From positions 248,001-312,000 of the forward strand of contig JACRPQ010000004.1 in NCBI GenBank assembly GCA_016223135.1: DNA of 64,000 nucleotides, written 5' to 3'. Positions 1-64,000 of this stretch are shown here, one piece after another. Made by a program: the position numbers and the translations under genes. Every line of letters begins with the position of its first letter. Within the stretch, counting starts at the first letter, position 1. This stretch comes from Chloroflexota bacterium. GTDB taxonomy: Bacteria; Chloroflexota; Anaerolineae; Anaerolineales; Villigracilaceae. The notes below the pieces were generated by a model. That model was not told the origin of the DNA. It did not search any database and saw nothing but the letters and a program-made list of their open reading frames with translations.

Positions 1-865
1 CGCCGATGATGGGGGCGGTGATGTGCGGTTTGTTCAACAACCATGCCAGCGCAATCTGTGAGCCTGTCACGCCGCGCGCCTGCCCGATTTCACGCGCGCG
101 GTCTGCCACGACAAAATCCTCCTCGCGGAAATACAGACGCTCGGCAAATGGATCGTTTCGGGAGCGCAGCGTCTCCCCGCCGCCTTCGCGCTTGCGGTTG
201 CCGGCGAAGAACCCGCGCGCCATCGGGCTCCAAGGGATGAGTCCCACGCCCTGATCGAGACACAACGGAATCATCTCGCGTTCCTCCTCGCGATAGACGA
301 GGTTGTAGTGATTCTGCATCGAGACGAAGCGCGTCCAGCCGTGACTTTGGGCGGTGTATTGCGCCTTGGCAAACTGCCACGCGAACATGGACGATGCGCC
401 GATGTAACGCGCCTTGCCCGCCCGCACTACATCGTTGAGCGCTTCCATCGTCTCCTCGATGGGAGTCTCGTAGTCCCAGCGGTGGATTTGGTACAGGTCC
501 ACATAATCCATGCCGAGGCGTTTGAGCGATTTGTCAATTGCGTCCAGAATGTGCTTGCGCGAGAGTCCGCGGTCGTTGACGTCGTCGCTCATCTGCCCAT
601 GGACTTTGGTGGCAATGATGACGTTTTCCCGCTTCACGCCGAATTCCCGCAGCAGTTTGCCGGTGATGCGTTCGCTCTCGCCGGTGGAGTACACGTCTGC
701 TGTATCGAAGAAGTTGATACCCGCCTCCAGCGCCCGGCGGACGAAAGGCTTGGCATCCTCTTCATCCAAAACCCACTCGCGCCATTGCTTCGAACCGTAA
801 CTCATCATCCCCAGGCACAGCCGCGAAACTTTCATTCCCGTTTTGCCGAGATTGACGTATTGCAT
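1..865 (-). CDS. aldo/keto reductase, C-terminus cut by window edge
   Basis: NAD(P)H-dependent oxidoreductase of the aldo/keto reductase superfamily, cytosolic TIM barrel. The first 288 codons are present and open, reading from an ATG at 865 that begins MQYVNLGKTGMKVSRLCLG. The catalytic tetrad is visible: Asp and Tyr in FFDTADVYSTGESE, Lys in VIIATKVHG, and His in DLYQIHRWD. The later segments IPWSPMARGFFAGN and GVTGSQIALAWLLNKPHIT are typical of the bacterial YghZ/YajO-like branch that acts on small aldehydes or sugars. The natural substrate cannot be read from sequence. A weak GGAGAAAGTC ribosome site precedes the ATG. Family assignment is firm; substrate is unknown. Confidence 0.93.
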   Translation of the reverse strand, partial: MQYVNLGKTGMKVSRLCLGMMSYGSKQWREWVLDEEDAKPFVRRALEAGINFFDTADVYSTGESERITGKLLREFGVKRENVIIATKVHGQMSDDVNDRGLSRKHILDAIDKSLKRLGMDYVDLYQIHRWDYETPIEETMEALNDVVRAGKARYIGASSMFAWQFAKAQYTAQSHGWTRFVSMQNHYNLVYREEEREMIPLCLDQGVGLIPWSPMARGFFAGNRKREGGGETLRSRNDPFAERLYFREEDFVVADRAREIGQARGVTGSQIALAWLLNKPHITAPIIG

Positions 866-970
866 GACTTTCTCCTGTGTGGTTGTTGGTTGTGCCGGAT
901 TATACGACCGATGATAAAAAAAACCGCCAGGGAGGGCGGCGGGGTAGAGGAGGGGGAAGCAGGTCAAAGG

Positions 971-3058
971 TCAGGGTTGAGGCGGGGGGCGCAGGGCAAA
1001 CAGGATGTTCTCACGCAGGTCGGTGAAGAAGCCGAGCGGGAGTCGGAAGGGGGCAATATCCCCGCTGTTGGTCAGGGGGATGTAGTACAGTTCCGTTCTG
1101 CTGTTTGCGCCCAGGCTTCTATCTTGAAAGGCGAAGAGGATGTATGTGCCGTCGGGGCTGAAGGTTGCGCTGCGATAACAACATTTTCCCTGTACGGGAT
1201 TGAGGAGGGTCGCCTGCGTGGAGGATATGTCAAACAGATAGAGCATGCCGTATCCGCCATTGCGGATGAAGGTGTTGAAGAGGAAGCGGCTGCCGCCGTC
1301 CCAGTGATAGGATGGAATGAGGGGGTAGTTGGCATACCCCTCAGGGATGAAGTACTTGGCGGGAAATTCGTCAATCACCAGCGGGTCCACTGCTTTACAG
1401 CGTTCCAAATCCACTTGCAGAATGCGCACCGTATTGCCGATGCGTTGACCGATGGCGCTTTGGTAGAGCAGCGCCAGCCGCTTGCCGTCCGCCGACCATT
1501 GCGCGCTTTTGACCGCTACGACGGGATAGTTGACGCATAAGTCCGGCAGGCGTTGAAGTTCAAAGGCGGTTTTTGTGGTGGCGAGTCGTGCCGGGTCATA
1601 AGGGACGACAATGAGCCGCCGCTCGATGCTGATGGCGACAAATTTGCCATCATGCGAGAGACGGAAGCCCTCAAAGTATTCGGCGTTGAAGCAGAAGAGT
1701 CGTTCGGGCTGAGGCTGAGCCGCCTCGGCGTTTACCTGATAGACGCACTGACCTTCGCCATAGAGCAGGTCGTTCCCGCCAGGCACCCATTGCAGGTCGA
1801 ATTTGGGGAGGCGGCTGTTGGTCAGTTGTTTGAAGGTTTTGCCCTCCATGTCCATCAGGTACACCTCGCGGTTGGAGGTGAACGCCAGCGTCACTGCGCC
1901 GCCGGGCGCAAAGAGGGGAACGGCGGTGGGCGAAGGTGTGACGGTCGCGGTGAGGGTGGGCGGGGCGGTGGGAGAAGGTGTCGGGGAGGGAGGGACGTTC
2001 GTGACGGTGACAGTGGTCAGGTCCGAAGGAGAGGCGGGCGGGGTTGACGTTTGAGCGCCGCGATATGTCCACAGTCCGAGCAGGAGCAGTATCAGTGCGG
2101 CGATGCCCGCCGTCATCCAACGGTTCTTTCTGGACCTGGAGGCTGGTTTTGCAACCGGCGCTTGGGTGGGCGCCTCTGACCGGCGCGGCGGAGGTGTGCG
2201 CAGCGGCAGGGGGGTGAGGAGTTTGGCGTTGGGGGCGGCGTTGGCGGGCAATGCCTCGAGAAAGGCGTTGGCGAATTCGGCGCAGGTGTTGTAACGGTCA
2301 TCCGGCTCTTTCGCCATGGCTTTTTTGAGGATGACGCCCAGTTCAGCGGGGAGGCTGGGGTTGACGGTGAGCAGGTCGGGCGGGGGTTCGGTGGCGTGTT
2401 TGAAGGCGAGGGCGAGGGGGGTGGTGGCTTCGAAGGGGGCTCTGCCGCTCAGGATTTCGAAGAGCAGGACGGCAAGGCTGTAGAGGTCGCTGCGCCCGTC
2501 GGTCTCTTCGCCGCGCGCCTGTTCGGGGCTCATGTAGCGGGGGGTGCCGATGATGCCGGAGTGGGTGATGCGAGTGGCGGCTTGGGCAAATTTGGCGATG
2601 CCAAAGTCGGAGATGAAGGCGTTGCCAACCTCGTCGAAGAGGATGTTGGCGGGTTTGAGGTCGCGGTGGACGACGCCTTTGCGATGGGCGTAGTCGAGGG
2701 CGTCGGCGAGGCGCAGGAGGATGTGGGCGGTTTGGTCGAGGTCGAGGTCGCCGGCGGCGATGCGGTCGGCGAGGGAGCCGCCGCTCATGTAGCGCATGAC
2801 GTAGAACAACTGCTCGTTGTCGTGACCCACGTCATAGACGGGGACGATGGCGGCATGTTCGAGTTTGGCGATGATTTTGGTTTCGCGGGTGAAGCGTTCG
2901 CGCAGTTCGGGGTCTTCGAGCAGTTCGCGTTTGAGGACTTTGAGCGCCACTTCGCGCTCGAAGAGCGGGTCGTAGGCGCGGTAAACGGTTGCCATGCCGC
3001 CAACGCCCAATTCGGCGAGAATTTCGTAACGGTTGAACTTCTGTTGGGATACGTTCAC
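971..3058 (-). CDS. membrane-anchored Ser/Thr protein kinase with C-terminal WD40/PD40-type propeller
   Basis: Hanks-type kinase that phosphorylates proteins on Ser/Thr. The start is GTG at 3058, with GGAG eight bases upstream. The glycine loop GVGGMATVY is near residue 20, the catalytic lysine is K40 (VALKVLK), the catalytic loop HRDLKPANILF is near 132, DFGIAKFA near 150, and SPEQARG is the activation-segment end. A single membrane segment (about 318-336, GIAALILLLLGLW) is followed by a Thr/Pro-rich linker. The last roughly 300 residues have repeats such as LAFTSNREVYLMD, FRLSHDGKFVA and ATFSPDGTYILFAF, typical of TolB-like PD40 propellers. The expected topology is cytoplasmic kinase and extracytoplasmic sensor. 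No PASTA repeats are present. Gene is single and monocistronic by spacing. Confidence 0.95.
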   Translation of the reverse strand: MNVSQQKFNRYEILAELGVGGMATVYRAYDPLFEREVALKVLKRELLEDPELRERFTRETKIIAKLEHAAIVPVYDVGHDNEQLFYVMRYMSGGSLADRIAAGDLDLDQTAHILLRLADALDYAHRKGVVHRDLKPANILFDEVGNAFISDFGIAKFAQAATRITHSGIIGTPRYMSPEQARGEETDGRSDLYSLAVLLFEILSGRAPFEATTPLALAFKHATEPPPDLLTVNPSLPAELGVILKKAMAKEPDDRYNTCAEFANAFLEALPANAAPNAKLLTPLPLRTPPPRRSEAPTQAPVAKPASRSRKNRWMTAGIAALILLLLGLWTYRGAQTSTPPASPSDLTTVTVTNVPPSPTPSPTAPPTLTATVTPSPTAVPLFAPGGAVTLAFTSNREVYLMDMEGKTFKQLTNSRLPKFDLQWVPGGNDLLYGEGQCVYQVNAEAAQPQPERLFCFNAEYFEGFRLSHDGKFVAISIERRLIVVPYDPARLATTKTAFELQRLPDLCVNYPVVAVKSAQWSADGKRLALLYQSAIGQRIGNTVRILQVDLERCKAVDPLVIDEFPAKYFIPEGYANYPLIPSYHWDGGSRFLFNTFIRNGGYGMLYLFDISSTQATLLNPVQGKCCYRSATFSPDGTYILFAFQDRSLGANSRTELYYIPLTNSGDIAPFRLPLGFFTDLRENILFALRPPPQP

Positions 3059-3068
3059 TTGCGCTCCA

Positions 3069-3096
3069 GTGCCTGAAATCTAGTATAACGAGGCAC
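3069..3096 (-). promoter_or_regulatory. -10 box inside a GTGCCT/AGGCAC dyad upstream of the kinase
   Basis: TATACT on the minus strand (3087-3082) lies between the half-sites GTGCCT (3069-3074) and AGGCAC (3091-3096). A protein bound to this dyad would cover the -10 region of the kinase promoter. The -35 element is not convincing, so this is a candidate only. Confidence 0.3.
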
Positions 3097-3190
3097 ATGA
3101 AGCGCAAGCGATACATTTGGATTGCAGAAATGGCGGCACGATGCCCGGTACGAACGGGAGAGGGGCTCAAGAGGCGGTTACGAATTGGCG

Positions 3191-3196
3191 TATAAT
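3191..3196 (+). promoter_or_regulatory. candidate -10 box for the 3220-3692 gene pair
   Basis: A perfect TATAAT lies 24 bases before the ATG at 3220. No good -35 hexamer is seen at 16-18 bases, and the promoter is called from the -10 alone. Confidence 0.35.
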
Positions 3197-3219
3197 TATA
3201 TTGGAACACCAGCACAATC

Positions 3220-3462
3220 ATGGACTCTGGACTCGAAATTCTCAGCGAGATTACAGATGTTAAAACGATTGCCGTTGGACGTTCGATTCGTGAACTGGAT
3301 CGCCTGCAAAGGATGTATGGAAAGGGACGCTGGAGAAAACTGAAGGGCGTCGCTACAGTCCGCCTGGCAGATGACGCAGTTGTCTTTGCTGAGATTCATT
3401 GGTATGAAGCACATGGAATTGGCAGGAAAGATTTCAAGATCAAACGTATTCTAGGGAAATAA
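3220..3462 (+). CDS. conserved small hypothetical protein (80 aa)
   Basis: I do not recognise a named function. The 80-residue protein is soluble and basic, with the motif GRWRKLKGVATVRLADDAVVFAEIHWYEAHGIGRKDFKIKR in its C-terminal half (positions about 38-77). Proteins with this RLxDGxxxxAEIHWYEAHGIGKKxxKIKR ending are recurrent in bacterial genomes, often beside a second small gene, as here. The next gene starts two bases after the stop, so the two are almost certainly co-transcribed and translationally coupled. The pairing is reminiscent of toxin-antitoxin modules, but nothing in the sequence shows toxin chemistry. Confidence 0.75.
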   Translation: MDSGLEILSEITDVKTIAVGRSIRELDRLQRMYGKGRWRKLKGVATVRLADDAVVFAEIHWYEAHGIGRKDFKIKRILGK

Positions 3463-3464
3463 TT

Positions 3465-3692
3465 ATGACTAAAGAAACTCCCCAATTTGTGGTCTGTATC
3501 AACAATAAAGGCTATCAGGCTTCTTTGGAGCCGCGCAAGATTTATCAAGTCATTCCCGATAAAGAAGCGGAAAGTCACAAAATGCTTCGCGTTGTTGACG
3601 AATCAGGCGAGGATTATCTATTTCCTGCCAGCTGTTTCTCGCCAATCTCATTACCACAAACGCTGATAAAGGAATTGGCTTTGGCGACATAA
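3465..3692 (+). CDS. conserved small hypothetical protein (75 aa)
   Basis: This second member of the small pair starts two bases after the preceding stop. It carries QFVVCINNKGYQASLEPRKIYQVI near the N-terminus and LRVVDESGEDYLFPASCF in the middle. The pattern is that of a widespread, uncharacterised family of about 75 residues predicted to form a small SH3-like beta barrel. Its Cys11 and Cys57 are not arranged as a metal site. No function is assigned. A strong hairpin terminator follows at 3714. Confidence 0.75.
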   Translation: MTKETPQFVVCINNKGYQASLEPRKIYQVIPDKEAESHKMLRVVDESGEDYLFPASCFSPISLPQTLIKELALAT

Positions 3693-3713
3693 ATGCTTTG
3701 GTTTAGCCCAAAT

Positions 3714-3752
3714 CACCAAAGGCTGGAAACGCTTCCAGCCTTTGGTGTTTAT
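3714..3752 (+). terminator. hairpin terminator after the small gene pair
   Basis: A perfect 15-bp stem (CACCAAAGGCTGGAA / TTCCAGCCTTTGGTG) with a 4-base loop is followed by TTTATT. It sits between convergent genes and could serve both strands. Confidence 0.85.
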
Positions 3753-3862
3753 TAGCACATTGCAGTCGGCTCTTCCCGGACATGCATGCTTCCTTTTGAA
3801 AAGGAATATCCCCCTATCTGGGAATAGTGTAGCGCTGTCTTTATCTCATCAATCTTATGCAA

Positions 3863-4627
3863 TCAAAACGGGGATTTAGCTTTTTTCAAAAGATAAATCC
3901 TGTCATCGGGCAAATCTAAAACGTGCATTTTCTTGTGGCAATTTGGACACAAAGCTACCACATTCTCTGCCTTGTCTTCACCTCCCTTTGACAACCATTT
4001 CACGTGATGAACTTCTAAATATGGATTGCCAAGTCGATCCTTGAAAGGGGCTTTCTTGTTACAGAGTTGGCAAATTCCCCTTGCTTTATTTCTGGCAACA
4101 GTTACAACATCTTTGTTGCGATTATTTGTCGAGGAGGTTGACCTTCCTTTTCTTTGTCGAAACTTTTCTTCAAACATCTGCCCCATTTTCTTGTGCAAAC
4201 GTTCATCAGAATATTCTGATGGTTCATCGGGCGACTCGTTAATAAGATCTATGATTTCTTGGGCAACCTGGTCAACTTCATCATTAGGCACATGGCGAAC
4301 ATATGTAATATAGTTATCTTCAAATGGATCGCAATATCTAATTATGATTTCCCAGAGTTGTTCAAGTGTTGATTCAGATAAATACTTCTCCGACGGATAA
4401 TCTATCTTGATTACAGATGTGACTCTTCCTTCTTCAATAACAATACAAGGACGGTTAAATGCTTCGCACCAATGATAAAAGGCAGATTGTATCTTTTCGC
4501 CTTTGCCACCTTTTTGTTTTAAATAGCCTCGTTGTTTCGCAAGTTCATAAACTTCTCGCTGAGAATCTCGCAACTTTTTCTCTAATGTTATATATTTAGG
4601 TTCGTACTCGGATTGTTTCGTTTTCAT
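3863..4627 (-). CDS. HNH endonuclease domain protein
   Basis: Metal-dependent nuclease of the HNH (McrA-like) superfamily. The C-terminal module runs CQLCNKK at about 190, then LEVHHVKWLSKGG, ENVVALCPNCHKKMH, giving two CxxC zinc knuckles and the catalytic HH...N...H set. The N-terminal 180 residues are charged and without a family I can name. ATG at 4627 overlaps the TGA of the upstream ABC-F gene as ATGA, so I prefer it to the ATG at 4645. The gene is visibly AT-richer than its neighbours, which suggests recent arrival. Restriction of foreign DNA is plausible, but no methyltransferase is adjacent. Domain call firm, role unknown. Confidence 0.85.
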   Translation of the reverse strand: MKTKQSEYEPKYITLEKKLRDSQREVYELAKQRGYLKQKGGKGEKIQSAFYHWCEAFNRPCIVIEEGRVTSVIKIDYPSEKYLSESTLEQLWEIIIRYCDPFEDNYITYVRHVPNDEVDQVAQEIIDLINESPDEPSEYSDERLHKKMGQMFEEKFRQRKGRSTSSTNNRNKDVVTVARNKARGICQLCNKKAPFKDRLGNPYLEVHHVKWLSKGGEDKAENVVALCPNCHKKMHVLDLPDDRIYLLKKAKSPF

Positions 4628-6639
4628 CCCTGCATCCTCTCCCATTCGTTCAACTTCTCATCCATCTCTCGCTGCACGCGCTCGTATTCCATCCCCAGTT
4701 TGGCGACCTCCTGCGGTGTGACAAACGGACTCTCCAGCTGCGCCGTGAGATTCGCCAGCGCCGCTTCGAGATTGGCGATGGTGTTTTCCAATTCCTGCAA
4801 TTGCGACATGCGGCGGCGTTCCTCTTTCGTCTTTGCGTTAGACGCCGAACGTTTGACGTTTGATGTCGCTTTTGCTGTTTGTTCCACTTGTAATGCCGCA
4901 AGTCTTGTCGCTTCCTTTTCCCTCTCCTCTTTCATCTGCGAGTATGTGCCTTTGAAAACGGTCAACTGCGATTCGTCGGGGTTGATTTCCCAAATTTGGG
5001 TGGCGAGCGCGTCAATCAGGTAGCGATCGTGGCTGACAAGTAGAATGGTGCCTTGATAGGAATCCAGAACCGCCTGCAGCACTTCCTGCGAGGGGATATC
5101 GAGGTGGTTGGTAGGCTCGTCGAGCAGGAGCAGGTTGGTATCCTGCAGGGCGAGTTTGGCGAGGGCGAGGCGTCCGCGTTCGCCGCCGGAGAGCATGGAT
5201 ACTTTCTTGAAGGCGTCATCGCCGGAGAAGAGATATTTGCCGAGATAGTCGCGCGCCTGATAAGGGAGCATGCCCGATGCCGACATGATTTCCTCCAGCA
5301 CGGTCTTTTCGGGGTCAAGCCCCTCGTGCGCCTGCGCGAAATAGCCGACGTGTAGACTCGCTCCCAGAATCACCTCCCCAGCCAGAGGGGAGAGAGAACC
5401 GAGAATGGTCTTGAGGAAGGTGGATTTGCCCGCGCCGTTCGGTCCGATCAGCGCGGCGCAATCGAGGCGTCTCAATTCGAGATCGGGGCAGGAGAACAGA
5501 ACCTTTGCGGGCAGTCCGTTTTCGGGCGGGTAGCCCACCACCAGATTCTTCGTGCGCAAGACCAGGTCGCCGGAGCGGCTTGTCGTGCGCAGATGCAGAT
5601 GCAGGTCTGGCATGGTGCGCTGAGGCGGACGCAGAGCGCGCACGCGGCGCTCGGCTTCCTCCACGCTGAACGGGCTGGTGGTGGTCTCCACATCCAACTG
5701 CGACCAGTTCTGGTTGAGCGCCTCCAGCCCCACCTGTTCGATTGCCTGCACCATGCGCGTCAGCCGTTTGAGTTTGCCTTTTGCCTGCAGGGTGTTTTGC
5801 CCCGAAATGTTTTTCTTGATGTACTCCACTTCCTTGAGAAGTTTTTCCTTTTCGCTTTCGAAGATCTCGAAGCGGTGCGCCCAGCGGATCTCGCGCTCGT
5901 TCAAATAAGTGGTGTAGTTGCCGCGGTAATACTCCGCGCCGTTGATTGCCATCTCCAGCAGGGCGTTGCAGGTGTGATCCAAAAAGTAACGGTCATGCGA
6001 AACGATGATCGCTGCGCCCTCCCACTGCGAAAGATACCCTTCGAGCCATTCGACGGCTTTGATGTCGAGATGATTGGTCGGCTCGTCGAGCAGCAGCAAA
6101 TCGGGGTTGGAGAGCAGGAGGCGCGCCAGATGCGCGCGCGTGCGCTGTCCGCCGGAGAGATGCTCGAGCGGCATGTGAAAAGCGGATTCGTCGAATCCCA
6201 AGCCTGTGAGGACCTGTTTGATGCGGACGGGATAGATATATCCGCCGCGCCGCTCGAACTCCTGCTGTACGCTTCCATATTTGACCAGAGCCTGGTCCCG
6301 TTTCGAGGGGTCGCTCATTTCATCTTCGAGTTTTTCCAACTCCCCTTGCATGCGGATGAGGTCGGCGAACGGCTCGAGACACACGTCCCACAGCGCACCC
6401 TGCAGTTCGAAATCCGCCTCCTGCGAAAGATAGCCAATGCGCAGGTTCTTCGCGCGCGTCACCGTTCCCGACGATGGTTCCTCCTGCCCGATGAGGATGC
6501 GCAAAAGCGTCGTCTTGCCGATGCCGTTTGGACCGACAATCGCCAGCCGCGCGCCCTTCGCTACCGAAAAGGTCACGTTCTTGAAGAGGTCTTCCGAGCC
6601 GAAGGATTTGGAAAGGGAAGTAACAGTGAGGAGGGACAT
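4624..6639 (-). CDS. ABC-F family ATPase (duplicated ATPase, translation-associated)
   Basis: Cytosolic twin-ATPase of the ABC-F family, which acts on ribosomes (EttA/Uup/YdiF type) and has no membrane domain. The first cassette has GPNGIGKTT, LSGGQRTRAHLARLL and LLLLDEPTNHLD. The second has GPNGAGKST, LSGGERGRLALAKLAL and the same Walker B. Between them lies the charged P-site tRNA-interaction linker, and the last 100 residues form a coiled coil (EERRRMSQLQELENTIANLEAAL) as in Uup. I place the start at 6639 (MSLLTVTSLSKSFG). The 13 codons upstream (LLTDHYSLITA) are translated from a heptamer repeat array and are not part of the family. It overlaps the HNH gene downstream by ATGA. Confidence 0.93.
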   Translation of the reverse strand: MSLLTVTSLSKSFGSEDLFKNVTFSVAKGARLAIVGPNGIGKTTLLRILIGQEEPSSGTVTRAKNLRIGYLSQEADFELQGALWDVCLEPFADLIRMQGELEKLEDEMSDPSKRDQALVKYGSVQQEFERRGGYIYPVRIKQVLTGLGFDESAFHMPLEHLSGGQRTRAHLARLLLSNPDLLLLDEPTNHLDIKAVEWLEGYLSQWEGAAIIVSHDRYFLDHTCNALLEMAINGAEYYRGNYTTYLNEREIRWAHRFEIFESEKEKLLKEVEYIKKNISGQNTLQAKGKLKRLTRMVQAIEQVGLEALNQNWSQLDVETTTSPFSVEEAERRVRALRPPQRTMPDLHLHLRTTSRSGDLVLRTKNLVVGYPPENGLPAKVLFSCPDLELRRLDCAALIGPNGAGKSTFLKTILGSLSPLAGEVILGASLHVGYFAQAHEGLDPEKTVLEEIMSASGMLPYQARDYLGKYLFSGDDAFKKVSMLSGGERGRLALAKLALQDTNLLLLDEPTNHLDIPSQEVLQAVLDSYQGTILLVSHDRYLIDALATQIWEINPDESQLTVFKGTYSQMKEEREKEATRLAALQVEQTAKATSNVKRSASNAKTKEERRRMSQLQELENTIANLEAALANLTAQLESPFVTPQEVAKLGMEYERVQREMDEKLNEWERMQG

Positions 6640-6644
6640 GGGGG

Positions 6645-6760
6645 CAGTAATCAGTGAATAGTGATCAGTGAGCAGCAATCAGTAATCAGTAATCAGTAAT
6701 CAGTGAGCAGTAATCAGTGTGGAAGTGCTGCGGATTGAGTAATTGGTAAATGGTAATTGC
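6645..6760 (+). repeat. degenerate 7-bp tandem array (CAGTAAT type) upstream of the ABC-F gene
   Basis: About eleven consecutive heptamers of the form CAGTNAN run from 6645 to 6719 (CAGTAAT, CAGTGAA, CAGTGAG and so on). A short AATTGGT/AAATGGT array follows at 6740-6760. The array abuts the start codon of the ABC-F gene and displaces its normal leader. It belongs to the heptamer family described in the findings. Confidence 0.85.
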
Positions 6761-6856
6761 GCCCCCGAATTATAAATCGGAATTGCTGATTGCCTTTTGC
6801 CATCCGTTTGTGCAATAATGTTTCCAACAGTCATTTACAGGTATTTGGAGACAAAC

Positions 6857-7270
6857 ATGAAGACTCAATCCAACCGTAACACCGCGTTTCTGGCAACGGT
6901 CAGCCTGATATTGGGAATCCTGTCGTTTGGGCTGGTTCTGGTTGCAATTGGTATTTTGATCAGTGTAAGACTCCCCGGCGGACCCAACGACGACGGCTCA
7001 CTCTTTGCGCTTGGCTTTTTGGCAGTGTTCCTCATGCTGGGCGGTGTGGTGCTGGGCATCCCTGGCTGGCTGATTGCCGCCGTTGCCCGCCACAAAAACA
7101 AGGCAGAAGGCAATGATCAGAAGATTCGAAACACCGCCACCGCTGGTTTGATTCTGAATGGTTTGGGCGTTGCCGCAGTGGTGACCCTCTTTGTCATTGC
7201 GCGGCTGCTTGGACCCAACACCGTGCCGCCTGTCCCGCTTACGCCGTTCCCTTCGACTGCCATCCCATAA
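6857..7270 (+). CDS. small multi-pass membrane protein (DUF4190-like)
   Basis: The 137-residue protein has three hydrophobic stretches: about 11-34 (FLATVSLILGILSFGLVLVAIGIL), 50-75 (LFALGFLAVFLMLGGVVLGIPGWLIAAV), and 96-116 (ATAGLILNGLGVAAVVTLFVIARLL). The repeated LILGILSFG...LILNGLGV pattern resembles DUF4190-type membrane proteins of unknown role. ATG at 6857 is chosen because TTGGAG lies six bases upstream; an in-frame ATG at 6797 has no ribosome site. The C-terminus is Pro-rich and short. No operon partner. Confidence 0.75.
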   Translation: MKTQSNRNTAFLATVSLILGILSFGLVLVAIGILISVRLPGGPNDDGSLFALGFLAVFLMLGGVVLGIPGWLIAAVARHKNKAEGNDQKIRNTATAGLILNGLGVAAVVTLFVIARLLGPNTVPPVPLTPFPSTAIP

Positions 7271-7410
7271 GGCGCGGGCGTTCTCTGCCACGAAACAAAG
7301 TAATGACGCAACGTACACGCACCGTCTCGAAGGTCATCCAAAAAAACGGCGGCAAAACTTTTAAAATTGCGCGTGGTAATTGGAAGGCGATGTGTATGTT
7401 TGACGTTCTC

Positions 7411-7830
7411 TTACGCTGCCTGTCTTTGCAGTTTTTCGATTTTCATGCTTCGCTTCAGCGCCAGTAATTCTGGGTCGCCGGTGAGCAATATCGCATCCTT
7501 TTGCTGCGCGGTGACTGCCGCAAACGCGTCGGCATAGGAAAGCACGTGTTTCATCTTCAAACGAGCGGCTTCAAGAACAGTGTCATCATCTGCAGAGACT
7601 ATTTCGATGGGGAGGAGATACAAATCCTTCAAAACCGAGTCTGCTTCCTTTTGATTCTGTAATTTCCCGACGCGGTAATATACCTCGCCGATATTTACGA
7701 TGGAAACAAACAGGCGGGCTGTTCCCTCTTGTGCGCCCTCAATGACCTCTCGAACACGGGAAGCGGCGGGTTCTTCCTTTTGCAAAAACGCCAGGATTGC
7801 TCAGGCGTCCAGCGCAAATCTATCGCTCAT
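7411..7830 (-). pseudogene. PIN-domain toxin (VapC-like) interrupted by TGA at codon 10
   Basis: A PIN-domain ribonuclease reading frame that would start at ATG 7830 as MSDRFALDA, meets TGA (7803-7801), and then continues open as AILAFLQKEEPAASRV to 7411. The expected residue at the stop in related toxins is Trp (LDAWAILAF), one base away from TGA. The first catalytic Asp of the PIN fold lies in the LDA cut off by the stop, while the later acidic residues (NIGEVYYR, LSYADAFAAVTA, LLTGDPEL) remain downstream. Reinitiation at TTG 7785 would give a protein without that Asp. I read it as an inactivated toxin, unless the TGA is a sequencing error. Confidence 0.7.
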
Positions 7831-8049
7831 TTTCGATCTCCCCCTGTGTTCGTCTTCCAATTCCTTCAATAAATCATGACCTGCGTATTTGCCGTAGAGT
7901 TTTTCAACAAGCCCTTTGGCGACAGGCTCGAGGACGATTTTGCCGTCCACGACTCGTACTTGGAATTGATCGCCATTTTTCAGCCGCAGGGATTCGCGTA
8001 TCGTTTTGGGAATGACCAGTTGACCTTTGGAAGATAAACGAAGCAGCAT
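7801..8049 (-). CDS. AbrB/MazE-type antitoxin, running in frame into the toxin start
   Basis: Swapped-hairpin DNA-binding antitoxin: MLLRLSSKGQLVIPKTIRESLRLKNGDQFQVRVVDGKIVLEPV is a textbook AbrB domain at residues 1-45, followed by a helical tail that would wrap the toxin. The tail does not stop before the toxin start. The frame reads on through MSDRFALDA of the PIN gene and ends at the TGA there (82 aa). VapBC pairs usually overlap by a few bases in different frames, so a one-base indel near the junction may have joined the two frames. It would normally repress its own operon and neutralise the partner. Confidence 0.8.
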   Translation of the reverse strand: MLLRLSSKGQLVIPKTIRESLRLKNGDQFQVRVVDGKIVLEPVAKGLVEKLYGKYAGHDLLKELEDEHRGRSKMSDRFALDA

Positions 8050-8072
8050 GCAACCTCTTTTCTTACTTTTTT

Positions 8073-8193
8073 CTAGCCACCCGACACTTTTGTTTTGGGA
8101 CGCAGATGAACGCTGATTTACGCTGATTTAGTTGTTTTTTTCTGCGCTTATCTGCGTTTTTCAACGTCCCATTTGAAACTGTCAGGTCGCTAG
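8073..8193. mobile_element. miniature inverted-repeat element M1, copy A, with 8-bp target duplication
   Basis: The 121-bp element starts CTAGCCACCCGACA and ends TGTCAGGTCGCTAG, which are imperfect terminal inverted repeats. It is flanked on both sides by ACTTTTTT (8065-8072 and 8194-8201). Inside are semi-palindromic arms built on GGGACGCAGATGAACGC and its reverse. No reading frame. A second, longer copy sits at 25541-25755. Confidence 0.85.
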
Positions 8194-8244
8194 ACTTTTT
8201 TAGATTGTAAGGCGCAAATTATCCCCTGTAAAGCAGGCTGCGGT

Positions 8245-9090
8245 TTATTTCTCCTCCTCACCCGGGTCAATGTGCGCCGGCTTTTCCTTCCCCAACTCCA
8301 CTGACCGTTGATACGCCGCCCACACCGCGCGCGAAATCGCCGTGCGAAACCCCGCCTTTTCGAGGTAGTACAACGCTTCCGCCGAGGTGCCGCCGGGCGA
8401 GGTCACCTGATTACGCAGCGTGGCAGGATGCCGCCCTGCCTGATGATAATAAGCAATCGAGCCTTTGATCGTCTGCAAGACCAACTGCTCCGCAATGCGG
8501 CGCGGAAAGCCCATGTGAACGCCGGCGTCAATCAGGGCTTCGGTGAAAAGGAACACGTAGGCGGGACCGGTGCCCGAAAGCGCCGTCGCCATGTCGAGGT
8601 AACTTTCATCCTCCACGAAAACCTCCTCCCCCAGCGCGCCGAGGATGCCGCGCGTCATCTCCCGCTGTTCTTCGGTCACCTCCCGCGAACAGGTCCAAAC
8701 CGTGATGCCTTCCCCAATCTGACCGGGCGTGTTCGGCATGGAGCGCACCACTGCCTTGTGCTTCAGCCCGCTTCCAATCTTCTTCATGCTTGCGCCCGCC
8801 ACAATGGACAAGACCAACGCCTCCGCGCGGATGCCCTTCAGTCCCTTCATCACCTCGCTCAGCCTTTGCGGTTTCACCGACAACACCACCACGTCCGCGC
8901 CTGCGGCGGCGGTTGAGTTGTCCGTCGTGAATTGGATGCCGTATTTCTTTTGCAATTCGGTTCCCCGCTCCTCGCGCGGACCTGCCGCCGTGATATTTTG
9001 CGGCTTTGCCAGTTTCTGGCGCAGCAACCCGGCAATCATGGCTTCCGCCATCACACCAGGACCGATGAATGCGATTTTCTTTGTAAGCAT
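8245..9090 (-). CDS. proC: pyrroline-5-carboxylate reductase
   Basis: Catalyses the last step of proline synthesis, reducing delta1-pyrroline-5-carboxylate with NAD(P)H in the cytosol. The N-terminal Rossmann motif is IAFIGPGVMAEAMIAGLL, with the normally glycine-rich GxGxMxxA present as GPGVMA. VVLSVKPQRL and LVLSIVAGASMKKI follow. The family signature near the C-terminus is visible as VTSPGGTSAEALYYLEKAGFRTAI. Length (281 aa) is a little above the 265-275 typical because of a charged tail, EKPAHIDPGEEEK. It is divergent from the lipoprotein gene at 9171 with an 80-bp spacer. Confidence 0.95.
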   Translation of the reverse strand: MLTKKIAFIGPGVMAEAMIAGLLRQKLAKPQNITAAGPREERGTELQKKYGIQFTTDNSTAAAGADVVVLSVKPQRLSEVMKGLKGIRAEALVLSIVAGASMKKIGSGLKHKAVVRSMPNTPGQIGEGITVWTCSREVTEEQREMTRGILGALGEEVFVEDESYLDMATALSGTGPAYVFLFTEALIDAGVHMGFPRRIAEQLVLQTIKGSIAYYHQAGRHPATLRNQVTSPGGTSAEALYYLEKAGFRTAISRAVWAAYQRSVELGKEKPAHIDPGEEEK

Positions 9091-9170
9091 GAGCGCCTCC
9101 GAGCAGATGAATGCTTCGTATTATACAGTTCCAGCGCGGCTTTCTCAAAATCTTTGGTAACATTCCCCCC

Positions 9171-10178
9171 ATGCGTAACAAATACCTGCCGATTTCCCTG
9201 CTGCTCCTTTTCCTCCTCGCCTGTCAGACCTCCGTCCTCGCAACGCCGACGGCTGTCCCTCCAACCTCCATACCGACGGAGACTGCCCTCTGGACTCCAA
9301 CCTCCCCGCCGCCAGAGACTCCCACCCTCGCGCCGACCCTCACCCCGACGCCGCCGCCTCATGCTACCCGCATCCTGATCCTCACCATTGACGGACTCCG
9401 CCCCGACGCCATCTCCGCCGCCCCCATGCCCAACCTGCTCAACCTGATGCAGAACGGCGCCTACACCCTCTCCGCGCAGACGGTGTACCCCAGCGTAACA
9501 TTGATTGCCCACGCCTCCCTGCTGACCGGAACCTGTCCCTCCAAGCATGGCGTAACCTGGAACGATTACCAGCCTCGCCTCGGCTATGCCCAGGGGACCG
9601 ACCTCTTCGACCTCGCCCATGCCGCCGGCCTGCAAACCGTGATGTATGTGGGCAAGGAAAAACTCCGCCAGACGACCGAGCCCTCCAGCGTGGACTTCTT
9701 CGCCTACATCAATGACCGCGACCTCCTCATCGCCGACAAACTCATCGAAAACTTCCCGCAGGATTTCGGCGTTCTCTTTGTCCACTTCCCCCTTGTGGAC
9801 GGCATGGGGCATGAATACGGTTGGATGTCGTGGCAGCAGTTGAGCGTGGCAGCCCGCGCCGACGAAGCGCTGGGCAACATCCTTTCCGAACTCGACGCGC
9901 GCGGATTGCGCAGCGAAACGCTCATCATCGTCACTGCCGACCACGGCGGTCACGACACCTCTCACGGCTCGCGCCTGCCCGAAGATATGACCATCCCCTG
10001 GGTTATCTCTGGACCGGGCGTGCAGCCCAAAGCGCTGACGGCACCCGTCAACATCATGGACACTGCCGCCACCGCCGCCTTTGCGCTGGGACTTCCCCTC
10101 CCGCCCGAATGGGACGGCGCGCCAGTTTATGAAGCGTTTGGCTTGCCGGTGGAGCGTCAGTCCGCGCCGTGTGAGTAA
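9171..10178 (+). CDS. type I phosphodiesterase/nucleotide pyrophosphatase-like lipoprotein
   Basis: Alkaline phosphatase superfamily hydrolase, exported as a lipoprotein. The signal MRNKYLPISLLLLFLLACQ carries a lipobox (LLAC), followed by a Thr/Pro linker up to about residue 60. The catalytic part begins ILILTIDGLRPDAISAA (metal Asp), then TVYPSVTLIAHASLLTG with the likely Thr nucleophile, VHFPLVDGMGHEYG (Asp and His ligands), and VTADHGGHDTSHG (Asp-His ligands). These are the expected two-zinc residues of ENPP-like enzymes. The substrate, a phosphodiester outside the cell, cannot be specified. I use ATG 9171, as the 20 codons upstream contain no signal peptide. Confidence 0.88.
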   Translation: MRNKYLPISLLLLFLLACQTSVLATPTAVPPTSIPTETALWTPTSPPPETPTLAPTLTPTPPPHATRILILTIDGLRPDAISAAPMPNLLNLMQNGAYTLSAQTVYPSVTLIAHASLLTGTCPSKHGVTWNDYQPRLGYAQGTDLFDLAHAAGLQTVMYVGKEKLRQTTEPSSVDFFAYINDRDLLIADKLIENFPQDFGVLFVHFPLVDGMGHEYGWMSWQQLSVAARADEALGNILSELDARGLRSETLIIVTADHGGHDTSHGSRLPEDMTIPWVISGPGVQPKALTAPVNIMDTAATAAFALGLPLPPEWDGAPVYEAFGLPVERQSAPCE

Positions 10179-10273
10179 GCGGGGGTTCTTATACTCGAAT
10201 GTTCTTTTGTGTTCGTGCTGATGACTGCGTTGCTGTGGCGCTGCACTCCCCCAGTTGAACAGGAGCGGTTCCG

Positions 10274-11224
10274 GTGAAAAACAAAACGACTTTGATTCTC
10301 TTGACGACGCTGGCGCTGATTTCCACCTGGTACGTCAGCCGCACAGTGATTCTTCCTCATGTGGCGATGCGGCTCGACCATGTAGCGAAGATATTTTCAA
10401 ACCAGCAAACCCCTCCCTATCAATATCGAATCTTCAAACCCCTCGTGGGGAGTTTTTTGGAAACTGCGCTTTTCCCCATTATTCCAGATCGCATCTGGCG
10501 GCATGTTCTTGCCTATGAATTGCTCTCTTTCATCACTTTTCTGGGCATCTTCTTTGCCTTTTATGCCTACCTCAGAATGAATTTCTCCATAAGCGCCTCG
10601 CTGATGGGGGTGTTGACGCTTCAAGCGGTCATCCCATTAGCCACGACCGGTTACTTTATGGAGGGCGATTTCATCACCTTGCTGTTTTACCTCCTCGGTC
10701 TCCTGCTCATTCGGCAGGAAAAAGACAGCTGGCTGCCTGTGCTGTTGGGCGTCGGCGCACTCAATCGGGAACAGATTGTTTTTCTGCTGGCATGGTACCT
10801 TTTCTATCACATTGGGCGGCAAACGCTGACGCTGCGCCGCATCTGGCTGGCATTGATGGCATTTCTGGTCTGGCTGGCAGTCTTTGCCGGCGTCCGCTGG
10901 TATTTTGGGTTGAAGCCCAGCCCCTATTCGCCTGCGCTACATCTGGCTTCCAACACAAACTTGAATAGATTAGTCACTTCCATACTCCCCTTGTGGATTT
11001 CGAATGTAGCCGGTTTTGTCATTCTGTCGGCGCTTGCCTATCGAAAAAGCGATGCTTTTCACCGTCTGGCTTTTCTCAGCCTGCTGGCTTACGCTGCCTT
11101 CTTCTTTGTCTATGGAAACTTATGGGAATTGGCAAAATTCCTGCCTGCCTATCTGATTATGATCCCCATGAGCATTCAGGCTTTGAGCGGTGAGTGGCAG
11201 CATGACACGCCGCCCGTCAGATAA
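10274..11224 (+). CDS. multi-pass membrane protein of unknown function
   Basis: The 316-residue protein has eight or nine hydrophobic helices, for example ITFLGIFFAFYAYLRM, FITLLFYLLGLLLI and WLALMAFLVWLAVFAGVRWYFGL. The start is GTG at 10274, nine bases after AGGAG. The conserved-looking stretch PPYQYRIFKPLVGSFLET and the short NREQIVFLLAWY segment recall polytopic glycosyltransferase-C or O-antigen polymerase-like membrane proteins, but no catalytic DXD or similar motif convinces me. No function is assigned. Confidence 0.7.
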   Translation: MKNKTTLILLTTLALISTWYVSRTVILPHVAMRLDHVAKIFSNQQTPPYQYRIFKPLVGSFLETALFPIIPDRIWRHVLAYELLSFITFLGIFFAFYAYLRMNFSISASLMGVLTLQAVIPLATTGYFMEGDFITLLFYLLGLLLIRQEKDSWLPVLLGVGALNREQIVFLLAWYLFYHIGRQTLTLRRIWLALMAFLVWLAVFAGVRWYFGLKPSPYSPALHLASNTNLNRLVTSILPLWISNVAGFVILSALAYRKSDAFHRLAFLSLLAYAAFFFVYGNLWELAKFLPAYLIMIPMSIQALSGEWQHDTPPVR

Positions 11225-11310
11225 AACACACCGAAAACTATTTCCCCATTCCGTGTTTTACTTTGCAGTAGAATGTATCCGCACAACATCTCAATAACAG
11301 GAACGCAGCA

Positions 11311-13536
11311 ATGAAACGAATTGGAATACTCACCAGCGGCGGCGACGCGCAGGGGATGAACGCCGCCGTCCGTTCGGTGGTGCGAACCGCCCTGGATAAG
11401 GGACTCGAAGTGTACGCCATCTACGAGGGCTTTCAGGGCATGGTGGACGATGGCGACTACATCCGCAAAATGGACTGGGATTCGGTGGGGGGCATCCTGC
11501 AATTGGGCGGCACCATGATCGGGTCCGCGCGATGCGAACGCTTTTACACCCGTGAAGGACGCCGCCTGGCGGCAAGGAATCTCATCAAAGCCGGCATCAA
11601 TGGCTTAATCATCATCGGCGGCGACGGCTCGTTGACCGGCGCCAACATTTTCTGGCAGGAATGGTCCTCCTTTCTCGCCGAACTGACTGCCAGCGGTGAA
11701 ATCACCCCCGCAGAAGCCGCCGCCTGCCCTCACCTTTCCATTGTTGGGCTGGTCGGTTCCATTGACAACGACTTCAGCGGCACCGATATGACCATCGGCA
11801 CCGATACCGCCCTGCACCGCATTACCGAAGCGGTGGACGCCATCACCAGCACCGCCGCCAGCCATCAGCGCACTTTCGTCGTCAAAGTGATGGGACGCAA
11901 CTGCGGTTACCTCGCTCTGATGGGCGCGCTCGCCACCGGCGCAGATTGGGTGCTCATCCCCGAATCTCCGCCCGATGTGGAAAACTGGCAGGACGTGCTC
12001 GCCGAACGCCTCAAAGCCGGACGAAAGGCTGGACGCCGCGACAGCATCGTCATCCTCGCTGAAGGCGCCCGCGACAAAAACGGCAATCGTATCGGCTCCA
12101 GCGATGTGCAGCGCGCCCTCGAAGAACGGCTGGGCGAGGAAGTGCGCGTCACCGTGCTGGGACATGTTCAGCGCGGCGGAAGCCCCAGCGCCTATGACCG
12201 CATTCTGGGAACGATGATGGGCAACGAGGCGGTCAATGCGCTTCTCTCTCTGCGCCCGAGCGATGAGCCGCTGGTCATTGGCATCCGCAACAACCGCCTG
12301 ACGCGCATGCCGCTGATGGAAAGCGTCCGCCGTACGCAAGCCGTTGCCGAAGCGGTGGAGGCAAAGGACTTTGAACGCGCCATCTCCCTGCGCAGCGGCT
12401 CCTTCAAAGACGCCTTCCTCACCTTCAAGACGATGGTGCGCGCTCTGCCCCATCCGATTGACCCGGCAAAGAAACGTTTCCGCATTGCGGTGATGCACGC
12501 CGGCGCTCCGGCTCCTGGTATGAACACTGCCGCCCGCGCCGCCATCCGCCTGGGGCTGGATCGCGGTCATATCATGTTGGGTGTGCGTAATGGCTTCGAG
12601 GGGTTGATCGAGGGTGAAATCGAAACGATGGATTGGATGAGCGTGAGCGGATGGGCAATACGCGGCGGCTCGATGCTGGGCACGACGCGCCGCGTCCCCA
12701 AGGGGCGCGACCTCTACAGCATTGCCCGCGTCATCGAAGACCACCACATAGACGCGCTCCTCATCATCGGCGGCTGGACCGCCTACGAATCCGCTTTTCA
12801 TCTGCTGAAGGAACGTCCCAACTTTCCATCCTTCAACATCCCGATGATTTGCCTGCCCGCTTCCATCAACAACAACCTGCCCGGCTCCGAATTCAGCATC
12901 GGCGCCGATACCGCCCTCAACAGCATTGTGGATGCGGTGGATAAAATCAAACAGTCGGCGGTGGCGACGCGGCGGGTCTTCGTGGTGGAGGTGATGGGTC
13001 ACTACTGCGGCTACCTTGCCCTGCTGGGAGGCATTGCCACCGGCGCCGAGCGCGTGTACCTGCATGAGGAGGGCGTCAAACTGCGCGATTTGCAGGCAGA
13101 CGTGGAAAAACTGCTCAACGGCTTTCACGCCGGCAAGCGGCTGGGACTGATGATCCGCAGCGAATACGCCAATCCCGTTTACACCACCGACTTCATGTGT
13201 TCGCTATTCACCGAGGAGGGCAGGGGCGTGTTCGATGTGCGTCCCGCCATTCTGGGACATTTGCAGCAGGGCGGCGACCCCTCGCCCTTTGACCGCATCC
13301 AGGCGACGCGGCTGGCGGGCATGTGTCTCAATTATCTGGTCGAGCAGTGCGAAAAGGGCGAACACAACAACGCTTTCATCGGCATTCAGAACGGGCAGAT
13401 TCTTTTTCACGACATGCGCGACTTCGACCGCATGGTTGACCTTGAGTTCCAGCGCCCAAAGGATCAGTGGTGGTTGAGCCTGAAGCACCTCGCCGACCTG
13501 CTCTCCAAAACAGGACCGGATGACGAAGTGGGATAG
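11311..13536 (+). CDS. 6-phosphofructokinase with two tandem PFK domains, C-terminal one degenerate
   Basis: Glycolytic phosphorylation of fructose 6-phosphate. Residues 1-370 form a complete PFK domain: ILTSGGDAQGMNAAVR, IIGGDGSLTGA (Gly after Asp, as in ATP-using enzymes), SIDNDFSGTDMTIGTDTAL with both catalytic Asp, and VVKVMGRNCGYLAL. Residues about 388-741 repeat the fold: IAVMHAGAPAPGMNTAAR, LIIGGWTAYESA, PASINNNLPGSEFSIGADTAL and VVEVMGHYCGYLAL. In the second half GGDG has become GGWT, SIDND has become SINNN and the MGR arginine is His, so it should be catalytically dead. This parallels eukaryotic PFK, whose C-terminal half is regulatory. AGGAAC precedes the ATG. Confidence 0.93.
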   Translation: MKRIGILTSGGDAQGMNAAVRSVVRTALDKGLEVYAIYEGFQGMVDDGDYIRKMDWDSVGGILQLGGTMIGSARCERFYTREGRRLAARNLIKAGINGLIIIGGDGSLTGANIFWQEWSSFLAELTASGEITPAEAAACPHLSIVGLVGSIDNDFSGTDMTIGTDTALHRITEAVDAITSTAASHQRTFVVKVMGRNCGYLALMGALATGADWVLIPESPPDVENWQDVLAERLKAGRKAGRRDSIVILAEGARDKNGNRIGSSDVQRALEERLGEEVRVTVLGHVQRGGSPSAYDRILGTMMGNEAVNALLSLRPSDEPLVIGIRNNRLTRMPLMESVRRTQAVAEAVEAKDFERAISLRSGSFKDAFLTFKTMVRALPHPIDPAKKRFRIAVMHAGAPAPGMNTAARAAIRLGLDRGHIMLGVRNGFEGLIEGEIETMDWMSVSGWAIRGGSMLGTTRRVPKGRDLYSIARVIEDHHIDALLIIGGWTAYESAFHLLKERPNFPSFNIPMICLPASINNNLPGSEFSIGADTALNSIVDAVDKIKQSAVATRRVFVVEVMGHYCGYLALLGGIATGAERVYLHEEGVKLRDLQADVEKLLNGFHAGKRLGLMIRSEYANPVYTTDFMCSLFTEEGRGVFDVRPAILGHLQQGGDPSPFDRIQATRLAGMCLNYLVEQCEKGEHNNAFIGIQNGQILFHDMRDFDRMVDLEFQRPKDQWWLSLKHLADLLSKTGPDDEVG

Positions 13537-13552
13537 AAGTTGCCCTCGCGGC

Positions 13553-14302
13553 TTATCCCGCTGTCAGTCCTCCATCCACAGCCAGCGCCGCGCCGGTGAT
13601 GAAACTTGCCGCGTCGCTGGCTAAAAACAAAATGGTCTGAGCCACTTCTGCAGGCTGGGCAATGCGCCCCAGCGGATGTTTGTCCGCCCATAAACGCCGC
13701 GCCGTTTCCACATCTCCAAACTGTTCCCACGCTGTATGGATCATCTCCGTATCCACACTGCCCGGGCAAACGGCATTGACGCGGATCCCCTCCCGGGCAT
13801 GGTCGAGCGCCATCGAGCGCGTCAGGTTCACGATGGCGGCTTTCGATGCCGCATACGCGGAGGCGCCGCGAAACCCCACCAGCCCCACATACGACGACAG
13901 GTTTACAATGCTGCCCTTCCGCGCGCGCAAATGCGGGAGGGCATATTTGCACATCAGGAACGTGCCGCGCACATTCACGTTGAATGTGGCATCCCATTCA
14001 TCCTCCGTTGTTTGTTCCACCGTGCGATTGCGGTAGATGATTCCGGCGCAGTTGACCAGGATATCCAGTCCGCCGAATGCCTGCACGGTTGCTTCGACGG
14101 CGCGCCGACAATCCCCCGCTTGGGTGACATCGGCTGGAATGAATTTTGCATTGGGAATGAGCGCCGCTTCGGACTCACCCTTTGCCTGATCCCGCGCAAC
14201 CAGCATGACCCTCGCTCCTTCCTGCGCAAAGAGACGCGCCGTTGCCAGCCCGATGCCTCGGTTCCCGCCCGTAATCAACGCAACCCGGTCTTTTAATTGC
14301 AT
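13553..14302 (-). CDS. short-chain dehydrogenase/reductase (SDR)
   Basis: NAD(P)-dependent oxidoreductase of the classical SDR family, 249 aa. TGGNRGIGLATA is the cofactor loop (residues 12-23), VNCAG the NNAG-type motif, LSSYVG the catalytic Ser, and SAYAASKAA the YxxxK pair. The C-terminal PAEVAQTILFLASDAASFITGAALAVDGG is typical of FabG-like members. The start at 14302 is set by AGGAGG four bases upstream; upstream in-frame ATGs lie in the spacer. The ribosome site and start codon form one arm of an 11-bp dyad (separate entry). The physiological substrate is unknown. Confidence 0.92.
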   Translation of the reverse strand: MQLKDRVALITGGNRGIGLATARLFAQEGARVMLVARDQAKGESEAALIPNAKFIPADVTQAGDCRRAVEATVQAFGGLDILVNCAGIIYRNRTVEQTTEDEWDATFNVNVRGTFLMCKYALPHLRARKGSIVNLSSYVGLVGFRGASAYAASKAAIVNLTRSMALDHAREGIRVNAVCPGSVDTEMIHTAWEQFGDVETARRLWADKHPLGRIAQPAEVAQTILFLASDAASFITGAALAVDGGLTAG

Positions 14303-14329
14303 AATGCCTCCTTTTGAGGAGGCATTATA
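14301..14329 (-). promoter_or_regulatory. dyad covering -10 box, ribosome site and start codon of the SDR gene
   Basis: A perfect 11-bp inverted repeat, ATAATGCCTCC (14301-14311) and GGAGGCATTAT (14318-14328), has a 6-base loop. On the minus strand the outer arm contains TATAAT (14329-14324), and the inner arm contains AGGAGG and overlaps the ATG at 14302. RNA started at this -10 would lack the outer arm, whereas read-through RNA from upstream would fold the ribosome site into a stem. The regulatory effect is inferred. Confidence 0.6.
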
Positions 14330-14344
14330 CATGCGGGGATAAGG

Positions 14345-14366
14345 GTTGACGTTGGAGAACGTCAAC
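14345..14366. repeat. 9-bp-arm hairpin at the pullulanase stop codon
   Basis: GTTGACGTT and AACGTCAAC with loop GGAG end on the first base of the pullulanase stop codon. No T-run follows. A sister hairpin with the same loop region and the same downstream TACGCT lies at 26029-26046. Confidence 0.6.
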
Positions 14367-17300
14367 TACGCTTTCTTTCGCCGCAGGAAGACTCCCAATC
14401 CCAGCAGGGCGAGGATGGCGGCGATGACGCCAAAGAGGAGGATGGCGTTGTTCGGCGCGGGTGTTTCGGCGGGGGCGGCTTCGGTGGGCGCTTCGGGCGC
14501 GGGCTTGGCTCTTTCGATGACGAAGACCGCCGTTGTCCGTGCGGGGACGCTGAACGCGCCGTTGGCGTAGGCTGCCTGCTTTACCACTTCATCCACCGAC
14601 TTTTGCTGAACGGCGTGCAGAACATAATTGCCTGCAAGGGAAGCGTCGCTGAAGGTCGCCGCTTCGGGGCGGGCGTTGAAGAGGACGATGATCTCGCTGA
14701 AATTCGGGTCGAGGTTGGAGGTATCCTGCAGGCGCATCACAATCAAGCCGGGCGTCTGTTGGGGTCCCGTGTTGAGGAAGGTGAGGGACTGTTTGATTTG
14801 GTCCGCCGTCTGCAAGCGGAAGAGCGGGGAACTCTTGCGGATTTGCAGGAATTCGCGGAAGACGGCTGAGGCGAAGGTAATGTCCGTTTTGGCGGGAACA
14901 AGTTTCGGGTCGGCGAGAAGCGGTTTGTAGATGTCCCATTGACCGCTGCCTTCGATGGGCAGTCCCACGCCGAAGTTGTTCGACTCGTAGGTCCAATCCA
15001 GTTTGTTGTACCAGTCGCCGGAGTTGTAGGAGTTGGGGTCGAAGGATTTGGAGCGCAGGATGTCGTCGCCGGCGTGGAAGAAGGGCACGCCCTGGCTGAA
15101 CATGACGACGCTGAGGGCGAGGTTGTTCATGCGGATGCGGTCTTGCAGGGTCGCCTCGGCGGGGGCTTTGACTTGGACGGCGTCGAAGAGGGTGTGGTTG
15201 TCGTGCGCGGAGACATACACGATGTTTTCCTGCGGGTCGGCGGTGTAGCCGGCGGGCGAGCCGTTGTAGGAAACGAGGCGGCCGGGGACTTTGTTGCCGT
15301 CGGCGCGGACGATTTCGTAGCCGGCGAGGTTGCCCGCCAAGCCGAGGCGAATCCAATCGGTGTAGTTGTTGAGGGTGATTTGCTGGTCTTCGGCGCTGCG
15401 CTTTTCGCTGGTGTTGTTGGTGAGAACGAGACCGGTGGCGAAGCCCTGCAGGCGCACGTCGTCGAAGGGGTTGCCGCCGCGCACCGCGTCGCGCAGGCGG
15501 TCGTTGAAGACGCCGATGCCGCTTCCCGCGATGTTGAGTTGGGTGGCGTTTTTGCCGCGCGCGTTGTTGGCAACCTCGCCGAAGTTCCAGCCTTCGCCGT
15601 AGATGTAAATCGCCTTGCCATCCACCCCGTCTTTTTCGAGGGTGAGGGCATCGAGCGCGGCGCGGACAGCGAGCATATCCTCGAGCATGTGATGACCCAT
15701 CAGGTCGAAGCGGAAGCCGTCCACTTTGTATTGCTTTGCCCACGTCACGACGGAATCGATCATCAGTTTGCGCATCATGTTATGTTCGGTGGCGGTGTTT
15801 TCGCAGCAGGTGGATTTTTCCACGTTGCCGTCGGCGTTGAGGCGGTGGTAGTAGCCGGGGACGACGCGGTCCAGCACGGAGTTAGGACTCTGCCCGCTGG
15901 CGTTGGTGTGGTTATAGACCACGTCCATGATCACGCGCAGTCCGCTTTGGTTGAGCGCCTGCACCATCTCGCGGAATTCGAGGATGCGCGGCGCGCCGTT
16001 CGGGTCGGTGGCGTAACTGCCGTCGGGCGTGGTGTAGTGGAGCGGGTCGTAGCCCCAGTTGAAGCCGTCTGCTCCGGCAATGGCGCTGACGGCGATGGAC
16101 TGCCCGTCGGAGTCGGGCGGGAGTGCCTTGAGTTGTTCCTCGTCCACGCTCTGCCAGGTGGATTTGTCTTCGTTGACGCTGGCGATGTCGAAGGCGGGGA
16201 GCAGGTGGATGTGGGTCAGCCCCGCTTCTGCCAGACTTGCGAGATGCTTCATCCCGTTTGAGTCTTTCACGGTGAAGGCTTTGTAAGTGCCGCGCCATTC
16301 TGCGGGGACGGTCGCGTCGCTGACGCTGAAGTCGCGGATGTGGAGTTCGTAAATCACGATGTCTTCGGGAGTGGCGAGCGGCGGTTTGACGAGCGTGTCC
16401 CAGCCCTCGGGTTTGAGGGAGGCGTCGTTCAAGTCCACGATTTGGCTGCGCTGGCTGTTCATCGAGAGGCTGAGGGAGTACGGATCGGTGACGAGGTTGG
16501 TTTCGATTTTGCCTGTGGCAGGCGCGAAGACCTTGACCTCATACAGATAGTATTTGCCCTTCCAATCCGCCTCGCCCGTGACGCTCCACACGCCGGTGGA
16601 CGCATCCCATTGCATCGGGATTTTGTTGGCGTAGGAGGCTTTTTCGGTGTCGAACAAGTGCAGCGTGACCGATTGCGCGGTGGGCGCCCAGACGCGCAGG
16701 GTGGGGACGCCGCCCTCGAAGGTCACGCCGAGGGGACCGTCGTATTGGTACACGTCGTCCAGCACGCCGGGGATTTGGACGCCGGTCGCGTCCACATCTT
16801 TGCCTGCCTGTGTGCGCGCCACGACCGCAACTTGCCCTTTGAGGATTTCAGCGACGCTGGATGTGTCGGTGAGTTGGAACACAGCGTAGTCGCGCAGGTG
16901 CGGATACTCGCGCAAAATGTCCACGCTGGGTTTTTCGGCGACGAATGTCAGCGGGATTTCGCTGCCGTTCAAAATGCCTTGCGGGCTGAGTTCGAGAGCC
17001 GCTTCGGGGGAATAGACGAGCGCGTATTTCAATCCGCTCCCGCCGCTGATGCGCCACAGGAGGGTGTCTTTGGCAATCCAGATGGCGCGCTGTTTGTTCA
17101 GGTTGCCCACGGGTGCGCCGGTGGCGCTGATGGTGAATTGATTTTTCACGGAGTCATATCCAAAGTAAACTGCGTCGCCATCCTTTGTGACGGTGAATGA
17201 CTGTGGCTCGCCGATGACGTTGTTTGCATCTTCATTGAGCGTAAAGGTGACGGTGTAGGTGCCGGTCTTGATTCCCCGCACGGTGACATCATACAGCCCG

Positions 17301-17821
17301 TCGCCATCGGGGTCTTGCAGCCATGCCCGCAGGCAGGTGGCGTCGTTGTCGTTGAAACAACCGATTTGCTTTTGAAAATCGCCCATTGCCACGATGATGG
17401 GCTTGTTGAAGTTGTCGGCAATCCAGTGAGTCTTGTGGTCGTAATAGAACTTGACCAGCGTCGGCTCGCTGACGACCAGCGGGATGTCGGGTCCGTTTTG
17501 CGTGGCGTTGAGTCCGTAGTTTTCGCCCCAGCCGCCGTTGAGCGCCACCTTGTAGCGCGGTCCCTTTTTGTCGTCGTCGTTGGCGGGCTGGATTTCGTAG
17601 GTTCCCTGCCAGACGTCGTCTTCGATGTCGTAGGTCAGCAGGGTGGCTTCACAGGCAGGCTGCCATTCGCCGGGGCATCCCAGTTCGTCCTGATGGGTGC
17701 CGGGGATGTTGACGATTGTCGGGGTGGATCCCTGCGCCTCGACGGCGGAAACAGCCGCCGGGGAGAAAGAGGCGAGGAAAAGTCCCAGGATGAGCAAGAT
17801 GTTGAAAAGAGTGTGTCGCAT
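14366..17821 (-). CDS. type I pullulanase (GH13), secreted and C-terminally anchored
   Basis: Debranching enzyme hydrolysing alpha-1,6 bonds in pullulan, glycogen and starch, outside the cell. A signal peptide (about 1-27, [19 protein letters not shown]) starts at ATG 17821. Two starch-module-like repeats follow ([11 protein letters not shown]...; [21 protein letters not shown]), as in X25 modules of Bacillus pullulanases, then a CBM48-like segment ([18 protein letters not shown]). The GH13 core has the pullulanase signature [17 protein letters not shown] (region I), [10 protein letters not shown] (nucleophile Asp), YGEGWNFGE (acid/base Glu) and YVSAHDNHT. The C-terminus has a Pro/Ala-rich stretch, a membrane helix and RRKKA, so the enzyme probably stays on the cell surface. 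It has about 1150 aa and no LPXTG motif. Confidence 0.95.
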
Positions 17822-17879
17822 GGGGGAAAGTCTCCGCTTGGTTTGTGTGGCAGATGAATTGTACAGTAAAATCCTCCGC

Positions 17880-18326
17880 ATGACAGACTGGCTCCTCGTT
17901 CACGGACGAATTGCACAAGGCTACCGCGTCGCTTCGGGGCCTTCGACAGATTACCCCTACGGCGCCCTCGACCGTCAGCGTCCGCTCTTTGCCGCGCGCG
18001 GACTCGACCTAAGCCGTTACTTCAACGGCACGCTCAACGTGGACATTCGCCCGCATACCTTCCGTCTCCTCAAACCGCAATACACCTTTTACAATGTCGA
18101 ATGGACCGACCTCCACCCGCCGGAGCATTTCTCGTTTTCCCGTTGTGTGGTACGGTATGCCGGCAGCGACTACGACGGCTGGGTCTATTACCCGCACCCC
18201 GAAACGAAAATCCGCAACTTCCAAAACCCCTCCCTGCTGGAAGTGATTGCGCTGCCCATCCCCGGGCTGACATACGGCGATGAGGTGGATGTGCTGGTCA
18301 ACCCTGCCGAAATCGAAATCTCATGA
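17880..18326 (+). CDS. hypothetical protein (148 aa), first gene of a three-gene unit
   Basis: Not recognised with confidence. Short soluble protein starting at ATG 17880, rich in aromatic residues and beta-prone, with VHGRIAQGYRVASGPS at the N-terminus and YFNGTLNVDIRPHTF near residue 45. The G.V..G...S.........F.GTLNV pattern is faintly like CTP-dependent riboflavin kinases (DUF120), but the expected residues are not all there. The next gene begins eight bases after the stop and the third overlaps the second, so the three form one transcript divergent from the pullulanase gene. Confidence 0.6.
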   Translation: MTDWLLVHGRIAQGYRVASGPSTDYPYGALDRQRPLFAARGLDLSRYFNGTLNVDIRPHTFRLLKPQYTFYNVEWTDLHPPEHFSFSRCVVRYAGSDYDGWVYYPHPETKIRNFQNPSLLEVIALPIPGLTYGDEVDVLVNPAEIEIS

Positions 18327-18333
18327 GGCGCCC

Positions 18334-18930
18334 GTGAATCGAACACATTGGATTATTGCAGGCATTGTCCTGGCTCTCGTTATCGTCGGGCTTTTGCTTT
18401 TCCCAAAGGCGCAGCCGAACATTCCACCGGCGGCATCCGCCGGCACGCCGCCCGTTGAACTGGTCTATTGCTCGAATGAACCGCTTGCGCCCTGTGTGGT
18501 CTCTTTCAGCGTGGATGCCTGGGACAACATGCTCGTCAACCTTCTGCTGCCCGACCTGTCCTTTCCGCCTTTTTACCTCACCATTGCGCGCGGCGGAGTC
18601 GAAACCGCCTATCCGTGTCAGCGGGTCAGTTATGCGCTCAACACCGCCTACTGCGCCGGTCCCAAACAACCGCCGGGCGAACCTCTCACGCTGCGCCTCA
18701 TCGCCAGTAAAGACCAAACACTCTTCGCAGAAGGAAACCTTTCCATCATCGGGCTGGCGTTCCCCACCTTGGGCGTTGCTCTCTACACACCGCCGCAGGA
18801 AACGCCCTCTGCGATAGAGACGGTCGTCTCCTCGCCCGAACCCTTCTCAACAGAATCTCCTCCGCCGTTCGTTCTGCCCACCCGCACCAAACCTGCGCCC
18901 ACTTTCTACCCGCCTCCCTCCTACCCATGA
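18334..18930 (+). CDS. membrane-anchored hypothetical protein (198 aa)
   Basis: Bitopic protein with one N-terminal helix (about 6-24, WIIAGIVLALVIVGLLLF) and an outside domain containing YCSNEPLAPCVVSFSVDAW and YPCQRVSYALNTAYCAGP. Four cysteines could form two disulfides. The last 45 residues are a Ser/Thr/Pro-rich tail. The start is GTG at 18334 behind TGAGGCGCCC; the upstream in-frame codons overlap the previous gene. The stop overlaps the next ATG as ATGA. Function unknown. Confidence 0.65.
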   Translation: MNRTHWIIAGIVLALVIVGLLLFPKAQPNIPPAASAGTPPVELVYCSNEPLAPCVVSFSVDAWDNMLVNLLLPDLSFPPFYLTIARGGVETAYPCQRVSYALNTAYCAGPKQPPGEPLTLRLIASKDQTLFAEGNLSIIGLAFPTLGVALYTPPQETPSAIETVVSSPEPFSTESPPPFVLPTRTKPAPTFYPPPSYP

Positions 18931-20687
18931 ACCCCTGGCTGGACGGTTTGACCGTTCTCACAAGCGAATGGCGGCTCACTCTCCCCATTCTTCTCGGCGC
19001 GTTTGCTTCTCAAGCCCTAATCGTTCTTTTCCTCGAATCCTTTTTCGGCGACCGCCTCGCCGCCTCCGAACGCCTTGCCCTTGCGGTGGGAGGCTGGACA
19101 CTGCCCCTCCTTCTTCTTTCACTGCTGTGGTACTTTACGGGATGGAACGGACTCTTTTGGATTCTTCCCGCCGCCCTGATTCTTCTCCTCCTCTTCCGCC
19201 TCCGCACGGACCTCAAACCGGCTGTGCGCCTCCCCAGCCTGTTTCTCGTCCTGTTCCTTTTTCTCTCCCTGCCCCTCCGCCTGGCATACGCCTCCCGAAC
19301 CGCCCTGCCCCTCTATTTTGACTCGGCGCAGCATTACCTCGTCATCAAGACCATTCTTCTGGAAAACCCATCCATTTTGTGGAACTGGCTAAGCGCCAGT
19401 TACTATCACTTTGGCTTTCATTTTCTTGCTGCTTTCATCGCCGCAGGGACGGGCGCAGAGATTGCCCGCGTCATGCTGATACTCGGGCAGGTCATCCTGC
19501 TGTTGATTCCTTTTTCCGTTTTTTTCATCGTCCGGCATGAGACGAACTCCGAGGCGGCGGGCGGCTTTGCCTTGCTCCTCGCCGCCTTTGGCTGGTACAT
19601 GCCTGCCCATGCCGTCAACTGGGGAAAGTACCCCGCCCTGATGAGCGCCGGCATGTTGGCATGGCTGTGGGGCATGACTCTCATTGTGTTTCGACAACGA
19701 AGCGCCTTTTCCAGAGCAAAGCGCCGCACTTTGTACCTCGTGCTGGCAGTCTGCGCCGCGCTCACCGTTCTCACGCACAGCCGCTCATTGATTGTCCTGG
19801 GCATCGTGATTCTTGCCTCGGCAATGTCGGCATGGCTGGAACAATGCTCCCGCCGCTGGATGCACGCCGCCTTGTTTGTGACGGCGGCAGTCGTCATCTG
19901 GCTGGGATGGCTGGCGTCGCGCCAGAGCCTGCTGACCCTCCTCTTCGACCCCTATCTCGTCAAAGGGATTTCAATTACCGCGCTTGTTCTTCTGCTCTTC
20001 GCTTTTGCGTGGATGGCTTTTCCCCGTTTCACATTCGTCTGTCTGACTTCAATCGCTTTGCTGTTGGGAAGCCTGTTCCTGCCTCCGACCATCCTTTCCG
20101 TTGGGCGCGGATGGACTCTGCTGGACCGTCCCTTTGTGGAGATGATTCTCTTCCTGCCGCTCTCTGTGCTGGGCGGGCTGGGGCTGGCAGGCTTGGAGAA
20201 ACGGCTGCATGGACGGTTTCTATGGCGCGCTGCCATTATCCTCCTGGCGGCGGGATGGGTCGTCGTTCGGGCGGTCTTTGGTTATGACTTGTATCCATCC
20301 GATTGCTGTGTAATCGTAGGAAATGATGACGTGACGGCAATGGACTGGATGGCAAAACAGCTGCCGCCGGAGGCGCACATCGGCATTGCATCCACGCAGC
20401 TCAACGTCCTGCCAAATGAAATCTTGGAGGGCGATGTGGGCGCTGACGCGGGAGTCTGGATCACCCCTCTAACGGGACGCGCGGCAACCCTGATCCCATT
20501 CAACGTGGATTTCAGCCAACCAGCCGCTCTCGACTCTTTGTGCCGCGCTGGAATCAGTCATCTTTTCATTGGTGAGAGAGGACAGACATTCGACCGGTCT
20601 TTGCTGGATTTGCGCCCGGAGTGGTACCGCCCCCTGCTCTCGATGCCAGAGACGACGGTCTACGAGGTGGCGGGGTGTGATAAATAA
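18927..20687 (+). CDS. polytopic membrane protein, glycosyltransferase-C-like
   Basis: The 586-residue protein has about 12-13 helices in the first 470 residues and a soluble C-terminal part of about 115 residues (MDWMAKQLPPEAHIGIASTQ onward). The architecture of many helices followed by a tail with a GDVGADAGVWI motif resembles bacterial GT-C or DUF6541-type proteins that move sugars from lipid carriers. The first extracellular loop does not show a clear DE/DD motif, so catalysis is unproven. Its TAA stop lies inside the 7-bp target duplication of miniature element M3, which therefore inserted without damaging the gene. Confidence 0.65.
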   Translation: MNPWLDGLTVLTSEWRLTLPILLGAFASQALIVLFLESFFGDRLAASERLALAVGGWTLPLLLLSLLWYFTGWNGLFWILPAALILLLLFRLRTDLKPAVRLPSLFLVLFLFLSLPLRLAYASRTALPLYFDSAQHYLVIKTILLENPSILWNWLSASYYHFGFHFLAAFIAAGTGAEIARVMLILGQVILLLIPFSVFFIVRHETNSEAAGGFALLLAAFGWYMPAHAVNWGKYPALMSAGMLAWLWGMTLIVFRQRSAFSRAKRRTLYLVLAVCAALTVLTHSRSLIVLGIVILASAMSAWLEQCSRRWMHAALFVTAAVVIWLGWLASRQSLLTLLFDPYLVKGISITALVLLLFAFAWMAFPRFTFVCLTSIALLLGSLFLPPTILSVGRGWTLLDRPFVEMILFLPLSVLGGLGLAGLEKRLHGRFLWRAAIILLAAGWVVVRAVFGYDLYPSDCCVIVGNDDVTAMDWMAKQLPPEAHIGIASTQLNVLPNEILEGDVGADAGVWITPLTGRAATLIPFNVDFSQPAALDSLCRAGISHLFIGERGQTFDRSLLDLRPEWYRPLLSMPETTVYEVAGCDK

Positions 20688-20787
20688 CCTGAATTCGGGA
20701 TAAGGCTTTTGAATCGCCCCGAAGGCTTTTGACGCAGCGGGTTCGAGAGCAGAATCAGCCTTCGGGACGCTTATCCCGAACTGACGT
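20688..20787. mobile_element. miniature hairpin element M3, copy 1, with TAAATAA target duplication
   Basis: The element is about 100 bp. The outer arms TTCGGGATAAG and CTTATCCCGAA and the inner arms CCCGAAGGCT and AGCCTTCGGG pair perfectly, so the single strand folds into a long hairpin. TAAATAA flanks both ends (20681-20687 and 20788-20794). Copy 2 at 25775 differs at only three positions. No coding capacity. Confidence 0.88.
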
Positions 20788-20793
20788 TAAATA

Positions 20794-20826
20794 AACTTCG
20801 GAAGTCTCGATGACCTCCGAAGTTTT
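20794..20826. terminator. hairpin with ACTTCGGAAGT core between convergent genes
   Basis: The stem AACTTCGGAAGTC / GACCTCCGAAGTT has one mismatch, a short loop and a following TTTT. It lies between the membrane gene and msrA and can terminate both. It is one of five dispersed copies. Confidence 0.75.
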
Positions 20827-20835
20827 TGATGTTTT

Positions 20836-21387
20836 TCACAGCGGCTGTTTTTTCAGCATTTCGAGGAAGTACTTGCGGAATTTCGCCACCTTCGGCGCGA
20901 CGACTGCCATGCAGTAAGGCTGATAGGGGTTGCGCGCGAAGTATTCCTGATGGTAATCCTCCGCTGGGTAGAACTTGTCGAACTTTGTTACTTCAGTGAC
21001 GATGGGGCTGTCCCAAATTTTCTGGGCGTTCAGTTCCTTGATGAGTTCCTCGGCGGTGCGTTTCTGTTCCTCATCGTGATAGAAAATGGCGGAGCGGTAT
21101 TGCGTTCCCACGTCCGCGCCCTGACGGTTGAGGGTGGTGGGATCGTGGATGGCGAAGAACACGTTCAACAAGTCGCGGTAGGAAACGACAGCGGGGTCGA
21201 AGCGAATCTGCACCACCTCGGCATGTCCCGTATCGCCGTTGCAGACCTGACGGTAGGTGGGGTTCGCCGCATGCCCGCCGCTATAGCCGGATTCCACTGA
21301 ATGCACGCCTCTGATTTCATCGAAGACCGCTTCCAGACACCAGAAGCATCCCCCTGCCAGTGTGGCGGTTTGAAGAGTAGTGGTCAT
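20836..21387 (-). CDS. msrA: peptide-methionine (S)-S-oxide reductase
   Basis: Repairs methionine-S-sulfoxide in proteins. The catalytic motif GGCFWC is at residues 12-17 ([18 protein letters not shown]), with the Cys nucleophile followed by Phe-Trp. Further family motifs are [29 protein letters not shown] (Cys for thiol exchange), [27 protein letters not shown] and [18 protein letters not shown]. At 183 aa it is the MsrA domain alone, with no MsrB fusion. Monocistronic, on the minus strand, ending in the shared hairpin. Confidence 0.97.
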
Positions 21388-21458
21388 GGGAAATTCTCCG
21401 TTGGATAAAAACGCAGGGACACAGTTGCTGTGTCCCTGCCGAATGGTTTGGCTGTTTT

Positions 21459-23948
21459 TTAGACCGCCGGCGCTTCTTCCTTCTCGCCTTCGCCTTCGTT
21501 CACCCGTTCGAGGATGATTTCTCGATCGGGGTCGAGCGTGACGAGGATGGTGTCGCCTTGCTGGAATTTGCCGCTCAGCAGTTTATCCGAGAGCGGGTCT
21601 TCCACCTTGTTTTGAATGATGCGCCGCAGGGGGCGGGCGCCAAATTCCGGGTCGTAGCCCAACTCTGCCAGGGCGGCGAGGGCTTCGGGCGTGGCGGTCA
21701 GAGTCAGATCGTGTTCTTTGAGGCGCTCGGCGACTTTTGCCAGTTCGAGGGAGACTATCTTTTGGATGTCTTCCTTGTTGAGGGCGCGGAAGATGACGGT
21801 CGCATCGAGGCGGTTGATGAATTCGGGGCGAAAAGCGCGCTTGAGCGACTCGTTCAACTTCTTGCGCATGTCCTCATAGGAGAGGCGTTCTTCGGTGGCT
21901 TCATCGCGTTTGAGCGCAAAGCCCAGAGAGGTCTGCCGTTTGATGACATCCGCGCCGATGTTGGAGGTCATGACGATGATGGCGTTGCGGAAGTCCACCT
22001 TGCGCCCTTTGGCGTCGGAGAGATGCCCCTCTTCCATGATTTGCAGGAGCATGTTGTGAACTTCGGGGTGCGCCTTTTCGACCTCGTCGAAGACCACGAT
22101 GGAATACGGGCGGCGGCGCAGCGCCTCGGTGAGTTGACCGGCTTCCTCATAGCCGATATATCCGGGCGGCGCGCCCACCAGCCGTGAGGCGGTGTGCCGT
22201 TCCATGAACTCGGACATATCCAACTGAATTGCCGCATCTTCGCTTCCAAACATGAACTTGGCAAGCGCCTTGGTCAACTCGGTCTTGCCGACGCCGGTGG
22301 GACCCAGGAACATGAACGAGCCAATCGGGCGGCGCGGGTCTTTCAAGCCGGCGCGCGCGCGGCGCACGGCGCGGCTGATTGCCACAATGGCATCGTCCTG
22401 CCCGATGATGCTCTTGCGCAGTTCGTCTTCCATTTTGAGCAGGCGCTGCGATTCTTCCTCCGCGAGTTGCATCAGCGGCACGCCGGTCCACATGGAGACG
22501 ACCTCAGCGATGTCCTCGGCGGAAACGACCGGGCTGTTGGCGCGGTCCCAGCCGGTGCGGATGCGTTCGATCTGCTCGCTCAATTCGATTTCACGTTCCT
22601 CCCACTCGCGCACGTCCTCGATGTTCCCTTCTTCCTGCGCGAGGGAGCGGTTCTGGCGCGCCTGACGCAGCTGGCTGAAGAGGTCCTTTGCCTGTTTGGC
22701 GGCGGGACTCTTGTACATGCGCACGCGCGAGGCGGATTCGTCAATCAGGTCAATGGCTTTATCGGGGAGGAAACGCTCGGTGACGTAGCGCGATGAAAGA
22801 TGGGCGGCGGCTTCGAGCGCTTCATCGGAGATGACCAGGTGATGATGCTCCTCGTAGGCGGGGCGGATGCCTTTGAGGATTTCGATGGTTTCATCCTCCG
22901 AGGGTTCGTCCACTTGGATGGGCTGGAAGCGGCGTTCGAGCGCCGCATCGGATTCGATGTACTTGCGATATTCGTCCATCGTGGTTGCGCCGATGACCTG
23001 CAGTTCGCCGCGCGAAAGGGCGGGCTTGAGGATGTTCGCCGCGTCCACGGAGGAACCGGCGGCTCCCGCCCCGACGAGCATGTGCACCTCGTCAATGAAC
23101 AGAATCGCTCCCGACTGTTTCAACTCGTCAATGACGCGCTTGAGGCGCTCCTCGAATTGACCGCGGTACATGGTGCCAGCCACCAGCGAACCGACGTCCA
23201 ACTGTAAAAGCCGTTTGTTCATCAGCGGCGCCGGCACATCGCCCTCCACAATGCGCTGGGCAAGCCCTTCCACAATAGCGGTCTTGCCGACGCCCGGCTC
23301 GCCGATGAGCGCGGGATTGTTCTTGGTGCGGCGCGCCAAAATCTGAATGACGCGTTCGATTTCCATCTGCCGCCCGATGACCGGGTCGAGTTTTTTCTCT
23401 TCGGCTTTGGCGGTCAGGTCAATGGCGAGTTGATCCACCAGCGGGGTCTTTGGACCGGGCTGGTTGCCGCGCTGCGGTCCGGAGCCGGCTGCCGCCGGGA
23501 CGGAGGAGGCGGATTCATTCAGCACGCGGCGGGTCTGCCGGCGAATCTGTTCGGCGGTCACGCCGAGGCGGCGCAGCACTTCCATGGCTGTGCCTTCCAC
23601 GCGCACCAGACCGAGCAGGATGTGTTCGGTACCGATATAGTGATGCCCCAGCCGGCGCGCTTCTTCGACGGCGTGTTCGAGCACCTGTTGGGTTTCCACC
23701 GAAAGTTCGACGCGGTTGGGATCGAACCCGCTGGATGGCACCGACACACGCCGGATCACCTCGCGGACGCGTTCGGGCGTCATGCCGAGTTCGCGCAAAA
23801 CGCGCCCCGCCACGCCGCCTTCCTCTTCCATCAAGCCGAGCAGAATATGCTCAGTGCCGATGTTGTTGTTGCGGGAGCGTTCGGCTTCCTGATGCGCGAT
23901 GCTCAGCACGCGTCTTGCCCGCTGTGTAAAACGTTCCATTCCTGCCAT
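21459..23948 (-). CDS. clpC: Clp protease ATP-binding subunit ClpC
   Basis: AAA+ unfoldase that feeds ClpP and handles stress-damaged proteins. Two Clp_N repeats lie in residues 4-145 ([33 protein letters not shown]). AAA-1 has [15 protein letters not shown] and [16 protein letters not shown] short middle domain follows ([25 protein letters not shown]), and AAA-2 has [15 protein letters not shown] and [15 protein letters not shown]. The C-terminal D2 small domain is [18 protein letters not shown]. At 829 aa with a compact middle domain it is ClpC rather than ClpB. No ctsR, mcsA or mcsB is adjacent, and no clpP is in the window. GGAG lies near the ATG at 23948. Confidence 0.95.
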
Positions 23949-24075
23949 AATTTTCTCCTGAATACTTGCGGCGATTCTACCAAAAAGGGGGGAAACTCCC
24001 CGTAGGAAATAGATTAGAGTTTGTTTACAGGGCTGTTACAATATTCACATGACTTTTCGCTTCAAGGATGGTTCT

Positions 24076-24657
24076 ATGCGCTCGATTTGCGTTTTTTGCG
24101 GTTCTTCCGATGCGGTTCATCCGGACTATCTGTCTGCTGCGCGGACGATGGGCAGAATCCTCGCTGAAAGAGGGATGCAGCTCATCTACGGCGGCGGCAA
24201 GACCGGACTCATGGGCGCTGTGGCAGATGGCGTTCTCGATGCGGGGGGCAATGTGATTGGCGTCATCATCCCCTCCATGAATACCAAATCCCTTGCACAT
24301 GACGGTCTTACCCGAATGGATGTTACCCCCGATATGCACGCTCGTAAAGCCCGTATGCATGAACTCGCCGATGGATATATTGCCCTGCCCGGCGGTTTTG
24401 GCACCTTCGATGAGTTGTTCGAGACCATCACCTGGGCGCAGACCGGCGCACATGAGAAGCCGGTCGGCTTGCTGAATGTGAGGAACTATTACGCTCCTTT
24501 GCTGGCGGCAATTGACCATGCTGTGAAGGAAGGCTTCATTTTCAAAGAGCATCGTGATGCGTTGTTTTGCGAATCGGACCCGCGTCAACTGCTGGATGCG
24601 ATGGCGGCATACGAACATCCGCGCGAGGCAGTGAAGCGCTGGATGCGCGAGGAGTAG
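24076..24657 (+). CDS. LOG-family nucleoside monophosphate phosphoribohydrolase (TIGR00730)
   Basis: Cleaves the N-glycosidic bond of nucleoside 5'-monophosphates; plant and actinobacterial relatives release active cytokinins. Signature motifs are ICVFCGSSD, LIYGGGKTGLMGAVADG and the catalytic PGGFGTFDELFETITWAQTG with its Glu and Arg set (HARKARMHELADG). Length (193 aa) matches the family. I take the start at MRSICVFCG (24076) behind AAGGATGG, since relatives begin there; ATG at 24049 would add nine residues. Often annotated as lysine decarboxylase, which is wrong for this family. Convergent with the lipoprotein gene at 24665. Confidence 0.93.
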   Translation: MRSICVFCGSSDAVHPDYLSAARTMGRILAERGMQLIYGGGKTGLMGAVADGVLDAGGNVIGVIIPSMNTKSLAHDGLTRMDVTPDMHARKARMHELADGYIALPGGFGTFDELFETITWAQTGAHEKPVGLLNVRNYYAPLLAAIDHAVKEGFIFKEHRDALFCESDPRQLLDAMAAYEHPREAVKRWMREE

Positions 24658-24664
24658 GGACAGG

Positions 24665-25459
24665 TTATTTGATGAGGTCAGCCAGCGGACCGCTCGGCGC
24701 AAGCATGGCGTGGAGTTCGGTGTACGGCACGATGATGGTCTGCGGTCCTGCCGCGTAGGGCGCCACCTGGTATTCGTCGAAGGTAATCATCAAGCCCTGC
24801 GGGGTGATGTTCCAGTTGCGGTAATTTTCGAGCGTCGGCTGTGCGCCTTCGGTGAAGGGTCCCTCGAAGAACGGCTGTTTGCTCAACTCGGCAATGCAAT
24901 AGGCGGAGATGGCTTCGAGATAGTTGGAGTCAGGCAGGAAGAGGTCGCCGAGGGTCAGTTCGCGGTTGTGAGCGAGGTCGTAGTTCAGGGTCAGGCTGTA
25001 GAGACCGGGGTGAGCCGCGCCGTCGGAGTAGAAGGAGAAGTCGAATTTCAGGCTCCAGATTTCGCCGAATTGATGGACGAGGGTATAGGTCACTTCGAGG
25101 CTGCTGCCGCCGCTCAGGGGCGGGTTGGGGTTTTGCAGAAAGTTTGCGCGGAAGGTCTCCACTTCCTTTTGGACAAGTCCCGCCAGCCGTTGATTGAACG
25201 CCTGCACGCGCGGGTCGCTGCTGCCGGTGAGCTGCGGGGTTTGGGCGGTGATGGTGAAGGGCGGGTTTTGATTGGTTTCGATGTACGGCTGGGAAATCAA
25301 CGTGACCTGCGCGCTGAGCGGCAGGGGCGTGGCGGTGGGGATGACGGCGGTCGGCGGCGGGGCGATGGGCGTGGGGACGCCGAAGGTGAAGGTCACGTTG
25401 CAGGCGAGGCTGAGCAAAACGAAGAGACTGGTCAACAAGAAGGCAGTTTTTTGATTCAT
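24665..25459 (-). CDS. RsiV-like lipoprotein (DUF4163/DUF3298)
   Basis: The exported protein has a lipobox (LLTSLFVLLSLACN) and a Pro/Thr linker. The start at 25459 is chosen because it begins the signal peptide. The body has AFNQRLAGLVQKEVETFRANF, LEVTYTLVHQFGEIWSLKFDFSFYSDGAAHPGLYSLTLNYDLAHNRELTLGDLF and the tail DYQVAPYAAGPQTIIVPYTELHAML-like pattern, which match the DUF3298 module found in anti-sigma factor RsiV and related exported proteins. No sigma factor is adjacent, so a regulatory role is not implied. Its upstream region is filled with miniature elements (25541-25986). Confidence 0.82.
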   Translation of the reverse strand: MNQKTAFLLTSLFVLLSLACNVTFTFGVPTPIAPPPTAVIPTATPLPLSAQVTLISQPYIETNQNPPFTITAQTPQLTGSSDPRVQAFNQRLAGLVQKEVETFRANFLQNPNPPLSGGSSLEVTYTLVHQFGEIWSLKFDFSFYSDGAAHPGLYSLTLNYDLAHNRELTLGDLFLPDSNYLEAISAYCIAELSKQPFFEGPFTEGAQPTLENYRNWNITPQGLMITFDEYQVAPYAAGPQTIIVPYTELHAMLAPSGPLADLIK

Positions 25460-25540
25460 CGGTGATGTTTTCTTTCTGTGGTTTTGGTGAATAGAACGTA
25501 AAGGTGGAATATATTGTTTCAAAGTTGCTTTGTTGCAATC

Positions 25541-25755
25541 ATTAGCCACCTAACACTTTTGTTTTGGAGGACGCAGATGAACGCTGATTTACGCTGATTT
25601 AACTGATGTTACGCAGTTTGTTCGTAGCGCGACATTTATGTCGCCTGAAAACGCGAGATAAATCTCGCGCTACCGCGTAAGGTGAGTGATTTAAGTTGTT
25701 TATCTGCGTTTATCTGCGTTTTTCAGCGTCCCATTTGAAACTGTCAGGTCGCTAG
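25541..25755. mobile_element. miniature element M1, copy B, flanked by TTGCAATC and carrying M4
   Basis: The ends TTAGCCACCTAACA and TGTCAGGTCGCTAG match copy A at 8073. The middle differs from copy A by an extra block at 25602-25693 that is itself a duplicated-target insertion. TTGCAATC flanks both sides (25533-25540 and 25756-25763). Confidence 0.85.
25602..25686. mobile_element. miniature element M4, nested in M1, with TGATTTA target duplication
   Basis: This 85-bp insertion is absent from M1 copy A and flanked by TGATTTA (25595-25601 and 25687-25693). It contains two short perfect palindromes, GCGACATTTATGTCGC (25629-25644) and GCGAGATAAATCTCGC. The ends share TTACGC in inverted orientation. 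A reversed, partly different copy is at 52151-52227. Confidence 0.85.
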
Positions 25756-25763
25756 TTGCAATC

Positions 25764-25978
25764 TCTCTACCGTAACCTGAATTCGGGATAAGGCTTTTGA
25801 ATCGTCCCGAAGGCTTTTGACGCAGCAGGTTCGAAAGCAGAATCAGCCTTCGGGACGCTTATCCCGAACTGACGTTACCGTACATTTCTCTCGGGAAAGA
25901 CCCTAAAGGTCTTTTTGGAAATTCTAAAATTCACGAAGGAAAAGCGGACCTTTAGGGTTTCTGTGTACGGTAAAGAAG
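25764..25978. mobile_element. miniature element M2 flanked by TTGCAATC, interrupted by M3
   Basis: With M3 and its 7-bp duplication removed, about 107 bp remain. It has arms TACCGTACA / TGTACGGTA and ACCCTAAAGGTC / GACCTTTAGGGT, and TTGCAATC at both borders (25756-25763 and 25979-25986). The left TACCGTA supplied the target for M3. No second copy of M2 is in this window, so its element status rests on the palindrome and flanks. Confidence 0.7.
25775..25875. mobile_element. miniature hairpin element M3, copy 2, with TACCGTA target duplication
   Basis: It is nearly identical to the copy at 20688 (three differences in about 100 bp) and is flanked by TACCGTA at 25768-25774 and 25876-25882. The target lies inside the left terminal repeat of M2, so M3 arrived after M2. 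Confidence 0.88.
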
Positions 25979-26028
25979 TTGCAATCATACCCTCGCAGTT
26001 TGCGCGCTTTGCGCAGCACGTAATTTGG

Positions 26029-26046
26029 GGGCGTTAGAGAACGCCC
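26029..26046. repeat. GGGCGTT-AGAG-AACGCCC hairpin
   Basis: This perfect 7-bp stem resembles the hairpin at 14345-14366: both have CGTT-NGAG-AACG cores and a TACGCT a few bases downstream. It lies just beyond the helicase stop codon on the minus strand, where it could act as a terminator stem, although no long T-run follows. Confidence 0.5.
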
Positions 26047-26090
26047 AGTACGCTGTAAAAACGTCATTGCAACGCAGTAGTATCAGAGCA

Positions 26091-28643
26091 CTATTTCTCC
26101 CACAGCAATTTCAAAATCGCCAGCGCCTCCTGCTTGCCGCCAGAGCCGTTCTCGCCGCCGGGTCCCACGCAGGAGGGACAGCCGTCGGCGCAGGGACAGG
26201 CATTCACCAGTTCGAAGGCGCGGGCGATGAGTTCGTCATGCCGTGCGAACAGGTTTTCGCTGAAGCCGATGCCGGCTGGAACCGCGTCGTAGAGGACGAC
26301 GGTCGGGCCGCCGAAGGTTGGGTTTTCGAGGGGTTCGATATGCGTGCCGAGGTCGGAGGGGGCGCACATGAGCAGGAGCGGCGCGAGGCTGCCCAGCGCG
26401 TATGCCAGCCCCGCCAGCCCGCTGCGCATGTGGACGTTCGCTTCCGCTTTTTTGTGGCAGGCAGGGCAGAGGGTGACGAGGTTTTCGAGACGGTTTGCCT
26501 CCTCGCGCGAGGCGAAGGCGCGGAAGGGGATTTTGTGATGCACGTCGTGCTGGCGCGTCGTTTCGGGCGCTCCGCACACCTGACACTTGTAGCCGTCTCT
26601 GGCGCGGACGCGTTCGCGGATCCTGCCCCAGGCGGGTCCGTAGTCGTTCGGGTCGTTGGACCAGGCTCCGGCGTCGCGCAGACGCGTCACGGTCTCTTCG
26701 GAGAGGGAAAGCCAGTAGCCGGTGGTCTGCAATTCGGAGGGAGGCAGGTCGAGGGGTTCCTGTCCCAACGTCTCGTGGGTGTACCAGCGGCGCTTGCGGA
26801 AGCCGGCAACGTAAGTGGTAATTTGTAATTCCCCCCAATGTTTATCTCCGCCGGGGATTGGGAGGGCTGCATTGTTGGATAACAGTTTAACCTCGGTTTG
26901 GCGCAGCGGCTCGGTGTAGTAATCGCTTTGGATGGGTTTGAGGCGGGCGATGTGCTCTTCGAGGTTCAGGTCTTCGACGAGATATTGCTGCGCCTCGTGC
27001 AGATAGATGGCGCCGGGGTGAACCATCCAGGGAGCGCTTTCGCCGTCCACCGTGCCGATGGTTTGCGGGCGGTCTTCGACGATGGTTTGCAGGACGACGC
27101 TTTGCGGCGAGGCGGAACGCAATGAGATGTTCGCGGCGGGGTATTGGTCTGCCATCCAGAAGAATTTGTCGTTGGAGAGATGCGCTTCGCCGCTGGAAAG
27201 CAGGAAGTGGAGGTATTCGTCAATGGTTTCGCCCGATAGGGAACCGAAGCCTTCGCCTTTTTGGAAGGGCAGTTCGAAGAGGGCGCAGCGCAGATGTTCG
27301 AGCAGGATGAGGAGGTGATTGGGGTTGATGAGCGCCTGCTCGGGCGAACGCTCGAAGAAGTATTCGGGATGGCGGATGAGGAACTGGTCAATGGGATGGG
27401 CGGACGCCACCAGCACGCTGACAGCGGATTCAAGCCCGCGTCCCGCCCGACCCGCTTGCTGTCTCGCTGAAGCGACGGCGCCCGGGTAGCCGACGAGGAT
27501 TGCCGCGCCCAGCCCGCCGATGTCTATGCCGAGTTCGAGGGCGTTGGTGGCGACGACGGTTTTGACCGTGCCGTCGCGCAAGCCCTTTTCGATTTCTCTT
27601 CTTTGCGAGGGCAGGTAGCCGGAGCGGTAGCCGCGAATTTGTGAAGAGTAATTGGTAATTGGTAAGTTGCGGCTGGAGGCTGGAGAGTGGTTTTGTTGAA
27701 GGTAAGTGAGGATGATCTCGACGCTGCGGCGTGAGCGGGCAAAGACGACAGCTTGCACGTCACTGCGGAGCAAATCCTGCGCCAGCCGCACGCTTTCGAG
27801 CAGGGACGATTTTCGCAAGCCGAGGGCTTCATCCACGATGGGCGGGTTGTAGAGGATGAAGTGGCGCGGTCCGCGGGCGGAGCCGTCGTTCTCGATCAGG
27901 CGGACCGGTTCTTCGATGAGTTTCTCGGCAAGTTCTCTAGGGTTGCCGATGGTGGCGGATGCCAGAATGAACGTGGGCGCACTGCCGTAGAACTTTGCCA
28001 CGCGCTTGAGCCGGCGGATGACGTTTGCCACGTGCGAGCCAAAGACGCCGCGGTAGGTGTGCGCTTCGTCAATGACGACGAACTTCAGGTTCGAGAAGAA
28101 GTCCAGCCAGTTGGCGTGATGCGGCAGGATGCCGGTGTGGAGCATATCGGGGTTGGTGAAGAGGATGCGAGCGTTCTTGCGGAGGGTGGGTCTGGCAGAG
28201 GCGGGGGTGTCGCCGTCGTAAATGCCAGTGGTCAGTGACCAGTGATCGGTCATCAGTGACTGCAAGACCGATAGTTGATTACTGATTACTGATAACTGAT
28301 CTTGCGCCAAAGCCTTTGTAGGGAAGAGGTAGAGCGCGCGGGCGTTGGGGTTCGAGAGGAGTTCGGCAAGGGCAGGCAGGTTGTAGGCGAGGGTTTTGCC
28401 GGAGGCGGTGCCGGTGGTGAGCAGGATGTTTGCGCCGGCGCGGCTGTGAATCCAGGCTTCGAGTTGGTGGGAGTAGAGGGAGTGAATCCCAGCGGCGATC
28501 AAGGCTTGGGAGAGGGGAGCAGGTAAATCGTCCGGGAAGGGATGCGTTTGGGCAGGGCGCGGAGGGAGCGTTTGCCAGGCGGCGATGTTGGGCGCGGTGG
28601 CGGGGTCGCGTTTCCAAAAGTCCAGCAGGGAGGCGAGGGGCAT
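26091..28643 (-). CDS. MrfA/Hrq1-like DEAD-box DNA helicase with DUF1998 module and inserted HNH motif
   Basis: Superfamily 2 helicase for DNA repair. Motifs: LYSHQLEAWIHSRAG (Q-like), TGTASGKTLAYNLP (I), FVVIDEAHTY (II), LASATIGNPRELAEKL (III), TNALELGIDIGG (V) and QQAGRAGRG (VI). The C-terminal DUF1998-type region keeps the cysteine cluster CPCADGCPSC, as in MrfA/YprA. Within it, at about 690-745, lies a complete HNH signature: CQVCGAP, DVHHKIPF, ENLVTLCPACHKKAE. Two heptamer arrays fall inside the frame, one encoding DQLSVISNQLSV between motifs I and II and another encoding NLPITNYSSQ in the second RecA domain. Despite them the frame is open over 850 codons. Confidence 0.92.
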   Translation of the reverse strand: MPLASLLDFWKRDPATAPNIAAWQTLPPRPAQTHPFPDDLPAPLSQALIAAGIHSLYSHQLEAWIHSRAGANILLTTGTASGKTLAYNLPALAELLSNPNARALYLFPTKALAQDQLSVISNQLSVLQSLMTDHWSLTTGIYDGDTPASARPTLRKNARILFTNPDMLHTGILPHHANWLDFFSNLKFVVIDEAHTYRGVFGSHVANVIRRLKRVAKFYGSAPTFILASATIGNPRELAEKLIEEPVRLIENDGSARGPRHFILYNPPIVDEALGLRKSSLLESVRLAQDLLRSDVQAVVFARSRRSVEIILTYLQQNHSPASSRNLPITNYSSQIRGYRSGYLPSQRREIEKGLRDGTVKTVVATNALELGIDIGGLGAAILVGYPGAVASARQQAGRAGRGLESAVSVLVASAHPIDQFLIRHPEYFFERSPEQALINPNHLLILLEHLRCALFELPFQKGEGFGSLSGETIDEYLHFLLSSGEAHLSNDKFFWMADQYPAANISLRSASPQSVVLQTIVEDRPQTIGTVDGESAPWMVHPGAIYLHEAQQYLVEDLNLEEHIARLKPIQSDYYTEPLRQTEVKLLSNNAALPIPGGDKHWGELQITTYVAGFRKRRWYTHETLGQEPLDLPPSELQTTGYWLSLSEETVTRLRDAGAWSNDPNDYGPAWGRIRERVRARDGYKCQVCGAPETTRQHDVHHKIPFRAFASREEANRLENLVTLCPACHKKAEANVHMRSGLAGLAYALGSLAPLLLMCAPSDLGTHIEPLENPTFGGPTVVLYDAVPAGIGFSENLFARHDELIARAFELVNACPCADGCPSCVGPGGENGSGGKQEALAILKLLWEK
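27649..27668. repeat. heptamer array (AATTGGT) inside the helicase gene
   Basis: AATTGGTAATTGGTAA occurs in frame and encodes LPITNY on the minus strand. It is followed by a GCTGGAG duplication. It belongs to the same repeat family as 56384-56424. Confidence 0.75.
28226..28302. repeat. convergent heptamer arrays inside the helicase gene
   Basis: Five heptamers CAGTGGT, CAGTGAC, CAGTGAT, CGGTCAT, CAGTGAC (28226-28260) face four reversed ones, TTGATTA, CTGATTA, CTGATAA, CTGATCT (28275-28302), over a 14-base spacer. The block encodes roughly 26 residues (SVISNQLSVLQSLMTDHWSL) between helicase motifs I and II. Confidence 0.85.
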
Positions 28644-28671
28644 GGTTTGATTATAGTCCGCCCGTTATAAA

Positions 28672-28703
28672 AAACTTCGGAAGTCATTGCGACTTCCGAA
28701 GTT
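28672..28703. terminator. hairpin with ACTTCGGAAGT core after the YugP-like gene
   Basis: A perfect 13-bp stem AAACTTCGGAAGTC / GACTTCCGAAGTTT with loop ATTGC. On the minus strand it follows the stop of the peptidase gene by seven bases and is trailed by TTTTTATAAC. Confidence 0.8.
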
Positions 28704-28709
28704 TGCGTT

Positions 28710-29435
28710 TTAGTTCCTGCGCCTGCCGAGACCGCCGAGCAGGAAGACGTAGTAGAGGACTTGTAAGACGGCGGTGACCAGCGCGGCGACGTAGGTGAGG
28801 GCGGCGGCGTTCAGCACCTGGTTGACGCCGCGCGCTTCTTCTTCCGTGCGGATGATGCCGCTGGCGGTGAGCATGGCTTTGGCGCGGGCGGAGGCGTTGA
28901 ATTCAACGGGCAGGGTCGCCAGCGCAAAGACCGCGCCGCCGGCGAAGAACAGCACGCCCAGCCAGGCAAGGTCGAGCCAGCGCAGGAACAAGCCTGCCAG
29001 GATGAGGATCCAGCCGAGGTTGGAGCCAATGTTCACCATCGGCACCAGCGCCGAGCGGAAGCGGAGCGGGAAGTAGCCTTCTGCGTCCTGCAGGGCGTGA
29101 CCGAGTTCATGCGCGGCAACGGCAACCGCCGCCACCGAGGGGGTGTTTGCCACGGCGGGCGAGAGGTAGAGGGTTTTGTCGCGCGGGTCGTAGTGGTCGG
29201 TGAGGTGTCCGCCCACGCCAAGCACGCGCACGTTTTGCAGTTGGGCGCCGCCTTCGAAGTCGGAATACACGGCGCGCGAGACGAGCTGTTGGGCGGCTTG
29301 GGCGCCGGTCAGTCCGCTGGAGGCGCGCACTTGACTCCATTTCTCATAAGCATGCCGCACGTACCACGAGGCAATGCTCATCAGGATGAAGGCAGGCAGC
29401 ATGAAAATCAAATAGGTTGGGTCGAAGAAGAACAT
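28710..29435 (-). CDS. YugP-type zinc metallopeptidase, membrane protein
   Basis: Integral membrane protein of the Zn_peptidase_2 (YugP) family. The zinc motif HELGH lies in AVAAVAVAAHELGHALQDAEGYFP at about residue 118, followed by PLRFRSALVPMVNIGSN. Helices are at 5-23, 143-163, 165-190 and 215-238. ARGVNQVLNAAALTYVAAL near the C-terminus is characteristic of the family. Length (241 aa) is slightly above the usual 225-235. The function is unknown; it is assumed to be a protease because of HEXXH. It lies 45 bp downstream of the S41 protease gene and may share its transcript. Confidence 0.93.
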   Translation of the reverse strand: MFFFDPTYLIFMLPAFILMSIASWYVRHAYEKWSQVRASSGLTGAQAAQQLVSRAVYSDFEGGAQLQNVRVLGVGGHLTDHYDPRDKTLYLSPAVANTPSVAAVAVAAHELGHALQDAEGYFPLRFRSALVPMVNIGSNLGWILILAGLFLRWLDLAWLGVLFFAGGAVFALATLPVEFNASARAKAMLTASGIIRTEEEARGVNQVLNAAALTYVAALVTAVLQVLYYVFLLGGLGRRRN

Positions 29436-29480
29436 GGGTATCTCCTTTCCCGGCTCCCGCGCGGGCGGGAAGCCGATGGG

Positions 29481-30755
29481 TTACTTTTGTGCAATCATTT
29501 CCAATAATACTTCTACGGCTTTGTCCAGCTGCGGGTCGCGGTTGTTTTCGTAATCGGCGTCGGTCATTTCGACGATGTAATCGGGGGTGAGACCCACGCC
29601 CTGAATCAGCCGTTCTTTGGGGGTCAGCCATTTGGCGATGGTGATGCGCGCCGCGCCCTGGTTGTTGGAGAGCGGTTGAATGGTCTGCACGGAACCTTTG
29701 CCAAAGGTCTGCACGCCGACGAGTTGGGCGCGTCCGTAATCCTGCAGGGCGCCCGCCACAATTTCGGCGGCGGAGGCGGAGCCTTCATTGACAAGCACTA
29801 CCAAGGGGATGTCGGTCGCTTTGCCGTTGCCGAGGGCGTTGTAGGTGTCGCGCGATCCGTCGCTGTATTGTTCGATCAGCACCACGCCTTCGTCAATGAA
29901 TTCGGAGGCGACCTCGATGGATGTGACGAGGTAGCCGCCGGGGTTGAAGCGCAGGTCGAGGATGATGCCTTTCGGGTTTTGCGCCAGCAATTCGTCCAGT
30001 TTGGCGCGCAGTTCGTTGGTGGTGCGGTCGCCGAAGAAGTTGATGTCAATATAGGCGATGCCATCCTCGCGCATTTCGCCGGTGACGCTGGGGACGGTGA
30101 TTTTGGCGCGGACGATGGTAAAGGTCAGCGGTTCAGGCTCGCCTTCACGCGCCACGGTCAAAACGACGGTGGTGCCGGCTGGCCCCAAGACCTTTTGGCG
30201 GGCAGCCTCGGGGGCGACGCCGGTCATGTCTTCGCCGTCAATGGCGATGATTTGGTCGCCGGGGCGCAGACCTGCCGCCTCGGCTGGCGAGCCTTCGATG
30301 GGGCTGACGATGGTCAGGTATTCGCCTTGGGTGTCCACATAGGCGCCGATGCCTTCGTATTGACCGGAGAGGGAGGTGGATTCGAGTTCATAGACCTTGG
30401 GGTCCATGTAGTAGGTGTAATCGTCACCCACGGCTTCCATCATGCCGCGGATGGCGCCCTGCATGAGCAGGGTGTCGTCCAGCGGTTGATTCACGTATTG
30501 TTCATGGACGAGGTTCCACGCCTCCCAGAAGGGGACGAAGAGATCTTGCAATTCCTGAGGGGTGGCGGATGCCTGTCCCTCTTGAGTGGGGGCGGTTGTG
30601 GGCGGCAGGAGAATGTTGAGAGGCGGGTTTTCGTTGGCGGGGAAGAGGCTGGTGCCGTCCAAAAGATGGCGTGTGACGAAGCCGCCAGCGAACGAACCTG
30701 TCAGCAGGATGAGCGCTGCAAAGACGCCCAGTATGGTTTTGGTTGTTTTATCCAC
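29481..30755 (-). CDS. S41 family carboxy-terminal processing protease (CtpA-like)
   Basis: Exported serine protease that trims or degrades proteins from their C-termini. It has an N-terminal membrane anchor (VDKTTKTILGVFAALILLTGSFAGGF), a helical region, a PDZ domain (YEGIGAYVDTQGEYLTIVSPIEGSPAEAAGLRPGDQIIAIDG), then the S41 core with the catalytic Ser in VLVNEGSASAAEIVAGAL and the Lys in QTFGKGSVQTIQ. I choose GTG 30755 because GGAGG lies five bases upstream and the protein then begins at the anchor; the longer ORF start has no ribosome site. 424 aa, typical length. Confidence 0.94.
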   Translation of the reverse strand: MDKTTKTILGVFAALILLTGSFAGGFVTRHLLDGTSLFPANENPPLNILLPPTTAPTQEGQASATPQELQDLFVPFWEAWNLVHEQYVNQPLDDTLLMQGAIRGMMEAVGDDYTYYMDPKVYELESTSLSGQYEGIGAYVDTQGEYLTIVSPIEGSPAEAAGLRPGDQIIAIDGEDMTGVAPEAARQKVLGPAGTTVVLTVAREGEPEPLTFTIVRAKITVPSVTGEMREDGIAYIDINFFGDRTTNELRAKLDELLAQNPKGIILDLRFNPGGYLVTSIEVASEFIDEGVVLIEQYSDGSRDTYNALGNGKATDIPLVVLVNEGSASAAEIVAGALQDYGRAQLVGVQTFGKGSVQTIQPLSNNQGAARITIAKWLTPKERLIQGVGLTPDYIVEMTDADYENNRDPQLDKAVEVLLEMIAQK

Positions 30756-30860
30756 AAATGCCTCCGGTAAGGTGATGGTCACCACAGGCGACCGTTGATG
30801 AACGATACTATGCCCTGATTAGAGAATGATGAATTTGGTTATATGAGGAGCGTTAGAACG

Positions 30861-31100
30861 TCATGATTCCACTTTTTTCTCATCGTTTCCCCGCAATTCC
30901 TCCACTTTCTTGCGCAGTTCGTCCATGGATTTTTCAGCGTGACCCTCCTGTGTTTGGTTGAAGGAATTGCGCAGGGTGTTCATCCAGTTGGCTTTGCCGC
31001 CGCGCGCAAATCCGCGCACAATGCCAACCATGATGAGGTTTGCGCCAACGATGAGCAGGATGAAGATCAAGGCTGCAAGCATAACGCGATTATTGTCCAT
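30861..31100 (-). CDS. small membrane protein, hypothetical (79 aa)
   Basis: Bitopic protein: one helix at about residues 6-26 (VMLAALIFILLIVGANLIMVGIV), a short basic stretch RGFARGGKANW, and a charged, probably coiled-coil tail (KSMDELRKKVEELRGNDEKKVES). The start at 31100 follows GGAGAATCTC; the longer ORF start has none. It sits upstream of the S41 gene on the same strand, with 105 bp between. No family recognised. Confidence 0.7.
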   Translation of the reverse strand: MDNNRVMLAALIFILLIVGANLIMVGIVRGFARGGKANWMNTLRNSFNQTQEGHAEKSMDELRKKVEELRGNDEKKVES

Positions 31101-31159
31101 GAGATTCTCCGTAAAGTATAGTCGGCGTTCTCCCTTCGGCAAGGGTCATAGGTCGGGGG

Positions 31160-31277
31160 TATGGCTTTCTCAAAGTCTGGATGCGAGTGTTCTTTGTACA
31201 CGGATTTCTTTCTGTTTTTCATCCGCGCGATCCGTGTACAAAAATTGATTCCGTCGAGCGATAATGAGAAAGCCATA
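31160..31277. mobile_element. miniature inverted-repeat element M5 with 10-bp target duplication
   Basis: The 118-bp element has perfect 13-bp ends TATGGCTTTCTCA / TGAGAAAGCCATA and perfect inner arms TTTGTACACGGAT / ATCCGTGTACAAA. It is flanked by AGGTCGGGGG on both sides (31150-31159 and 31278-31287). No reading frame. No other copy in the window. Confidence 0.9.
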
Positions 31278-31316
31278 AGGTCGGGGGGGCGTTCCCCGCG
31301 CAGGTTGAACGGTGAT

Positions 31317-31949
31317 TTAATCGCCCAGCAGAATGGGCAGATGATTCCAATCCACGAAGACGCCGCTGGCGTCGGGGGTGGGTTCTTCGGTGCCGTAGAG
31401 GATGCTCGCCATGCCCACGTTCAAGGCGGCGCGAGTGGTGCGCGGCAGGTCGTCAATCACCACGCATTTGCGCGGGTCGGGTTCGTCGGCGAGTTCCTGT
31501 GCGATGGCAAAGGATTCAGGCATCGGTTTGCAATAGGGGGCGACGGCGTTCACGTCCACGATGGTCTCGAACAGGTCGTTCAGTTGCAGGATGGCAAGGA
31601 CGCGGCGGGCGTGGTGAACGTCGGCGTTGGTGAAGATCAGGTTGCGGGTCGGGAGCGATGCGATGATTTCGCGTTGACGAGGATTGGGCGTGAGGTACTC
31701 TTCCAGCGGCAGGTCATGCACATACGCCAGATAGTCCTGCGTATCCACATGATGATGCGCCTGCAAGCCGCGCAGGGTGGTGCCATACATCTTAAAGTAT
31801 TGTTCGCGCAGGGCAGGCACTTGGTCGGCGGGCAGACCCAAACGCTCGATCATGTACAAGTCCATGCGCTGCCGAATGGCTTGCCACAAGCCGTTGGAAG
31901 CGGGATAGAGCGTATCGTCGAGGTCAAAAAAGATGGTTGTGAATCGCAT
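31317..31949 (-). CDS. HAD hydrolase, pyrimidine 5'-nucleotidase-like
   Basis: Haloacid-dehalogenase superfamily phosphatase. The nucleophile motif FFDLDDTLYPASNGLW is at residues 6-21, motif II is LIFTNADVHHARRVL, and motif III/IV is YCKPMPESFAIA with VVIDDLPRTTRAA. The DxDDTLYP start and the TxADxxHAxRxL pattern match the yeast SDT1/plant-type pyrimidine 5'-nucleotidase branch (TIGR01993). The likely reaction is dephosphorylation of UMP/CMP-like substrates in the cytosol. The gene starts 20 bp from mutL, divergently, and its ATG has no ribosome site, consistent with a leaderless message from the shared -10 box. Confidence 0.88.
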   Translation of the reverse strand: MRFTTIFFDLDDTLYPASNGLWQAIRQRMDLYMIERLGLPADQVPALREQYFKMYGTTLRGLQAHHHVDTQDYLAYVHDLPLEEYLTPNPRQREIIASLPTRNLIFTNADVHHARRVLAILQLNDLFETIVDVNAVAPYCKPMPESFAIAQELADEPDPRKCVVIDDLPRTTRAALNVGMASILYGTEEPTPDASGVFVDWNHLPILLGD

Positions 31950-31955
31950 GGGGAG

Positions 31956-31963
31956 ATTATAAT
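31956..31963. promoter_or_regulatory. palindromic -10 box ATTATAAT shared by HAD gene and mutL
   Basis: ATTATAAT is its own reverse complement and reads TATAAT on both strands. Its centre (31959.5) is exactly midway between the two ATGs (31949 and 31970). A start site seven bases past either -10 would fall on the A of each ATG, giving two leaderless messages. The -35 regions would lie inside the opposing genes and are weak. Confidence 0.55.
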
Positions 31964-31969
31964 CGCCCT

Positions 31970-33742
31970 ATGCCCATCCGTTTGCTCGCTCCTGAGGTTG
32001 CATCGCAGATCGCCGCCGGCGAAGTGATCGAACGCCCCGCCTCGGTGGTGAAGGAACTGCTGGAAAATTCGCTGGATGCCGGCGCGCGGACGATTACGAT
32101 TGCAATCGAAGAAGCAGGGAAAAAGTTGATTGAAGTGGCGGACGACGGCTGCGGCATTCCCGCCGAGGAACTGGAACTCGCCGTTTCGCGTCATGCGACC
32201 TCGAAACTGGTACGCTCCGATGATCTTTTTTCCATCTCCACGCTGGGGTTCCGCGGCGAAGCGCTGGCTTCGATTGGTTCCGTTTCGCGGATGACGATCA
32301 CCTCGCGGGTAAAGGATGCAAAGGAAGGGGCGCGCATTCGTGTGGAAGGCGGGACAACGGAAAAAGCGGTAAAGGTCGGCACGACGGTTGGCACAACGGT
32401 TCGCGTGGAAGACTTGTTCTACAATGTGCCGGCGCGCTTGAAATTTTTGAAGACCGATGTGACCGAACGGCGGGCAATTGACTCGCTGGTAACGCGTTAT
32501 GCGCTGGCATACCCCAATAAACGCTTCAAGTTATCCGAAGGAAAGAATGTCGCCCTGCAAACGGCGGGCGACGGCGACCGGCGCTCCATCCTTGCCGCGC
32601 TCTACGGTGTGGATGTGGCGAAGCAAATGCTCGAGGTCATGGCGGAGGAGGACGGTTACCGCCTGACGGGGTTTATCAGCCCCGCTTCATTGACGCGCTC
32701 GAACCGCAAGGAGATTACCTTCTTTATCAACGGGCGCTGGGTGCAGGAGGCTGCGCTCAACACTGCCTTGCTGCAGGCATATCACACCCTGCTCATGGTG
32801 GGACGTTATCCGCTGGCGGCGCTCTTTCTCGAAATGAACCCGCGCGACGTGGATGTGAACGTGCATCCTGCCAAAGCCGAAGTACGCTTCCGAGACCAGG
32901 ACCGGGTCTTCAGTTTTGTGCAGCGGTCGGTGCGAAAGGCATTGCTGGCGTATTCGCCGGTGCCGAATGTCGCGCCCAGTTTGTGGGGGACGACGAGGAC
33001 GACGCCCTCGGATGAAAAGTCATCATCCGTTGGGTTGGACTGGGCAATTGGGCATGACGAGGCAGTGGGTGATGGACGGTTGGTAGTTGGCAGTGATCAG
33101 TTATCGGTAAGCGGTCAACAGAAAATCGTCAATCGTCAATCGTCAATCGTCGATCGTATTCCATTGATGCGGCTCATCGGTCAGGTCGGCGGGACGTATC
33201 TGGTAGCGGAGGGACCCGACGGTTTGTATCTCATTGACCAGCACGCCGCGCACGAACGGGTGCTGTTCGAGAAGTTGATGGCGCAGCATGAAAGGAAGAA
33301 CATTCCCTCGCAGGCGCTGTTGAACCCTGAAATAGTGACCCTTCCGCCGGGGGCGGCGCAATTACTACTTAACCAATTACCAATTCTCACCCGTTTTGGC
33401 TTTGACGTGGAGGAATTTGGTCCAAACACGTTTCGAGTGAGAGCAATGCCGACTCTGTTTGCAGGGAGCGATCCAGCCGCGGCGCTGCGGGCATTGGTGG
33501 AGGATTTTGAAGAAGATGAAGCGCCGCTGCAAAATGAGATCGAGGCGCGGCTGGCGGCGCGCGTGTGTAAGCGAATGGCAGTCAAGGGCGGGCAGACGCT
33601 TTCCGGCGAGGAACAACGCGCGCTGCTCAACGACCTCGAAACCTGCGAGTCGCCGAGGACCTGCCCGCATGGACGCCCGACGATGATTCACCTATCGGTG
33701 GATACGTTGGAACGTCAATTTGGGAGGCGAGGTGCACGCTGA
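31970..33742 (+). CDS. mutL: DNA mismatch repair protein MutL
   Basis: GHL ATPase that couples MutS recognition to strand nicking. The N-terminal motifs are IAAGEVIERPASVVKELLENSLDAGA, DDGCGIP, HATSKL and FRGEALASI. The C-terminal domain carries the endonuclease metal site DQHAAHERVLFE (DQHAxxExxxxE, about residue 422), plus ACKRMAVKGGQ-type and CPHGRP motifs, so this is a nicking-competent MutL as in bacteria lacking MutH. The linker (about 350-400) contains heptamer-repeat peptide GSDQLSVSGQQKIVNRQSSIVDR. No mutS nearby. GGDEF gene overlaps its 3' end by 11 bases. Confidence 0.96.
   Translation: MPIRLLAPEVASQIAAGEVIERPASVVKELLENSLDAGARTITIAIEEAGKKLIEVADDGCGIPAEELELAVSRHATSKLVRSDDLFSISTLGFRGEALASIGSVSRMTITSRVKDAKEGARIRVEGGTTEKAVKVGTTVGTTVRVEDLFYNVPARLKFLKTDVTERRAIDSLVTRYALAYPNKRFKLSEGKNVALQTAGDGDRRSILAALYGVDVAKQMLEVMAEEDGYRLTGFISPASLTRSNRKEITFFINGRWVQEAALNTALLQAYHTLLMVGRYPLAALFLEMNPRDVDVNVHPAKAEVRFRDQDRVFSFVQRSVRKALLAYSPVPNVAPSLWGTTRTTPSDEKSSSVGLDWAIGHDEAVGDGRLVVGSDQLSVSGQQKIVNRQSSIVDRIPLMRLIGQVGGTYLVAEGPDGLYLIDQHAAHERVLFEKLMAQHERKNIPSQALLNPEIVTLPPGAAQLLLNQLPILTRFGFDVEEFGPNTFRVRAMPTLFAGSDPAAALRALVEDFEEDEAPLQNEIEARLAARVCKRMAVKGGQTLSGEEQRALLNDLETCESPRTCPHGRPTMIHLSVDTLERQFGRRGAR
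33091..33157. repeat. two heptamer arrays inside the mutL linker
   Basis: CAGTGAT, CAGTTAT, CGGTAAG, CGGTCAA (33091-33118) is followed by AATCGTC repeated four to five times (33124-33155). The arrays lie in the flexible linker region of MutL, where an insertion is tolerated. Confidence 0.85.
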
Positions 33743-34370
33743 AACTTCATTAGCCACTAAATACCGAAAACTGTTGGCGGAGTTCCAGAAGTTGGAGAGC
33801 GAGTATGAGAAGACCAAACGCACTCTGGAAATTCGGGAAATCGAGGTGCGGGCAATTCTGGCGCAGGCGCACGAACTTGCCAACACCGACGTGCTGACCT
33901 TCCTGCCGAACCGCCGCAAAATCATTTCCACATTACAGGAAGAGGTCATCCGCTCGAACCGTTACAGCACGCCGCTGGCGGTGTCCATTCTCGATATTGA
34001 CCATTTCAAGAATGTAAACGACACCTACGGTCACACCGCCGGCGATCAGGTGCTGCGCAGTGTCGCCGCGTGCCTGCGGACTCAAATCCGCCATCCCGAT
34101 ACCATCGGGCGTTACGGCGGCGAGGAGTTTTTGATTGTCCTGCCGAACAGCGAGATGCAAGCCGCAGCGGAACAGGCTTCGCGCCTGTGCCAGCAAATCC
34201 GCAACTTCCGCATTGACGTGAATGAGCAAGTCACGTCTGTGACCATCAGTATTGGCGTTGCGCAATTCAAGGTTGGGCAGGAAACGTGGGATGAATTGCT
34301 CCACCGCGCCGACACGGCGCTCTATCAGGCAAAGGAAAAGGGGCGCGACCGCTGGGCAGCGGCGGAATAG
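33732..34370 (+). CDS. diguanylate cyclase (GGDEF) with N-terminal coiled coil
   Basis: Makes cyclic di-GMP from two GTP. The N-terminal 50 residues are a coiled coil (KLLAEFQKLESEYEKTKRTLEIREIEVRAI) with no membrane helix or sensor domain. The catalytic domain begins LANTDVLTFLPNRRKI and has ILDIDHFKNVNDTYGH and the active-site GRYGGEEF. Five residues before it is RHPD, an RxxD inhibitory site, so product feedback is expected. The start is GTG at 33732, behind GGGAGG; the frame overlaps the end of mutL by 11 bases and is probably translationally coupled to it. No EAL domain in the window. Confidence 0.93.
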   Translation: MHAETSLATKYRKLLAEFQKLESEYEKTKRTLEIREIEVRAILAQAHELANTDVLTFLPNRRKIISTLQEEVIRSNRYSTPLAVSILDIDHFKNVNDTYGHTAGDQVLRSVAACLRTQIRHPDTIGRYGGEEFLIVLPNSEMQAAAEQASRLCQQIRNFRIDVNEQVTSVTISIGVAQFKVGQETWDELLHRADTALYQAKEKGRDRWAAAE

Positions 34371-34372
34371 AA

Positions 34373-34406
34373 AAAAACTTCCGAAGTCTTTGAGACTTCG
34401 GAAGTT
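34373..34406. terminator. hairpin with ACTTCCGAAGT core between GGDEF gene and dnaK
   Basis: A perfect 14-bp stem AAACTTCCGAAGTC / GACTTCGGAAGTTT with loop TTTGA. It sits between convergent genes three bases past the cyclase stop. A-run on one side and T-rich on the other suit bidirectional termination. Confidence 0.82.
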
Positions 34407-34413
34407 TGCTTGT

Positions 34414-36297
34414 TTACTCTTTTACTTCACCGTCAATCACATCGCCATCGCTCGGCGGCGGGGTGGATGGACCACCAGCCGCTTGAGGCTGCCCCTGCGC
34501 GTAGAGTTGCTGACTCAGCGCATGTAACGCCTGCTGCACTTCCTCGCTTGCCTTGCGGATGCGGTTGATGTCGTCGCTTTGCGCGGCGGATTTCAGATCG
34601 TTGATCTTGCTTTCAATGGCGCCGCGTTCGGCAGAGGGGACTTTGTCGCCCAGATCGCGCAGCGCTTTTTCGGTCTGGTAGATCAGGTTGTCGGCTGTGT
34701 TGCGCGCGTCAATCAGTTCGCGGCGCTTGCGGTCTTCCGCTTCGTGCTGGCGGGCTTCATTGACCATGCGCTCGATGTCGCTCTTGCTCAGGTTGGTCGA
34801 AGCGGTGATGGTCACCTTCTGCTCTTTGCCGGTGGCTTTGTCTCTGGCGGTGACGTGCAGGATGCCGTTGGCGTCAATGTCGAACGTTACTTCAATTTGA
34901 GGTACGCCGCGCGGCGCCGGCGGGATGCCGTCGAGGCGGAAGCGTCCTAGCGACATATTGTCTGCTGCCATGGGGCGTTCACCCTGCAGGACGTGGATGT
35001 CCACAGCCGTCTGATTGTCGGCGGCGGTGGAATAAATCTCGGTCTTGCGGACGGGGATGGTGGTATTGCGCTCGATCATCTTGGTCATCACACCGCCCAG
35101 GGTTTCGACGCCCAGCGAGAGCGGAGTCACGTCGAGCAGGAGGATGTCTTTGACCTCGCCGCCCAGCACGCCGCCTTGAATTGCCGCGCCCACCGCCACG
35201 ACCTCATCGGGGTTGACGCCTTTGTTCGGTTCTTTGCCGCCCGTCAGTTTGCGGACGAGTTCCTGCACCATCGGCATGCGCGTCGAGCCGCCCACCAGGA
35301 CCACTTCGTCGAGTTGATCCGCCGTCAAGCCCGCATCTTTCAGCGCGTTTTCAAACGGTTTGCGGCAGCGTTCCAGCAGGTCTTCGGTCATCTGCTCGAA
35401 TTTGGCGCGGGTCAGTTTCAATTGCAGGTGTTTCGGTCCGTTGGCGTCGGCGGTAATGTAGGGCAGGTTGATTTCGGTTTCCATCACCGAAGAGAGTTCG
35501 ATCTTGGCTTTTTCCGCCGCCTCGCGCAGACGCTGCAACGCCTGACGGTCCTGGCGCAGGTCAATGCCCTGTTCCTTCTTGAACTCGTCTGCCGCCCAGT
35601 TGACGATGCGTTGATCCCAGTCATCGCCGCCGAGGTGGGTATCGCCGTTGGTGGCTTTGACTTCGATGACGCCTTCGCCTACTTCGAGAATCGAAACGTC
35701 GAACGTACCGCCGCCAAGGTCGAAGACCAGAATCGTTTCATCCTTCTTTTTATCGAGACCGTAGGCAAGCGCGGAAGCCGTTGGTTCGTTGATGATGCGC
35801 ATCACTTCGAGACCGGCGATTTTGCCGGCGTCCTTGGTCGCCTGACGCTGACTGTCGTTGAAATACGCCGGAACGGTGATGACCGCCTGCGTCACCGGCT
35901 GACCGAGATACGCCTCGGCATCCGCTTTCAATTTAGCCAGCACCATGGCGCTGATTTCCTGCGGCGAATATTCGCGATTGGTCACAGGAATTTTTACGCG
36001 CACATCGTCGGCGGGTCCCTTCACGACTTGATAAGGAACCATCTTGCGTTCCTGTTCGGTCTCTTCATAGCGGCGTCCGATAAAACGCTTGATGGAATAG
36101 ATGGTATTTTCAGAGTTGATCACCGCCTGCCGCTTCGCCGTCTGACCGACAAGCCGCTCGCCGTTTTTATTGAATGCCACCACCGAGGGACAGAGTCTGC
36201 CGCCCTCTGCGGTGGGGATGACGGTCGGCTGTCCGCCTTCCATGACAGCGACCACGGAGTTGGTGGTGCCCAGGTCAATGCCAATGATTTTTCCCAT
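34414..36297 (-). CDS. dnaK: chaperone DnaK (Hsp70)
   Basis: ATP-driven Hsp70 chaperone. It has [13 protein letters not shown] at the N-terminus, [42 protein letters not shown] and [14 protein letters not shown] in the ATPase domain. The linker [16 protein letters not shown] opens the substrate domain and the C-terminus is Gly/Pro-rich, ending [14 protein letters not shown] 36297 follows AAGGAG. dnaJ, grpE and hrcA are not adjacent, and I see no CIRCE inverted repeat upstream, so heat control, if any, is by another route. 627 aa. Confidence 0.97.
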
Positions 36298-36428
36298 AGT
36301 TGCTTCTCCTTGCATGATATTCAACGCCCACATCTTACCCAGTCAGTGCAAGAAAACTATTAACGGTGCGTAGAAATTGAGTCGAAATTGCCCCCTTACC
36401 CCTGTCCCTCTCCTGAAAGAAGAGGGGA

Positions 36429-37175
36429 TTATGGTTCGCGAACAGTGACCCAGTTGAACACTGAAATCACCGGCGCATTTTCAAAGGATGCCGCTGTCAC
36501 CCCTGCCTTGCCGGCTGGCAGGTTATAACTTTCTACATTGACGCTGCGGATGACGTTTCCGTTGAGATAAAGATACAACGTCGTCCCGCTGCAGGTCAGG
36601 GCAATTTGTTGAACATCGCCGCTCTGTTTAATGCCGGGGGCAGCGCCGTCGAGGATGGGGGTGTAGTCGGCGATGCCAGCCTCCAGCCATTTGCCATAAA
36701 GGACGTTGTATGTTCCATCGGTGAGGACGTTGTATTCCAGCCAGCCGTCCGTTTCGCTGTAACGGCAAACCAGCCCTGCGGCGGCAGGCGTGAGGGCGCT
36801 GTTGACGTATTCGGCTTCGATATACACGTCCGTGTATTCCTGCGCGCCGTAGAGGGCATAGAGCCAGGCGTAAGGAACGTCCATTTGCAGGCGCAGGGCG
36901 CCGCTCTCTGCGCTGACGTTCGGAAGCGTCTCACTGCCCGCTTGCAGGATGAGCCAGCCTTCGAGGGGGGAGTCGAATTCCTGGGTGAAGAAGCGCGGAA
37001 AAGGGGTGGGGGAGGGGGACGGGGTGAAGGTCGGTTCGGGGGTGGATGTGGCAGGAATCGGCGTGGGAGGAAGCGTTGCTGTCGCCGTGGGGGGAAGCGC
37101 AGGCGCGGGGGTGGGAGTCGCTGTTTGGCAGGCGGAGGTCAGGAGGATGAGTCCGATGATGAGCAGTTTTTTCAT
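36429..37175 (-). CDS. lipoprotein with C-terminal laminin-G/DUF1080-like jelly-roll
   Basis: The lipoprotein signal (KKLLIIGLILLTSACQT) is followed by about 40 residues of Thr/Pro linker and one beta-rich domain: FTQEFDSPLEGWLIL, GALRLQMDVPYAWLYALYG, VYIEAEYVNSALTPAAAGLVCRYSETDGWLEYNVL, and the typical closing NGNVIRSVNV...GKAGVTAASFENAPVISVFNWVTVRE. The F.....W......G.....D.......R....G.......G fold pattern is that of carbohydrate-binding or DUF1080-like concanavalin folds. No catalytic site identified. The start is ATG 37175. Confidence 0.78.
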   Translation of the reverse strand: MKKLLIIGLILLTSACQTATPTPAPALPPTATATLPPTPIPATSTPEPTFTPSPSPTPFPRFFTQEFDSPLEGWLILQAGSETLPNVSAESGALRLQMDVPYAWLYALYGAQEYTDVYIEAEYVNSALTPAAAGLVCRYSETDGWLEYNVLTDGTYNVLYGKWLEAGIADYTPILDGAAPGIKQSGDVQQIALTCSGTTLYLYLNGNVIRSVNVESYNLPAGKAGVTAASFENAPVISVFNWVTVREP

Positions 37176-37221
37176 GGCGTCCTTTGGTAGCAAAACGTAC
37201 TGCCACAAGGCAGTACGTGAG

Positions 37222-37606
37222 TGGAGATGGCGGGAATTGAACCCGCGTCCGAAAGATTCGACCCTCGGAACTCTACGAGCGTAGCCGGATGATGCTCGTC
37301 ATCGCAGGGATCTCACCCGGCAGGAACTCCCTGCGACCAGCCGCTAATCTTTCGCGCATGCAGCGGCGTCGTGCGCGGCACCCCGCCTTTGTCTCGCCCG
37401 ACCCGTCACCCGACGGGGATGGGTGCCGGGGGACGCAACATCATCTAGGGATGTTGACTGTCATGTTCCCGTCGCATTAAGCGGCGAGGGGCATGGCAGC
37501 GTAAGCAGTGCGGTTGGCACTTGATTTTTTGCGCTGAGTTTACGAGTTCGGCGCCTCTCGGCTCGCATTCCGGGACCAGCCTCTCCCGTCGAAGCCTGTC
37601 ATCCCC
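37222..37606 (-). ncRNA. ssrA: tmRNA (ssrA), tag ANRTAYAAMPLAA
   Basis: Rescues stalled ribosomes by trans-translation. The 5' end reads GGGGATGACAGGCTTCGACGGG at 37606 downward, and the 3' end holds the T-arm GGTTCAATTCCCGCC and an acceptor strand CATCTCC pairing with GGGGATG. CCA is not encoded (A then CTC). Aligning the segment CTCGTAAA...CGCAAAAAATCAAGT with the E. coli tmRNA places the resume codon at GCC, giving tag ANRTAYAAMPLAA and stop TAA. The Ala-Ala end fits ClpXP-type degradation. About 385 nt, one-piece form. SmpB is not in the window. Confidence 0.93.
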
Positions 37607-37636
37607 AAAAAGTGGGAGTTCCCTTCGTGCAAAAAC

Positions 37637-37642
37637 ATTATA
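37637..37642 (-). promoter_or_regulatory. extended -10 promoter of ssrA
   Basis: The minus strand reads TGCTATAATG, a consensus TGNTATAAT, about 24 bases before the mature tmRNA 5' end. The -35 region is weak. The short precursor leader would be removed by RNase P. Confidence 0.65.
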
Positions 37643-37665
37643 GCATACTTGCAATGCACTTTATC

Positions 37666-37694
37666 TTGCCCTGAGGGCGGCTTTATGCTAGACT
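37666..37694 (+). promoter_or_regulatory. candidate promoter of the receiver-CpaE operon
   Basis: TTGCCC (37666-37671), a 17-bp spacer and TAGACT (37689-37694) lie 32 bases before the ATG. It fires away from the ssrA promoter, so the two are divergent within about 50 bp. Confidence 0.5.
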
Positions 37695-37725
37695 GTTGTG
37701 AGAAAGTTGGCAAGGATGACACTTT

Positions 37726-38901
37726 ATGGCTGACAAAATCCTCATTGTGGACGACGACCTCGACACCCTGCGCCTGGTGGGGTTGATGCTTCAACGCCAG
37801 GGATACCAAATCAGCGCAGCGACCAACGGTCAGCAGGGGTTGGAGAAGGCGTTTACAGAGGACCCGGACCTGATTCTGCTCGATGTAATGATGCCGGACA
37901 TAGACGGTTATGAAGTCACGCGCCGGCTGCGGCAGAATCCCGCCACAGCCGAGACGCCCATCCTGATGTTCACCGCCAAATCCCAGTTGGACGATAAAGT
38001 CATCGGCTTTGAAGCGGGGGTGAACGATTACCTGACCAAACCCACCCATCCCGCCGAGTTACAGGCGCGCGTGAAAACGCTGCTTGCCCGCGCCGGTGAG
38101 AAAAAGAAAAAAGCCGCCGTAGAGATTGCCGAAGCCGAAGAGGGGCGCGGTTATGTGATTGGCGTGCTGGGCGCGCGCGGCGGGCTGGGCATTACCACGC
38201 TTGCTGTCAATCTGGCGGCAGGGCTGTTGACCAGGACAAAAAGCGAGGTCATCGTTGCCGAAATGCTGCCCGGGCAGGGGTCGCTGGCGTTGGAATTGGG
38301 CATCACCGCTACCAAAGGGCTGGTGGATTTGCTCAGCCTGAGCCGTGTGAGCGATATTACGCGCGACAAAATCCGGGAGATGCTCATCCATCACGGCTCG
38401 GGGCTGGACCTGTTGCTTGCCTCCGACCGCCCGAGGGATATGCACCTCATCAGCCAGGTGGCAAATTATGAGGCGCTGGTGGCTGGTCTGAGCGGACTTG
38501 CCCGCTTTGTGACTCTCGATTTGGGAGTGGGGCTTCAGCCGTTTGCCGCCAAAACCCTGCCGAAGTGCAATGAAATCCTCATCCTGCTCGAGGGTGTGCC
38601 GAACACCATCATTCACACGAAGGCGTTGATTGAAGACATTGCCTCGCTGGGCGTCAATAAACGGAACATCAACGTCGTATTGAACAATCGCATTCGTTCC
38701 GATACGCAATTGCCTTCCAGCATCGTACAAAACAAACTCGGCTACGAAATCACCGCCACCCTGACTCCTGCGCCGGAAGTGTTCACGCAAGCCACACGGC
38801 TGCAAGCCCCCGCTGTTCTCTGTCAGCCGGAGAGTCTCACAGCGCGCCAAATCGGCAAACTGGTGGATTTCATTGTAGAGAGAGAAGCCTTGCCTCGATG
38901 A
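37726..38901 (+). CDS. response-regulator receiver fused to CpaE/MinD-like ATPase
   Basis: Residues 1-120 form a receiver domain: ILIVDDDLDTLRLVGL, phospho-acceptor Asp in ILLDVMMPDIDGYEV, MFTAKSQ and KPTHPAELQARV. Residues about 140-385 form a ParA/MinD-type domain like CpaE of tight-adherence pilus systems. Its P-loop reads GARGGLGITTLAVNLA, lacking the usual Lys before TT, as in many CpaE proteins, so ATP hydrolysis is doubtful. Polar localisation or secretion-system assembly is the family role, but no tad/cpa genes are here. The stop overlaps the sirtuin ATG as ATGA, tying the two together. Confidence 0.88.
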   Translation: MADKILIVDDDLDTLRLVGLMLQRQGYQISAATNGQQGLEKAFTEDPDLILLDVMMPDIDGYEVTRRLRQNPATAETPILMFTAKSQLDDKVIGFEAGVNDYLTKPTHPAELQARVKTLLARAGEKKKKAAVEIAEAEEGRGYVIGVLGARGGLGITTLAVNLAAGLLTRTKSEVIVAEMLPGQGSLALELGITATKGLVDLLSLSRVSDITRDKIREMLIHHGSGLDLLLASDRPRDMHLISQVANYEALVAGLSGLARFVTLDLGVGLQPFAAKTLPKCNEILILLEGVPNTIIHTKALIEDIASLGVNKRNINVVLNNRIRSDTQLPSSIVQNKLGYEITATLTPAPEVFTQATRLQAPAVLCQPESLTARQIGKLVDFIVEREALPR

Positions 38902-39674
38902 GACCCGCCTTCCCCAACACCGAAAATGCGCTTGAAGACGCCGCAGCGCTTTTCCGCGCCGCCCGGCGCGCAGTTGTGTTGACGGGAGCCGGCATTTCCA
39001 CTCCCTCCGGGATTCCCGACTTCCGTTCGGAAGGGACCGGGCTATGGTCGCGCGATGAACCGATGGAGGTAGCCTCGCTCAGCACCTTTCGCACGCACCC
39101 CGAACGTTTTTTCCAGTGGTTCCGTCCGCTGGCAGGACAAATCTTCAACGCCCAGCCAAACGCGGCGCATCTGGCGCTTGCACAGTTGGAACAGGCAGGC
39201 ATGATGCACGCAATCATCACGCAAAACATAGACATGCTTCATCAAAAGGCTGGCTCGCGGCATGTCATCGAAATGCACGGGACACTTCAAACCCTTTCCT
39301 GCACCCGCTGCTATCGCAAATTTGAAACCGCCGAATACGTGCGGCAATTTATCGAGGAGGGCGCGCTGCCTGTCTGCCCGCATTGCGGCGGCATCCTCAA
39401 ACCGGATGTGATTCTGTTCGGCGAGCAGCTGCCGCAGTCGGCGTGGTTCGAAGCGCAAAAAGAAGCGCGCACCTGCGACCTGATGGTGGTCGCCGGTTCC
39501 TCGCTGGAGGTCTTGCCGGTGGCGGGGCTTCCCATGCAGGCGGTGGACCGCGGCGCGCATTTGGTAGTCATCAACAACTCGCCCACTTACATCAACGTTC
39601 GAGCCGATGTCGTCATCATGGACGATGTCGCCTCGATCCTTCCTGAAATTGCAAAACGAGCGCTCCATGGCTGA
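38898..39674 (+). CDS. sirtuin-type NAD-dependent protein deacylase
   Basis: Removes acyl groups from lysine using NAD+. The Rossmann motifs are VVLTGAGISTPSGIPDFRS and ITQNIDMLHQKAGS, the catalytic His is in VIEMHGTL, the zinc knuckle is CTRCYRKF ... CPHCGG, and VVAGSSLEVLPVAGLP and LVVINN follow. The length (258 aa) is standard. The DFRSEGTGLW loop lacks the RxxY pair (Ala-x-Tyr-x-x-Arg) of SIRT5-like desuccinylases, so plain deacetylase is more likely. It overlaps both neighbours, by 4 bases upstream and 8 downstream, which places it inside a signalling operon rather than beside an acyl-CoA synthetase. Confidence 0.95.
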   Translation: MRPAFPNTENALEDAAALFRAARRAVVLTGAGISTPSGIPDFRSEGTGLWSRDEPMEVASLSTFRTHPERFFQWFRPLAGQIFNAQPNAAHLALAQLEQAGMMHAIITQNIDMLHQKAGSRHVIEMHGTLQTLSCTRCYRKFETAEYVRQFIEEGALPVCPHCGGILKPDVILFGEQLPQSAWFEAQKEARTCDLMVVAGSSLEVLPVAGLPMQAVDRGAHLVVINNSPTYINVRADVVIMDDVASILPEIAKRALHG

Positions 39675-40869
39675 GATCAAAACCCGAACCCTCGATAGTT
39701 ACCTGCGCCTGATCGAAATCGCCCGCGACCTCGCCTCGACCCTCGATCTGGATACGCTGCTCAACGACATTGTCCGCGCCTCCGCCGACATCACCCACGC
39801 CGAAGCCGCCTCCATCCTGCTCTACGATGACACGGCGCGTCAACTCTACTTTCAAGTCGCCACCAACATTGACGAACCCACCATGCGCGGACTCATCGTT
39901 CCGCTCGACAAGAGCATCGCCGGCTGGATTGTCACCAACCGCCAGCCCGTGCGCATTGACGATGTCCACAAGGACAAGCGCTTTTTCAGCGACATCGAAC
40001 AGACCGTCGGCTATGCCACCCGCTCTCTGCTGGGCATTCCGCTGATTACCAAGAACAAAGTGGTGGGCGTGCTGGAGGTCATCAACAAAAAACGCGGACG
40101 CTTCACCGACCCGGACGAATCCATGCTCACCGTCCTGGGAGCGCAGGCGGCGGTCGCCATCGAGAACGCGCGCCTCTTCCAGCAATCCGACCTGATTGCC
40201 GAATTTGTCCACGAACTGCGCACCCCGCTGGCATCGCTCAGCACCGCCACCTATCTCCTGCTTCGTCCTGAAATGTCCCGCGAACAGCGCGACCAAATCG
40301 TCAACAACATTCACAACGAGACCCTGCGGCTGAACGCTCTGGCTTCCTCCTTCCTTGACCTGGCGCGGCTCGAATCGGGGCGCGTGCAATTCCGCAAGAC
40401 GCGCTTCAGTTCGGCAGACCTGATTTACGAAGTGCGCGATGTGATGATGACCAAGGCGCAGGAGATGAACATCCAAATTCGCGTGGATGTGCCTTCCGAC
40501 ATGCCGCTCATGGAAGCCGACCGCGACAAAATCAAGCAGGTGCTCCTCAACCTGTTGAGCAACGCCATAAAATACAACCGTCCGAACGGCTCCGTCATCA
40601 TTACCGGCAACTTCACCGACACGGAAATTTCCATCGCTGTGCAGGATACCGGACTGGGCATTCCCGAAGATTCGCTCCCGCACTTGTTCCAAAAGTTCTA
40701 CCGTGTCCATGAACACGAAGGCAAAGCCTCCGGCACCGGGCTGGGTCTTTCCATCTGCAAGCAAATCATTCAGGGACACAACGGACGCATCGAAGTCAAA
40801 AGCAAAGTGGGGGTTGGCACTGCCTTTACCATCTATTTGCCGCGCGCTCCCCGCTTGCCGCGCAGTTAA
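39667..40869 (+). CDS. GAF-domain sensor histidine kinase
   Basis: Cytosolic two-component kinase. Residues 10-165 form a GAF domain (TLLNDIVRASADITHAEAASILLYD ... ATRSLLGIPLITKNKVVGVLEVINK). The phospho-acceptor His is in LIAEFVHELRTPLASLSTATYLL, and the ATPase has LLNLLSNAIKYN (N box), DTGLGIPEDSLPHLFQKFYRV (G1/F) and GTGLGLSICKQI (G2). No membrane helix, so the input is an internal ligand or a partner. Start at ATG 39667, overlapping the sirtuin gene. The receiver-CpaE protein two genes upstream is the obvious candidate partner. Confidence 0.94.
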   Translation: MAEIKTRTLDSYLRLIEIARDLASTLDLDTLLNDIVRASADITHAEAASILLYDDTARQLYFQVATNIDEPTMRGLIVPLDKSIAGWIVTNRQPVRIDDVHKDKRFFSDIEQTVGYATRSLLGIPLITKNKVVGVLEVINKKRGRFTDPDESMLTVLGAQAAVAIENARLFQQSDLIAEFVHELRTPLASLSTATYLLLRPEMSREQRDQIVNNIHNETLRLNALASSFLDLARLESGRVQFRKTRFSSADLIYEVRDVMMTKAQEMNIQIRVDVPSDMPLMEADRDKIKQVLLNLLSNAIKYNRPNGSVIITGNFTDTEISIAVQDTGLGIPEDSLPHLFQKFYRVHEHEGKASGTGLGLSICKQIIQGHNGRIEVKSKVGVGTAFTIYLPRAPRLPRS

Positions 40870-40928
40870 TCCAAACCCGCTCACCTGCTTTTCATCTTGA
40901 CGCGGCGCAAACAAGTATAATCCCCTGC

Positions 40929-42257
40929 ATGTACCGCCGTTTTAACCGCATCTGGATTCTTCCGATTGCCCTTCTGCTGGGCATCGTACTCTTCTCGCTG
41001 CCGCCCGTCTATTCGCGCGTCATGCCGCGCATCGAAGCCCTGCAATCGGGCATCAAGTATTGGATTAAACCGCCGGAGGAGGCGGTCTTTCAGCCGTCGG
41101 GTCAAGCCGAACCCGCTGCGACCTCTGCGACTCAGACGCCTCTTCCCGCCCTCACAGCGACTCTCACCCCCACGCCGGGTGCCACGCTGATACCGACGAT
41201 CACCCCCACGCCCCTGCCGGTCTCGGTTAACCTGACCGGCTTCCGCTACGAAGACCAAAAGAACCGCTGGAACTATTGCGGTCCCGCCAACTTGAGCATG
41301 GCGCTCAACTACCTCGGCTGGGACGGCAACCGCGACATCGTTGCCAAAGCCATCAAGCCCGGCGTCCAAGACCCAAAACTCGACTTCATCCAGCAAGGCA
41401 AATCCGATGTCAACGTCATGCCGTATGAGATGGTGGATTTTGTCAACGAACAGACCGAATTCCGCGCCCTCTACCGCCTGGGCGGCGACATCGAACTGGC
41501 GAAACGCCTGCTTGCCGCCGGCTTTCCCTTCATTGCCGAAAAGGGATACTACGAGAAGGACTACACCGGCAAAGTCGCCTGGCTGGGACATTACCAGTTC
41601 GTCACCGGTTACGACGACGCCCGCGGCGAATTGATCGTTCAGGATACCTGGAACGACGGTCCCAACTTTCGCATTCCATACGACAAATTCATGGCGCCGC
41701 ACGCCTGGCTTTCGTTCGACAATCTCTTCATCGTGGTGTACCAGCCTGAGCGCGAGAGCGAGTTGATGCAGGTCCTCGGTCCGTATGCCGACCCGATGTG
41801 GGCGGCGCAGACCGCGCTCACCCATGCGGAGGAATATATCCTCACCACCAGCGGCATCGAACAATTCTTCGCCTGGTTTGCCAAAGGGACGAGTCACGTC
41901 GCTCTGCAGCAATATGCCGACGCCGCGACCGCCTACGACCGGGCGTTTGCCGTCTATAACGACCTCGGCAAGGACGAAGTACAGCGCCCCTACCGCATGA
42001 TGTGGTATCAGACCGGTCCCTATTGGGCGTACTTTTACAGCGGGCGTTATTTGGATGTCATCAGCCTGGCGGATGTCACCCTTACGGAAACCATCGCCAA
42101 GCCGACCATCGAAGAAAGCATCTACTGGCGCGGACGCGCCAAATACATGATTGGCGACACCCCCGGCGCCATTGCCGATTACCGCGAAGCGCTCCGCCTG
42201 CATCCCAACTGGGCGCCCGCCATTCAGGCATTGCAGGATTTGGGTGTCCAGCCGTAA
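40929..42257 (+). CDS. C39-like cysteine peptidase with TPR-like tail, membrane-anchored
   Basis: One N-terminal helix (WILPIALLLGIVLFSLPPVYS), a Thr/Pro linker, and a papain-like Peptidase_C39_2 domain. The catalytic Cys is in RWNYCGPANLSMALNYLGW (about residue 119), His in WLGHYQFVTGYDD and Asp in LIVQDTWND. The last 170 residues are helical repeats of TPR type (VALQQYADAATAYDRAFAVYNDLG; GDTPGAIADYREALRLHPNWAPAIQAL). It acts outside the cytoplasm. C39 relatives cleave double-glycine leaders, but this one has no ABC part, so a general peptidase or amidase role is as likely. Confidence 0.88.
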   Translation: MYRRFNRIWILPIALLLGIVLFSLPPVYSRVMPRIEALQSGIKYWIKPPEEAVFQPSGQAEPAATSATQTPLPALTATLTPTPGATLIPTITPTPLPVSVNLTGFRYEDQKNRWNYCGPANLSMALNYLGWDGNRDIVAKAIKPGVQDPKLDFIQQGKSDVNVMPYEMVDFVNEQTEFRALYRLGGDIELAKRLLAAGFPFIAEKGYYEKDYTGKVAWLGHYQFVTGYDDARGELIVQDTWNDGPNFRIPYDKFMAPHAWLSFDNLFIVVYQPERESELMQVLGPYADPMWAAQTALTHAEEYILTTSGIEQFFAWFAKGTSHVALQQYADAATAYDRAFAVYNDLGKDEVQRPYRMMWYQTGPYWAYFYSGRYLDVISLADVTLTETIAKPTIEESIYWRGRAKYMIGDTPGAIADYREALRLHPNWAPAIQALQDLGVQP

Positions 42258-42309
42258 AGGGATTTCGGCATTGCCGGATGGATTCTTCTGCATATGCTAT
42301 ACTTGATTT

Positions 42310-42519
42310 ATGGACGATAACCGATTTCCCCGAATTGACCGAACCACATTTTCAGTCGTATCCTTGGAGGAAGCCGATAACGACGAAATGGAATATTGGC
42401 TTTCCAAGACACCTTACGAACGGTTGGACGCCCTGGAAATATTGAGACAAATCGTTTATGGCTACAATCCGGCTGCCGCCAGACTTCAGAGATTTTTTGA
42501 AATTGCTGAAAGAAAATAA
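42310..42519 (+). CDS. small partner protein of nucleotidyltransferase (69 aa)
   Basis: Acidic 69-residue protein with VSLEEADNDEMEYWLSKTPYERLDALEILRQIVYGYNPAAARLQRFFEIAE. The phrase W...TP.ERL.ALE.LRQI.YGY.P...RLQR.FEIAE recurs in small proteins encoded just before family nucleotidyltransferases in many bacteria. Its last 62 bases overlap the next gene in another frame, an unusually long overlap. Likely an antitoxin-like or accessory partner; not experimentally known to me. Confidence 0.75.
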   Translation: MDDNRFPRIDRTTFSVVSLEEADNDEMEYWLSKTPYERLDALEILRQIVYGYNPAAARLQRFFEIAERK

Positions 42520-42925
42520 CGTTTGTTACCTGTTGATCGGAGCATACGCTGTCAACTATCATGGCTATGTCCGTTCCACCGGCGATATGGATATTTGGAT
42601 TGCCATCCATCCCGACAATGCGCAAAAGATGGTGAATGTCTTGAAATCTTTTGGGTTTGACCACCCTGATCTAAGCGCCGAGCTATTCCTGCAAGAAAAG
42701 AAAATCATTCGCATGGGTGTGCCCCCTGTACGGTTGGAAATTACGACATCCATTTCCGGGGTTGAATTCGATGAGTGCTATCGAACGCGGATCGTGGACG
42801 AACTGGACGGAGTCGAGGTCAACTTGATTGATCTGGAAAACCTCAAGAAAAACAAAAAGGCGAGCGGGAGACCAAAAGACCTTGTGGATTTCAAGAAACT
42901 TACAGAGATAAAGCGCAGGAATTGA
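42458..42925 (+). CDS. nucleotidyltransferase-fold protein (DUF6036/AbiEii-like)
   Basis: Pol-beta superfamily nucleotidyltransferase of 155 aa. The core is YLLIGAYAVNYHGYVRSTGDMDIWI, with Gly-Gly-type loop (here GAY) and the catalytic DxDxW pair DMDIW. VRLEITTSISGVEFDECY holds a possible third acidic residue. Related proteins are toxins or antitoxin partners that modify tRNA or proteins by nucleotide transfer. Starts inside the preceding small gene (ATG 42458), so the pair is translationally coupled. Mobile defence function is plausible but unproven. Confidence 0.82.
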   Translation: MATIRLPPDFRDFLKLLKENNVCYLLIGAYAVNYHGYVRSTGDMDIWIAIHPDNAQKMVNVLKSFGFDHPDLSAELFLQEKKIIRMGVPPVRLEITTSISGVEFDECYRTRIVDELDGVEVNLIDLENLKKNKKASGRPKDLVDFKKLTEIKRRN

Positions 42926-42932
42926 GTTTCTT

Positions 42933-44162
42933 ATGAAACTCCTCCACTTCGCCGACGCCCACATAGACATGGCAAACTACGGACGCCATGACCCCGAAAC
43001 GGGACTGCCCCTGCGCGTCCTCGATTTCCTCAAGTCGCTGGATACGATTGTGGATGCGGCGATCTCCGAACGCGTGGACATGGTCATCTTTGCCGGCGAT
43101 GCCTACAAAGACCGCTCCCCCGCGCCGACCTTCCAGCGCGAGTGGGGCAAACGCATCATTCGACTGTCGCAGGCGAACATCCCCACCCTGTTGTTGGTCG
43201 GCAACCACGACCTTTCACCCGCCATCGGGCGGGCGCACGCCATTCAGGAATTCGATACCCTGCAAGTGCCGTTCGTCAAAGTGCTGGATAAGCCGCAATT
43301 TCTGAAGCCCGCCGATTTGTGGGGTGTGCCGGTTCAGGTCATTGCCATGCCATGGATCACGCGCTCCGGGCTGATGGCTTCTCTGGAAACCAGCGCCGCC
43401 GACACAAAAGAAATTTTCTCCAACCTCGAAGCCCGCATCTCGGACCTCATCGAAGGCTGGATCGATGAAGCCGATCCGACTCTGCCCCTCATCCTCACCG
43501 CCCACGCCTCCGTCGAGGGCGCCACCTTCGGCGCAGAGCGGACGATTATGCTGGGAAGCGACCTCGTCCTGCCGGCGGCGCTCGCCAAGGATCAACGTCT
43601 CGACTATGTGGCGATGGGTCACATTCACAAGCCGCAGGACGTGAACGAAGGGCATCATCCGCCCGTGATTTATCCGGGCTCCATCGAACGCGTGGATTTC
43701 GGCGAAGCAAAGGACGATAAGTTCTACGTCGTCGCAGAGGTGGAACGCGGCTCGACGAAGGTTAAGTGGAGAAAGATCGAGGGGACGCGTCCGTTTTTGG
43801 AGGGGCGGGCAGTTCTCAGGTCCAGTGAGAACGTGATCGAGGTGTTAAAGTCTGCATTGCCGAAGCCGAAGAAGATGTCCGGGGCGATTGTCCGTCTGAT
43901 TGTCGAATATCCCAGAGAGTTGGACACCTTGATTGACGAGTCGGCGTTACGGAAATATGCCGAGGACGCCTTCGAATTTCATCTGGTCAAACGTCCGCAG
44001 AGTGAAGCGCGCGTGCGCATCCCCGAAGGACAGGTGGTCAGCAGTATGAGCCCGCTCGACCTGCTGGCGCAGTATTTCGATTCGGTCAAAGCCGAGAACG
44101 CCGGTGACCTGCTCAAACTCGCGGGGGAAATCATCGCCGAAGATGCGGACAGCGAAGTATAA
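42933..44162 (+). CDS. SbcD/Mre11-like metallophosphoesterase nuclease
   Basis: Two-metal nuclease subunit of the SbcCD/Mre11 type for DNA end processing. Metal motifs are FADAHIDMANYGR, FAGDAYKDRSP, LVGNHDLSPAIGRAH, LTAHASVEG and MGHIHKPQ, all in order in the first 240 residues. The C-terminal 170 residues match the capping/partner-binding region. 409 aa, normal length. It starts eight bases after the nucleotidyltransferase, in the same direction. No SbcC ATPase is next to it; the usual partner must be elsewhere if present. Confidence 0.93.
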   Translation: MKLLHFADAHIDMANYGRHDPETGLPLRVLDFLKSLDTIVDAAISERVDMVIFAGDAYKDRSPAPTFQREWGKRIIRLSQANIPTLLLVGNHDLSPAIGRAHAIQEFDTLQVPFVKVLDKPQFLKPADLWGVPVQVIAMPWITRSGLMASLETSAADTKEIFSNLEARISDLIEGWIDEADPTLPLILTAHASVEGATFGAERTIMLGSDLVLPAALAKDQRLDYVAMGHIHKPQDVNEGHHPPVIYPGSIERVDFGEAKDDKFYVVAEVERGSTKVKWRKIEGTRPFLEGRAVLRSSENVIEVLKSALPKPKKMSGAIVRLIVEYPRELDTLIDESALRKYAEDAFEFHLVKRPQSEARVRIPEGQVVSSMSPLDLLAQYFDSVKAENAGDLLKLAGEIIAEDADSEV

Positions 44163-44169
44163 TCGGGCA

Positions 44170-44220
44170 AATCGTTCATCAATCTAAAATCGTCAATCTA
44201 AAATCTAAAATCGTAAATCG
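44170..44220. repeat. heptamer array (ATCTAAA/ATCGTCA) upstream of the MFS gene
   Basis: Successive 7-mers ATCTAAA, ATCGTCA, ATCTAAA, ATCTAAA, ATCGTAA fill the short spacer between the nuclease stop and the MFS ribosome site. The same words appear inside the CrtI-like gene at 54321. Confidence 0.8.
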
Positions 44221-44227
44221 AGGCGCC

Positions 44228-45511
44228 ATGTCCAGGGAACATTCACGCTATCGTTGGTTCGTTGTTGCCATCTTCTTTTTCTTCATGCTGCTGCATCAGA
44301 CCGACAAGTTGATGATTGGCTCGCTGCAAGTGCAGATTACCGATGATTTTGACATCAGTAACACACAATGGGGACTGATCAATTCGGGGGCGTTGATTGT
44401 CGCCACAATTTTGTATCCGATTTGGGGATACCTCTACGACCGCTTCGCGCGCGCCAAACTGCTCTCGCTTGCCTCGTTCATTTGGGGCGCAACCACCTGG
44501 CTGAACGCACTCGCCCGCAACTTTGGCGTCTTTCTTGCCACGCGCGCCTCGACCGGCATTGATGACTCCTCCTACCCCGGCTTGTACACGCTGGTGGCGG
44601 ATTATTTCGGTCCCACCCTGCGCGGCAAGGTGTATGGGTTGTTGCAGTTGGCGCAGCCCATCGGCTACCTCGTGGGTATGATTTTGGCGCTCATGGTCGC
44701 GCCTGCCATCGGCGGCTGGCGTTCGGTGTTCTTCATCACCGGCTCGCTGGGGTTGGTGATTGCCCTGTTCATTTTCTTCGGCGTGAAGGAGATGCCGCGC
44801 GGCAAAGCCGAACCCGAATTCGAGAACATGGCGGAAATGCAAACCTTCAAGTTCTCGTGGGCAGAGGCGGCGCAAATCTTCCGCAAGCGCACCATGTGGT
44901 TCATCTTTCTGCAGGGTTTTGCGGGCGTCTTTCCGTGGAATGTCATCACCTATTTCTTCTTCGCCTACCTCGAACGGGAACGCGGTTATGACGCGGGCAG
45001 CATCCTCTTCACCATGGCGCCCGTCATCCTCATCCTCGCCAGCGGATACTTCATTGGCGGCGCGCTCGGCGACTTTGCCTTCAAACGCACCAAAAAAGGA
45101 CGCATCCTTGTCTCCAGCACGGGGGTGGCGGCAGGCGCAATTCTCTTTTACCTTGCGATCAACACCCCCATCGAAGCCCGCACGCAATTCTTTATCCTCA
45201 TGTGTCTGACCGCCGTTTTCATGCCGCTTTCCTCCGCCAACGTCATCGCCACCGTGTATGACGTGACCGTGCCGGAAGTCCGCTCCACGGCGCAGGCGCT
45301 GGAATATTTCATCGAAAACGGCGGCGCGGCGTTCGCTCCCATCCTGACCGGTCTCATCGCCGACGCCATTGACCTCAAGACCGCCATCCTGCTCATCTGC
45401 ATCGTGGCGTGGGGGCTGTGTTTCTTCTTCTACCTCGGCGCGCTCTTCACCATTGACAAAGACACGGCAGACCTGCGCCGTCAGATGGCGCAGCGCGCCG
45501 AAGCGATGTAA
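44228..45511 (+). CDS. major facilitator superfamily transporter
   Basis: Twelve-helix secondary transporter of the inner membrane, 427 aa. The start ATG 44228 follows GAGGCGCC. WGYLYDRFARAKLLSLASFIWG is the A-type motif (G-x-x-x-D-R/K-x-G-R/K), and TRASTGIDDSSYPGLYTLVADYFGPTLRGKVYGLLQLAQPIGYLVGMILA is the helix 4-5 region. The sequence resembles spinster-like or ACS-family organic anion carriers by general pattern, but the substrate cannot be read. A second A-like motif occurs as GGALGDFAFKRTKKGR. Monocistronic. Confidence 0.92.
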   Translation: MSREHSRYRWFVVAIFFFFMLLHQTDKLMIGSLQVQITDDFDISNTQWGLINSGALIVATILYPIWGYLYDRFARAKLLSLASFIWGATTWLNALARNFGVFLATRASTGIDDSSYPGLYTLVADYFGPTLRGKVYGLLQLAQPIGYLVGMILALMVAPAIGGWRSVFFITGSLGLVIALFIFFGVKEMPRGKAEPEFENMAEMQTFKFSWAEAAQIFRKRTMWFIFLQGFAGVFPWNVITYFFFAYLERERGYDAGSILFTMAPVILILASGYFIGGALGDFAFKRTKKGRILVSSTGVAAGAILFYLAINTPIEARTQFFILMCLTAVFMPLSSANVIATVYDVTVPEVRSTAQALEYFIENGGAAFAPILTGLIADAIDLKTAILLICIVAWGLCFFFYLGALFTIDKDTADLRRQMAQRAEAM

Positions 45512-45704
45512 GGCGCGCCGCGGGCTTGCTCCCCGAATACTGGCGGCGCGGGCGCTGCCTCTGCCTGTACTATGCGCGGCGAATGTGTTCGTTGCAAACG
45601 GTGTTTGGCGCGTTACCTATTTCCCATGTCATAACGCACCGCTATAACCATTTACCGCCTCGTAAAATATATTGTCTCGTCGGGAAAGAAAGTGATTCCC
45701 TCCT

Positions 45705-46376
45705 TTACACGAGCTGACCGTCAACAATATGCAAAACGCGATCGCATTTTTTTACAACCCGTTCGTCATGCGTGGCAATCAGTACGAAACCTTCTTGATC
45801 TCTGAACGACAAGAGTAATTGCACAACCTCTTCCGCTGAACTTCCATCGAGAGCAGCGGTAGGCTCATCTGCCAGTATGCCCGACGGATTATTGATCAAC
45901 GCTCGGGCAATGGCAACCCGCTGACGTTCCCCGCCTGATAAAAGGGATACATTTTTATGCAAAGCCCATGCCAGGTCGAGTTGCTCTAATACCTGAAGCA
46001 CTCTTTTCCGACATTCTTGGCGTGTAAGCCGGATACGAGCATATTGAAGCGGAATCATTACATTTCTTTCAACTGATTCATTCTCGATGACGGCGAACTC
46101 TTGATGGATATATCCAAAAAATTCATTCCGAAGTCGAGCACGGCTGCGCTCATCATCTCCTGCCGGTTTTCCCTGCACCAACACAGAGCCATTGCTAGGA
46201 CGGCTGATCAAACCCAGTATGCTCAGCAAAGTGGATTTGCCGCTTCCCGATGGTCCCATAAGGGCAACGCACTCGCCGGGGAATATACTCATAGAAATAT
46301 CCTTTAGAGCCACGACTTGACTACGTCCGTTGCCATAGATCTTAGAAAGATTGTGGGCTTCAAGCATCGCTTTCAC
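45705..46376 (-). CDS. ABC transporter ATP-binding protein (MacB/LolD type)
   Basis: ATPase of an exporter or lipoprotein-release type complex. Walker A GPSGSGKST, Q-loop FGYIHQEFAVIE, signature LSGGERQRVAIARAL, Walker B GILADEPTAALD and H-loop LIATHDERV are all present. About 223 aa, as in LolD/FtsE. I take GTG 46376, nine bases after GGAGG and three bases past the permease stop; ATG 46367 is an alternative. Last gene of the 48.5 to 45.7 kb exporter run, and it pairs with both upstream permeases. Confidence 0.93.
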   Translation of the reverse strand: MKAMLEAHNLSKIYGNGRSQVVALKDISMSIFPGECVALMGPSGSGKSTLLSILGLISRPSNGSVLVQGKPAGDDERSRARLRNEFFGYIHQEFAVIENESVERNVMIPLQYARIRLTRQECRKRVLQVLEQLDLAWALHKNVSLLSGGERQRVAIARALINNPSGILADEPTAALDGSSAEEVVQLLLSFRDQEGFVLIATHDERVVKKCDRVLHIVDGQLV

Positions 46377-46378
46377 AT

Positions 46379-47479
46379 CTACCAACCTCCCAAACCTTCC
46401 TTTGACAGTACCTCGCGCACCAGGTAAAACCATAGGAAAGCAAAAATAAAAGCCAGCAATAACATCACCCACAGGGGGGGATTCGGCTCAAGAGCGCCTG
46501 CTATCGCAAGAAATCTCTGTAAAAGGAAAAGGAAAGCAATTTCAGGCAGCAATACCACTGCAGCCAGGAAACCTCCAATGCGAAAACTGATATGCAAAGG
46601 GGTTGCCCCGTACATTTGTCGAATCTTAAATCCACGCCGTTCCTGCTGCATGACCAAACGCGCAGATAACACAAAAGCCATAAACGCGAGGGCAAGGAAT
46701 GCCACCATCCCAATAATATACATCGCGGAGCGCATCATGATTTCGCGGAATTGTTGCGGTTGTTCAATAGATACCTCGTGAGGGACAAGAAACAATCCGC
46801 CTCGTGCCGCCCCGGAAATAAAAGTGTAAACCATTGTGCCTGGCGGATTTAAAAAAACGGTGCGCGTGATCAGTTCTTCCCGTTCAATCGGATTAAGAAC
46901 GGGGATCACCGATGTCGGTGCACGAATGACAATGCGATAGTCCAACGGCAAACCGGCGGCGTTGACATCAAAAAATGTGGCGCCTCGCGATAATCTTTGC
47001 TCCACCGGAATATCTGTTCCACCTATATTCACCCTATCAATACCATCCCCGGTAACCTTCGCCCCACGCATTGCACATGGTACAGGAACACACAGGTGCA
47101 TATCCGGAAACAAATTTGGGACAACATCGCCGAACAAGATCAATGTAGGATATCCTCCCGCAAAATCGGGGTTGTCAAGAGCCATGTTGTATACGATTGA
47201 GGTATACGCTTGCTGCCGTTCTATCAAGTCCATCAAGTATTGGACTGTCTCATCGTCTATTCGACTTACATCGCCGCCTTCGGGATAATACGCGGTAAAG
47301 AACACAGCATGACGTTCGCGTAATTCTTTTGCCCCTTTAAGCACATATACTTCCGACAAGACATCAGCCAGGGCAAAAGACAACACCGCCGCAGATAGAG
47401 TAATCAAAGCCGCGAGCGTTAACATCACATGCCAGCGGCGGAACGCTAAAATGAAACCGTCCCTTATTTCAGCCAGCAA
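46379..47479 (-). CDS. FtsX/MacB-like ABC permease subunit 1
   Basis: Four-helix permease of the FtsX superfamily: helix 1 about 20-42 (VMLTLAALITLSAAVLSFAL), a large external domain of about 200 residues with a Cys pair (MHLCVPVPCAMRG), then helices in MYIIGMVAFLALAFMAFVLSA, ISFRIGGFLAAVVLLPEIAFLF and VMLLLAFIFAFLWFYLV. I use TTG 47479 behind GAGGCAAACC, overlapping the upstream stop by 11 bases; starts further upstream lie deep in the neighbour. External domain probably binds the transported or sensed molecule. Start codon uncertain. Confidence 0.82.
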   Translation of the reverse strand: MLAEIRDGFILAFRRWHVMLTLAALITLSAAVLSFALADVLSEVYVLKGAKELRERHAVFFTAYYPEGGDVSRIDDETVQYLMDLIERQQAYTSIVYNMALDNPDFAGGYPTLILFGDVVPNLFPDMHLCVPVPCAMRGAKVTGDGIDRVNIGGTDIPVEQRLSRGATFFDVNAAGLPLDYRIVIRAPTSVIPVLNPIEREELITRTVFLNPPGTMVYTFISGAARGGLFLVPHEVSIEQPQQFREIMMRSAMYIIGMVAFLALAFMAFVLSARLVMQQERRGFKIRQMYGATPLHISFRIGGFLAAVVLLPEIAFLFLLQRFLAIAGALEPNPPLWVMLLLAFIFAFLWFYLVREVLSKEGLGGW

Positions 47480-48467
47480 GGTTTGCCTCGTATCGAAACC
47501 GAATGACGATGTAAAGAATAGCGAGCCACGTCCCAGCAATGATGATTATGGTCACAATGGTTGCGACGCCGATGGCAAAGACCTCCTCTGGCGAGAGAGG
47601 TATTTGTCCTATCGCGGCTGTCAGGATTCCGGCGACCAGTCCCCCCATTCCAATACCGGTTGCCAAAGCGGGCAGCCCATTCAGGAGATTTTCCCACACA
47701 AGATCCGCCGGCAGCGCGCCATGCCGACTCCGAATGCCAAACTCTCGCGTGCGGCTATGCAGATAGAGAAACCAATAAAGCACAACACAACCGTAGGCTG
47801 CGAGCAGGAAGAATCCAGTAATGACCGTTAGATGATTTTGCACCACATACAAAAAGAGCGGAAGTCTTGTATTTGACTGGGTAACAAATCCCATCTGATA
47901 CAGAATGCTGAGAATATGTTGTACTTGGACGGGGTCGCTGGCGTTGAATGTATACTGCCCCTCCGGTAATAATCCTTGCCCTACACATCTTGCATATTGA
48001 AGGTTGCCGACGCGGCGTGGAGCTGCAATTATTCCTCTTACAACCGCCCCTTGCGGCAAGAACGGAACACCGAGAGACGATTTCCACAGTTTCTCTGAAT
48101 ATGTCCCACGGAAAAGGTAGACATCAGTCACTGCAAGTTGAGCGCCTTCAGACGGGCAGCCCGGGAACCATGGAACCAGATTATGCGGGTCATACACGAC
48201 GATCTCAGGATGCCCGTTGCCGGAGGAGGACACGATGAGCGCAAGCGACTGATCGCGGAGGTACGCTTTCAATTTCTCTTGCATTTCATTTGCATCAGCA
48301 GGCGCAATCGCTTGCGCTCCTTTGAGCAATTGTAGTACAGTGACCTCCCCCGGCATATTGAACGTAACTTCTTTCCAGGAATCCAGCGTCCATTGAAATG
48401 CCCATGCGAAAAATGTGGCTAGAATGCCTAGAAAGAAACTCGTCAAAAAAAGGCGGATATTCATCAA
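47469..48467 (-). CDS. FtsX/MacB-like ABC permease subunit 2
   Basis: Same topology as its neighbour: helix 1 at about 6-26, an external domain with GCPSEGAQLAVTDVYLFRGTY and ARCVGQGLLPEGQYTF (two Cys), and three C-terminal helices (VITGFFLLAAYGCVVLYWFLYL, LATGIGMGGLVAGILTAAIG and EVFAIGVATIVTIIIIAGTWLAILYIV). RTREFGIRSRHGALPADLVWENLL is the coupling region typical of FtsX-family permeases. The two permeases differ enough to form a heterodimer. The ATG pair at 48467/48464 follows AAGGAATTG. Confidence 0.88.
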   Translation of the reverse strand: MMNIRLFLTSFFLGILATFFAWAFQWTLDSWKEVTFNMPGEVTVLQLLKGAQAIAPADANEMQEKLKAYLRDQSLALIVSSSGNGHPEIVVYDPHNLVPWFPGCPSEGAQLAVTDVYLFRGTYSEKLWKSSLGVPFLPQGAVVRGIIAAPRRVGNLQYARCVGQGLLPEGQYTFNASDPVQVQHILSILYQMGFVTQSNTRLPLFLYVVQNHLTVITGFFLLAAYGCVVLYWFLYLHSRTREFGIRSRHGALPADLVWENLLNGLPALATGIGMGGLVAGILTAAIGQIPLSPEEVFAIGVATIVTIIIIAGTWLAILYIVIRFRYEANLAG

Positions 48468-48543
48468 TTCCTTACTTCACGCAAGCGCGTATTTGGCGGT
48501 CTCTACTGCCTATACTGCGCTAGCGAGCGCTCTACGCCGGCAA

Positions 48544-48577
48544 GTAAAAACTCAACCGCCCAAATGTTGGGCGGTTG
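48544..48577 (-). terminator. terminator between the anchored protein and the exporter genes
   Basis: An 11-bp stem CAACCGCCCAA / TTGGGCGGTTG (48553-48563 / 48567-48577) is followed on the minus strand by AGTTTTTAC. It splits the island into an upstream secreted-protein unit and a downstream ABC unit. Confidence 0.82.
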
Positions 48578-48593
48578 ATCGAATTTCAATTTG

Positions 48594-49322
48594 TCACTTA
48601 TCTAACTCTGTGATCAGGAATTCCCAGGGACCATTTACCTCACCTGTGACAATCCCATCCAAAACCTGTTGGGCTTTTTCCCGAGCAACAGAAGCTGCTT
48701 TTTCTGCGAGCATGACTGAGATGCCTGTCTGTTCGTCGTAGGAACATTTGGCTTTCAATCCCAATGCCCGGGCTTGGGGATTTGTATCCAGTCTTTGTTG
48801 AAAATTCTCACAAGGCGGCAATTCTCTGGGAACAGCCCAGAATCCTGAAATGGTAAATTGAAGTGGCATTGTGAGTGTGTCGAGGTCATCTATTCGATAC
48901 CGTATGGATTCGCAGCGCCTGCCCATATTTTTCCCGTTCGCTTTTTCTTCACTGATGAATTCAGCCTCATCAGGCAGAACCTCATATAAGCCATAGGAAA
49001 GGGGTCCCGGCATTGTGTACCAATCTCCACCGTCTGGAGTGGAGTAGCATATTCCAACCTCTATTCCTGTTTCAATGAGTTTGGCGGATATGATCTCAAC
49101 CGTAATACCGTTTACGGTTTTTGTTCTCATGTCTGCTTGCTTGTCTGATACCACGGGGTTTGTTGCTACAGTGATTTGAATTGCTTCTGGTTGTTGATTA
49201 TTGTTGACTGCCAGAGCCTGTGATTGGGGACGGGATACATACCAGCCAATTGACAAAACCGTTGTAACAGTAAGTATTCCGACAAGAAGCGTCACGCCAA
49301 GTTTTCTGTTTTTTGTATACAT
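48594..49322 (-). CDS. membrane-anchored hypothetical protein (242 aa)
   Basis: N-terminal helix (LGVTLLVGILTVTTVLSIGWYVS) then an exported domain with VNGITVEIISAKLIETGIEVGICYSTPDGGDWYTMPGPLSYGLYEVLP, which resembles DUF4352-like immunoglobulin-type domains that bind ligands or partners. Four Cys. The stretch DTNPQARALGLKAKCSYDEQTGISVMLAEKAAS suggests a second small domain. Lies 31 bp downstream of the secreted DUF2690-like gene, on the same transcript, and ends in a strong terminator. Function unknown. Confidence 0.75.
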   Translation of the reverse strand: MYTKNRKLGVTLLVGILTVTTVLSIGWYVSRPQSQALAVNNNQQPEAIQITVATNPVVSDKQADMRTKTVNGITVEIISAKLIETGIEVGICYSTPDGGDWYTMPGPLSYGLYEVLPDEAEFISEEKANGKNMGRRCESIRYRIDDLDTLTMPLQFTISGFWAVPRELPPCENFQQRLDTNPQARALGLKAKCSYDEQTGISVMLAEKAASVAREKAQQVLDGIVTGEVNGPWEFLITELDK

Positions 49323-49352
49323 GATGAATCCTCTGTAAATATCTCTGATGGG

Positions 49353-49841
49353 TTAGTTAGCGCCAGTACAATTTGTGCTTGAAATGGAAATGGGAATGTT
49401 GATTGGGCCGCTGGTGGAAACAATCCCGCAGGATCTGGTTGGCGTTGCCACGTATGCAAGCATCATTGTGTACACTGTCGAGTTGTTGGCTATTGTTCCC
49501 GGAGATGAAATGCTTTGGTCATAGCAGTAATTGGCGCAACCGTACCTCAGACTCCCTGCGGCATAACGATAACCGCCTGATTTGTTAGTGGTTCTTGCCC
49601 ATTTGGCATCGCAAGCCGCCGATTTGCGAGTTTCAACGAAACTCTGGTTTGTTCCACCGTCGGATAAATATTTTCTGCTGCCCGATGTCTGCGCGTCGGC
49701 TCCGCATCCCATCGTATTTGGATTCAATCCTTCGCAAGTTACATTGTAGCAGGAAGCAGCAAGCGCTGGCATTGAATGGAAACCCAGCCAGATAAAGAAT
49801 AGAGTGAGCGCAAGCAGTATTCTGATAATTTGATGCTTCAT
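49353..49841 (-). CDS. secreted Cys-rich protein, DUF2690-like
   Basis: A Sec signal peptide (MKHQIIRILLALTLFFIWLGFHSMPALA) precedes a 130-residue exported domain. Its core CYNVTCEGLNPNTMGCGADAQT ... VETRKSAACDAKWARTTN has the CxGxDPxxxxCxxDAxT...LRxSxxCxAxWAR layout of DUF2690, known from actinobacterial secreted proteins and from C-termini of regulators. Eight cysteines suggest four disulfides. ATG 49841 follows AAGGAGTCTCAC. The regulator gene lies immediately upstream and the anchored protein downstream. Could be a signal, a bacteriocin-like protein or an enzyme inhibitor; not decidable here. Confidence 0.8.
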   Translation of the reverse strand: MKHQIIRILLALTLFFIWLGFHSMPALAASCYNVTCEGLNPNTMGCGADAQTSGSRKYLSDGGTNQSFVETRKSAACDAKWARTTNKSGGYRYAAGSLRYGCANYCYDQSISSPGTIANNSTVYTMMLAYVATPTRSCGIVSTSGPINIPISISSTNCTGAN

Positions 49842-49960
49842 GTGAGACTCCTTGTAATTTGGGTATAGCCAGTCACAATTCCATGAACTGGATTGTCTCA
49901 AATGTAGCCGAATGAGATAGCGTTTTCAACTGGGAAAAATACCAGTTTTTAATTTGACAA

Positions 49961-50617
49961 TTATTCGAGATTGTCCGGCAAATATTTGTGTACCCAGGCA
50001 ATTGCCTCATGCCGGGATTTGACTTCCAATTTCTTCAAGATGTTCGTTATATGAAAGGCGGTGGTTTTGGGGGCAATATTCAGCTGTTGGGCGATTTCCT
50101 TGTTGTCGTATCCTTCAACCAGCAATCGAACAATCTCGCGTTCACGCTCTGTCAGGGTCTGCCACTTTTCCCCTGCTGCTTGCTTCCAGCGACGGGCGCG
50201 CTCGAATTGTTCTTCGGTAAACAAGGAAGCGCCGCTTGCAGCGCGGCGAATGGCAGAGACTATTCTCTCGCCCGTTTCTGTTTTCGAGAGAAACCCCGAT
50301 GCGCCAACATCCATCATGCTTGCCAGATAAGCGTCACGATCATGGGCGGTTAACACCAGCGTGATGGTTTCGGGGAAATTCGCGCGCACCCATTTCTCAA
50401 GTTGCGCAGGGGTGGGTCCCGGCATAACAAGGTCGAGCAGGAGAATGTTCGGGCGCAATTCTGCCACCATTCCCTGCACCTGAAATCCGTTTTCCGCTTC
50501 GCCGACGACTTGAATATCCGGCGTTCCCTGAAGGATTGCTCGTATGCCCGCCCGTGTGGTTGGATGATCGTCTGCAAGTAGAACTGTAATGGTATTTTTG
50601 GAGTTCGGAACAGTCAT
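49961..50617 (-). CDS. NarL/FixJ-family response regulator
   Basis: Receiver plus LuxR-type DNA-binding protein. VLLADDHPTTRAGIRAIL holds the acidic pair, NILLLDLVMPG the phospho-acceptor Asp, LVLTAHDRDAYLAS the Thr/Ala switch and LSKTETGERIV the Lys. The C-terminal HTH is LTEREREIVRLLVEGYDNKEIAQQLNIAPKTTAFHITNILKKLEVKSRHEAIAW. First gene of the island on the minus strand, so a good candidate to control the genes below it. No histidine kinase is adjacent; its kinase is missing or encoded elsewhere. Confidence 0.94.
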   Translation of the reverse strand: MTVPNSKNTITVLLADDHPTTRAGIRAILQGTPDIQVVGEAENGFQVQGMVAELRPNILLLDLVMPGPTPAQLEKWVRANFPETITLVLTAHDRDAYLASMMDVGASGFLSKTETGERIVSAIRRAASGASLFTEEQFERARRWKQAAGEKWQTLTEREREIVRLLVEGYDNKEIAQQLNIAPKTTAFHITNILKKLEVKSRHEAIAWVHKYLPDNLE

Positions 50618-50766
50618 TTATATAAGGTTCCTCTTCAAGACGCGAATCAAATTATACCTTGTCCGTCTTTTTCAAAGAATCCGCGTAATCTGCCCCATCG
50701 GCGTAATGCGCATTGAGGTTTTGGGATTTGGACGGTGCCAAAATGCGGATAAAATCGGTCGCGCAT

Positions 50767-50815
50767 TGCGCTCAGCGTGAGCGCATCACAGGGAGGGCAG
50801 CGCAAATGGTATAAT
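50767..50815 (+). promoter_or_regulatory. palindrome and extended -10 promoter upstream of yebC
   Basis: TGCGCTCA-GCG-TGAGCGCA (50767-50785) is a perfect 8-bp-arm palindrome. It lies 22 bases before an extended -10 box TGGTATAAT (TATAAT at 50810-50815), where a -35-binding or repressor site would fall. AAGGAG precedes the yebC ATG. The regulator is unknown. Confidence 0.5.
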
Positions 50816-50867
50816 TTTTTCAACAACAAATTCTCCACGAACGTGGTTTATCAAGCAAGGAGTTCCA

Positions 50868-51620
50868 ATGTCCGGTCATTCAAAATGGTCCACCATTAAG
50901 CGCAAGAAAGGCGCGGCGGACGCCAAACGCGGCGCGCTGTTTACCCGTCTTGCCCGCGAAATCACCATCGCCGCGCGCGAAGGCGGCGACCCCGAAAGCA
51001 ACTTCCGCCTGCGTTTGGCAGTGGACAAAGCCCGCTCCGAAAACATGCCCAAGGAAAACATCGAACGCGCCATCAAACGCGGCACGGGCGAGGATAAGGA
51101 CGGCGCAGCGTTTGAATCCATCACCTATGAAGGGTACGTCGGTCACGGCGTGGCGGTGATGATCGAAGCCGTCACCGACAACCGCAACCGCACCGTCTCG
51201 GACCTGCGCCACGCCCTGACCAAAGCGGGCGGCAACATGGGCGAACTGGGGTCGGTCGCCTGGCAGTTTGACCGGATTGCCTATTTCTCCTTCCCCTCCA
51301 GCGCAATGAGTTACGACAAGGCATTCGAACTCGGCATCGAAGCGGGCGCCAACGACGTGCTGGAAGACGACGGCACGATTGAAATCCTCGCCCCCGTCGA
51401 GTCATTCAAAGTCATTGCAGACGCCCTGCACAAGGCGGGCGTCCAGCCCAGCGAAGCGGAACTGCGCTACACTCCCAAACAGGAAATCGAACTCGGTCCC
51501 GAAGAGACTGTCAGTGTGCTAAAGGCGCTCGAAGCCATCGAAGAACTCGACGACGTGCAGAACGTCTATTCCAACCTCAAGGTGACGGACGAGGCGCTCG
51601 CCGCACTCGAAACCGCCTAG
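50868..51620 (+). CDS. yebC: YebC/PmpR-family protein
   Basis: Conserved DNA/ribosome-associated protein; family members regulate transcription or relieve ribosome stalling at proline runs. The hallmark N-terminus is MSGHSKWSTIKRKKGAADAKRG, followed by FTRLAREITIAAREGGDPESNFRLRLAVDKARSENMPKENIERAIKRGTG and YEGYGP-type YEGYVGHGVAVMIEAVTDNRNRT. Length 250 aa is standard. It heads the common yebC-ruvC-ruvA order, here separated from ruvC by a hairpin. Confidence 0.97.
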   Translation: MSGHSKWSTIKRKKGAADAKRGALFTRLAREITIAAREGGDPESNFRLRLAVDKARSENMPKENIERAIKRGTGEDKDGAAFESITYEGYVGHGVAVMIEAVTDNRNRTVSDLRHALTKAGGNMGELGSVAWQFDRIAYFSFPSSAMSYDKAFELGIEAGANDVLEDDGTIEILAPVESFKVIADALHKAGVQPSEAELRYTPKQEIELGPEETVSVLKALEAIEELDDVQNVYSNLKVTDEALAALETA

Positions 51621-51622
51621 CC

Positions 51623-51654
51623 AGACTTCGGAAGTCTCGACGACTTCCGAAGTC
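51623..51654. terminator. hairpin with ACTTCGGAAGT core between yebC and ruvC
   Basis: A perfect 13-bp stem AGACTTCGGAAGTC / GACTTCCGAAGTCT with loop TCGAC. It lies three bases after the yebC stop and only 12 bases before the ruvC ATG, where it would attenuate transcription into ruvC. Confidence 0.75.
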
Positions 51655-51665
51655 TATTTAACCGC

Positions 51666-52148
51666 ATGACCCTTGCAATCGGAATTGACCCCGGCACCGC
51701 CACCACCGGCTTCGGACTCGTGCGCCTCATGCCCGACGGGGAACTGGTTGCCGTGAAATACGGCGTGATCCTCACCCCCAAAGAGTCCCCCGCCCCGGCG
51801 CGGCTGGAAATGCTCTACGACCAAATGCGCCGTCTCCTCGCGGAACACAAACCCGATACCGCCGCCGTTGAAAAATTATTCTTCCAGCGCAACGTCACCA
51901 CCGCCCTCGCGGTGGGACAGGCGCGCGGCGTCATCATGCTGGCGCTGCAGCAGGCGGGCATCGAAGCGTTTGAATACACCCCCAACGAAATCAAACAAGC
52001 CGTGGCGGGATACGGCAGCGCGCAAAAGCGTCAAGTGCAGGAGATGGTACGCGCCCTGCTCCAACTCGATTCCATCCCCAAGCCCGACGACGCCGCCGAC
52101 GCGCTGGCAGTCGCAATTACGCATTTGAATACAAAGAGATATGCATAG
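51666..52148 (+). CDS. ruvC: Holliday junction endonuclease RuvC
   Basis: Resolves Holliday junctions by symmetric nicking. RNase H-like catalytic acids are visible: Asp in IGIDPGTATTGFGLV (residue 8), Glu in TAAVEKLFFQRN, and the pair in KPDDAADALAVAI. The AVGQARGVIMLALQQAG and YTPNEIKQAVAGYGSAQKRQVQEMV segments match the family. 160 aa, as usual. The ATG at 51666 has no strong ribosome site, as a hairpin cassette occupies the leader. A miniature element separates it from ruvA. Confidence 0.96.
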   Translation: MTLAIGIDPGTATTGFGLVRLMPDGELVAVKYGVILTPKESPAPARLEMLYDQMRRLLAEHKPDTAAVEKLFFQRNVTTALAVGQARGVIMLALQQAGIEAFEYTPNEIKQAVAGYGSAQKRQVQEMVRALLQLDSIPKPDDAADALAVAITHLNTKRYA

Positions 52149-52150
52149 AA

Positions 52151-52227
52151 CTTACGCAAGACCTTGCGTAGAGCGCGTTTTCAGGCGACATAAATGTCGC
52201 GGTACGAATAAACTGCGTAACATCAGT
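52151..52227. mobile_element. miniature element M4, copy 2, in the ruvC-ruvA gap
   Basis: Reverse-oriented relative of the M4 at 25602. The segment 52172-52227 matches it with about two changes, including the palindrome GCGACATAAATGTCGC (52185-52200). The other end carries a different small hairpin, TTACGCAAGACCTTGCGTA. No clear target duplication. It begins two bases after the ruvC stop. Confidence 0.75.
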
Positions 52228-52335
52228 TAATTCACTCTATCCCCTCAGCCAATTGGAAGATACCCAAACCGTAATTCCACAAGTTCATCAACTCATCTGT
52301 GTACATCCGTGTTCATCTGTGGTTAAATTGAACCC

Positions 52336-52911
52336 ATGATAGCAACCCTGCGCGGCGAAGTGACCCAAATCGAAGACAACGCCCTCATCCTCGAAGTGGG
52401 CGGAGTGGGGCTGAGAGTCTTCGTCCCTGCGCCTCTGCGCGCCAAACTCAAGGCAGGCGAGGCGGCGTTTCTGTTCACCCACCTCATCGTCCGCGAAGAT
52501 GCGTTGACGCTTTACGGTTTCGAATCGCAAGCCGACCGCGAACTCTTCACCATCCTGCTCGGCGTGGACGGCGTCGGTCCCAAAGTCGCGCTCTCCGTAC
52601 TCTCCACCATGACCCTCGACGCCGTGCAGCGCGCTGTCTTCGCCGACGAAGCGGAACTGTTGAGCCGCGTCCCCGGCGTGGGGAAGAAAACCGCCCAAAA
52701 GATGGCGCTTCACCTGAAGGACAAACTCAAGCCGACAGATGCGCTGGCGCGCGTTGCTGCCATGTCCGACAAAGATAGCGAAGTCCTCGCCGCCCTCACT
52801 GCGCTGGGCTATTCGGTGGTCGAGGCGCAGGCGGCGATTCAATCCATCCCTAAAGATGCGCCCGACAACGTCGAGGAACGTCTGCGGCTGGCGCTGGGAT
52901 ATTTTCAATAA
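52336..52911 (+). CDS. ruvA: Holliday junction branch-migration protein RuvA
   Basis: Tetrameric junction-binding subunit that loads RuvB. The OB-fold start is MIATLRGEVTQIEDNALILEVGGVGLRVFVP, then LFTHLIVREDALTLYGFESQADRELFTILLGVDGVGPKVALSVLS, with helix-hairpin-helix motifs GVDGVGPKVAL and RVPGVGKKTAQKMALHL. The C-terminal RuvB-binding domain has VLAALTALGYSVVEAQAAI. 191 aa. ruvB is not in the window although it often follows. It ends at a canonical terminator. Confidence 0.96.
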   Translation: MIATLRGEVTQIEDNALILEVGGVGLRVFVPAPLRAKLKAGEAAFLFTHLIVREDALTLYGFESQADRELFTILLGVDGVGPKVALSVLSTMTLDAVQRAVFADEAELLSRVPGVGKKTAQKMALHLKDKLKPTDALARVAAMSDKDSEVLAALTALGYSVVEAQAAIQSIPKDAPDNVEERLRLALGYFQ

Positions 52912-52918
52912 AACGTTC

Positions 52919-52946
52919 AACGCTCCGGGCAATCGGAGCGTTTTTT
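52919..52946 (+). terminator. intrinsic terminator after ruvA
   Basis: The 9-bp stem AACGCTCCG / CGGAGCGTT with loop GGCAAT is followed by a T6 run. Classical Rho-independent form. Confidence 0.92.
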
Positions 52947-53001
52947 GCTTGCGCCTCAACATACTCCATCTTCAAACGCCTGTTGGATTAAAATTCCCGC
53001 C

Positions 53002-54573
53002 ATGACAACAAACCGCTGCGACATCCTCATCATTGGCGCGGGGCATAACGGACTTGTCGCCGCCGCCTACCTTGCCAAACGAGGCAAAAAAGTCATCGTC
53101 CTCGAACGCCGTCCCATCGTCGGCGGCTCCGTTGTGACCGAAACCTTCGACGACGGCTCCGCCTACGATCCCGTCTGGACGGGCGGGATGCTGCGCCCGG
53201 ACATCGTCAAAGACCTCAAACTCGCCTCACACGGACTTCGAGTTGACTCTGTCCGAAAAGCCTTTATCTCCCTCCAGGCGGATTCCAACCACCTCGTCCT
53301 CGACCCTGACCCTGCCACAGCCGCCGAAGCCATCAAACCCTTCTCCGAAAAAGACGCCGCGCGCTGGGGCGACTTCGTCCGCTTCATGAACAAGGCGGCG
53401 TACATTCTGGATGTCGCCTACGACACCCTCATGCCGCGCCTTCCCAGGGACTTCAGCCTGCGCGAAGGCTACGGCTTGCTCGAACTGGGACTCGAACTGC
53501 GCCTCGCCGGGCGCAAGGACATGCTCAACTTCATCCGCGCCCTGCCCATGACCGCGCAGGAACTGCTGGAAGAATACTTTGAATCAGAAGTCCTCAAGGC
53601 GGCGCTTGCCTCGCTTGCCATCCACGCCCACACGCTGGGACCGATGGAAGCAGGGACCGGCTATACCCTCATCCACAACTGGCTGAATCGCGGCGGGCTG
53701 GCGCATGCCCCCTCTCCCATTGGGAGAGGGGATGGGGGTGAGGGAGAGGTGCAAGTGGTGGGGGGCATTGGCGCGATCACTCAAGCGCTGGCAAATGCAG
53801 TGAAATCCTTCGGCGGAGAAATTCGCACCGAAGCGGAAGTATCACGTATACAAGTAGACACGTACACATGTAAAGGTGTAGTGTTGTCGAACGGTGAGGA
53901 AATCTTTGCCGATGCAGTCGTCTCCGCCGTTGACCCCAAACGGACGTTCCTCGAACTGGTCGGCGCGCCCAACCTGCCGCCGGAATTCGTCTGGAAAGTG
54001 CAATCCATCAAAATGCGCGGCTCGGTGGCGAAGGTGCATTTATTGACAGACGGTAATCACGGACTCCCTGATGGGACGTTGGTGGTCGCCCCTTCCATCA
54101 AATACTTGGAGAAAGCCTACGACGCCGCGAAATACGGCGAGATTTCAGAAAAGCCCTACCTCGAAGTGACGACGATGGGCAAAGTGGTGAGTATTCATTT
54201 CCAGTTTGCGCCATACCACTTGAAACATGGAACCCTTCGACAAAACTCAGGGCAGGCTTGGGGCGTGGAACGTGAAACTGTCGAAAATCTTGCGCTTAAC
54301 ACGCTTTCGGAATATTTCCCCAATCTAAAATCGTCAATCGTAAATCGCAAATCCATCACGCCTCTCGACCTCGAACAGACCTACGGTCTCACCGAAGGCG
54401 ACCTTAACCACGGTCAACTCATGCTCGACCAGTTCCTGTTCATGCGACCGATACCGGGCTGGTCGAATCACAAGACGCCGATTGACAATCTCTATCTGTG
54501 CGGGAGCGGAGTCCACGGCGGAGGGGGAGTCAGCGGCGCGGCGGGCAGGAATCTGCTCAAGGTCCTGAAATAG
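53002..54573 (+). CDS. FAD-dependent oxidoreductase, CrtI/phytoene desaturase-like (PYROXD2 branch)
   Basis: Flavin amine-oxidase fold protein of 523 aa. The dinucleotide motif ILIIGAGHNGLVAAAYLAKRGKKVIVLERR is at the N-terminus, GGIGAITQALANAVKSFGGEIRTEAEV in the middle, and the C-terminal FAD motif YLCGSGVHGGGGVSGAAGRNLLKVL. Relatives include phytoene desaturases and the PYROXD2 group of unknown substrate; no carotenoid genes are near. Three repeat-derived insertions are translated in frame: PSPIGRGDGGEGE (53709-53750), LRQNSGQAWG (54231-54261) and NLKSSIVNRKS (54321-54355). They fall between conserved blocks, so the enzyme may still work. ATG 53002. Confidence 0.88.
   Translation: MTTNRCDILIIGAGHNGLVAAAYLAKRGKKVIVLERRPIVGGSVVTETFDDGSAYDPVWTGGMLRPDIVKDLKLASHGLRVDSVRKAFISLQADSNHLVLDPDPATAAEAIKPFSEKDAARWGDFVRFMNKAAYILDVAYDTLMPRLPRDFSLREGYGLLELGLELRLAGRKDMLNFIRALPMTAQELLEEYFESEVLKAALASLAIHAHTLGPMEAGTGYTLIHNWLNRGGLAHAPSPIGRGDGGEGEVQVVGGIGAITQALANAVKSFGGEIRTEAEVSRIQVDTYTCKGVVLSNGEEIFADAVVSAVDPKRTFLELVGAPNLPPEFVWKVQSIKMRGSVAKVHLLTDGNHGLPDGTLVVAPSIKYLEKAYDAAKYGEISEKPYLEVTTMGKVVSIHFQFAPYHLKHGTLRQNSGQAWGVERETVENLALNTLSEYFPNLKSSIVNRKSITPLDLEQTYGLTEGDLNHGQLMLDQFLFMRPIPGWSNHKTPIDNLYLCGSGVHGGGGVSGAAGRNLLKVLK
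53709..53750. repeat. palindromic repeat inserted in the CrtI-like gene
   Basis: CCCCTCTCCCA-T-TGGGAGAGGGG followed by ATGGGGGTGAGGGAGAGG. This purine-rich repeat type is common between genes in many bacteria; here it is inside the reading frame. Confidence 0.75.
54231..54261. repeat. CCTTCGACAAAACTCAGGGC-type repeat inside the CrtI-like gene
   Basis: The segment containing CCTTCGACAAAACTCAGGGC matches a dispersed bacterial repeat word family from memory (CCTTCGACAAGCTCAGG). Only one copy is in this window. It encodes TLRQNSGQAWG in frame. Confidence 0.5.
54321..54355. repeat. heptamer array inside the CrtI-like gene
   Basis: ATCTAAA, ATCGTCA, ATCGTAA, ATCGCAA in tandem, the same words as at 44170. 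They encode NLKSSIVNRKS. Confidence 0.8.
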
Positions 54574-54577
54574 AAGC

Positions 54578-54609
54578 GGACGCCTCTGCGATTGTACGCG
54601 GAGGCGTCC
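54578..54609. terminator. hairpin between convergent genes
   Basis: Stem GGACGCCTC / GAGGCGTCC with an inner GCG/CGC pair, three bases past the CrtI-like stop and 19 bases before the dioxygenase stop. No T-run of note. Confidence 0.65.
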
Positions 54610-54627
54610 ACTCTAGTCAGGGGAAAC

Positions 54628-55560
54628 TCACGATTGAGATGCGTCCTGTGGTTTTTGAAATAGCACGGCATTGTGCGCCGGGTCGGTGAGAAGAATTCCC
54701 TCTTCGGTTTGGTTGTAAGGCAGTTCAAGTTCTTCGACGCGAGCAAGGAAGGCGTGCCAGGCTTGCGGGCTGGCGAAGGTGAAGGAGATATGCTTCAACC
54801 CCAGCGCATCGGGCGGAGGCGGAGGCGCGCCCTCGCCCTGCCAAGTGTTGTAGCCGATGTGATGATGATAGCCGCCCGCTGAGACCATGCCCATGCGGAA
54901 GCCGCGCGCCGTGCCCATGTCGTCGAAGCCAAGCATGTCATGGTAGAAGCGGCGCGTTTCCGCCAGGCTGGAGACGTAGAGATGGAAGTGTCCCATGCGG
55001 GTTTCAGGCGGGACGGGCAGGTCGAGGCGGTCGTCGGGCTGGAGGTGGGAGAAGAGCGCGTCGAGGTCGAGCGCTTCGCGTCCGTCGCTGGGACGCCCGT
55101 CCGCCCATTGGGCATGGAAGCTCCCGTCGGTGTTGACGATGAACACGCCGTCTTCGGGCGATTCGCAATACAGTTCGATTTCGTTGCCCTCGGGGTCGCT
55201 GGTGTAGGTGGTCTTGGTCATGACGTGGTCGGTGGGGGAGTTGGGCCACTTGAGAGCGAACAGCCGTCCGATGGCGCGCGCCAGTTCACGGCGGTTGGGG
55301 AAGAGGATGGCGAAGTGGTAGATGCCGGTCACGCCGCGGTAGCGTTTACCGTTTTCGATTTGCGTCAGGCGGACAAGGTCGCGCCCGTTTACGCCCAGCC
55401 CGGCGCTTTCCCCATCGCGCCAGTTCAGATGCAAGCCGATGGCTTTCTGGTAAAAGACGAGTTGATTCTCAAGGTTGGCAACCTTGAGATGGACGTAGCC
55501 CGGCAGGGTTTGCGGGTCAATCCGATGCGGGGAGATGGCAGCGGGTTGGGGAGGGTTCAT
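54628..55560 (-). CDS. two-domain VOC protein, extradiol dioxygenase-like (CatE type)
   Basis: Vicinal-oxygen-chelate fold with two repeated domains, as in catechol 2,3-dioxygenases. Domain 1 (about 18-130) has YVHLKVANLENQLVFYQKAIGL and SDPEGNEIELYCE. Domain 2 (about 185-300) has MGHFHLYVSSLAETRRFYHDMLGF, GYHHHIGYNTWQG and LLTDPAHNAVLFQ. The metal His residues GHFHL and HHHIGYN are there, but the C-terminal Glu ligand normally found in DPxGNxxEL is replaced by DPAHNAVLF, so true dioxygenase activity is uncertain. 310 aa, similar to Bacillus CatE. Confidence 0.87.
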   Translation of the reverse strand: MNPPQPAAISPHRIDPQTLPGYVHLKVANLENQLVFYQKAIGLHLNWRDGESAGLGVNGRDLVRLTQIENGKRYRGVTGIYHFAILFPNRRELARAIGRLFALKWPNSPTDHVMTKTTYTSDPEGNEIELYCESPEDGVFIVNTDGSFHAQWADGRPSDGREALDLDALFSHLQPDDRLDLPVPPETRMGHFHLYVSSLAETRRFYHDMLGFDDMGTARGFRMGMVSAGGYHHHIGYNTWQGEGAPPPPPDALGLKHISFTFASPQAWHAFLARVEELELPYNQTEEGILLTDPAHNAVLFQKPQDASQS

Positions 55561-55574
55561 GTGTGTATTCTATC

Positions 55575-55677
55575 AGGGATAAGGCTTTTGAATCGTCCCG
55601 AAGGCTTGCGCGCAGCGGGTTCGCGGGCAGACCAGCCTTCGGGACGATTATGCCGAGCAGTGCGACATTTATGTCGC
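55575..55677. mobile_element. degenerate M3 copy 3 followed by an M4 palindrome
   Basis: GGGATAAGGCTTTTGAATCG and the inner arms CCCGAAGGCT / AGCCTTCGGG are kept (55575-55650), while the right outer arm has decayed to GATTATGCCGA. GCGACATTTATGTCGC follows at 55662-55677. Two families meet here, as they do at 25.6-25.9 kb. Confidence 0.75.
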
Positions 55678-55708
55678 TTTTGGTTATGGAATGGATTCCG
55701 CGTTACGG

Positions 55709-56359
55709 CTAGAACCCTAACTCTTCCTTGACGATAATCATCGTCGTGCGTCCGGGCATCACCTCGCGGTGAACAATGAGCATCTTGCTGATGTTGCTGT
55801 TCATGCCGTAGGCTTGCAGGGCGCGCTCGTCTTCCCGCGGCAGAGAATACTCGCGGATGCGCTTGAAGGCTTCGTCCAGATTTGGCACGATTTTCTGCGC
55901 GCCGACCACCCAGACGACGTGCGCCGCCGCCGCGGCATATCCTGCCAGTTGACTGCCCGTATTGGATGCGATGACAACCGTCCCGTCTTCGGTCACGGCG
56001 TGGACGCTGCCCACCATCCATTCGGGCGTTGCGCCCATCTTGATCATTTCGCGCCCCTGAGTAGCGCGGTCCATCTTGGCAAGTTTGGCGCGCACCGAGT
56101 TGTAACGCTGGTCCACCTCGGCGGGAACGCCGAGCGCCTCCAACGTCATGGATGAACCGGTGAACACCTCCGCGCCAGCGGGGATGAGTTCGAATAATTT
56201 CCGTTTGGCTTCCTCCCCGTTGGCGGCGATGATGACCTTGATGCCGTTGGCTTCCAGCGCTTTGGCGGCGCGTTCGATTTGCTCGTTCGAGGCGAGTTGC
56301 GCATACGCCATGTTCGGAACGAGTTTGGATTTGGTTTGGGTGATTTCGGGTATTGCCAT
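55709..56359 (-). CDS. LUD-domain protein (LutC/YkgG family)
   Basis: The 216-aa LUD-domain protein belongs to a family that includes lactate-utilisation subunits LutB/LutC. Motifs are KALEANGIKVIIAANGEEAKRKLFELIPAGAEVFTGSSMTLEALGV, GSVHAVTEDGTVVIASNTGSQLAGYAAAAAHVVWVVGAQKIVPNLDEAFKRIREYSLPREDERA, and IVHREVMPGRTTMIIVKEELGF. The segment ASNTGSQL is the family's conserved Thr-Gly-Ser region. ATG 56359 follows AAGGAG; the longer open frame upstream crosses a repeat array. No iron-sulfur lactate subunits are near, so a lactate role is not supported by context. Confidence 0.9.
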   Translation of the reverse strand: MAIPEITQTKSKLVPNMAYAQLASNEQIERAAKALEANGIKVIIAANGEEAKRKLFELIPAGAEVFTGSSMTLEALGVPAEVDQRYNSVRAKLAKMDRATQGREMIKMGATPEWMVGSVHAVTEDGTVVIASNTGSQLAGYAAAAAHVVWVVGAQKIVPNLDEAFKRIREYSLPREDERALQAYGMNSNISKMLIVHREVMPGRTTMIIVKEELGF

Positions 56360-56383
56360 AGGTGAAGCTCCTTGTGATGAGTG

Positions 56384-56424
56384 AATTGGTGTTTGGTAAT
56401 TGGTGATTGGTGATTGGTAATTGG
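56384..56424. repeat. heptamer array (GGTAATT/GGTGATT) between LUD and DoxX genes
   Basis: GAATTGGTGTTTGGTAATTGG continues with GGTGATT, GGTGATT, GGTAATT. The array separates DoxX from the LUD gene and matches the array inside the helicase at 27649. Confidence 0.8.
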
Positions 56425-56427
56425 ATG

Positions 56428-56799
56428 TTATGCGCCGAACAATCCCCAACGTCCCCAAGAGACAAAGACAGCGAGCGCCAGCATGATGATGTTGATGGGC
56501 AGAACGTTGTATTCTTTCCTCGGTACGTGAACGGTGAAAATTGCCAAAACCTGAATGATGGCGAAGCCCGCCGCCGCCAACGCCGTCAGCCAGGGCAGGA
56601 TGCCCGTCAGCAGGGGTAAAAACATCCCCAGCGCGCCGAGCAGTTCTGAGGTCCCCACAAAGCGCACGAAACCGTCCGAGCGCTCCTTCGCCCAGGGCAG
56701 GGTCTCTTTGGCTTTGGCGGTCATGAATGTTTTCATCATGCCCGCCATCCCAAACATGCCAAGCAGCAAAACTTGAGCGACCCACAATGCAATGTTCAT
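56428..56799 (-). CDS. DoxX-family membrane protein
   Basis: Four-helix inner-membrane protein of 123 aa: VAQVLLLGMFGMAGMMKTF, FVGTSELLGALGMFLPLLTGILPWLTALAAAGFAIIQVLAIF and INIIMLALAVFVSWGRWGL. The short linker AKAKETLPWAKERSDGFVRFVGTSELLGALG is typical of DoxX-like proteins, which in some bacteria couple to oxidative stress responses. ATG 56799 follows GGAGAGTCAAG; upstream in-frame codons overlap the operator. Divergent from a TetR regulator, the usual sign that the regulator controls it. Confidence 0.9.
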   Translation of the reverse strand: MNIALWVAQVLLLGMFGMAGMMKTFMTAKAKETLPWAKERSDGFVRFVGTSELLGALGMFLPLLTGILPWLTALAAAGFAIIQVLAIFTVHVPRKEYNVLPINIIMLALAVFVSWGRWGLFGA

Positions 56800-56832
56800 C
56801 TTGACTCTCCTTGAAACGAGTGATAGGATACA

Positions 56833-56863
56833 GTTGTTTTGTAAACAACAAGTGTTGTATAAT
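56833..56863. promoter_or_regulatory. TetR operator and -10 box between doxX and tetR
   Basis: The perfect palindrome GTTGTTT-TGT-AAACAAC (56833-56849) is followed by a second partial dyad, ACAAC-AAGT-GTTGT, and TATAAT (56858-56863) on the plus strand. Another AAACAACACT half-site lies at about 56917. The repeated AACAAC half-sites suggest cooperative binding that blocks both promoters. Confidence 0.6.
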
Positions 56864-56934
56864 TTACCGAAACTTCCCACCCCGGTCAACCATCAACTTT
56901 TGGAATCTGTTGGATAAACAACACTGGAGACGAA

Positions 56935-57507
56935 ATGTTGCCCAAGCCCGAAGAAAAACTCGATCCCCGCGTCAAACGGACCCGAAACCTGATTCTTTCA
57001 GCCTTTGAATCGCTCCTCGCCGAAAAGGGATTCGAATCCATCACCGTGCAGGATGTGACCGACCGGGCGCAGGTCAACCGCGCCACGTTCTACGCCCACT
57101 TTCCCGACAAATATGCCCTGCTCGATTACTTTGTCAGTCAATTGTTCTGGCAGGAAATCGAAAAGCGGACGCTGAACGCCTGTCATTACACGCCGGAGAA
57201 CCTGAAAAGCCTAATCCTCGCCGTTTGCGAGTTTTTAGCCGCCATGCACAGCGGCTGCGCCCAGCCGCACCAACAGTTCGAATCGCTGGTGGAGGGGACG
57301 ATCAAGAATCAAATCTTCGAGTTATTGACCCTGTGGTTGAAACAGACCAAAACGAAAATTTCCACCGAAATTCCCGCCACCGTTGCCACGTGGGCAATCT
57401 ACGGTCTGGCTTCCCACTACAGCCATAGCAAAAAACGCCCTGCCCTCGAAAAATTCGTGGACGAGGCGCTGCCGCTTGTGGCGGTCAATTTGGAGCAGTT
57501 TGCGTAG
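56935..57507 (+). CDS. TetR/AcrR-family transcriptional regulator
   Basis: One-component repressor of 190 aa. The N-terminal HTH is KRTRNLILSAFESLLAEKGFESITVQDVTDRAQVNRATFYAHFPDKYALLDYF. The C-terminal ligand/dimer domain resembles TetR_C_7-like groups (FLAAMHSGCAQPHQQFESLVEGTIKNQIFELL). It likely represses itself and the divergent doxX gene through the AACAAC operator. The inducer is unknown. Ends before a short copy of the AACTTCCGAAGTT hairpin. Confidence 0.93.
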   Translation: MLPKPEEKLDPRVKRTRNLILSAFESLLAEKGFESITVQDVTDRAQVNRATFYAHFPDKYALLDYFVSQLFWQEIEKRTLNACHYTPENLKSLILAVCEFLAAMHSGCAQPHQQFESLVEGTIKNQIFELLTLWLKQTKTKISTEIPATVATWAIYGLASHYSHSKKRPALEKFVDEALPLVAVNLEQFA

Positions 57508-57512
57508 CGGAC

Positions 57513-57527
57513 AAACTTCCGAAGTTT
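57513..57527. repeat. short ACTTCCGAAGT palindrome after tetR
   Basis: AAACTTC-C-GAAGTTT followed by TTTATG, six bases after the stop. It is the smallest of the five related hairpins and lacks the inner arms. Confidence 0.6.
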
Positions 57528-57533
57528 TTATGT

Positions 57534-57575
57534 TTGACAGCCCCTCATTCTCGGTTATAATTCAGTCGCTGAATT
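57534..57575 (+). promoter_or_regulatory. consensus promoter plus palindromic operator for the polysaccharide operon
   Basis: TTGACA (57534-57539), a 16-bp spacer and TATAAT (57556-57561) form the best sigma-70 type promoter in the window. Overlapping the -10 and the start site is AATTCAG-TCG-CTGAATT (57559-57575), a perfect 7-bp-arm palindrome. Autorepression by the first gene's winged-helix product is a natural reading. Confidence 0.75.
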
Positions 57576-57592
57576 TTGAACCGTGAAATGAT

Positions 57593-58063
57593 ATGGAAAC
57601 CGCTAACGAAGAACTCCGCGAACTAACCCTGCTCGAACAAATCGAAAACAACCCCGATGTCAACCAATCCGCATTAGCCCGGCAATTGGGCGTGGCGGTG
57701 GGGACGGTCAACTGGCATCTCAAACGCCTCATCGCCAAGGGCTATGTCAAAGCCATGCGCGCCGAGCGCAAAAAACTGCGCTATCTCATCACACCCGAGG
57801 GCATCGCCCTGCGCGCCCGCCTGGCAGTGGATTACGTTGAGCGCTCTCTTTCGCTGTACCGCAAAACCCGTCAGCGCGTAAAGGACCACCTCGCCAAAGT
57901 GCGCGAAGCGGGCTATGACCGCGTGCGCATCCTCGGCAAAGGCGACGTGGTGGACATTTGCCGCCTGACCTGCATTGAACAGGGTATTCAGGTTGTCACC
58001 GACAAGGACGCTCCTGCCTTGTACGTGGACGGCTTCAAAGTACAACTGCAATTGGAGGAATAA
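57593..58063 (+). CDS. winged-helix transcriptional regulator, first gene of the polysaccharide operon
   Basis: Residues 10-75 form a winged helix-turn-helix (LLEQIENNPDVNQSALARQLGVAVGTVNWHLKRLIAKGYVKAMRAERKKLRYLITPEGI). The C-terminal part VREAGYDRVRILGKGDVVDICRLTCIEQGIQVVTDKDAPALYVDGFKVQL looks like a truncated CoA-binding or nucleotidyl-sensing fold and is conserved in regulators found before sugar-nucleotide genes. The stop is one base from the next ATG region, so it is the operon leader and probably controls its own promoter. Confidence 0.85.
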   Translation: METANEELRELTLLEQIENNPDVNQSALARQLGVAVGTVNWHLKRLIAKGYVKAMRAERKKLRYLITPEGIALRARLAVDYVERSLSLYRKTRQRVKDHLAKVREAGYDRVRILGKGDVVDICRLTCIEQGIQVVTDKDAPALYVDGFKVQLQLEE

Positions 58064-58064
58064 C

Positions 58065-60124
<2,060 letters not shown>

Positions 60125-60132
60125 GTCGAGGG

Positions 60133-60175
60133 TCAAAAGTCGAAAGTCGCATGACCTTTGACTTTCGACTTTTGA
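60133..60175. repeat. 16-bp-arm perfect hairpin in the fcl-wzm spacer
   Basis: TCAAAAGTCGAAAGTC (60133-60148) and GACTTTCGACTTTTGA (60160-60175) with an 11-base loop. The arms are built from heptamer words (GTCAAAA, GTCGAAA). No T-run follows, and the next ATG is 11 bases downstream. Confidence 0.85.
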
Positions 60176-60185
60176 TAGAGGAAAA

Positions 60186-61043
60186 ATGGCTCAAATCACT
60201 AAAGGTTCTTCTCACGAACCCGCCACCATCTACATCAAACCCTCCACCGGTCTTGCCGCCTTGAATCTCAAAGACTTGTGGGCATACCGCGAGCTGGTCT
60301 ATTTCATGATTTGGCGCGATGTAAAGGTGCGCTACAAACAGACCATGCTCGGCGCGGCGTGGGCGATCATCCAGCCTGTGTTGACGATGATTGTCTTCAC
60401 TTTTCTTTTCGGGCGCATCGCCAAACTGCCGACCGATAACGACATCCCCTACCCGATCTTTTCCTATGCCGCGCTCCTGCCCTGGGGCATGTTCGTCGGC
60501 GCCCTCAATCAGGCTTCGCGTTCGCTGACCTCCAACCAGAACATGGTGACGAAGATTTATTTCCCGCGCCTCGTTTTGCCGCTGGCATCCATCCTTTCGG
60601 GCTTGGTGGATTTTGTCATTGCCTTCGTCATCCTCATCGGGCTGATGATTTATTACGGCGTGACGCCCTCTCTCAATGCAATTTGGGCATTGCCTCTATT
60701 TTTACTGCTGACCGTCCTCACGGCGCTGGGGGTGGCGTTATGGCTTTCCGCCATCAACGTGCAGTACCGCGACGTAAACTATGCGCTTCCCTTCCTGACC
60801 CAATTCTGGCTCTTCATCACGCCCGTTGCCTACTCCTCGAACTTGATCTCTGAAAAGTGGCAACTGATTTATTCCCTCAACCCGATGGCGGGTGTGGTCA
60901 ACGGATTCCGCTGGGCATTGCTCGGCACGAACACGGGACCCGGTGCTGAGATGGCGGTTTCGGTGTTGATTTCCATCGTCACCCTCATCGGCGGGCTGTT
61001 CTACTTCCGCAACATGGAAAAGACCTTCGCGGATACGATCTAA
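60186..61043 (+). CDS. wzm: polysaccharide ABC exporter permease (Wzm/TagG)
   Basis: Six-helix ABC-2 permease of 285 aa that moves lipid-linked polysaccharide across the membrane. LWAYRELVYFMIWRDVKVRYKQTMLGAAWAIIQPVLTMIVFTFLFGRIAKLPTDNDIPYPIFSYAALLPWGMFVGAL is the typical N-terminal half, and FWLFITPVAYSSNLISEKWQLIYSLNPMAGVVNGFRWALLG the C-terminal signature. Pairs with the Wzt-type ATPase next door. ATG 60186 follows GAGGAAAA. Confidence 0.94.
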   Translation: MAQITKGSSHEPATIYIKPSTGLAALNLKDLWAYRELVYFMIWRDVKVRYKQTMLGAAWAIIQPVLTMIVFTFLFGRIAKLPTDNDIPYPIFSYAALLPWGMFVGALNQASRSLTSNQNMVTKIYFPRLVLPLASILSGLVDFVIAFVILIGLMIYYGVTPSLNAIWALPLFLLLTVLTALGVALWLSAINVQYRDVNYALPFLTQFWLFITPVAYSSNLISEKWQLIYSLNPMAGVVNGFRWALLGTNTGPGAEMAVSVLISIVTLIGGLFYFRNMEKTFADTI

Positions 61044-61125
61044 CGTGTGGAGTGCGCTTTCTATGAGAACGTTAGAGAATGTCGCAAGAGAGCGCATCCC
61101 ACATGCTACGCAGGAATATAGATAG

Positions 61126-62418
61126 ATGACCATCGCCATCAGCGTAAACAACATCAGCAAACAATACAGAATCGGCGCGGCGCAGCAGAAATTCCAATAT
61201 GGAATGTTTCGTGACGTGCTGATGGATACTTTAATGACCCCCGTGCGCGTCTACCGTGCCCTGCGCGGACAGGGCATGCGCGGCACGACCGCCACCTCCA
61301 CCATCTGGGCGCTCAAGGATGTTTCCTTCGACCTCGAAGAGGGCAAAGTGTTGGGCATCGTGGGGCGCAACGGCGCGGGTAAAAGCACCCTGCTCAAGAT
61401 TCTCTCGCGCGTCACCGAACCCACCCAGGGGACAGTCACCGTGCGCGGACGGGTCGGTTCGCTGCTCGAAGTAGGCACCGGCTTCCACCCCGAACTGACC
61501 GGGCGCGAAAACATCTACATGAACGGCGCCATCCTCGGCATGAAACGCGCCGAAATTGACGCCAAATTCGATGAAATCGTCGAGTTCTCGGAAGTCGGTC
61601 AATTCATTGATACGCCCGTCAAGCGTTACTCCTCCGGCATGTACCTGCGGCTTGCCTTCGCCGTCGCCGCGCACCTCGAACCCGAAATCCTCGTCGTGGA
61701 CGAAGTCCTTGCAGTGGGCGATGCCGAATTCCAGAAGAAATGCCTCGGCAAAATGAGCGACGTGGCACAGCAGGGGCGCACGGTTTTGTTCGTCAGTCAT
61801 AACATGTCTGCCATTTTGCGGCTTACGCAGGAGGCAATCGTCCTCAAAAAGGGACAACTCATCAAACGCGCTCCCACCCCCGAAGCCGTGGACTTCTACC
61901 TCTCGTCCGGGCAGGCGGAATCGGGTCAGCGCGTTTGGGAGGCGGAGGAGGTCCCGGCGGCGAGTCAGCCTTTTAGACCGGTAGCCATCCGAATTAAAGA
62001 TCGAAGCGGGAACGTCGTGGATACCGTCCGCTCCACCGAGCCGCTTACCGTCGAATGGGAATATCAACTCGACGCGCCCATCAGCGCCCTGCGCGTGGGC
62101 ATCTATCTCAGCACCATGCGCGGCGAATACGTCTTCACCTCCTTCGACACCGACGACGCCAGACAATACGAACAGTTCGGCGCGCGCCAGGCTGGACGCT
62201 ACCTCAGCCGCTGTGAAATCCCCGCCGACTTTTTCAACGAAGGACGTTACTCGCTCGGCGTGAATGCCAGTTCGTTCGGCGTGAAGCGTTACTTCATGGA
62301 TGAAAACGCGCTTTCGTTCAACGTGGATATTTCCGGCGCGCCCGGCACACAATGGCCCGAGGTGCGGCAGGGTCCCATCCGCCCGCGCTTGAATTGGGAG
62401 ATCGAAAAGATTGATTAG
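61126..62418 (+). CDS. wzt: polysaccharide ABC exporter ATPase with C-terminal carbohydrate-binding domain (Wzt/TagH)
   Basis: Residues 1-255 form the ATPase: GRNGAGKSTLLKILSRVTEPTQGTV (Walker A), RYSSGMYLRLAFAVAAHLEPEILVVDEVLAVGDAEFQKKC (degenerate signature and Walker B), and FVSHNMSAI. Residues about 285-425 form the Wzt C-terminal jelly-roll (PLTVEWEYQLDAPISALRVGIYLSTMRGEYVFTSF), which in E. coli O8/O9a binds the terminal sugar of the finished chain and sets export. 430 aa. ATG 61126 is the closest start to the family N-terminus. Confidence 0.95.
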   Translation: MTIAISVNNISKQYRIGAAQQKFQYGMFRDVLMDTLMTPVRVYRALRGQGMRGTTATSTIWALKDVSFDLEEGKVLGIVGRNGAGKSTLLKILSRVTEPTQGTVTVRGRVGSLLEVGTGFHPELTGRENIYMNGAILGMKRAEIDAKFDEIVEFSEVGQFIDTPVKRYSSGMYLRLAFAVAAHLEPEILVVDEVLAVGDAEFQKKCLGKMSDVAQQGRTVLFVSHNMSAILRLTQEAIVLKKGQLIKRAPTPEAVDFYLSSGQAESGQRVWEAEEVPAASQPFRPVAIRIKDRSGNVVDTVRSTEPLTVEWEYQLDAPISALRVGIYLSTMRGEYVFTSFDTDDARQYEQFGARQAGRYLSRCEIPADFFNEGRYSLGVNASSFGVKRYFMDENALSFNVDISGAPGTQWPEVRQGPIRPRLNWEIEKID

Positions 62419-62423
62419 CCCCG

Positions 62424-62539
62424 CTGGTTGAGTAGCCCGTAGGGCGTATCGAGACCAGCAATAACCAAAGCAACTCTTGTTTCAAAATTACTTTTGAAAA
62501 CCTGTGGTCTCGATACGGGCTTTGCCCTACTCGACCACC
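62424..62539. repeat. 116-bp inverted repeat before the glycosyltransferase
   Basis: The left arm has GGTTGAGTAGCCCGTAGGG and GCGTATCGAGACCA, and the right arm is its imperfect reverse complement (TGGTCTCGATACGGG ... CTACTCGACCACC). The family CGTATCGAGACC/GGTCGAGTAG is recalled from many bacterial genomes. It fills the spacer between wzt and the next gene. Confidence 0.7.
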
Positions 62540-62548
62540 GATATAAAA

Positions 62549-64000
62549 ATGTTAACCAAAAACTCCCTCCGCAACTTTTTGGGCGACCTGCCCCTCGCCG
62601 CCGAGTTGGATTACACCCTTCGGCAAAAAAATCGCGCCCGCAAGGATCACTACAACCTTGCGCGTCTGCAAAAGTCACTGCCTCATGCGGTCGCGCAGGC
62701 AAAGCCGTTCATGGAGAACGCCAAGCCGGGCAAAAAGATTCTCTTCTTCGCCGCGCTTCATTACTGGATCGAACAAGCCGCGCACATCTCCCTCGTGCTT
62801 GCGGGACTCGGTCACAAAGTGACGCTGTTGACTCTGCCCTATGCCGAATGGCATAAAGAGAAAGATAAACTGACTCAAAAACAGCGCATCCTGCACACGC
62901 GGGACGCACTTAAGCCGCTTGCTCCTCATGTGACGCACGCCTCTCTTCTTGACCTTCAACCTGTCTCCGACTTACCCGCCTCTCTCCACGCCGACATCGC
63001 CGAGGTCTCCCTGTGGGACGTGCAATACACGCTCATGCGCGAAGAAGTGGACATGAACAACCCGGGCGACAAAGCCCTCTACGACCTGCGCCTCAAGCGC
63101 AACACCTTCGCCGCCCGCGCCGCCCTCCACTGGATGCGGCAAAACAAGCCCGATGTCGTCCTCATCCCCAACGGACTCATCCTCGAAATGGGCATCCTCT
63201 TCCGCGTGGCGCGTTACCTGAACATCCCCGCCGTGACCTTTGAGTTCAACGACCAGCGCGAGCAGATTTGGCTGGCGCAGAACACCTCCATCATGCAGCA
63301 GGACACAGACTACCTTGTTCAAGCGCGCTGCCACTTGCCGATGACCGATGAGATGTACCAGCGCCTCGCCGACCTGGAAAACGCCCGCCGCGGCGCGCGC
63401 GTGTGGGGCAAGTCGAAGCGGCTGTGGCAGTACGTCTCGGCGCAGGGGGCGGAGGCGACGAAACAGGCTTTGGGGTTGGATGACCGTCCCGTCGTCCTGC
63501 TTGCCGCGAATGTGTTGGGCGATAGCCTCACGCTGGGGCGTAACATCTTCGCCGCCTCCATGTCCGAATGGATCACAAAGACCGTCCAATACTTTGCAAA
63601 GCGAAACGATGTCCAGTTGGTCATCCGCGTGCATCCCGGCGAAAAACTCGTGCCGCAGGCAAAGTCCATGGGGACGGTGGTGCGCGAGGCGCTGCCCGAA
63701 ATGCCGAGTCACATTCGCGTCATCGGCGCGCTTGACCCTGTCAACACCTACGACCTGATCGAGATCGCGAATTTGGGCTTGGCATACACCACCACTGTCG
63801 GCGTCGAGACCGCCATGAACGGCATCCCTGTGATAGTGTGCGGCAAGACGCACTACCGCGGGCGCGGCTTCACCCTCGACCCGAACACGTGGGGGGAATA
63901 CTTCTCCATGCTTGAAAATGTGTTATCCAATTTGCCCGCTTCGCGCCTGACGGAGGAGCAAACCGCCCAAGCCTGGAATTACGCCTACCGCTTTTTCTTC
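62549..64000 (+). CDS. capsule/surface-polysaccharide glycosyltransferase-like protein, C-terminus cut by window edge
   Basis: 484 codons from ATG 62549 are open to the window edge. It starts MLTKNSLRNFLGDLPLAAELDYTLRQKNRARKDHYNLARLQK, with IFFAALHYWIEQAAHISLVLAGLGHKVTLLTLPY, later PDVVLIPNGLILEMGILFRVARYLNIPAVTFEFN, and near the end VQLVIRVHPGEK and YDLIEIANLGLAYTTTVGVETAMNGIPVIVCGKTHYRGRGFT. This last block is typical of KpsC/KpsS- and GT-B-like surface-carbohydrate proteins. The sugar specificity is unknown. It belongs to the export operon just upstream. Confidence 0.85.
   Translation, partial: MLTKNSLRNFLGDLPLAAELDYTLRQKNRARKDHYNLARLQKSLPHAVAQAKPFMENAKPGKKILFFAALHYWIEQAAHISLVLAGLGHKVTLLTLPYAEWHKEKDKLTQKQRILHTRDALKPLAPHVTHASLLDLQPVSDLPASLHADIAEVSLWDVQYTLMREEVDMNNPGDKALYDLRLKRNTFAARAALHWMRQNKPDVVLIPNGLILEMGILFRVARYLNIPAVTFEFNDQREQIWLAQNTSIMQQDTDYLVQARCHLPMTDEMYQRLADLENARRGARVWGKSKRLWQYVSAQGAEATKQALGLDDRPVVLLAANVLGDSLTLGRNIFAASMSEWITKTVQYFAKRNDVQLVIRVHPGEKLVPQAKSMGTVVREALPEMPSHIRVIGALDPVNTYDLIEIANLGLAYTTTVGVETAMNGIPVIVCGKTHYRGRGFTLDPNTWGEYFSMLENVLSNLPASRLTEEQTAQAWNYAYRFFF

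Follow-up and report, generated by a model that had tools for sequence, protein, structure and literature searches.

MITEs are well described in prokaryotes, including the Correia, Nezha, Chunjie and QMITE elements, in a review whose main text does not use the word 'nested' (PMC10969869). Insertion of mobile elements into one another has been catalogued in Haloquadratum walsbyi, where 192 element-in-element insertions, counting all kinds of element, showed a strong targeting preference and MITEs were the inserting element 31 times (PMC3119063). For the Anaerolineae, we found no paper on MITEs or insertion sequences in a search that covered few subscription journals. Neither MITEs nor pile-ups of one element in another are new to prokaryotes; the records that we describe here are unusually readable.

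We analyzed a 64-kb stretch of DNA, hereafter the window (C3:248001-312000), within a 3.82-Mb draft assembly of 19 contigs that is 98.4% complete and broken at repeats. A cluster at 25533-25986 lies in the gap that separates a lipoprotein-like gene from a DEAD/DEAH-type helicase gene; among three named loci, the nearest to the helicase protein is from Anaerolinea sp. TT109_57_62 (85% identical), which points to an Anaerolineales-type Chloroflexota as the host. Taken as a whole, this cluster is very probably a pile-up of four MITE insertions, M1 to M4, into one intergenic gap. M4 inserted into an M1 and M3 into an M2, and the target sequences used by M1 and M2 overlap. The features are as follows, with duplication registers refined from family copies.

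Near 25459, minus strand: start of the lipoprotein-like gene (named by eye)
25533-25541, plus strand: left target duplication of M1, TTGCAATC plus A (family duplication 8 bp)
25542-25755, plus strand: M1, split by M4 into halves 25542-25602 and 25687-25755; ends TTAGCCACC / GGTCGCTAG
25595-25602, plus strand: left target duplication of M4, TGATTTAA, at the hotspot within M1
25603-25686, plus strand: M4, nested in M1; placed from family copies
25687-25694, plus strand: right target duplication of M4, TGATTTAA
25755-25762, plus strand: left target duplication of M2, GTTGCAAT; its initial G is the final base of M1
25756-25763, plus strand: right duplication of M1, TTGCAATC, overlapping the left M2 duplication
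25763-25977, plus strand: M2, split by M3; ends CTCTCTACCGTA / TACGGTAAAGAA
25768-25774, plus strand: left target duplication of M3, TACCGTA (family motif TA[A/C]NNTA)
25775-25875, plus strand: M3, nested in the left end of M2; placed from family copies
25876-25882, plus strand: right target duplication of M3, TACCGTA
25978-25985, plus strand: right target duplication of M2, GTTGCAAT
26091, minus strand: stop of the DEAD/DEAH-type helicase gene (named by eye)

The original prediction had read the nesting from target duplications and had proposed two insertions at one target, and both readings held: M4 lies in M1, M3 lies in M2, and the duplications of M1 and M2 overlap at the border where the elements touch. 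The 8-mer TTGCAATC at 25533, 25756 and 25979 accounts for three of its six plus-strand occurrences in the 64 kb. TACCGTA (25768 and 25876) has a single additional plus-strand copy in the window, at 48898; TGATTTA (25595 and 25687) occurs once more within M1, at 25585, and 11 times on the plus strand of the window. The M2 duplication GTTGCAAT is exact over 8 bp on both sides. M1 has TTGCAATCA at its left flank and TTGCAATC at its right, which places its left border one base off the 8-bp register. To the right of the cluster, the stretch around GGGCGTTAGAGAACGCCCAGTACGC (26030-26073) has matches of about 80-86% at several places elsewhere in the fetched sequence and is possibly a further repeat family.

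Each of M1 to M4 is a family of non-coding repeats with inverted ends and a target duplication of characteristic length. The elements are about 84-122 bp long without their inserts, and all four are palindromic, with terminal inverted repeats. No ORF of at least 70 aa lies inside the cluster, and two such ORFs only graze its left edge. When folded as single DNA strands (the window M3 and M4, a solo M1 from window position 8073 and a solo M2 from L065), each element beat all 200 shuffles, with z from -4.65 to -5.83. The families, the folding and the ORF scan together bear out the proposal of four non-coding palindromic elements at this position.

Genome searches, in which 40 candidates per search were scored out of 332 (whole cluster), 107 (M1), 97 (M2) and 135 (M4), also returned the further copies of M1 to M4 that had been anticipated, at many unrelated sites. 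In the 471 kb inspected we counted at least 80 places for M1, 50 for M2, 34 for M3, 49 for M4 and 21 for a fifth family, M5; these lower bounds come from a chosen sample and include truncated copies. The 471 kb were drawn from the 3.82 Mb at loci picked by match, and fractions given here describe that sample and not genome-wide rates. A pattern of M1 ends allowing two mismatches was loose (163 matches against 66 for the backward control) and served to find places, not to count them.

Duplication lengths were 8 bp for M1, 8 bp for M2, 7 bp for M3 and 7-8 bp for M4. At the best register, exact duplications flanked 18 of 29 two-ended M1 copies (8 bp; mispaired-flank control 0.00), 16 of 31 M2 copies (8 bp; control 0.07), 11 of 28 M3 copies (7 bp; control 0.07) and 17 of 27 M4 copies (7 bp; control 0.23), or 39-63% by family. 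The two-ended copies that lack an exact duplication (11/29 M1, 15/31 M2, 17/28 M3 and 10/27 M4) have decayed or shifted borders.

Other copies lie within the window. A solo, near-intact M1 occupies 8073-8193 (97.5% to the representative), a partial M4 occupies 52174-52227 and a diverged M3 occupies 55576-55656. An M3 copy at 20687-20787 adjoins the stop codon of a 586-aa ORF (18927-20687), the final base of the stop TAA being the first base of the element. The M3 insertion at 20687 may have set the C-terminus of this protein.

Each family showed a target preference. Copies with a readable duplication gave the motif TA[A/C]NNTA for M3 (12 copies) and TTANTNA for M4 (19 copies), and M1 targets were 81% A+T compared to 63% in the 6-bp flanks (22 copies). 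TA stood directly before the 8-bp M2 target in 9 of 27 copies compared to 3.9% near elements (p 5e-7), and in 8 of 26 when the M1-bordering copy was left out (p 4e-6). The insertions in the window fit these preferences, with M3 at TACCGTA, M2 after CTA and M4 at TGATTTAA. M2 landed at CTA|GTTGCAAT, where CTA is the end of M1 itself; the reverse complement of the M4 target, TTAAATCA, reads as the M4 motif plus an additional A, and another M1 host of M4 (L008) shows the target TTAATCA.

DDE transposases supplied in trans would have moved all four elements. Because each family's preferred sequence sits in or at the others and is doubled with each insertion, stacking would need no special process.

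Nesting recurred across the 471 kb. We found M5 in M1 15 times, M4 in M1 nine times and M2 in M1 five times; M1 in M1 was seen twice, and M3 in M1, M2 in M4 and M1 in M5 once each, while M3 in M2 occurred once besides the case in the window. Four of the five M2-in-M1 insertions lie in or at the central T-run and the fifth is in a mixed composite. Of the nine M4 insertions in M1, eight fall within positions 48-67 of the 122-base host; the remaining one is part of a mixed composite and used the same TGATTTAA target. Five of these M4 elements are oriented one way and four the opposite way, and therefore at least two events are certain. In a tree of M4 resting on about 85 bases, one nested pair grouped together, two oppositely oriented copies shared a small clade with free copies, and the remaining nested copies were scattered among free copies. 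Of the nine M1 hosts of M4, seven with M4 as their only insert could be placed in a tree resting on about 120 bases, each nearest to solo M1 copies. The nine cases probably represent about seven separate insertions at one site.

The M5-carrying hosts have a different history. The M5 insertion site is common to them, and of the 13 that could be placed in the M1 tree, 11 have another M5 host as their nearest copy (two do not). Of the 15 copies of the M1+M5 composite, 11 have exact outer 8-bp duplications, which vary from copy to copy; another agrees at 7 of 8 bases and three have no match. Because the site is common, the hosts cluster, and the outer duplications are exact and different, we conclude that the nested M1+M5 composite was itself copied and moved as a unit.

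Contacts between M1 and M2 also recurred. In the sample, non-nested M1-M2 pairs numbered 13 within 1500 bp, eight within 60 bp and four at 6-7 bp, with the left border of the window M2, which M3 splits, set by hand for this count. In all four 6-7 bp pairs, that of the window included, the right end of M1 faces M2. Four M1-M2 pairs, again with that of the window, have a duplication common to both elements across the border. At C17:84055, TAAACAAA stands at the right flank of M2 and at the far-left flank of M1, and the M1 duplication AACAAATT takes in two bases of M2; M1 therefore came second. At C3:680235 the M1 duplication covers two bases of M2, and the right end of M2 is lost. Either order fits at C3:337379 and in the window, where TTGCAATCA precedes the M1 left end TTAG; this flank is compatible with M1 arriving first and making a 9-bp duplication, or with M2 arriving first and a small change following later. 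By eye, M3 lies at M1 borders at C3:554796 and C9:42492 and at M4 borders at C12:85222 and C19:54176, and at C11:123230 an M4 adjoins another M4, with AATTA at the first and second borders and AATTAA at the third.

One speculative idea, to which we give little credence, is that the same or sister IS4-type transposases recognize the ends of both M1 and M2, and that bound transposase directs the next insertion onto the border. If so, side-by-side stacking would be active end-targeting between MITE families and not only a shared AT-rich preference. The spacing of 6-7 bp in four of the eight non-nested pairs within 60 bp is in keeping with end-targeting, as are the order at C17:84055, where M1 came second with a duplication over 2 bp of M2, and a partial similarity of ends noted by eye (CTAGC.ACC..ACA in M1 and CTTGC.GCC..ACA in an M2 relative). 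However, other family pairs touch too, and sequence preference may suffice for the M1-M2 contacts because the M1 end CTAG supplies the TA favored by M2.

We compared the locus with relatives, of which G008 is the closest by flanking gene (88% protein identity). The original prediction had expected an empty-site orthologue reading GTTGCAATCAT once, and this was not recovered when the joined window flanks were aligned to four relatives; the target sequence is not conserved in the four, and gaps other than that of G008 are too diverged to show it. In G008 the gap between the same two genes is without M1, M2 and M3 and holds a different M4-like element, and we detected no M1-M4 in the short gaps of G005, G006 and G007. 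The gaps of the relatives agree with insertion after the split from them. Of 18 genomes, four gave M2 matches, which were weak outside its own genome, and G008 gave none; the family looks like an expansion of its own lineage. G008 matches to a query of M1 and M5, among the matches listed, fall wholly or mainly in the M5 part, and M1 in its present form is probably also an expansion of its own lineage. By eye, M5 copies in G008 (L195, L209 and L220) have CAGKACTTACGC ends and 7-bp duplications, TCACTGA or CTATTGA, which are near the M4 pattern.

The original prediction had also held that transposases encoded elsewhere moved the elements. For M1 a candidate came from G008, which carries a complete insertion sequence at L331:957-2149 with ends TTAGCCACCAGACAGTTT / AAACTGTCTGGTGGCTAG, a 362-aa transposase and, in the single copy available, an 8-bp duplication, AAAGTTTT, of the same length as in the M1 family. 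Compared over 36 bases, its ends and those of M1 show 5 mismatches, against 11 for the next best of the 35 loci scanned and 10 for the best shuffle (one per locus). The transposase passes the NCBIfam IS4_2 cut-off (169.6 bits against 152). G008 appears to hold the insertion sequence without M1. Among 18 genomes of the genus, five had matches to the M1-type transposase. G014 holds a related but broken copy, with ends CTAGTCACCCGACAGTTT and CTAGCGCCCCGACAGCTT; by eye, this copy (L338, G014:C89, 579-2163) contains two palindromic-looking inserts at about 600-820 and 1080-1260, one of which has the ends of the DDE_Tnp_1_3 element of L304. We infer that M1 is a non-autonomous partner of an IS4-type element. 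A candidate outside source of transposase for M1 was found in a close relative, and that transposase had no match in the assembly that carries M1, a 98.4% complete draft, broken at other repeats, in which a copy could have been missed.

Further candidates were examined within the same assembly. A search for DDE_Tnp_1 gave two weak matches, none over the cut-off. These two loci, L192 (DDE_Tnp_1_3), presumably an IS982-type fragment, and L193 (DDE_Tnp_1_6 with DUF772), which we take to be an IS1182-like transposase, were rejected as autonomous partners; the ends of M1 to M5 matched them no better than shuffles. Because insertion sequences break assemblies, we also read 35 of the 38 contig ends. 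By eye, one of these has an IS3-like end; Pfam showed an IS200-like transposase, and there was also a repeat beside TGTAC-rich flanks; MITE copies (M1, M2 and M4) lay inside three contig-end stretches, and no M1-M5 ends were seen at the contig edges. Two groups of five contig ends (L251, L258, L266, L274 and L276; L249, L257, L262, L264 and L273) have about 130 bp in common ending GTTGTAAG and running into TGTACCTG-rich flanks. These ten ends probably mark a multi-copy element that collapsed and is absent from the assembly.

For the other families, the 35-locus scan gave no partner for M2, M3, M4 or M5 whose ends convincingly beat shuffles. M2 ends compared to IS4-family elements were not better than shuffles in the formal scan; an insertion sequence in G004 with ends TTGATTACCTTACA and a duplication of about 9 bp resembles M2 only in part, and its transposase, at 117.9 against 152, falls below the IS4_2 cut-off. 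In G017, an IS701-type element with ends GGACTTACGCAGTTG is a lead for M5 and M4, neither of which clearly beat shuffles in the formal scan; a 4-bp duplication is expected of IS701, and the M5 duplications of G008, by eye, are 7 bp long. Relatives of M1 and M2 in G001, G007, G010, G014 and G016 were rejected as parents, those readable with two ends being MITE-sized and the others fragments. Some of the MITE-sized relatives carry inserts (about 300 bp).

The cluster could have been assembled by fewer than four local insertions if an M1 with its M4, or an M2 with its M3, had arrived ready-made as one nested composite. We regard this as improbable, even though composites do move in this genome, as the 15 copies of M1+M5, the 11 exact and differing outer duplications among them, and the grouping of 11 of 13 M5 hosts attest, and two other M1 copies carry an M4 of the same subtype at the same place and in the same orientation as in the window. 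The halves of the window M1, however, are nearest to solo M1 copies and not to other M4 hosts (a weak tree of short sequences), and the other M3-carrying M2 (C12:135075) has its M3 at a different site.

The contact between M1 and M2 might instead have arisen by recombination between elements at different places, and truncated M2-M1 junctions do exist at C1:128645 and C12:153741. Recombination seems very unlikely here, as the outer borders of the pair both carry GTTGCAATCAT, the junction retains the full ends of both elements, and three other M1-M2 contacts have the same 6-7 bp spacing. It is equally hard to credit that the repeats are hairpin cassettes kept by the host (REP-like elements, terminators or regulatory RNA) and not mobile elements. 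Strong hairpins and an intergenic position at this locus are what such cassettes would show, but the family-specific duplications, the copies at unrelated sites, a sister locus that lacks M1-M3 and the match of M1 to IS4-type ends all speak for mobility. Four MITE insertions into one gap remain the best explanation of the cluster.

Five MITE families share this genome. Their readable target motifs, the repeated insertions at the same internal site and a nested composite amplified as a unit make it a natural record of how small elements land in one another, and of how composites remain mobile when their outer ends are intact. The families also place an abundant set of MITEs, one of them tied to IS4-type elements, in an Anaerolineales-type genome (Chloroflexota). 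M1 has terminal repeats closely similar to those of IS4-family insertion sequences (NCBIfam NF033591; the G008 copy) and the same 8-bp duplication, but it is only about 122 bp long and encodes no transposase, and a search of its own assembly for that of the IS4-family element found none.

Like the bacterial and archaeal MITEs reviewed in PMC10969869, the elements described here are short and non-coding, with inverted ends, target duplications and many copies, often intergenic; they differ in that several families strike one another at fixed sites. In Coxiella, QMITE2 is likewise the target of another element, but there a full insertion sequence, IS1111, lands in the MITE (PMC10969869), whereas here short elements land in short elements. 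A preference for clustered MITE insertions has been reported for carrot DcSto, in that case for eukaryotic Stowaway-like elements (PMC3695323). In Haloquadratum walsbyi, too, small transposase-free elements frequently enter other mobile elements. However, Table 5 of that study gives zero insertions into a MITE, and the dominant SMR insertions occurred without duplication (PMC3119063), whereas in this genome MITEs enter MITEs and do so with target duplications.
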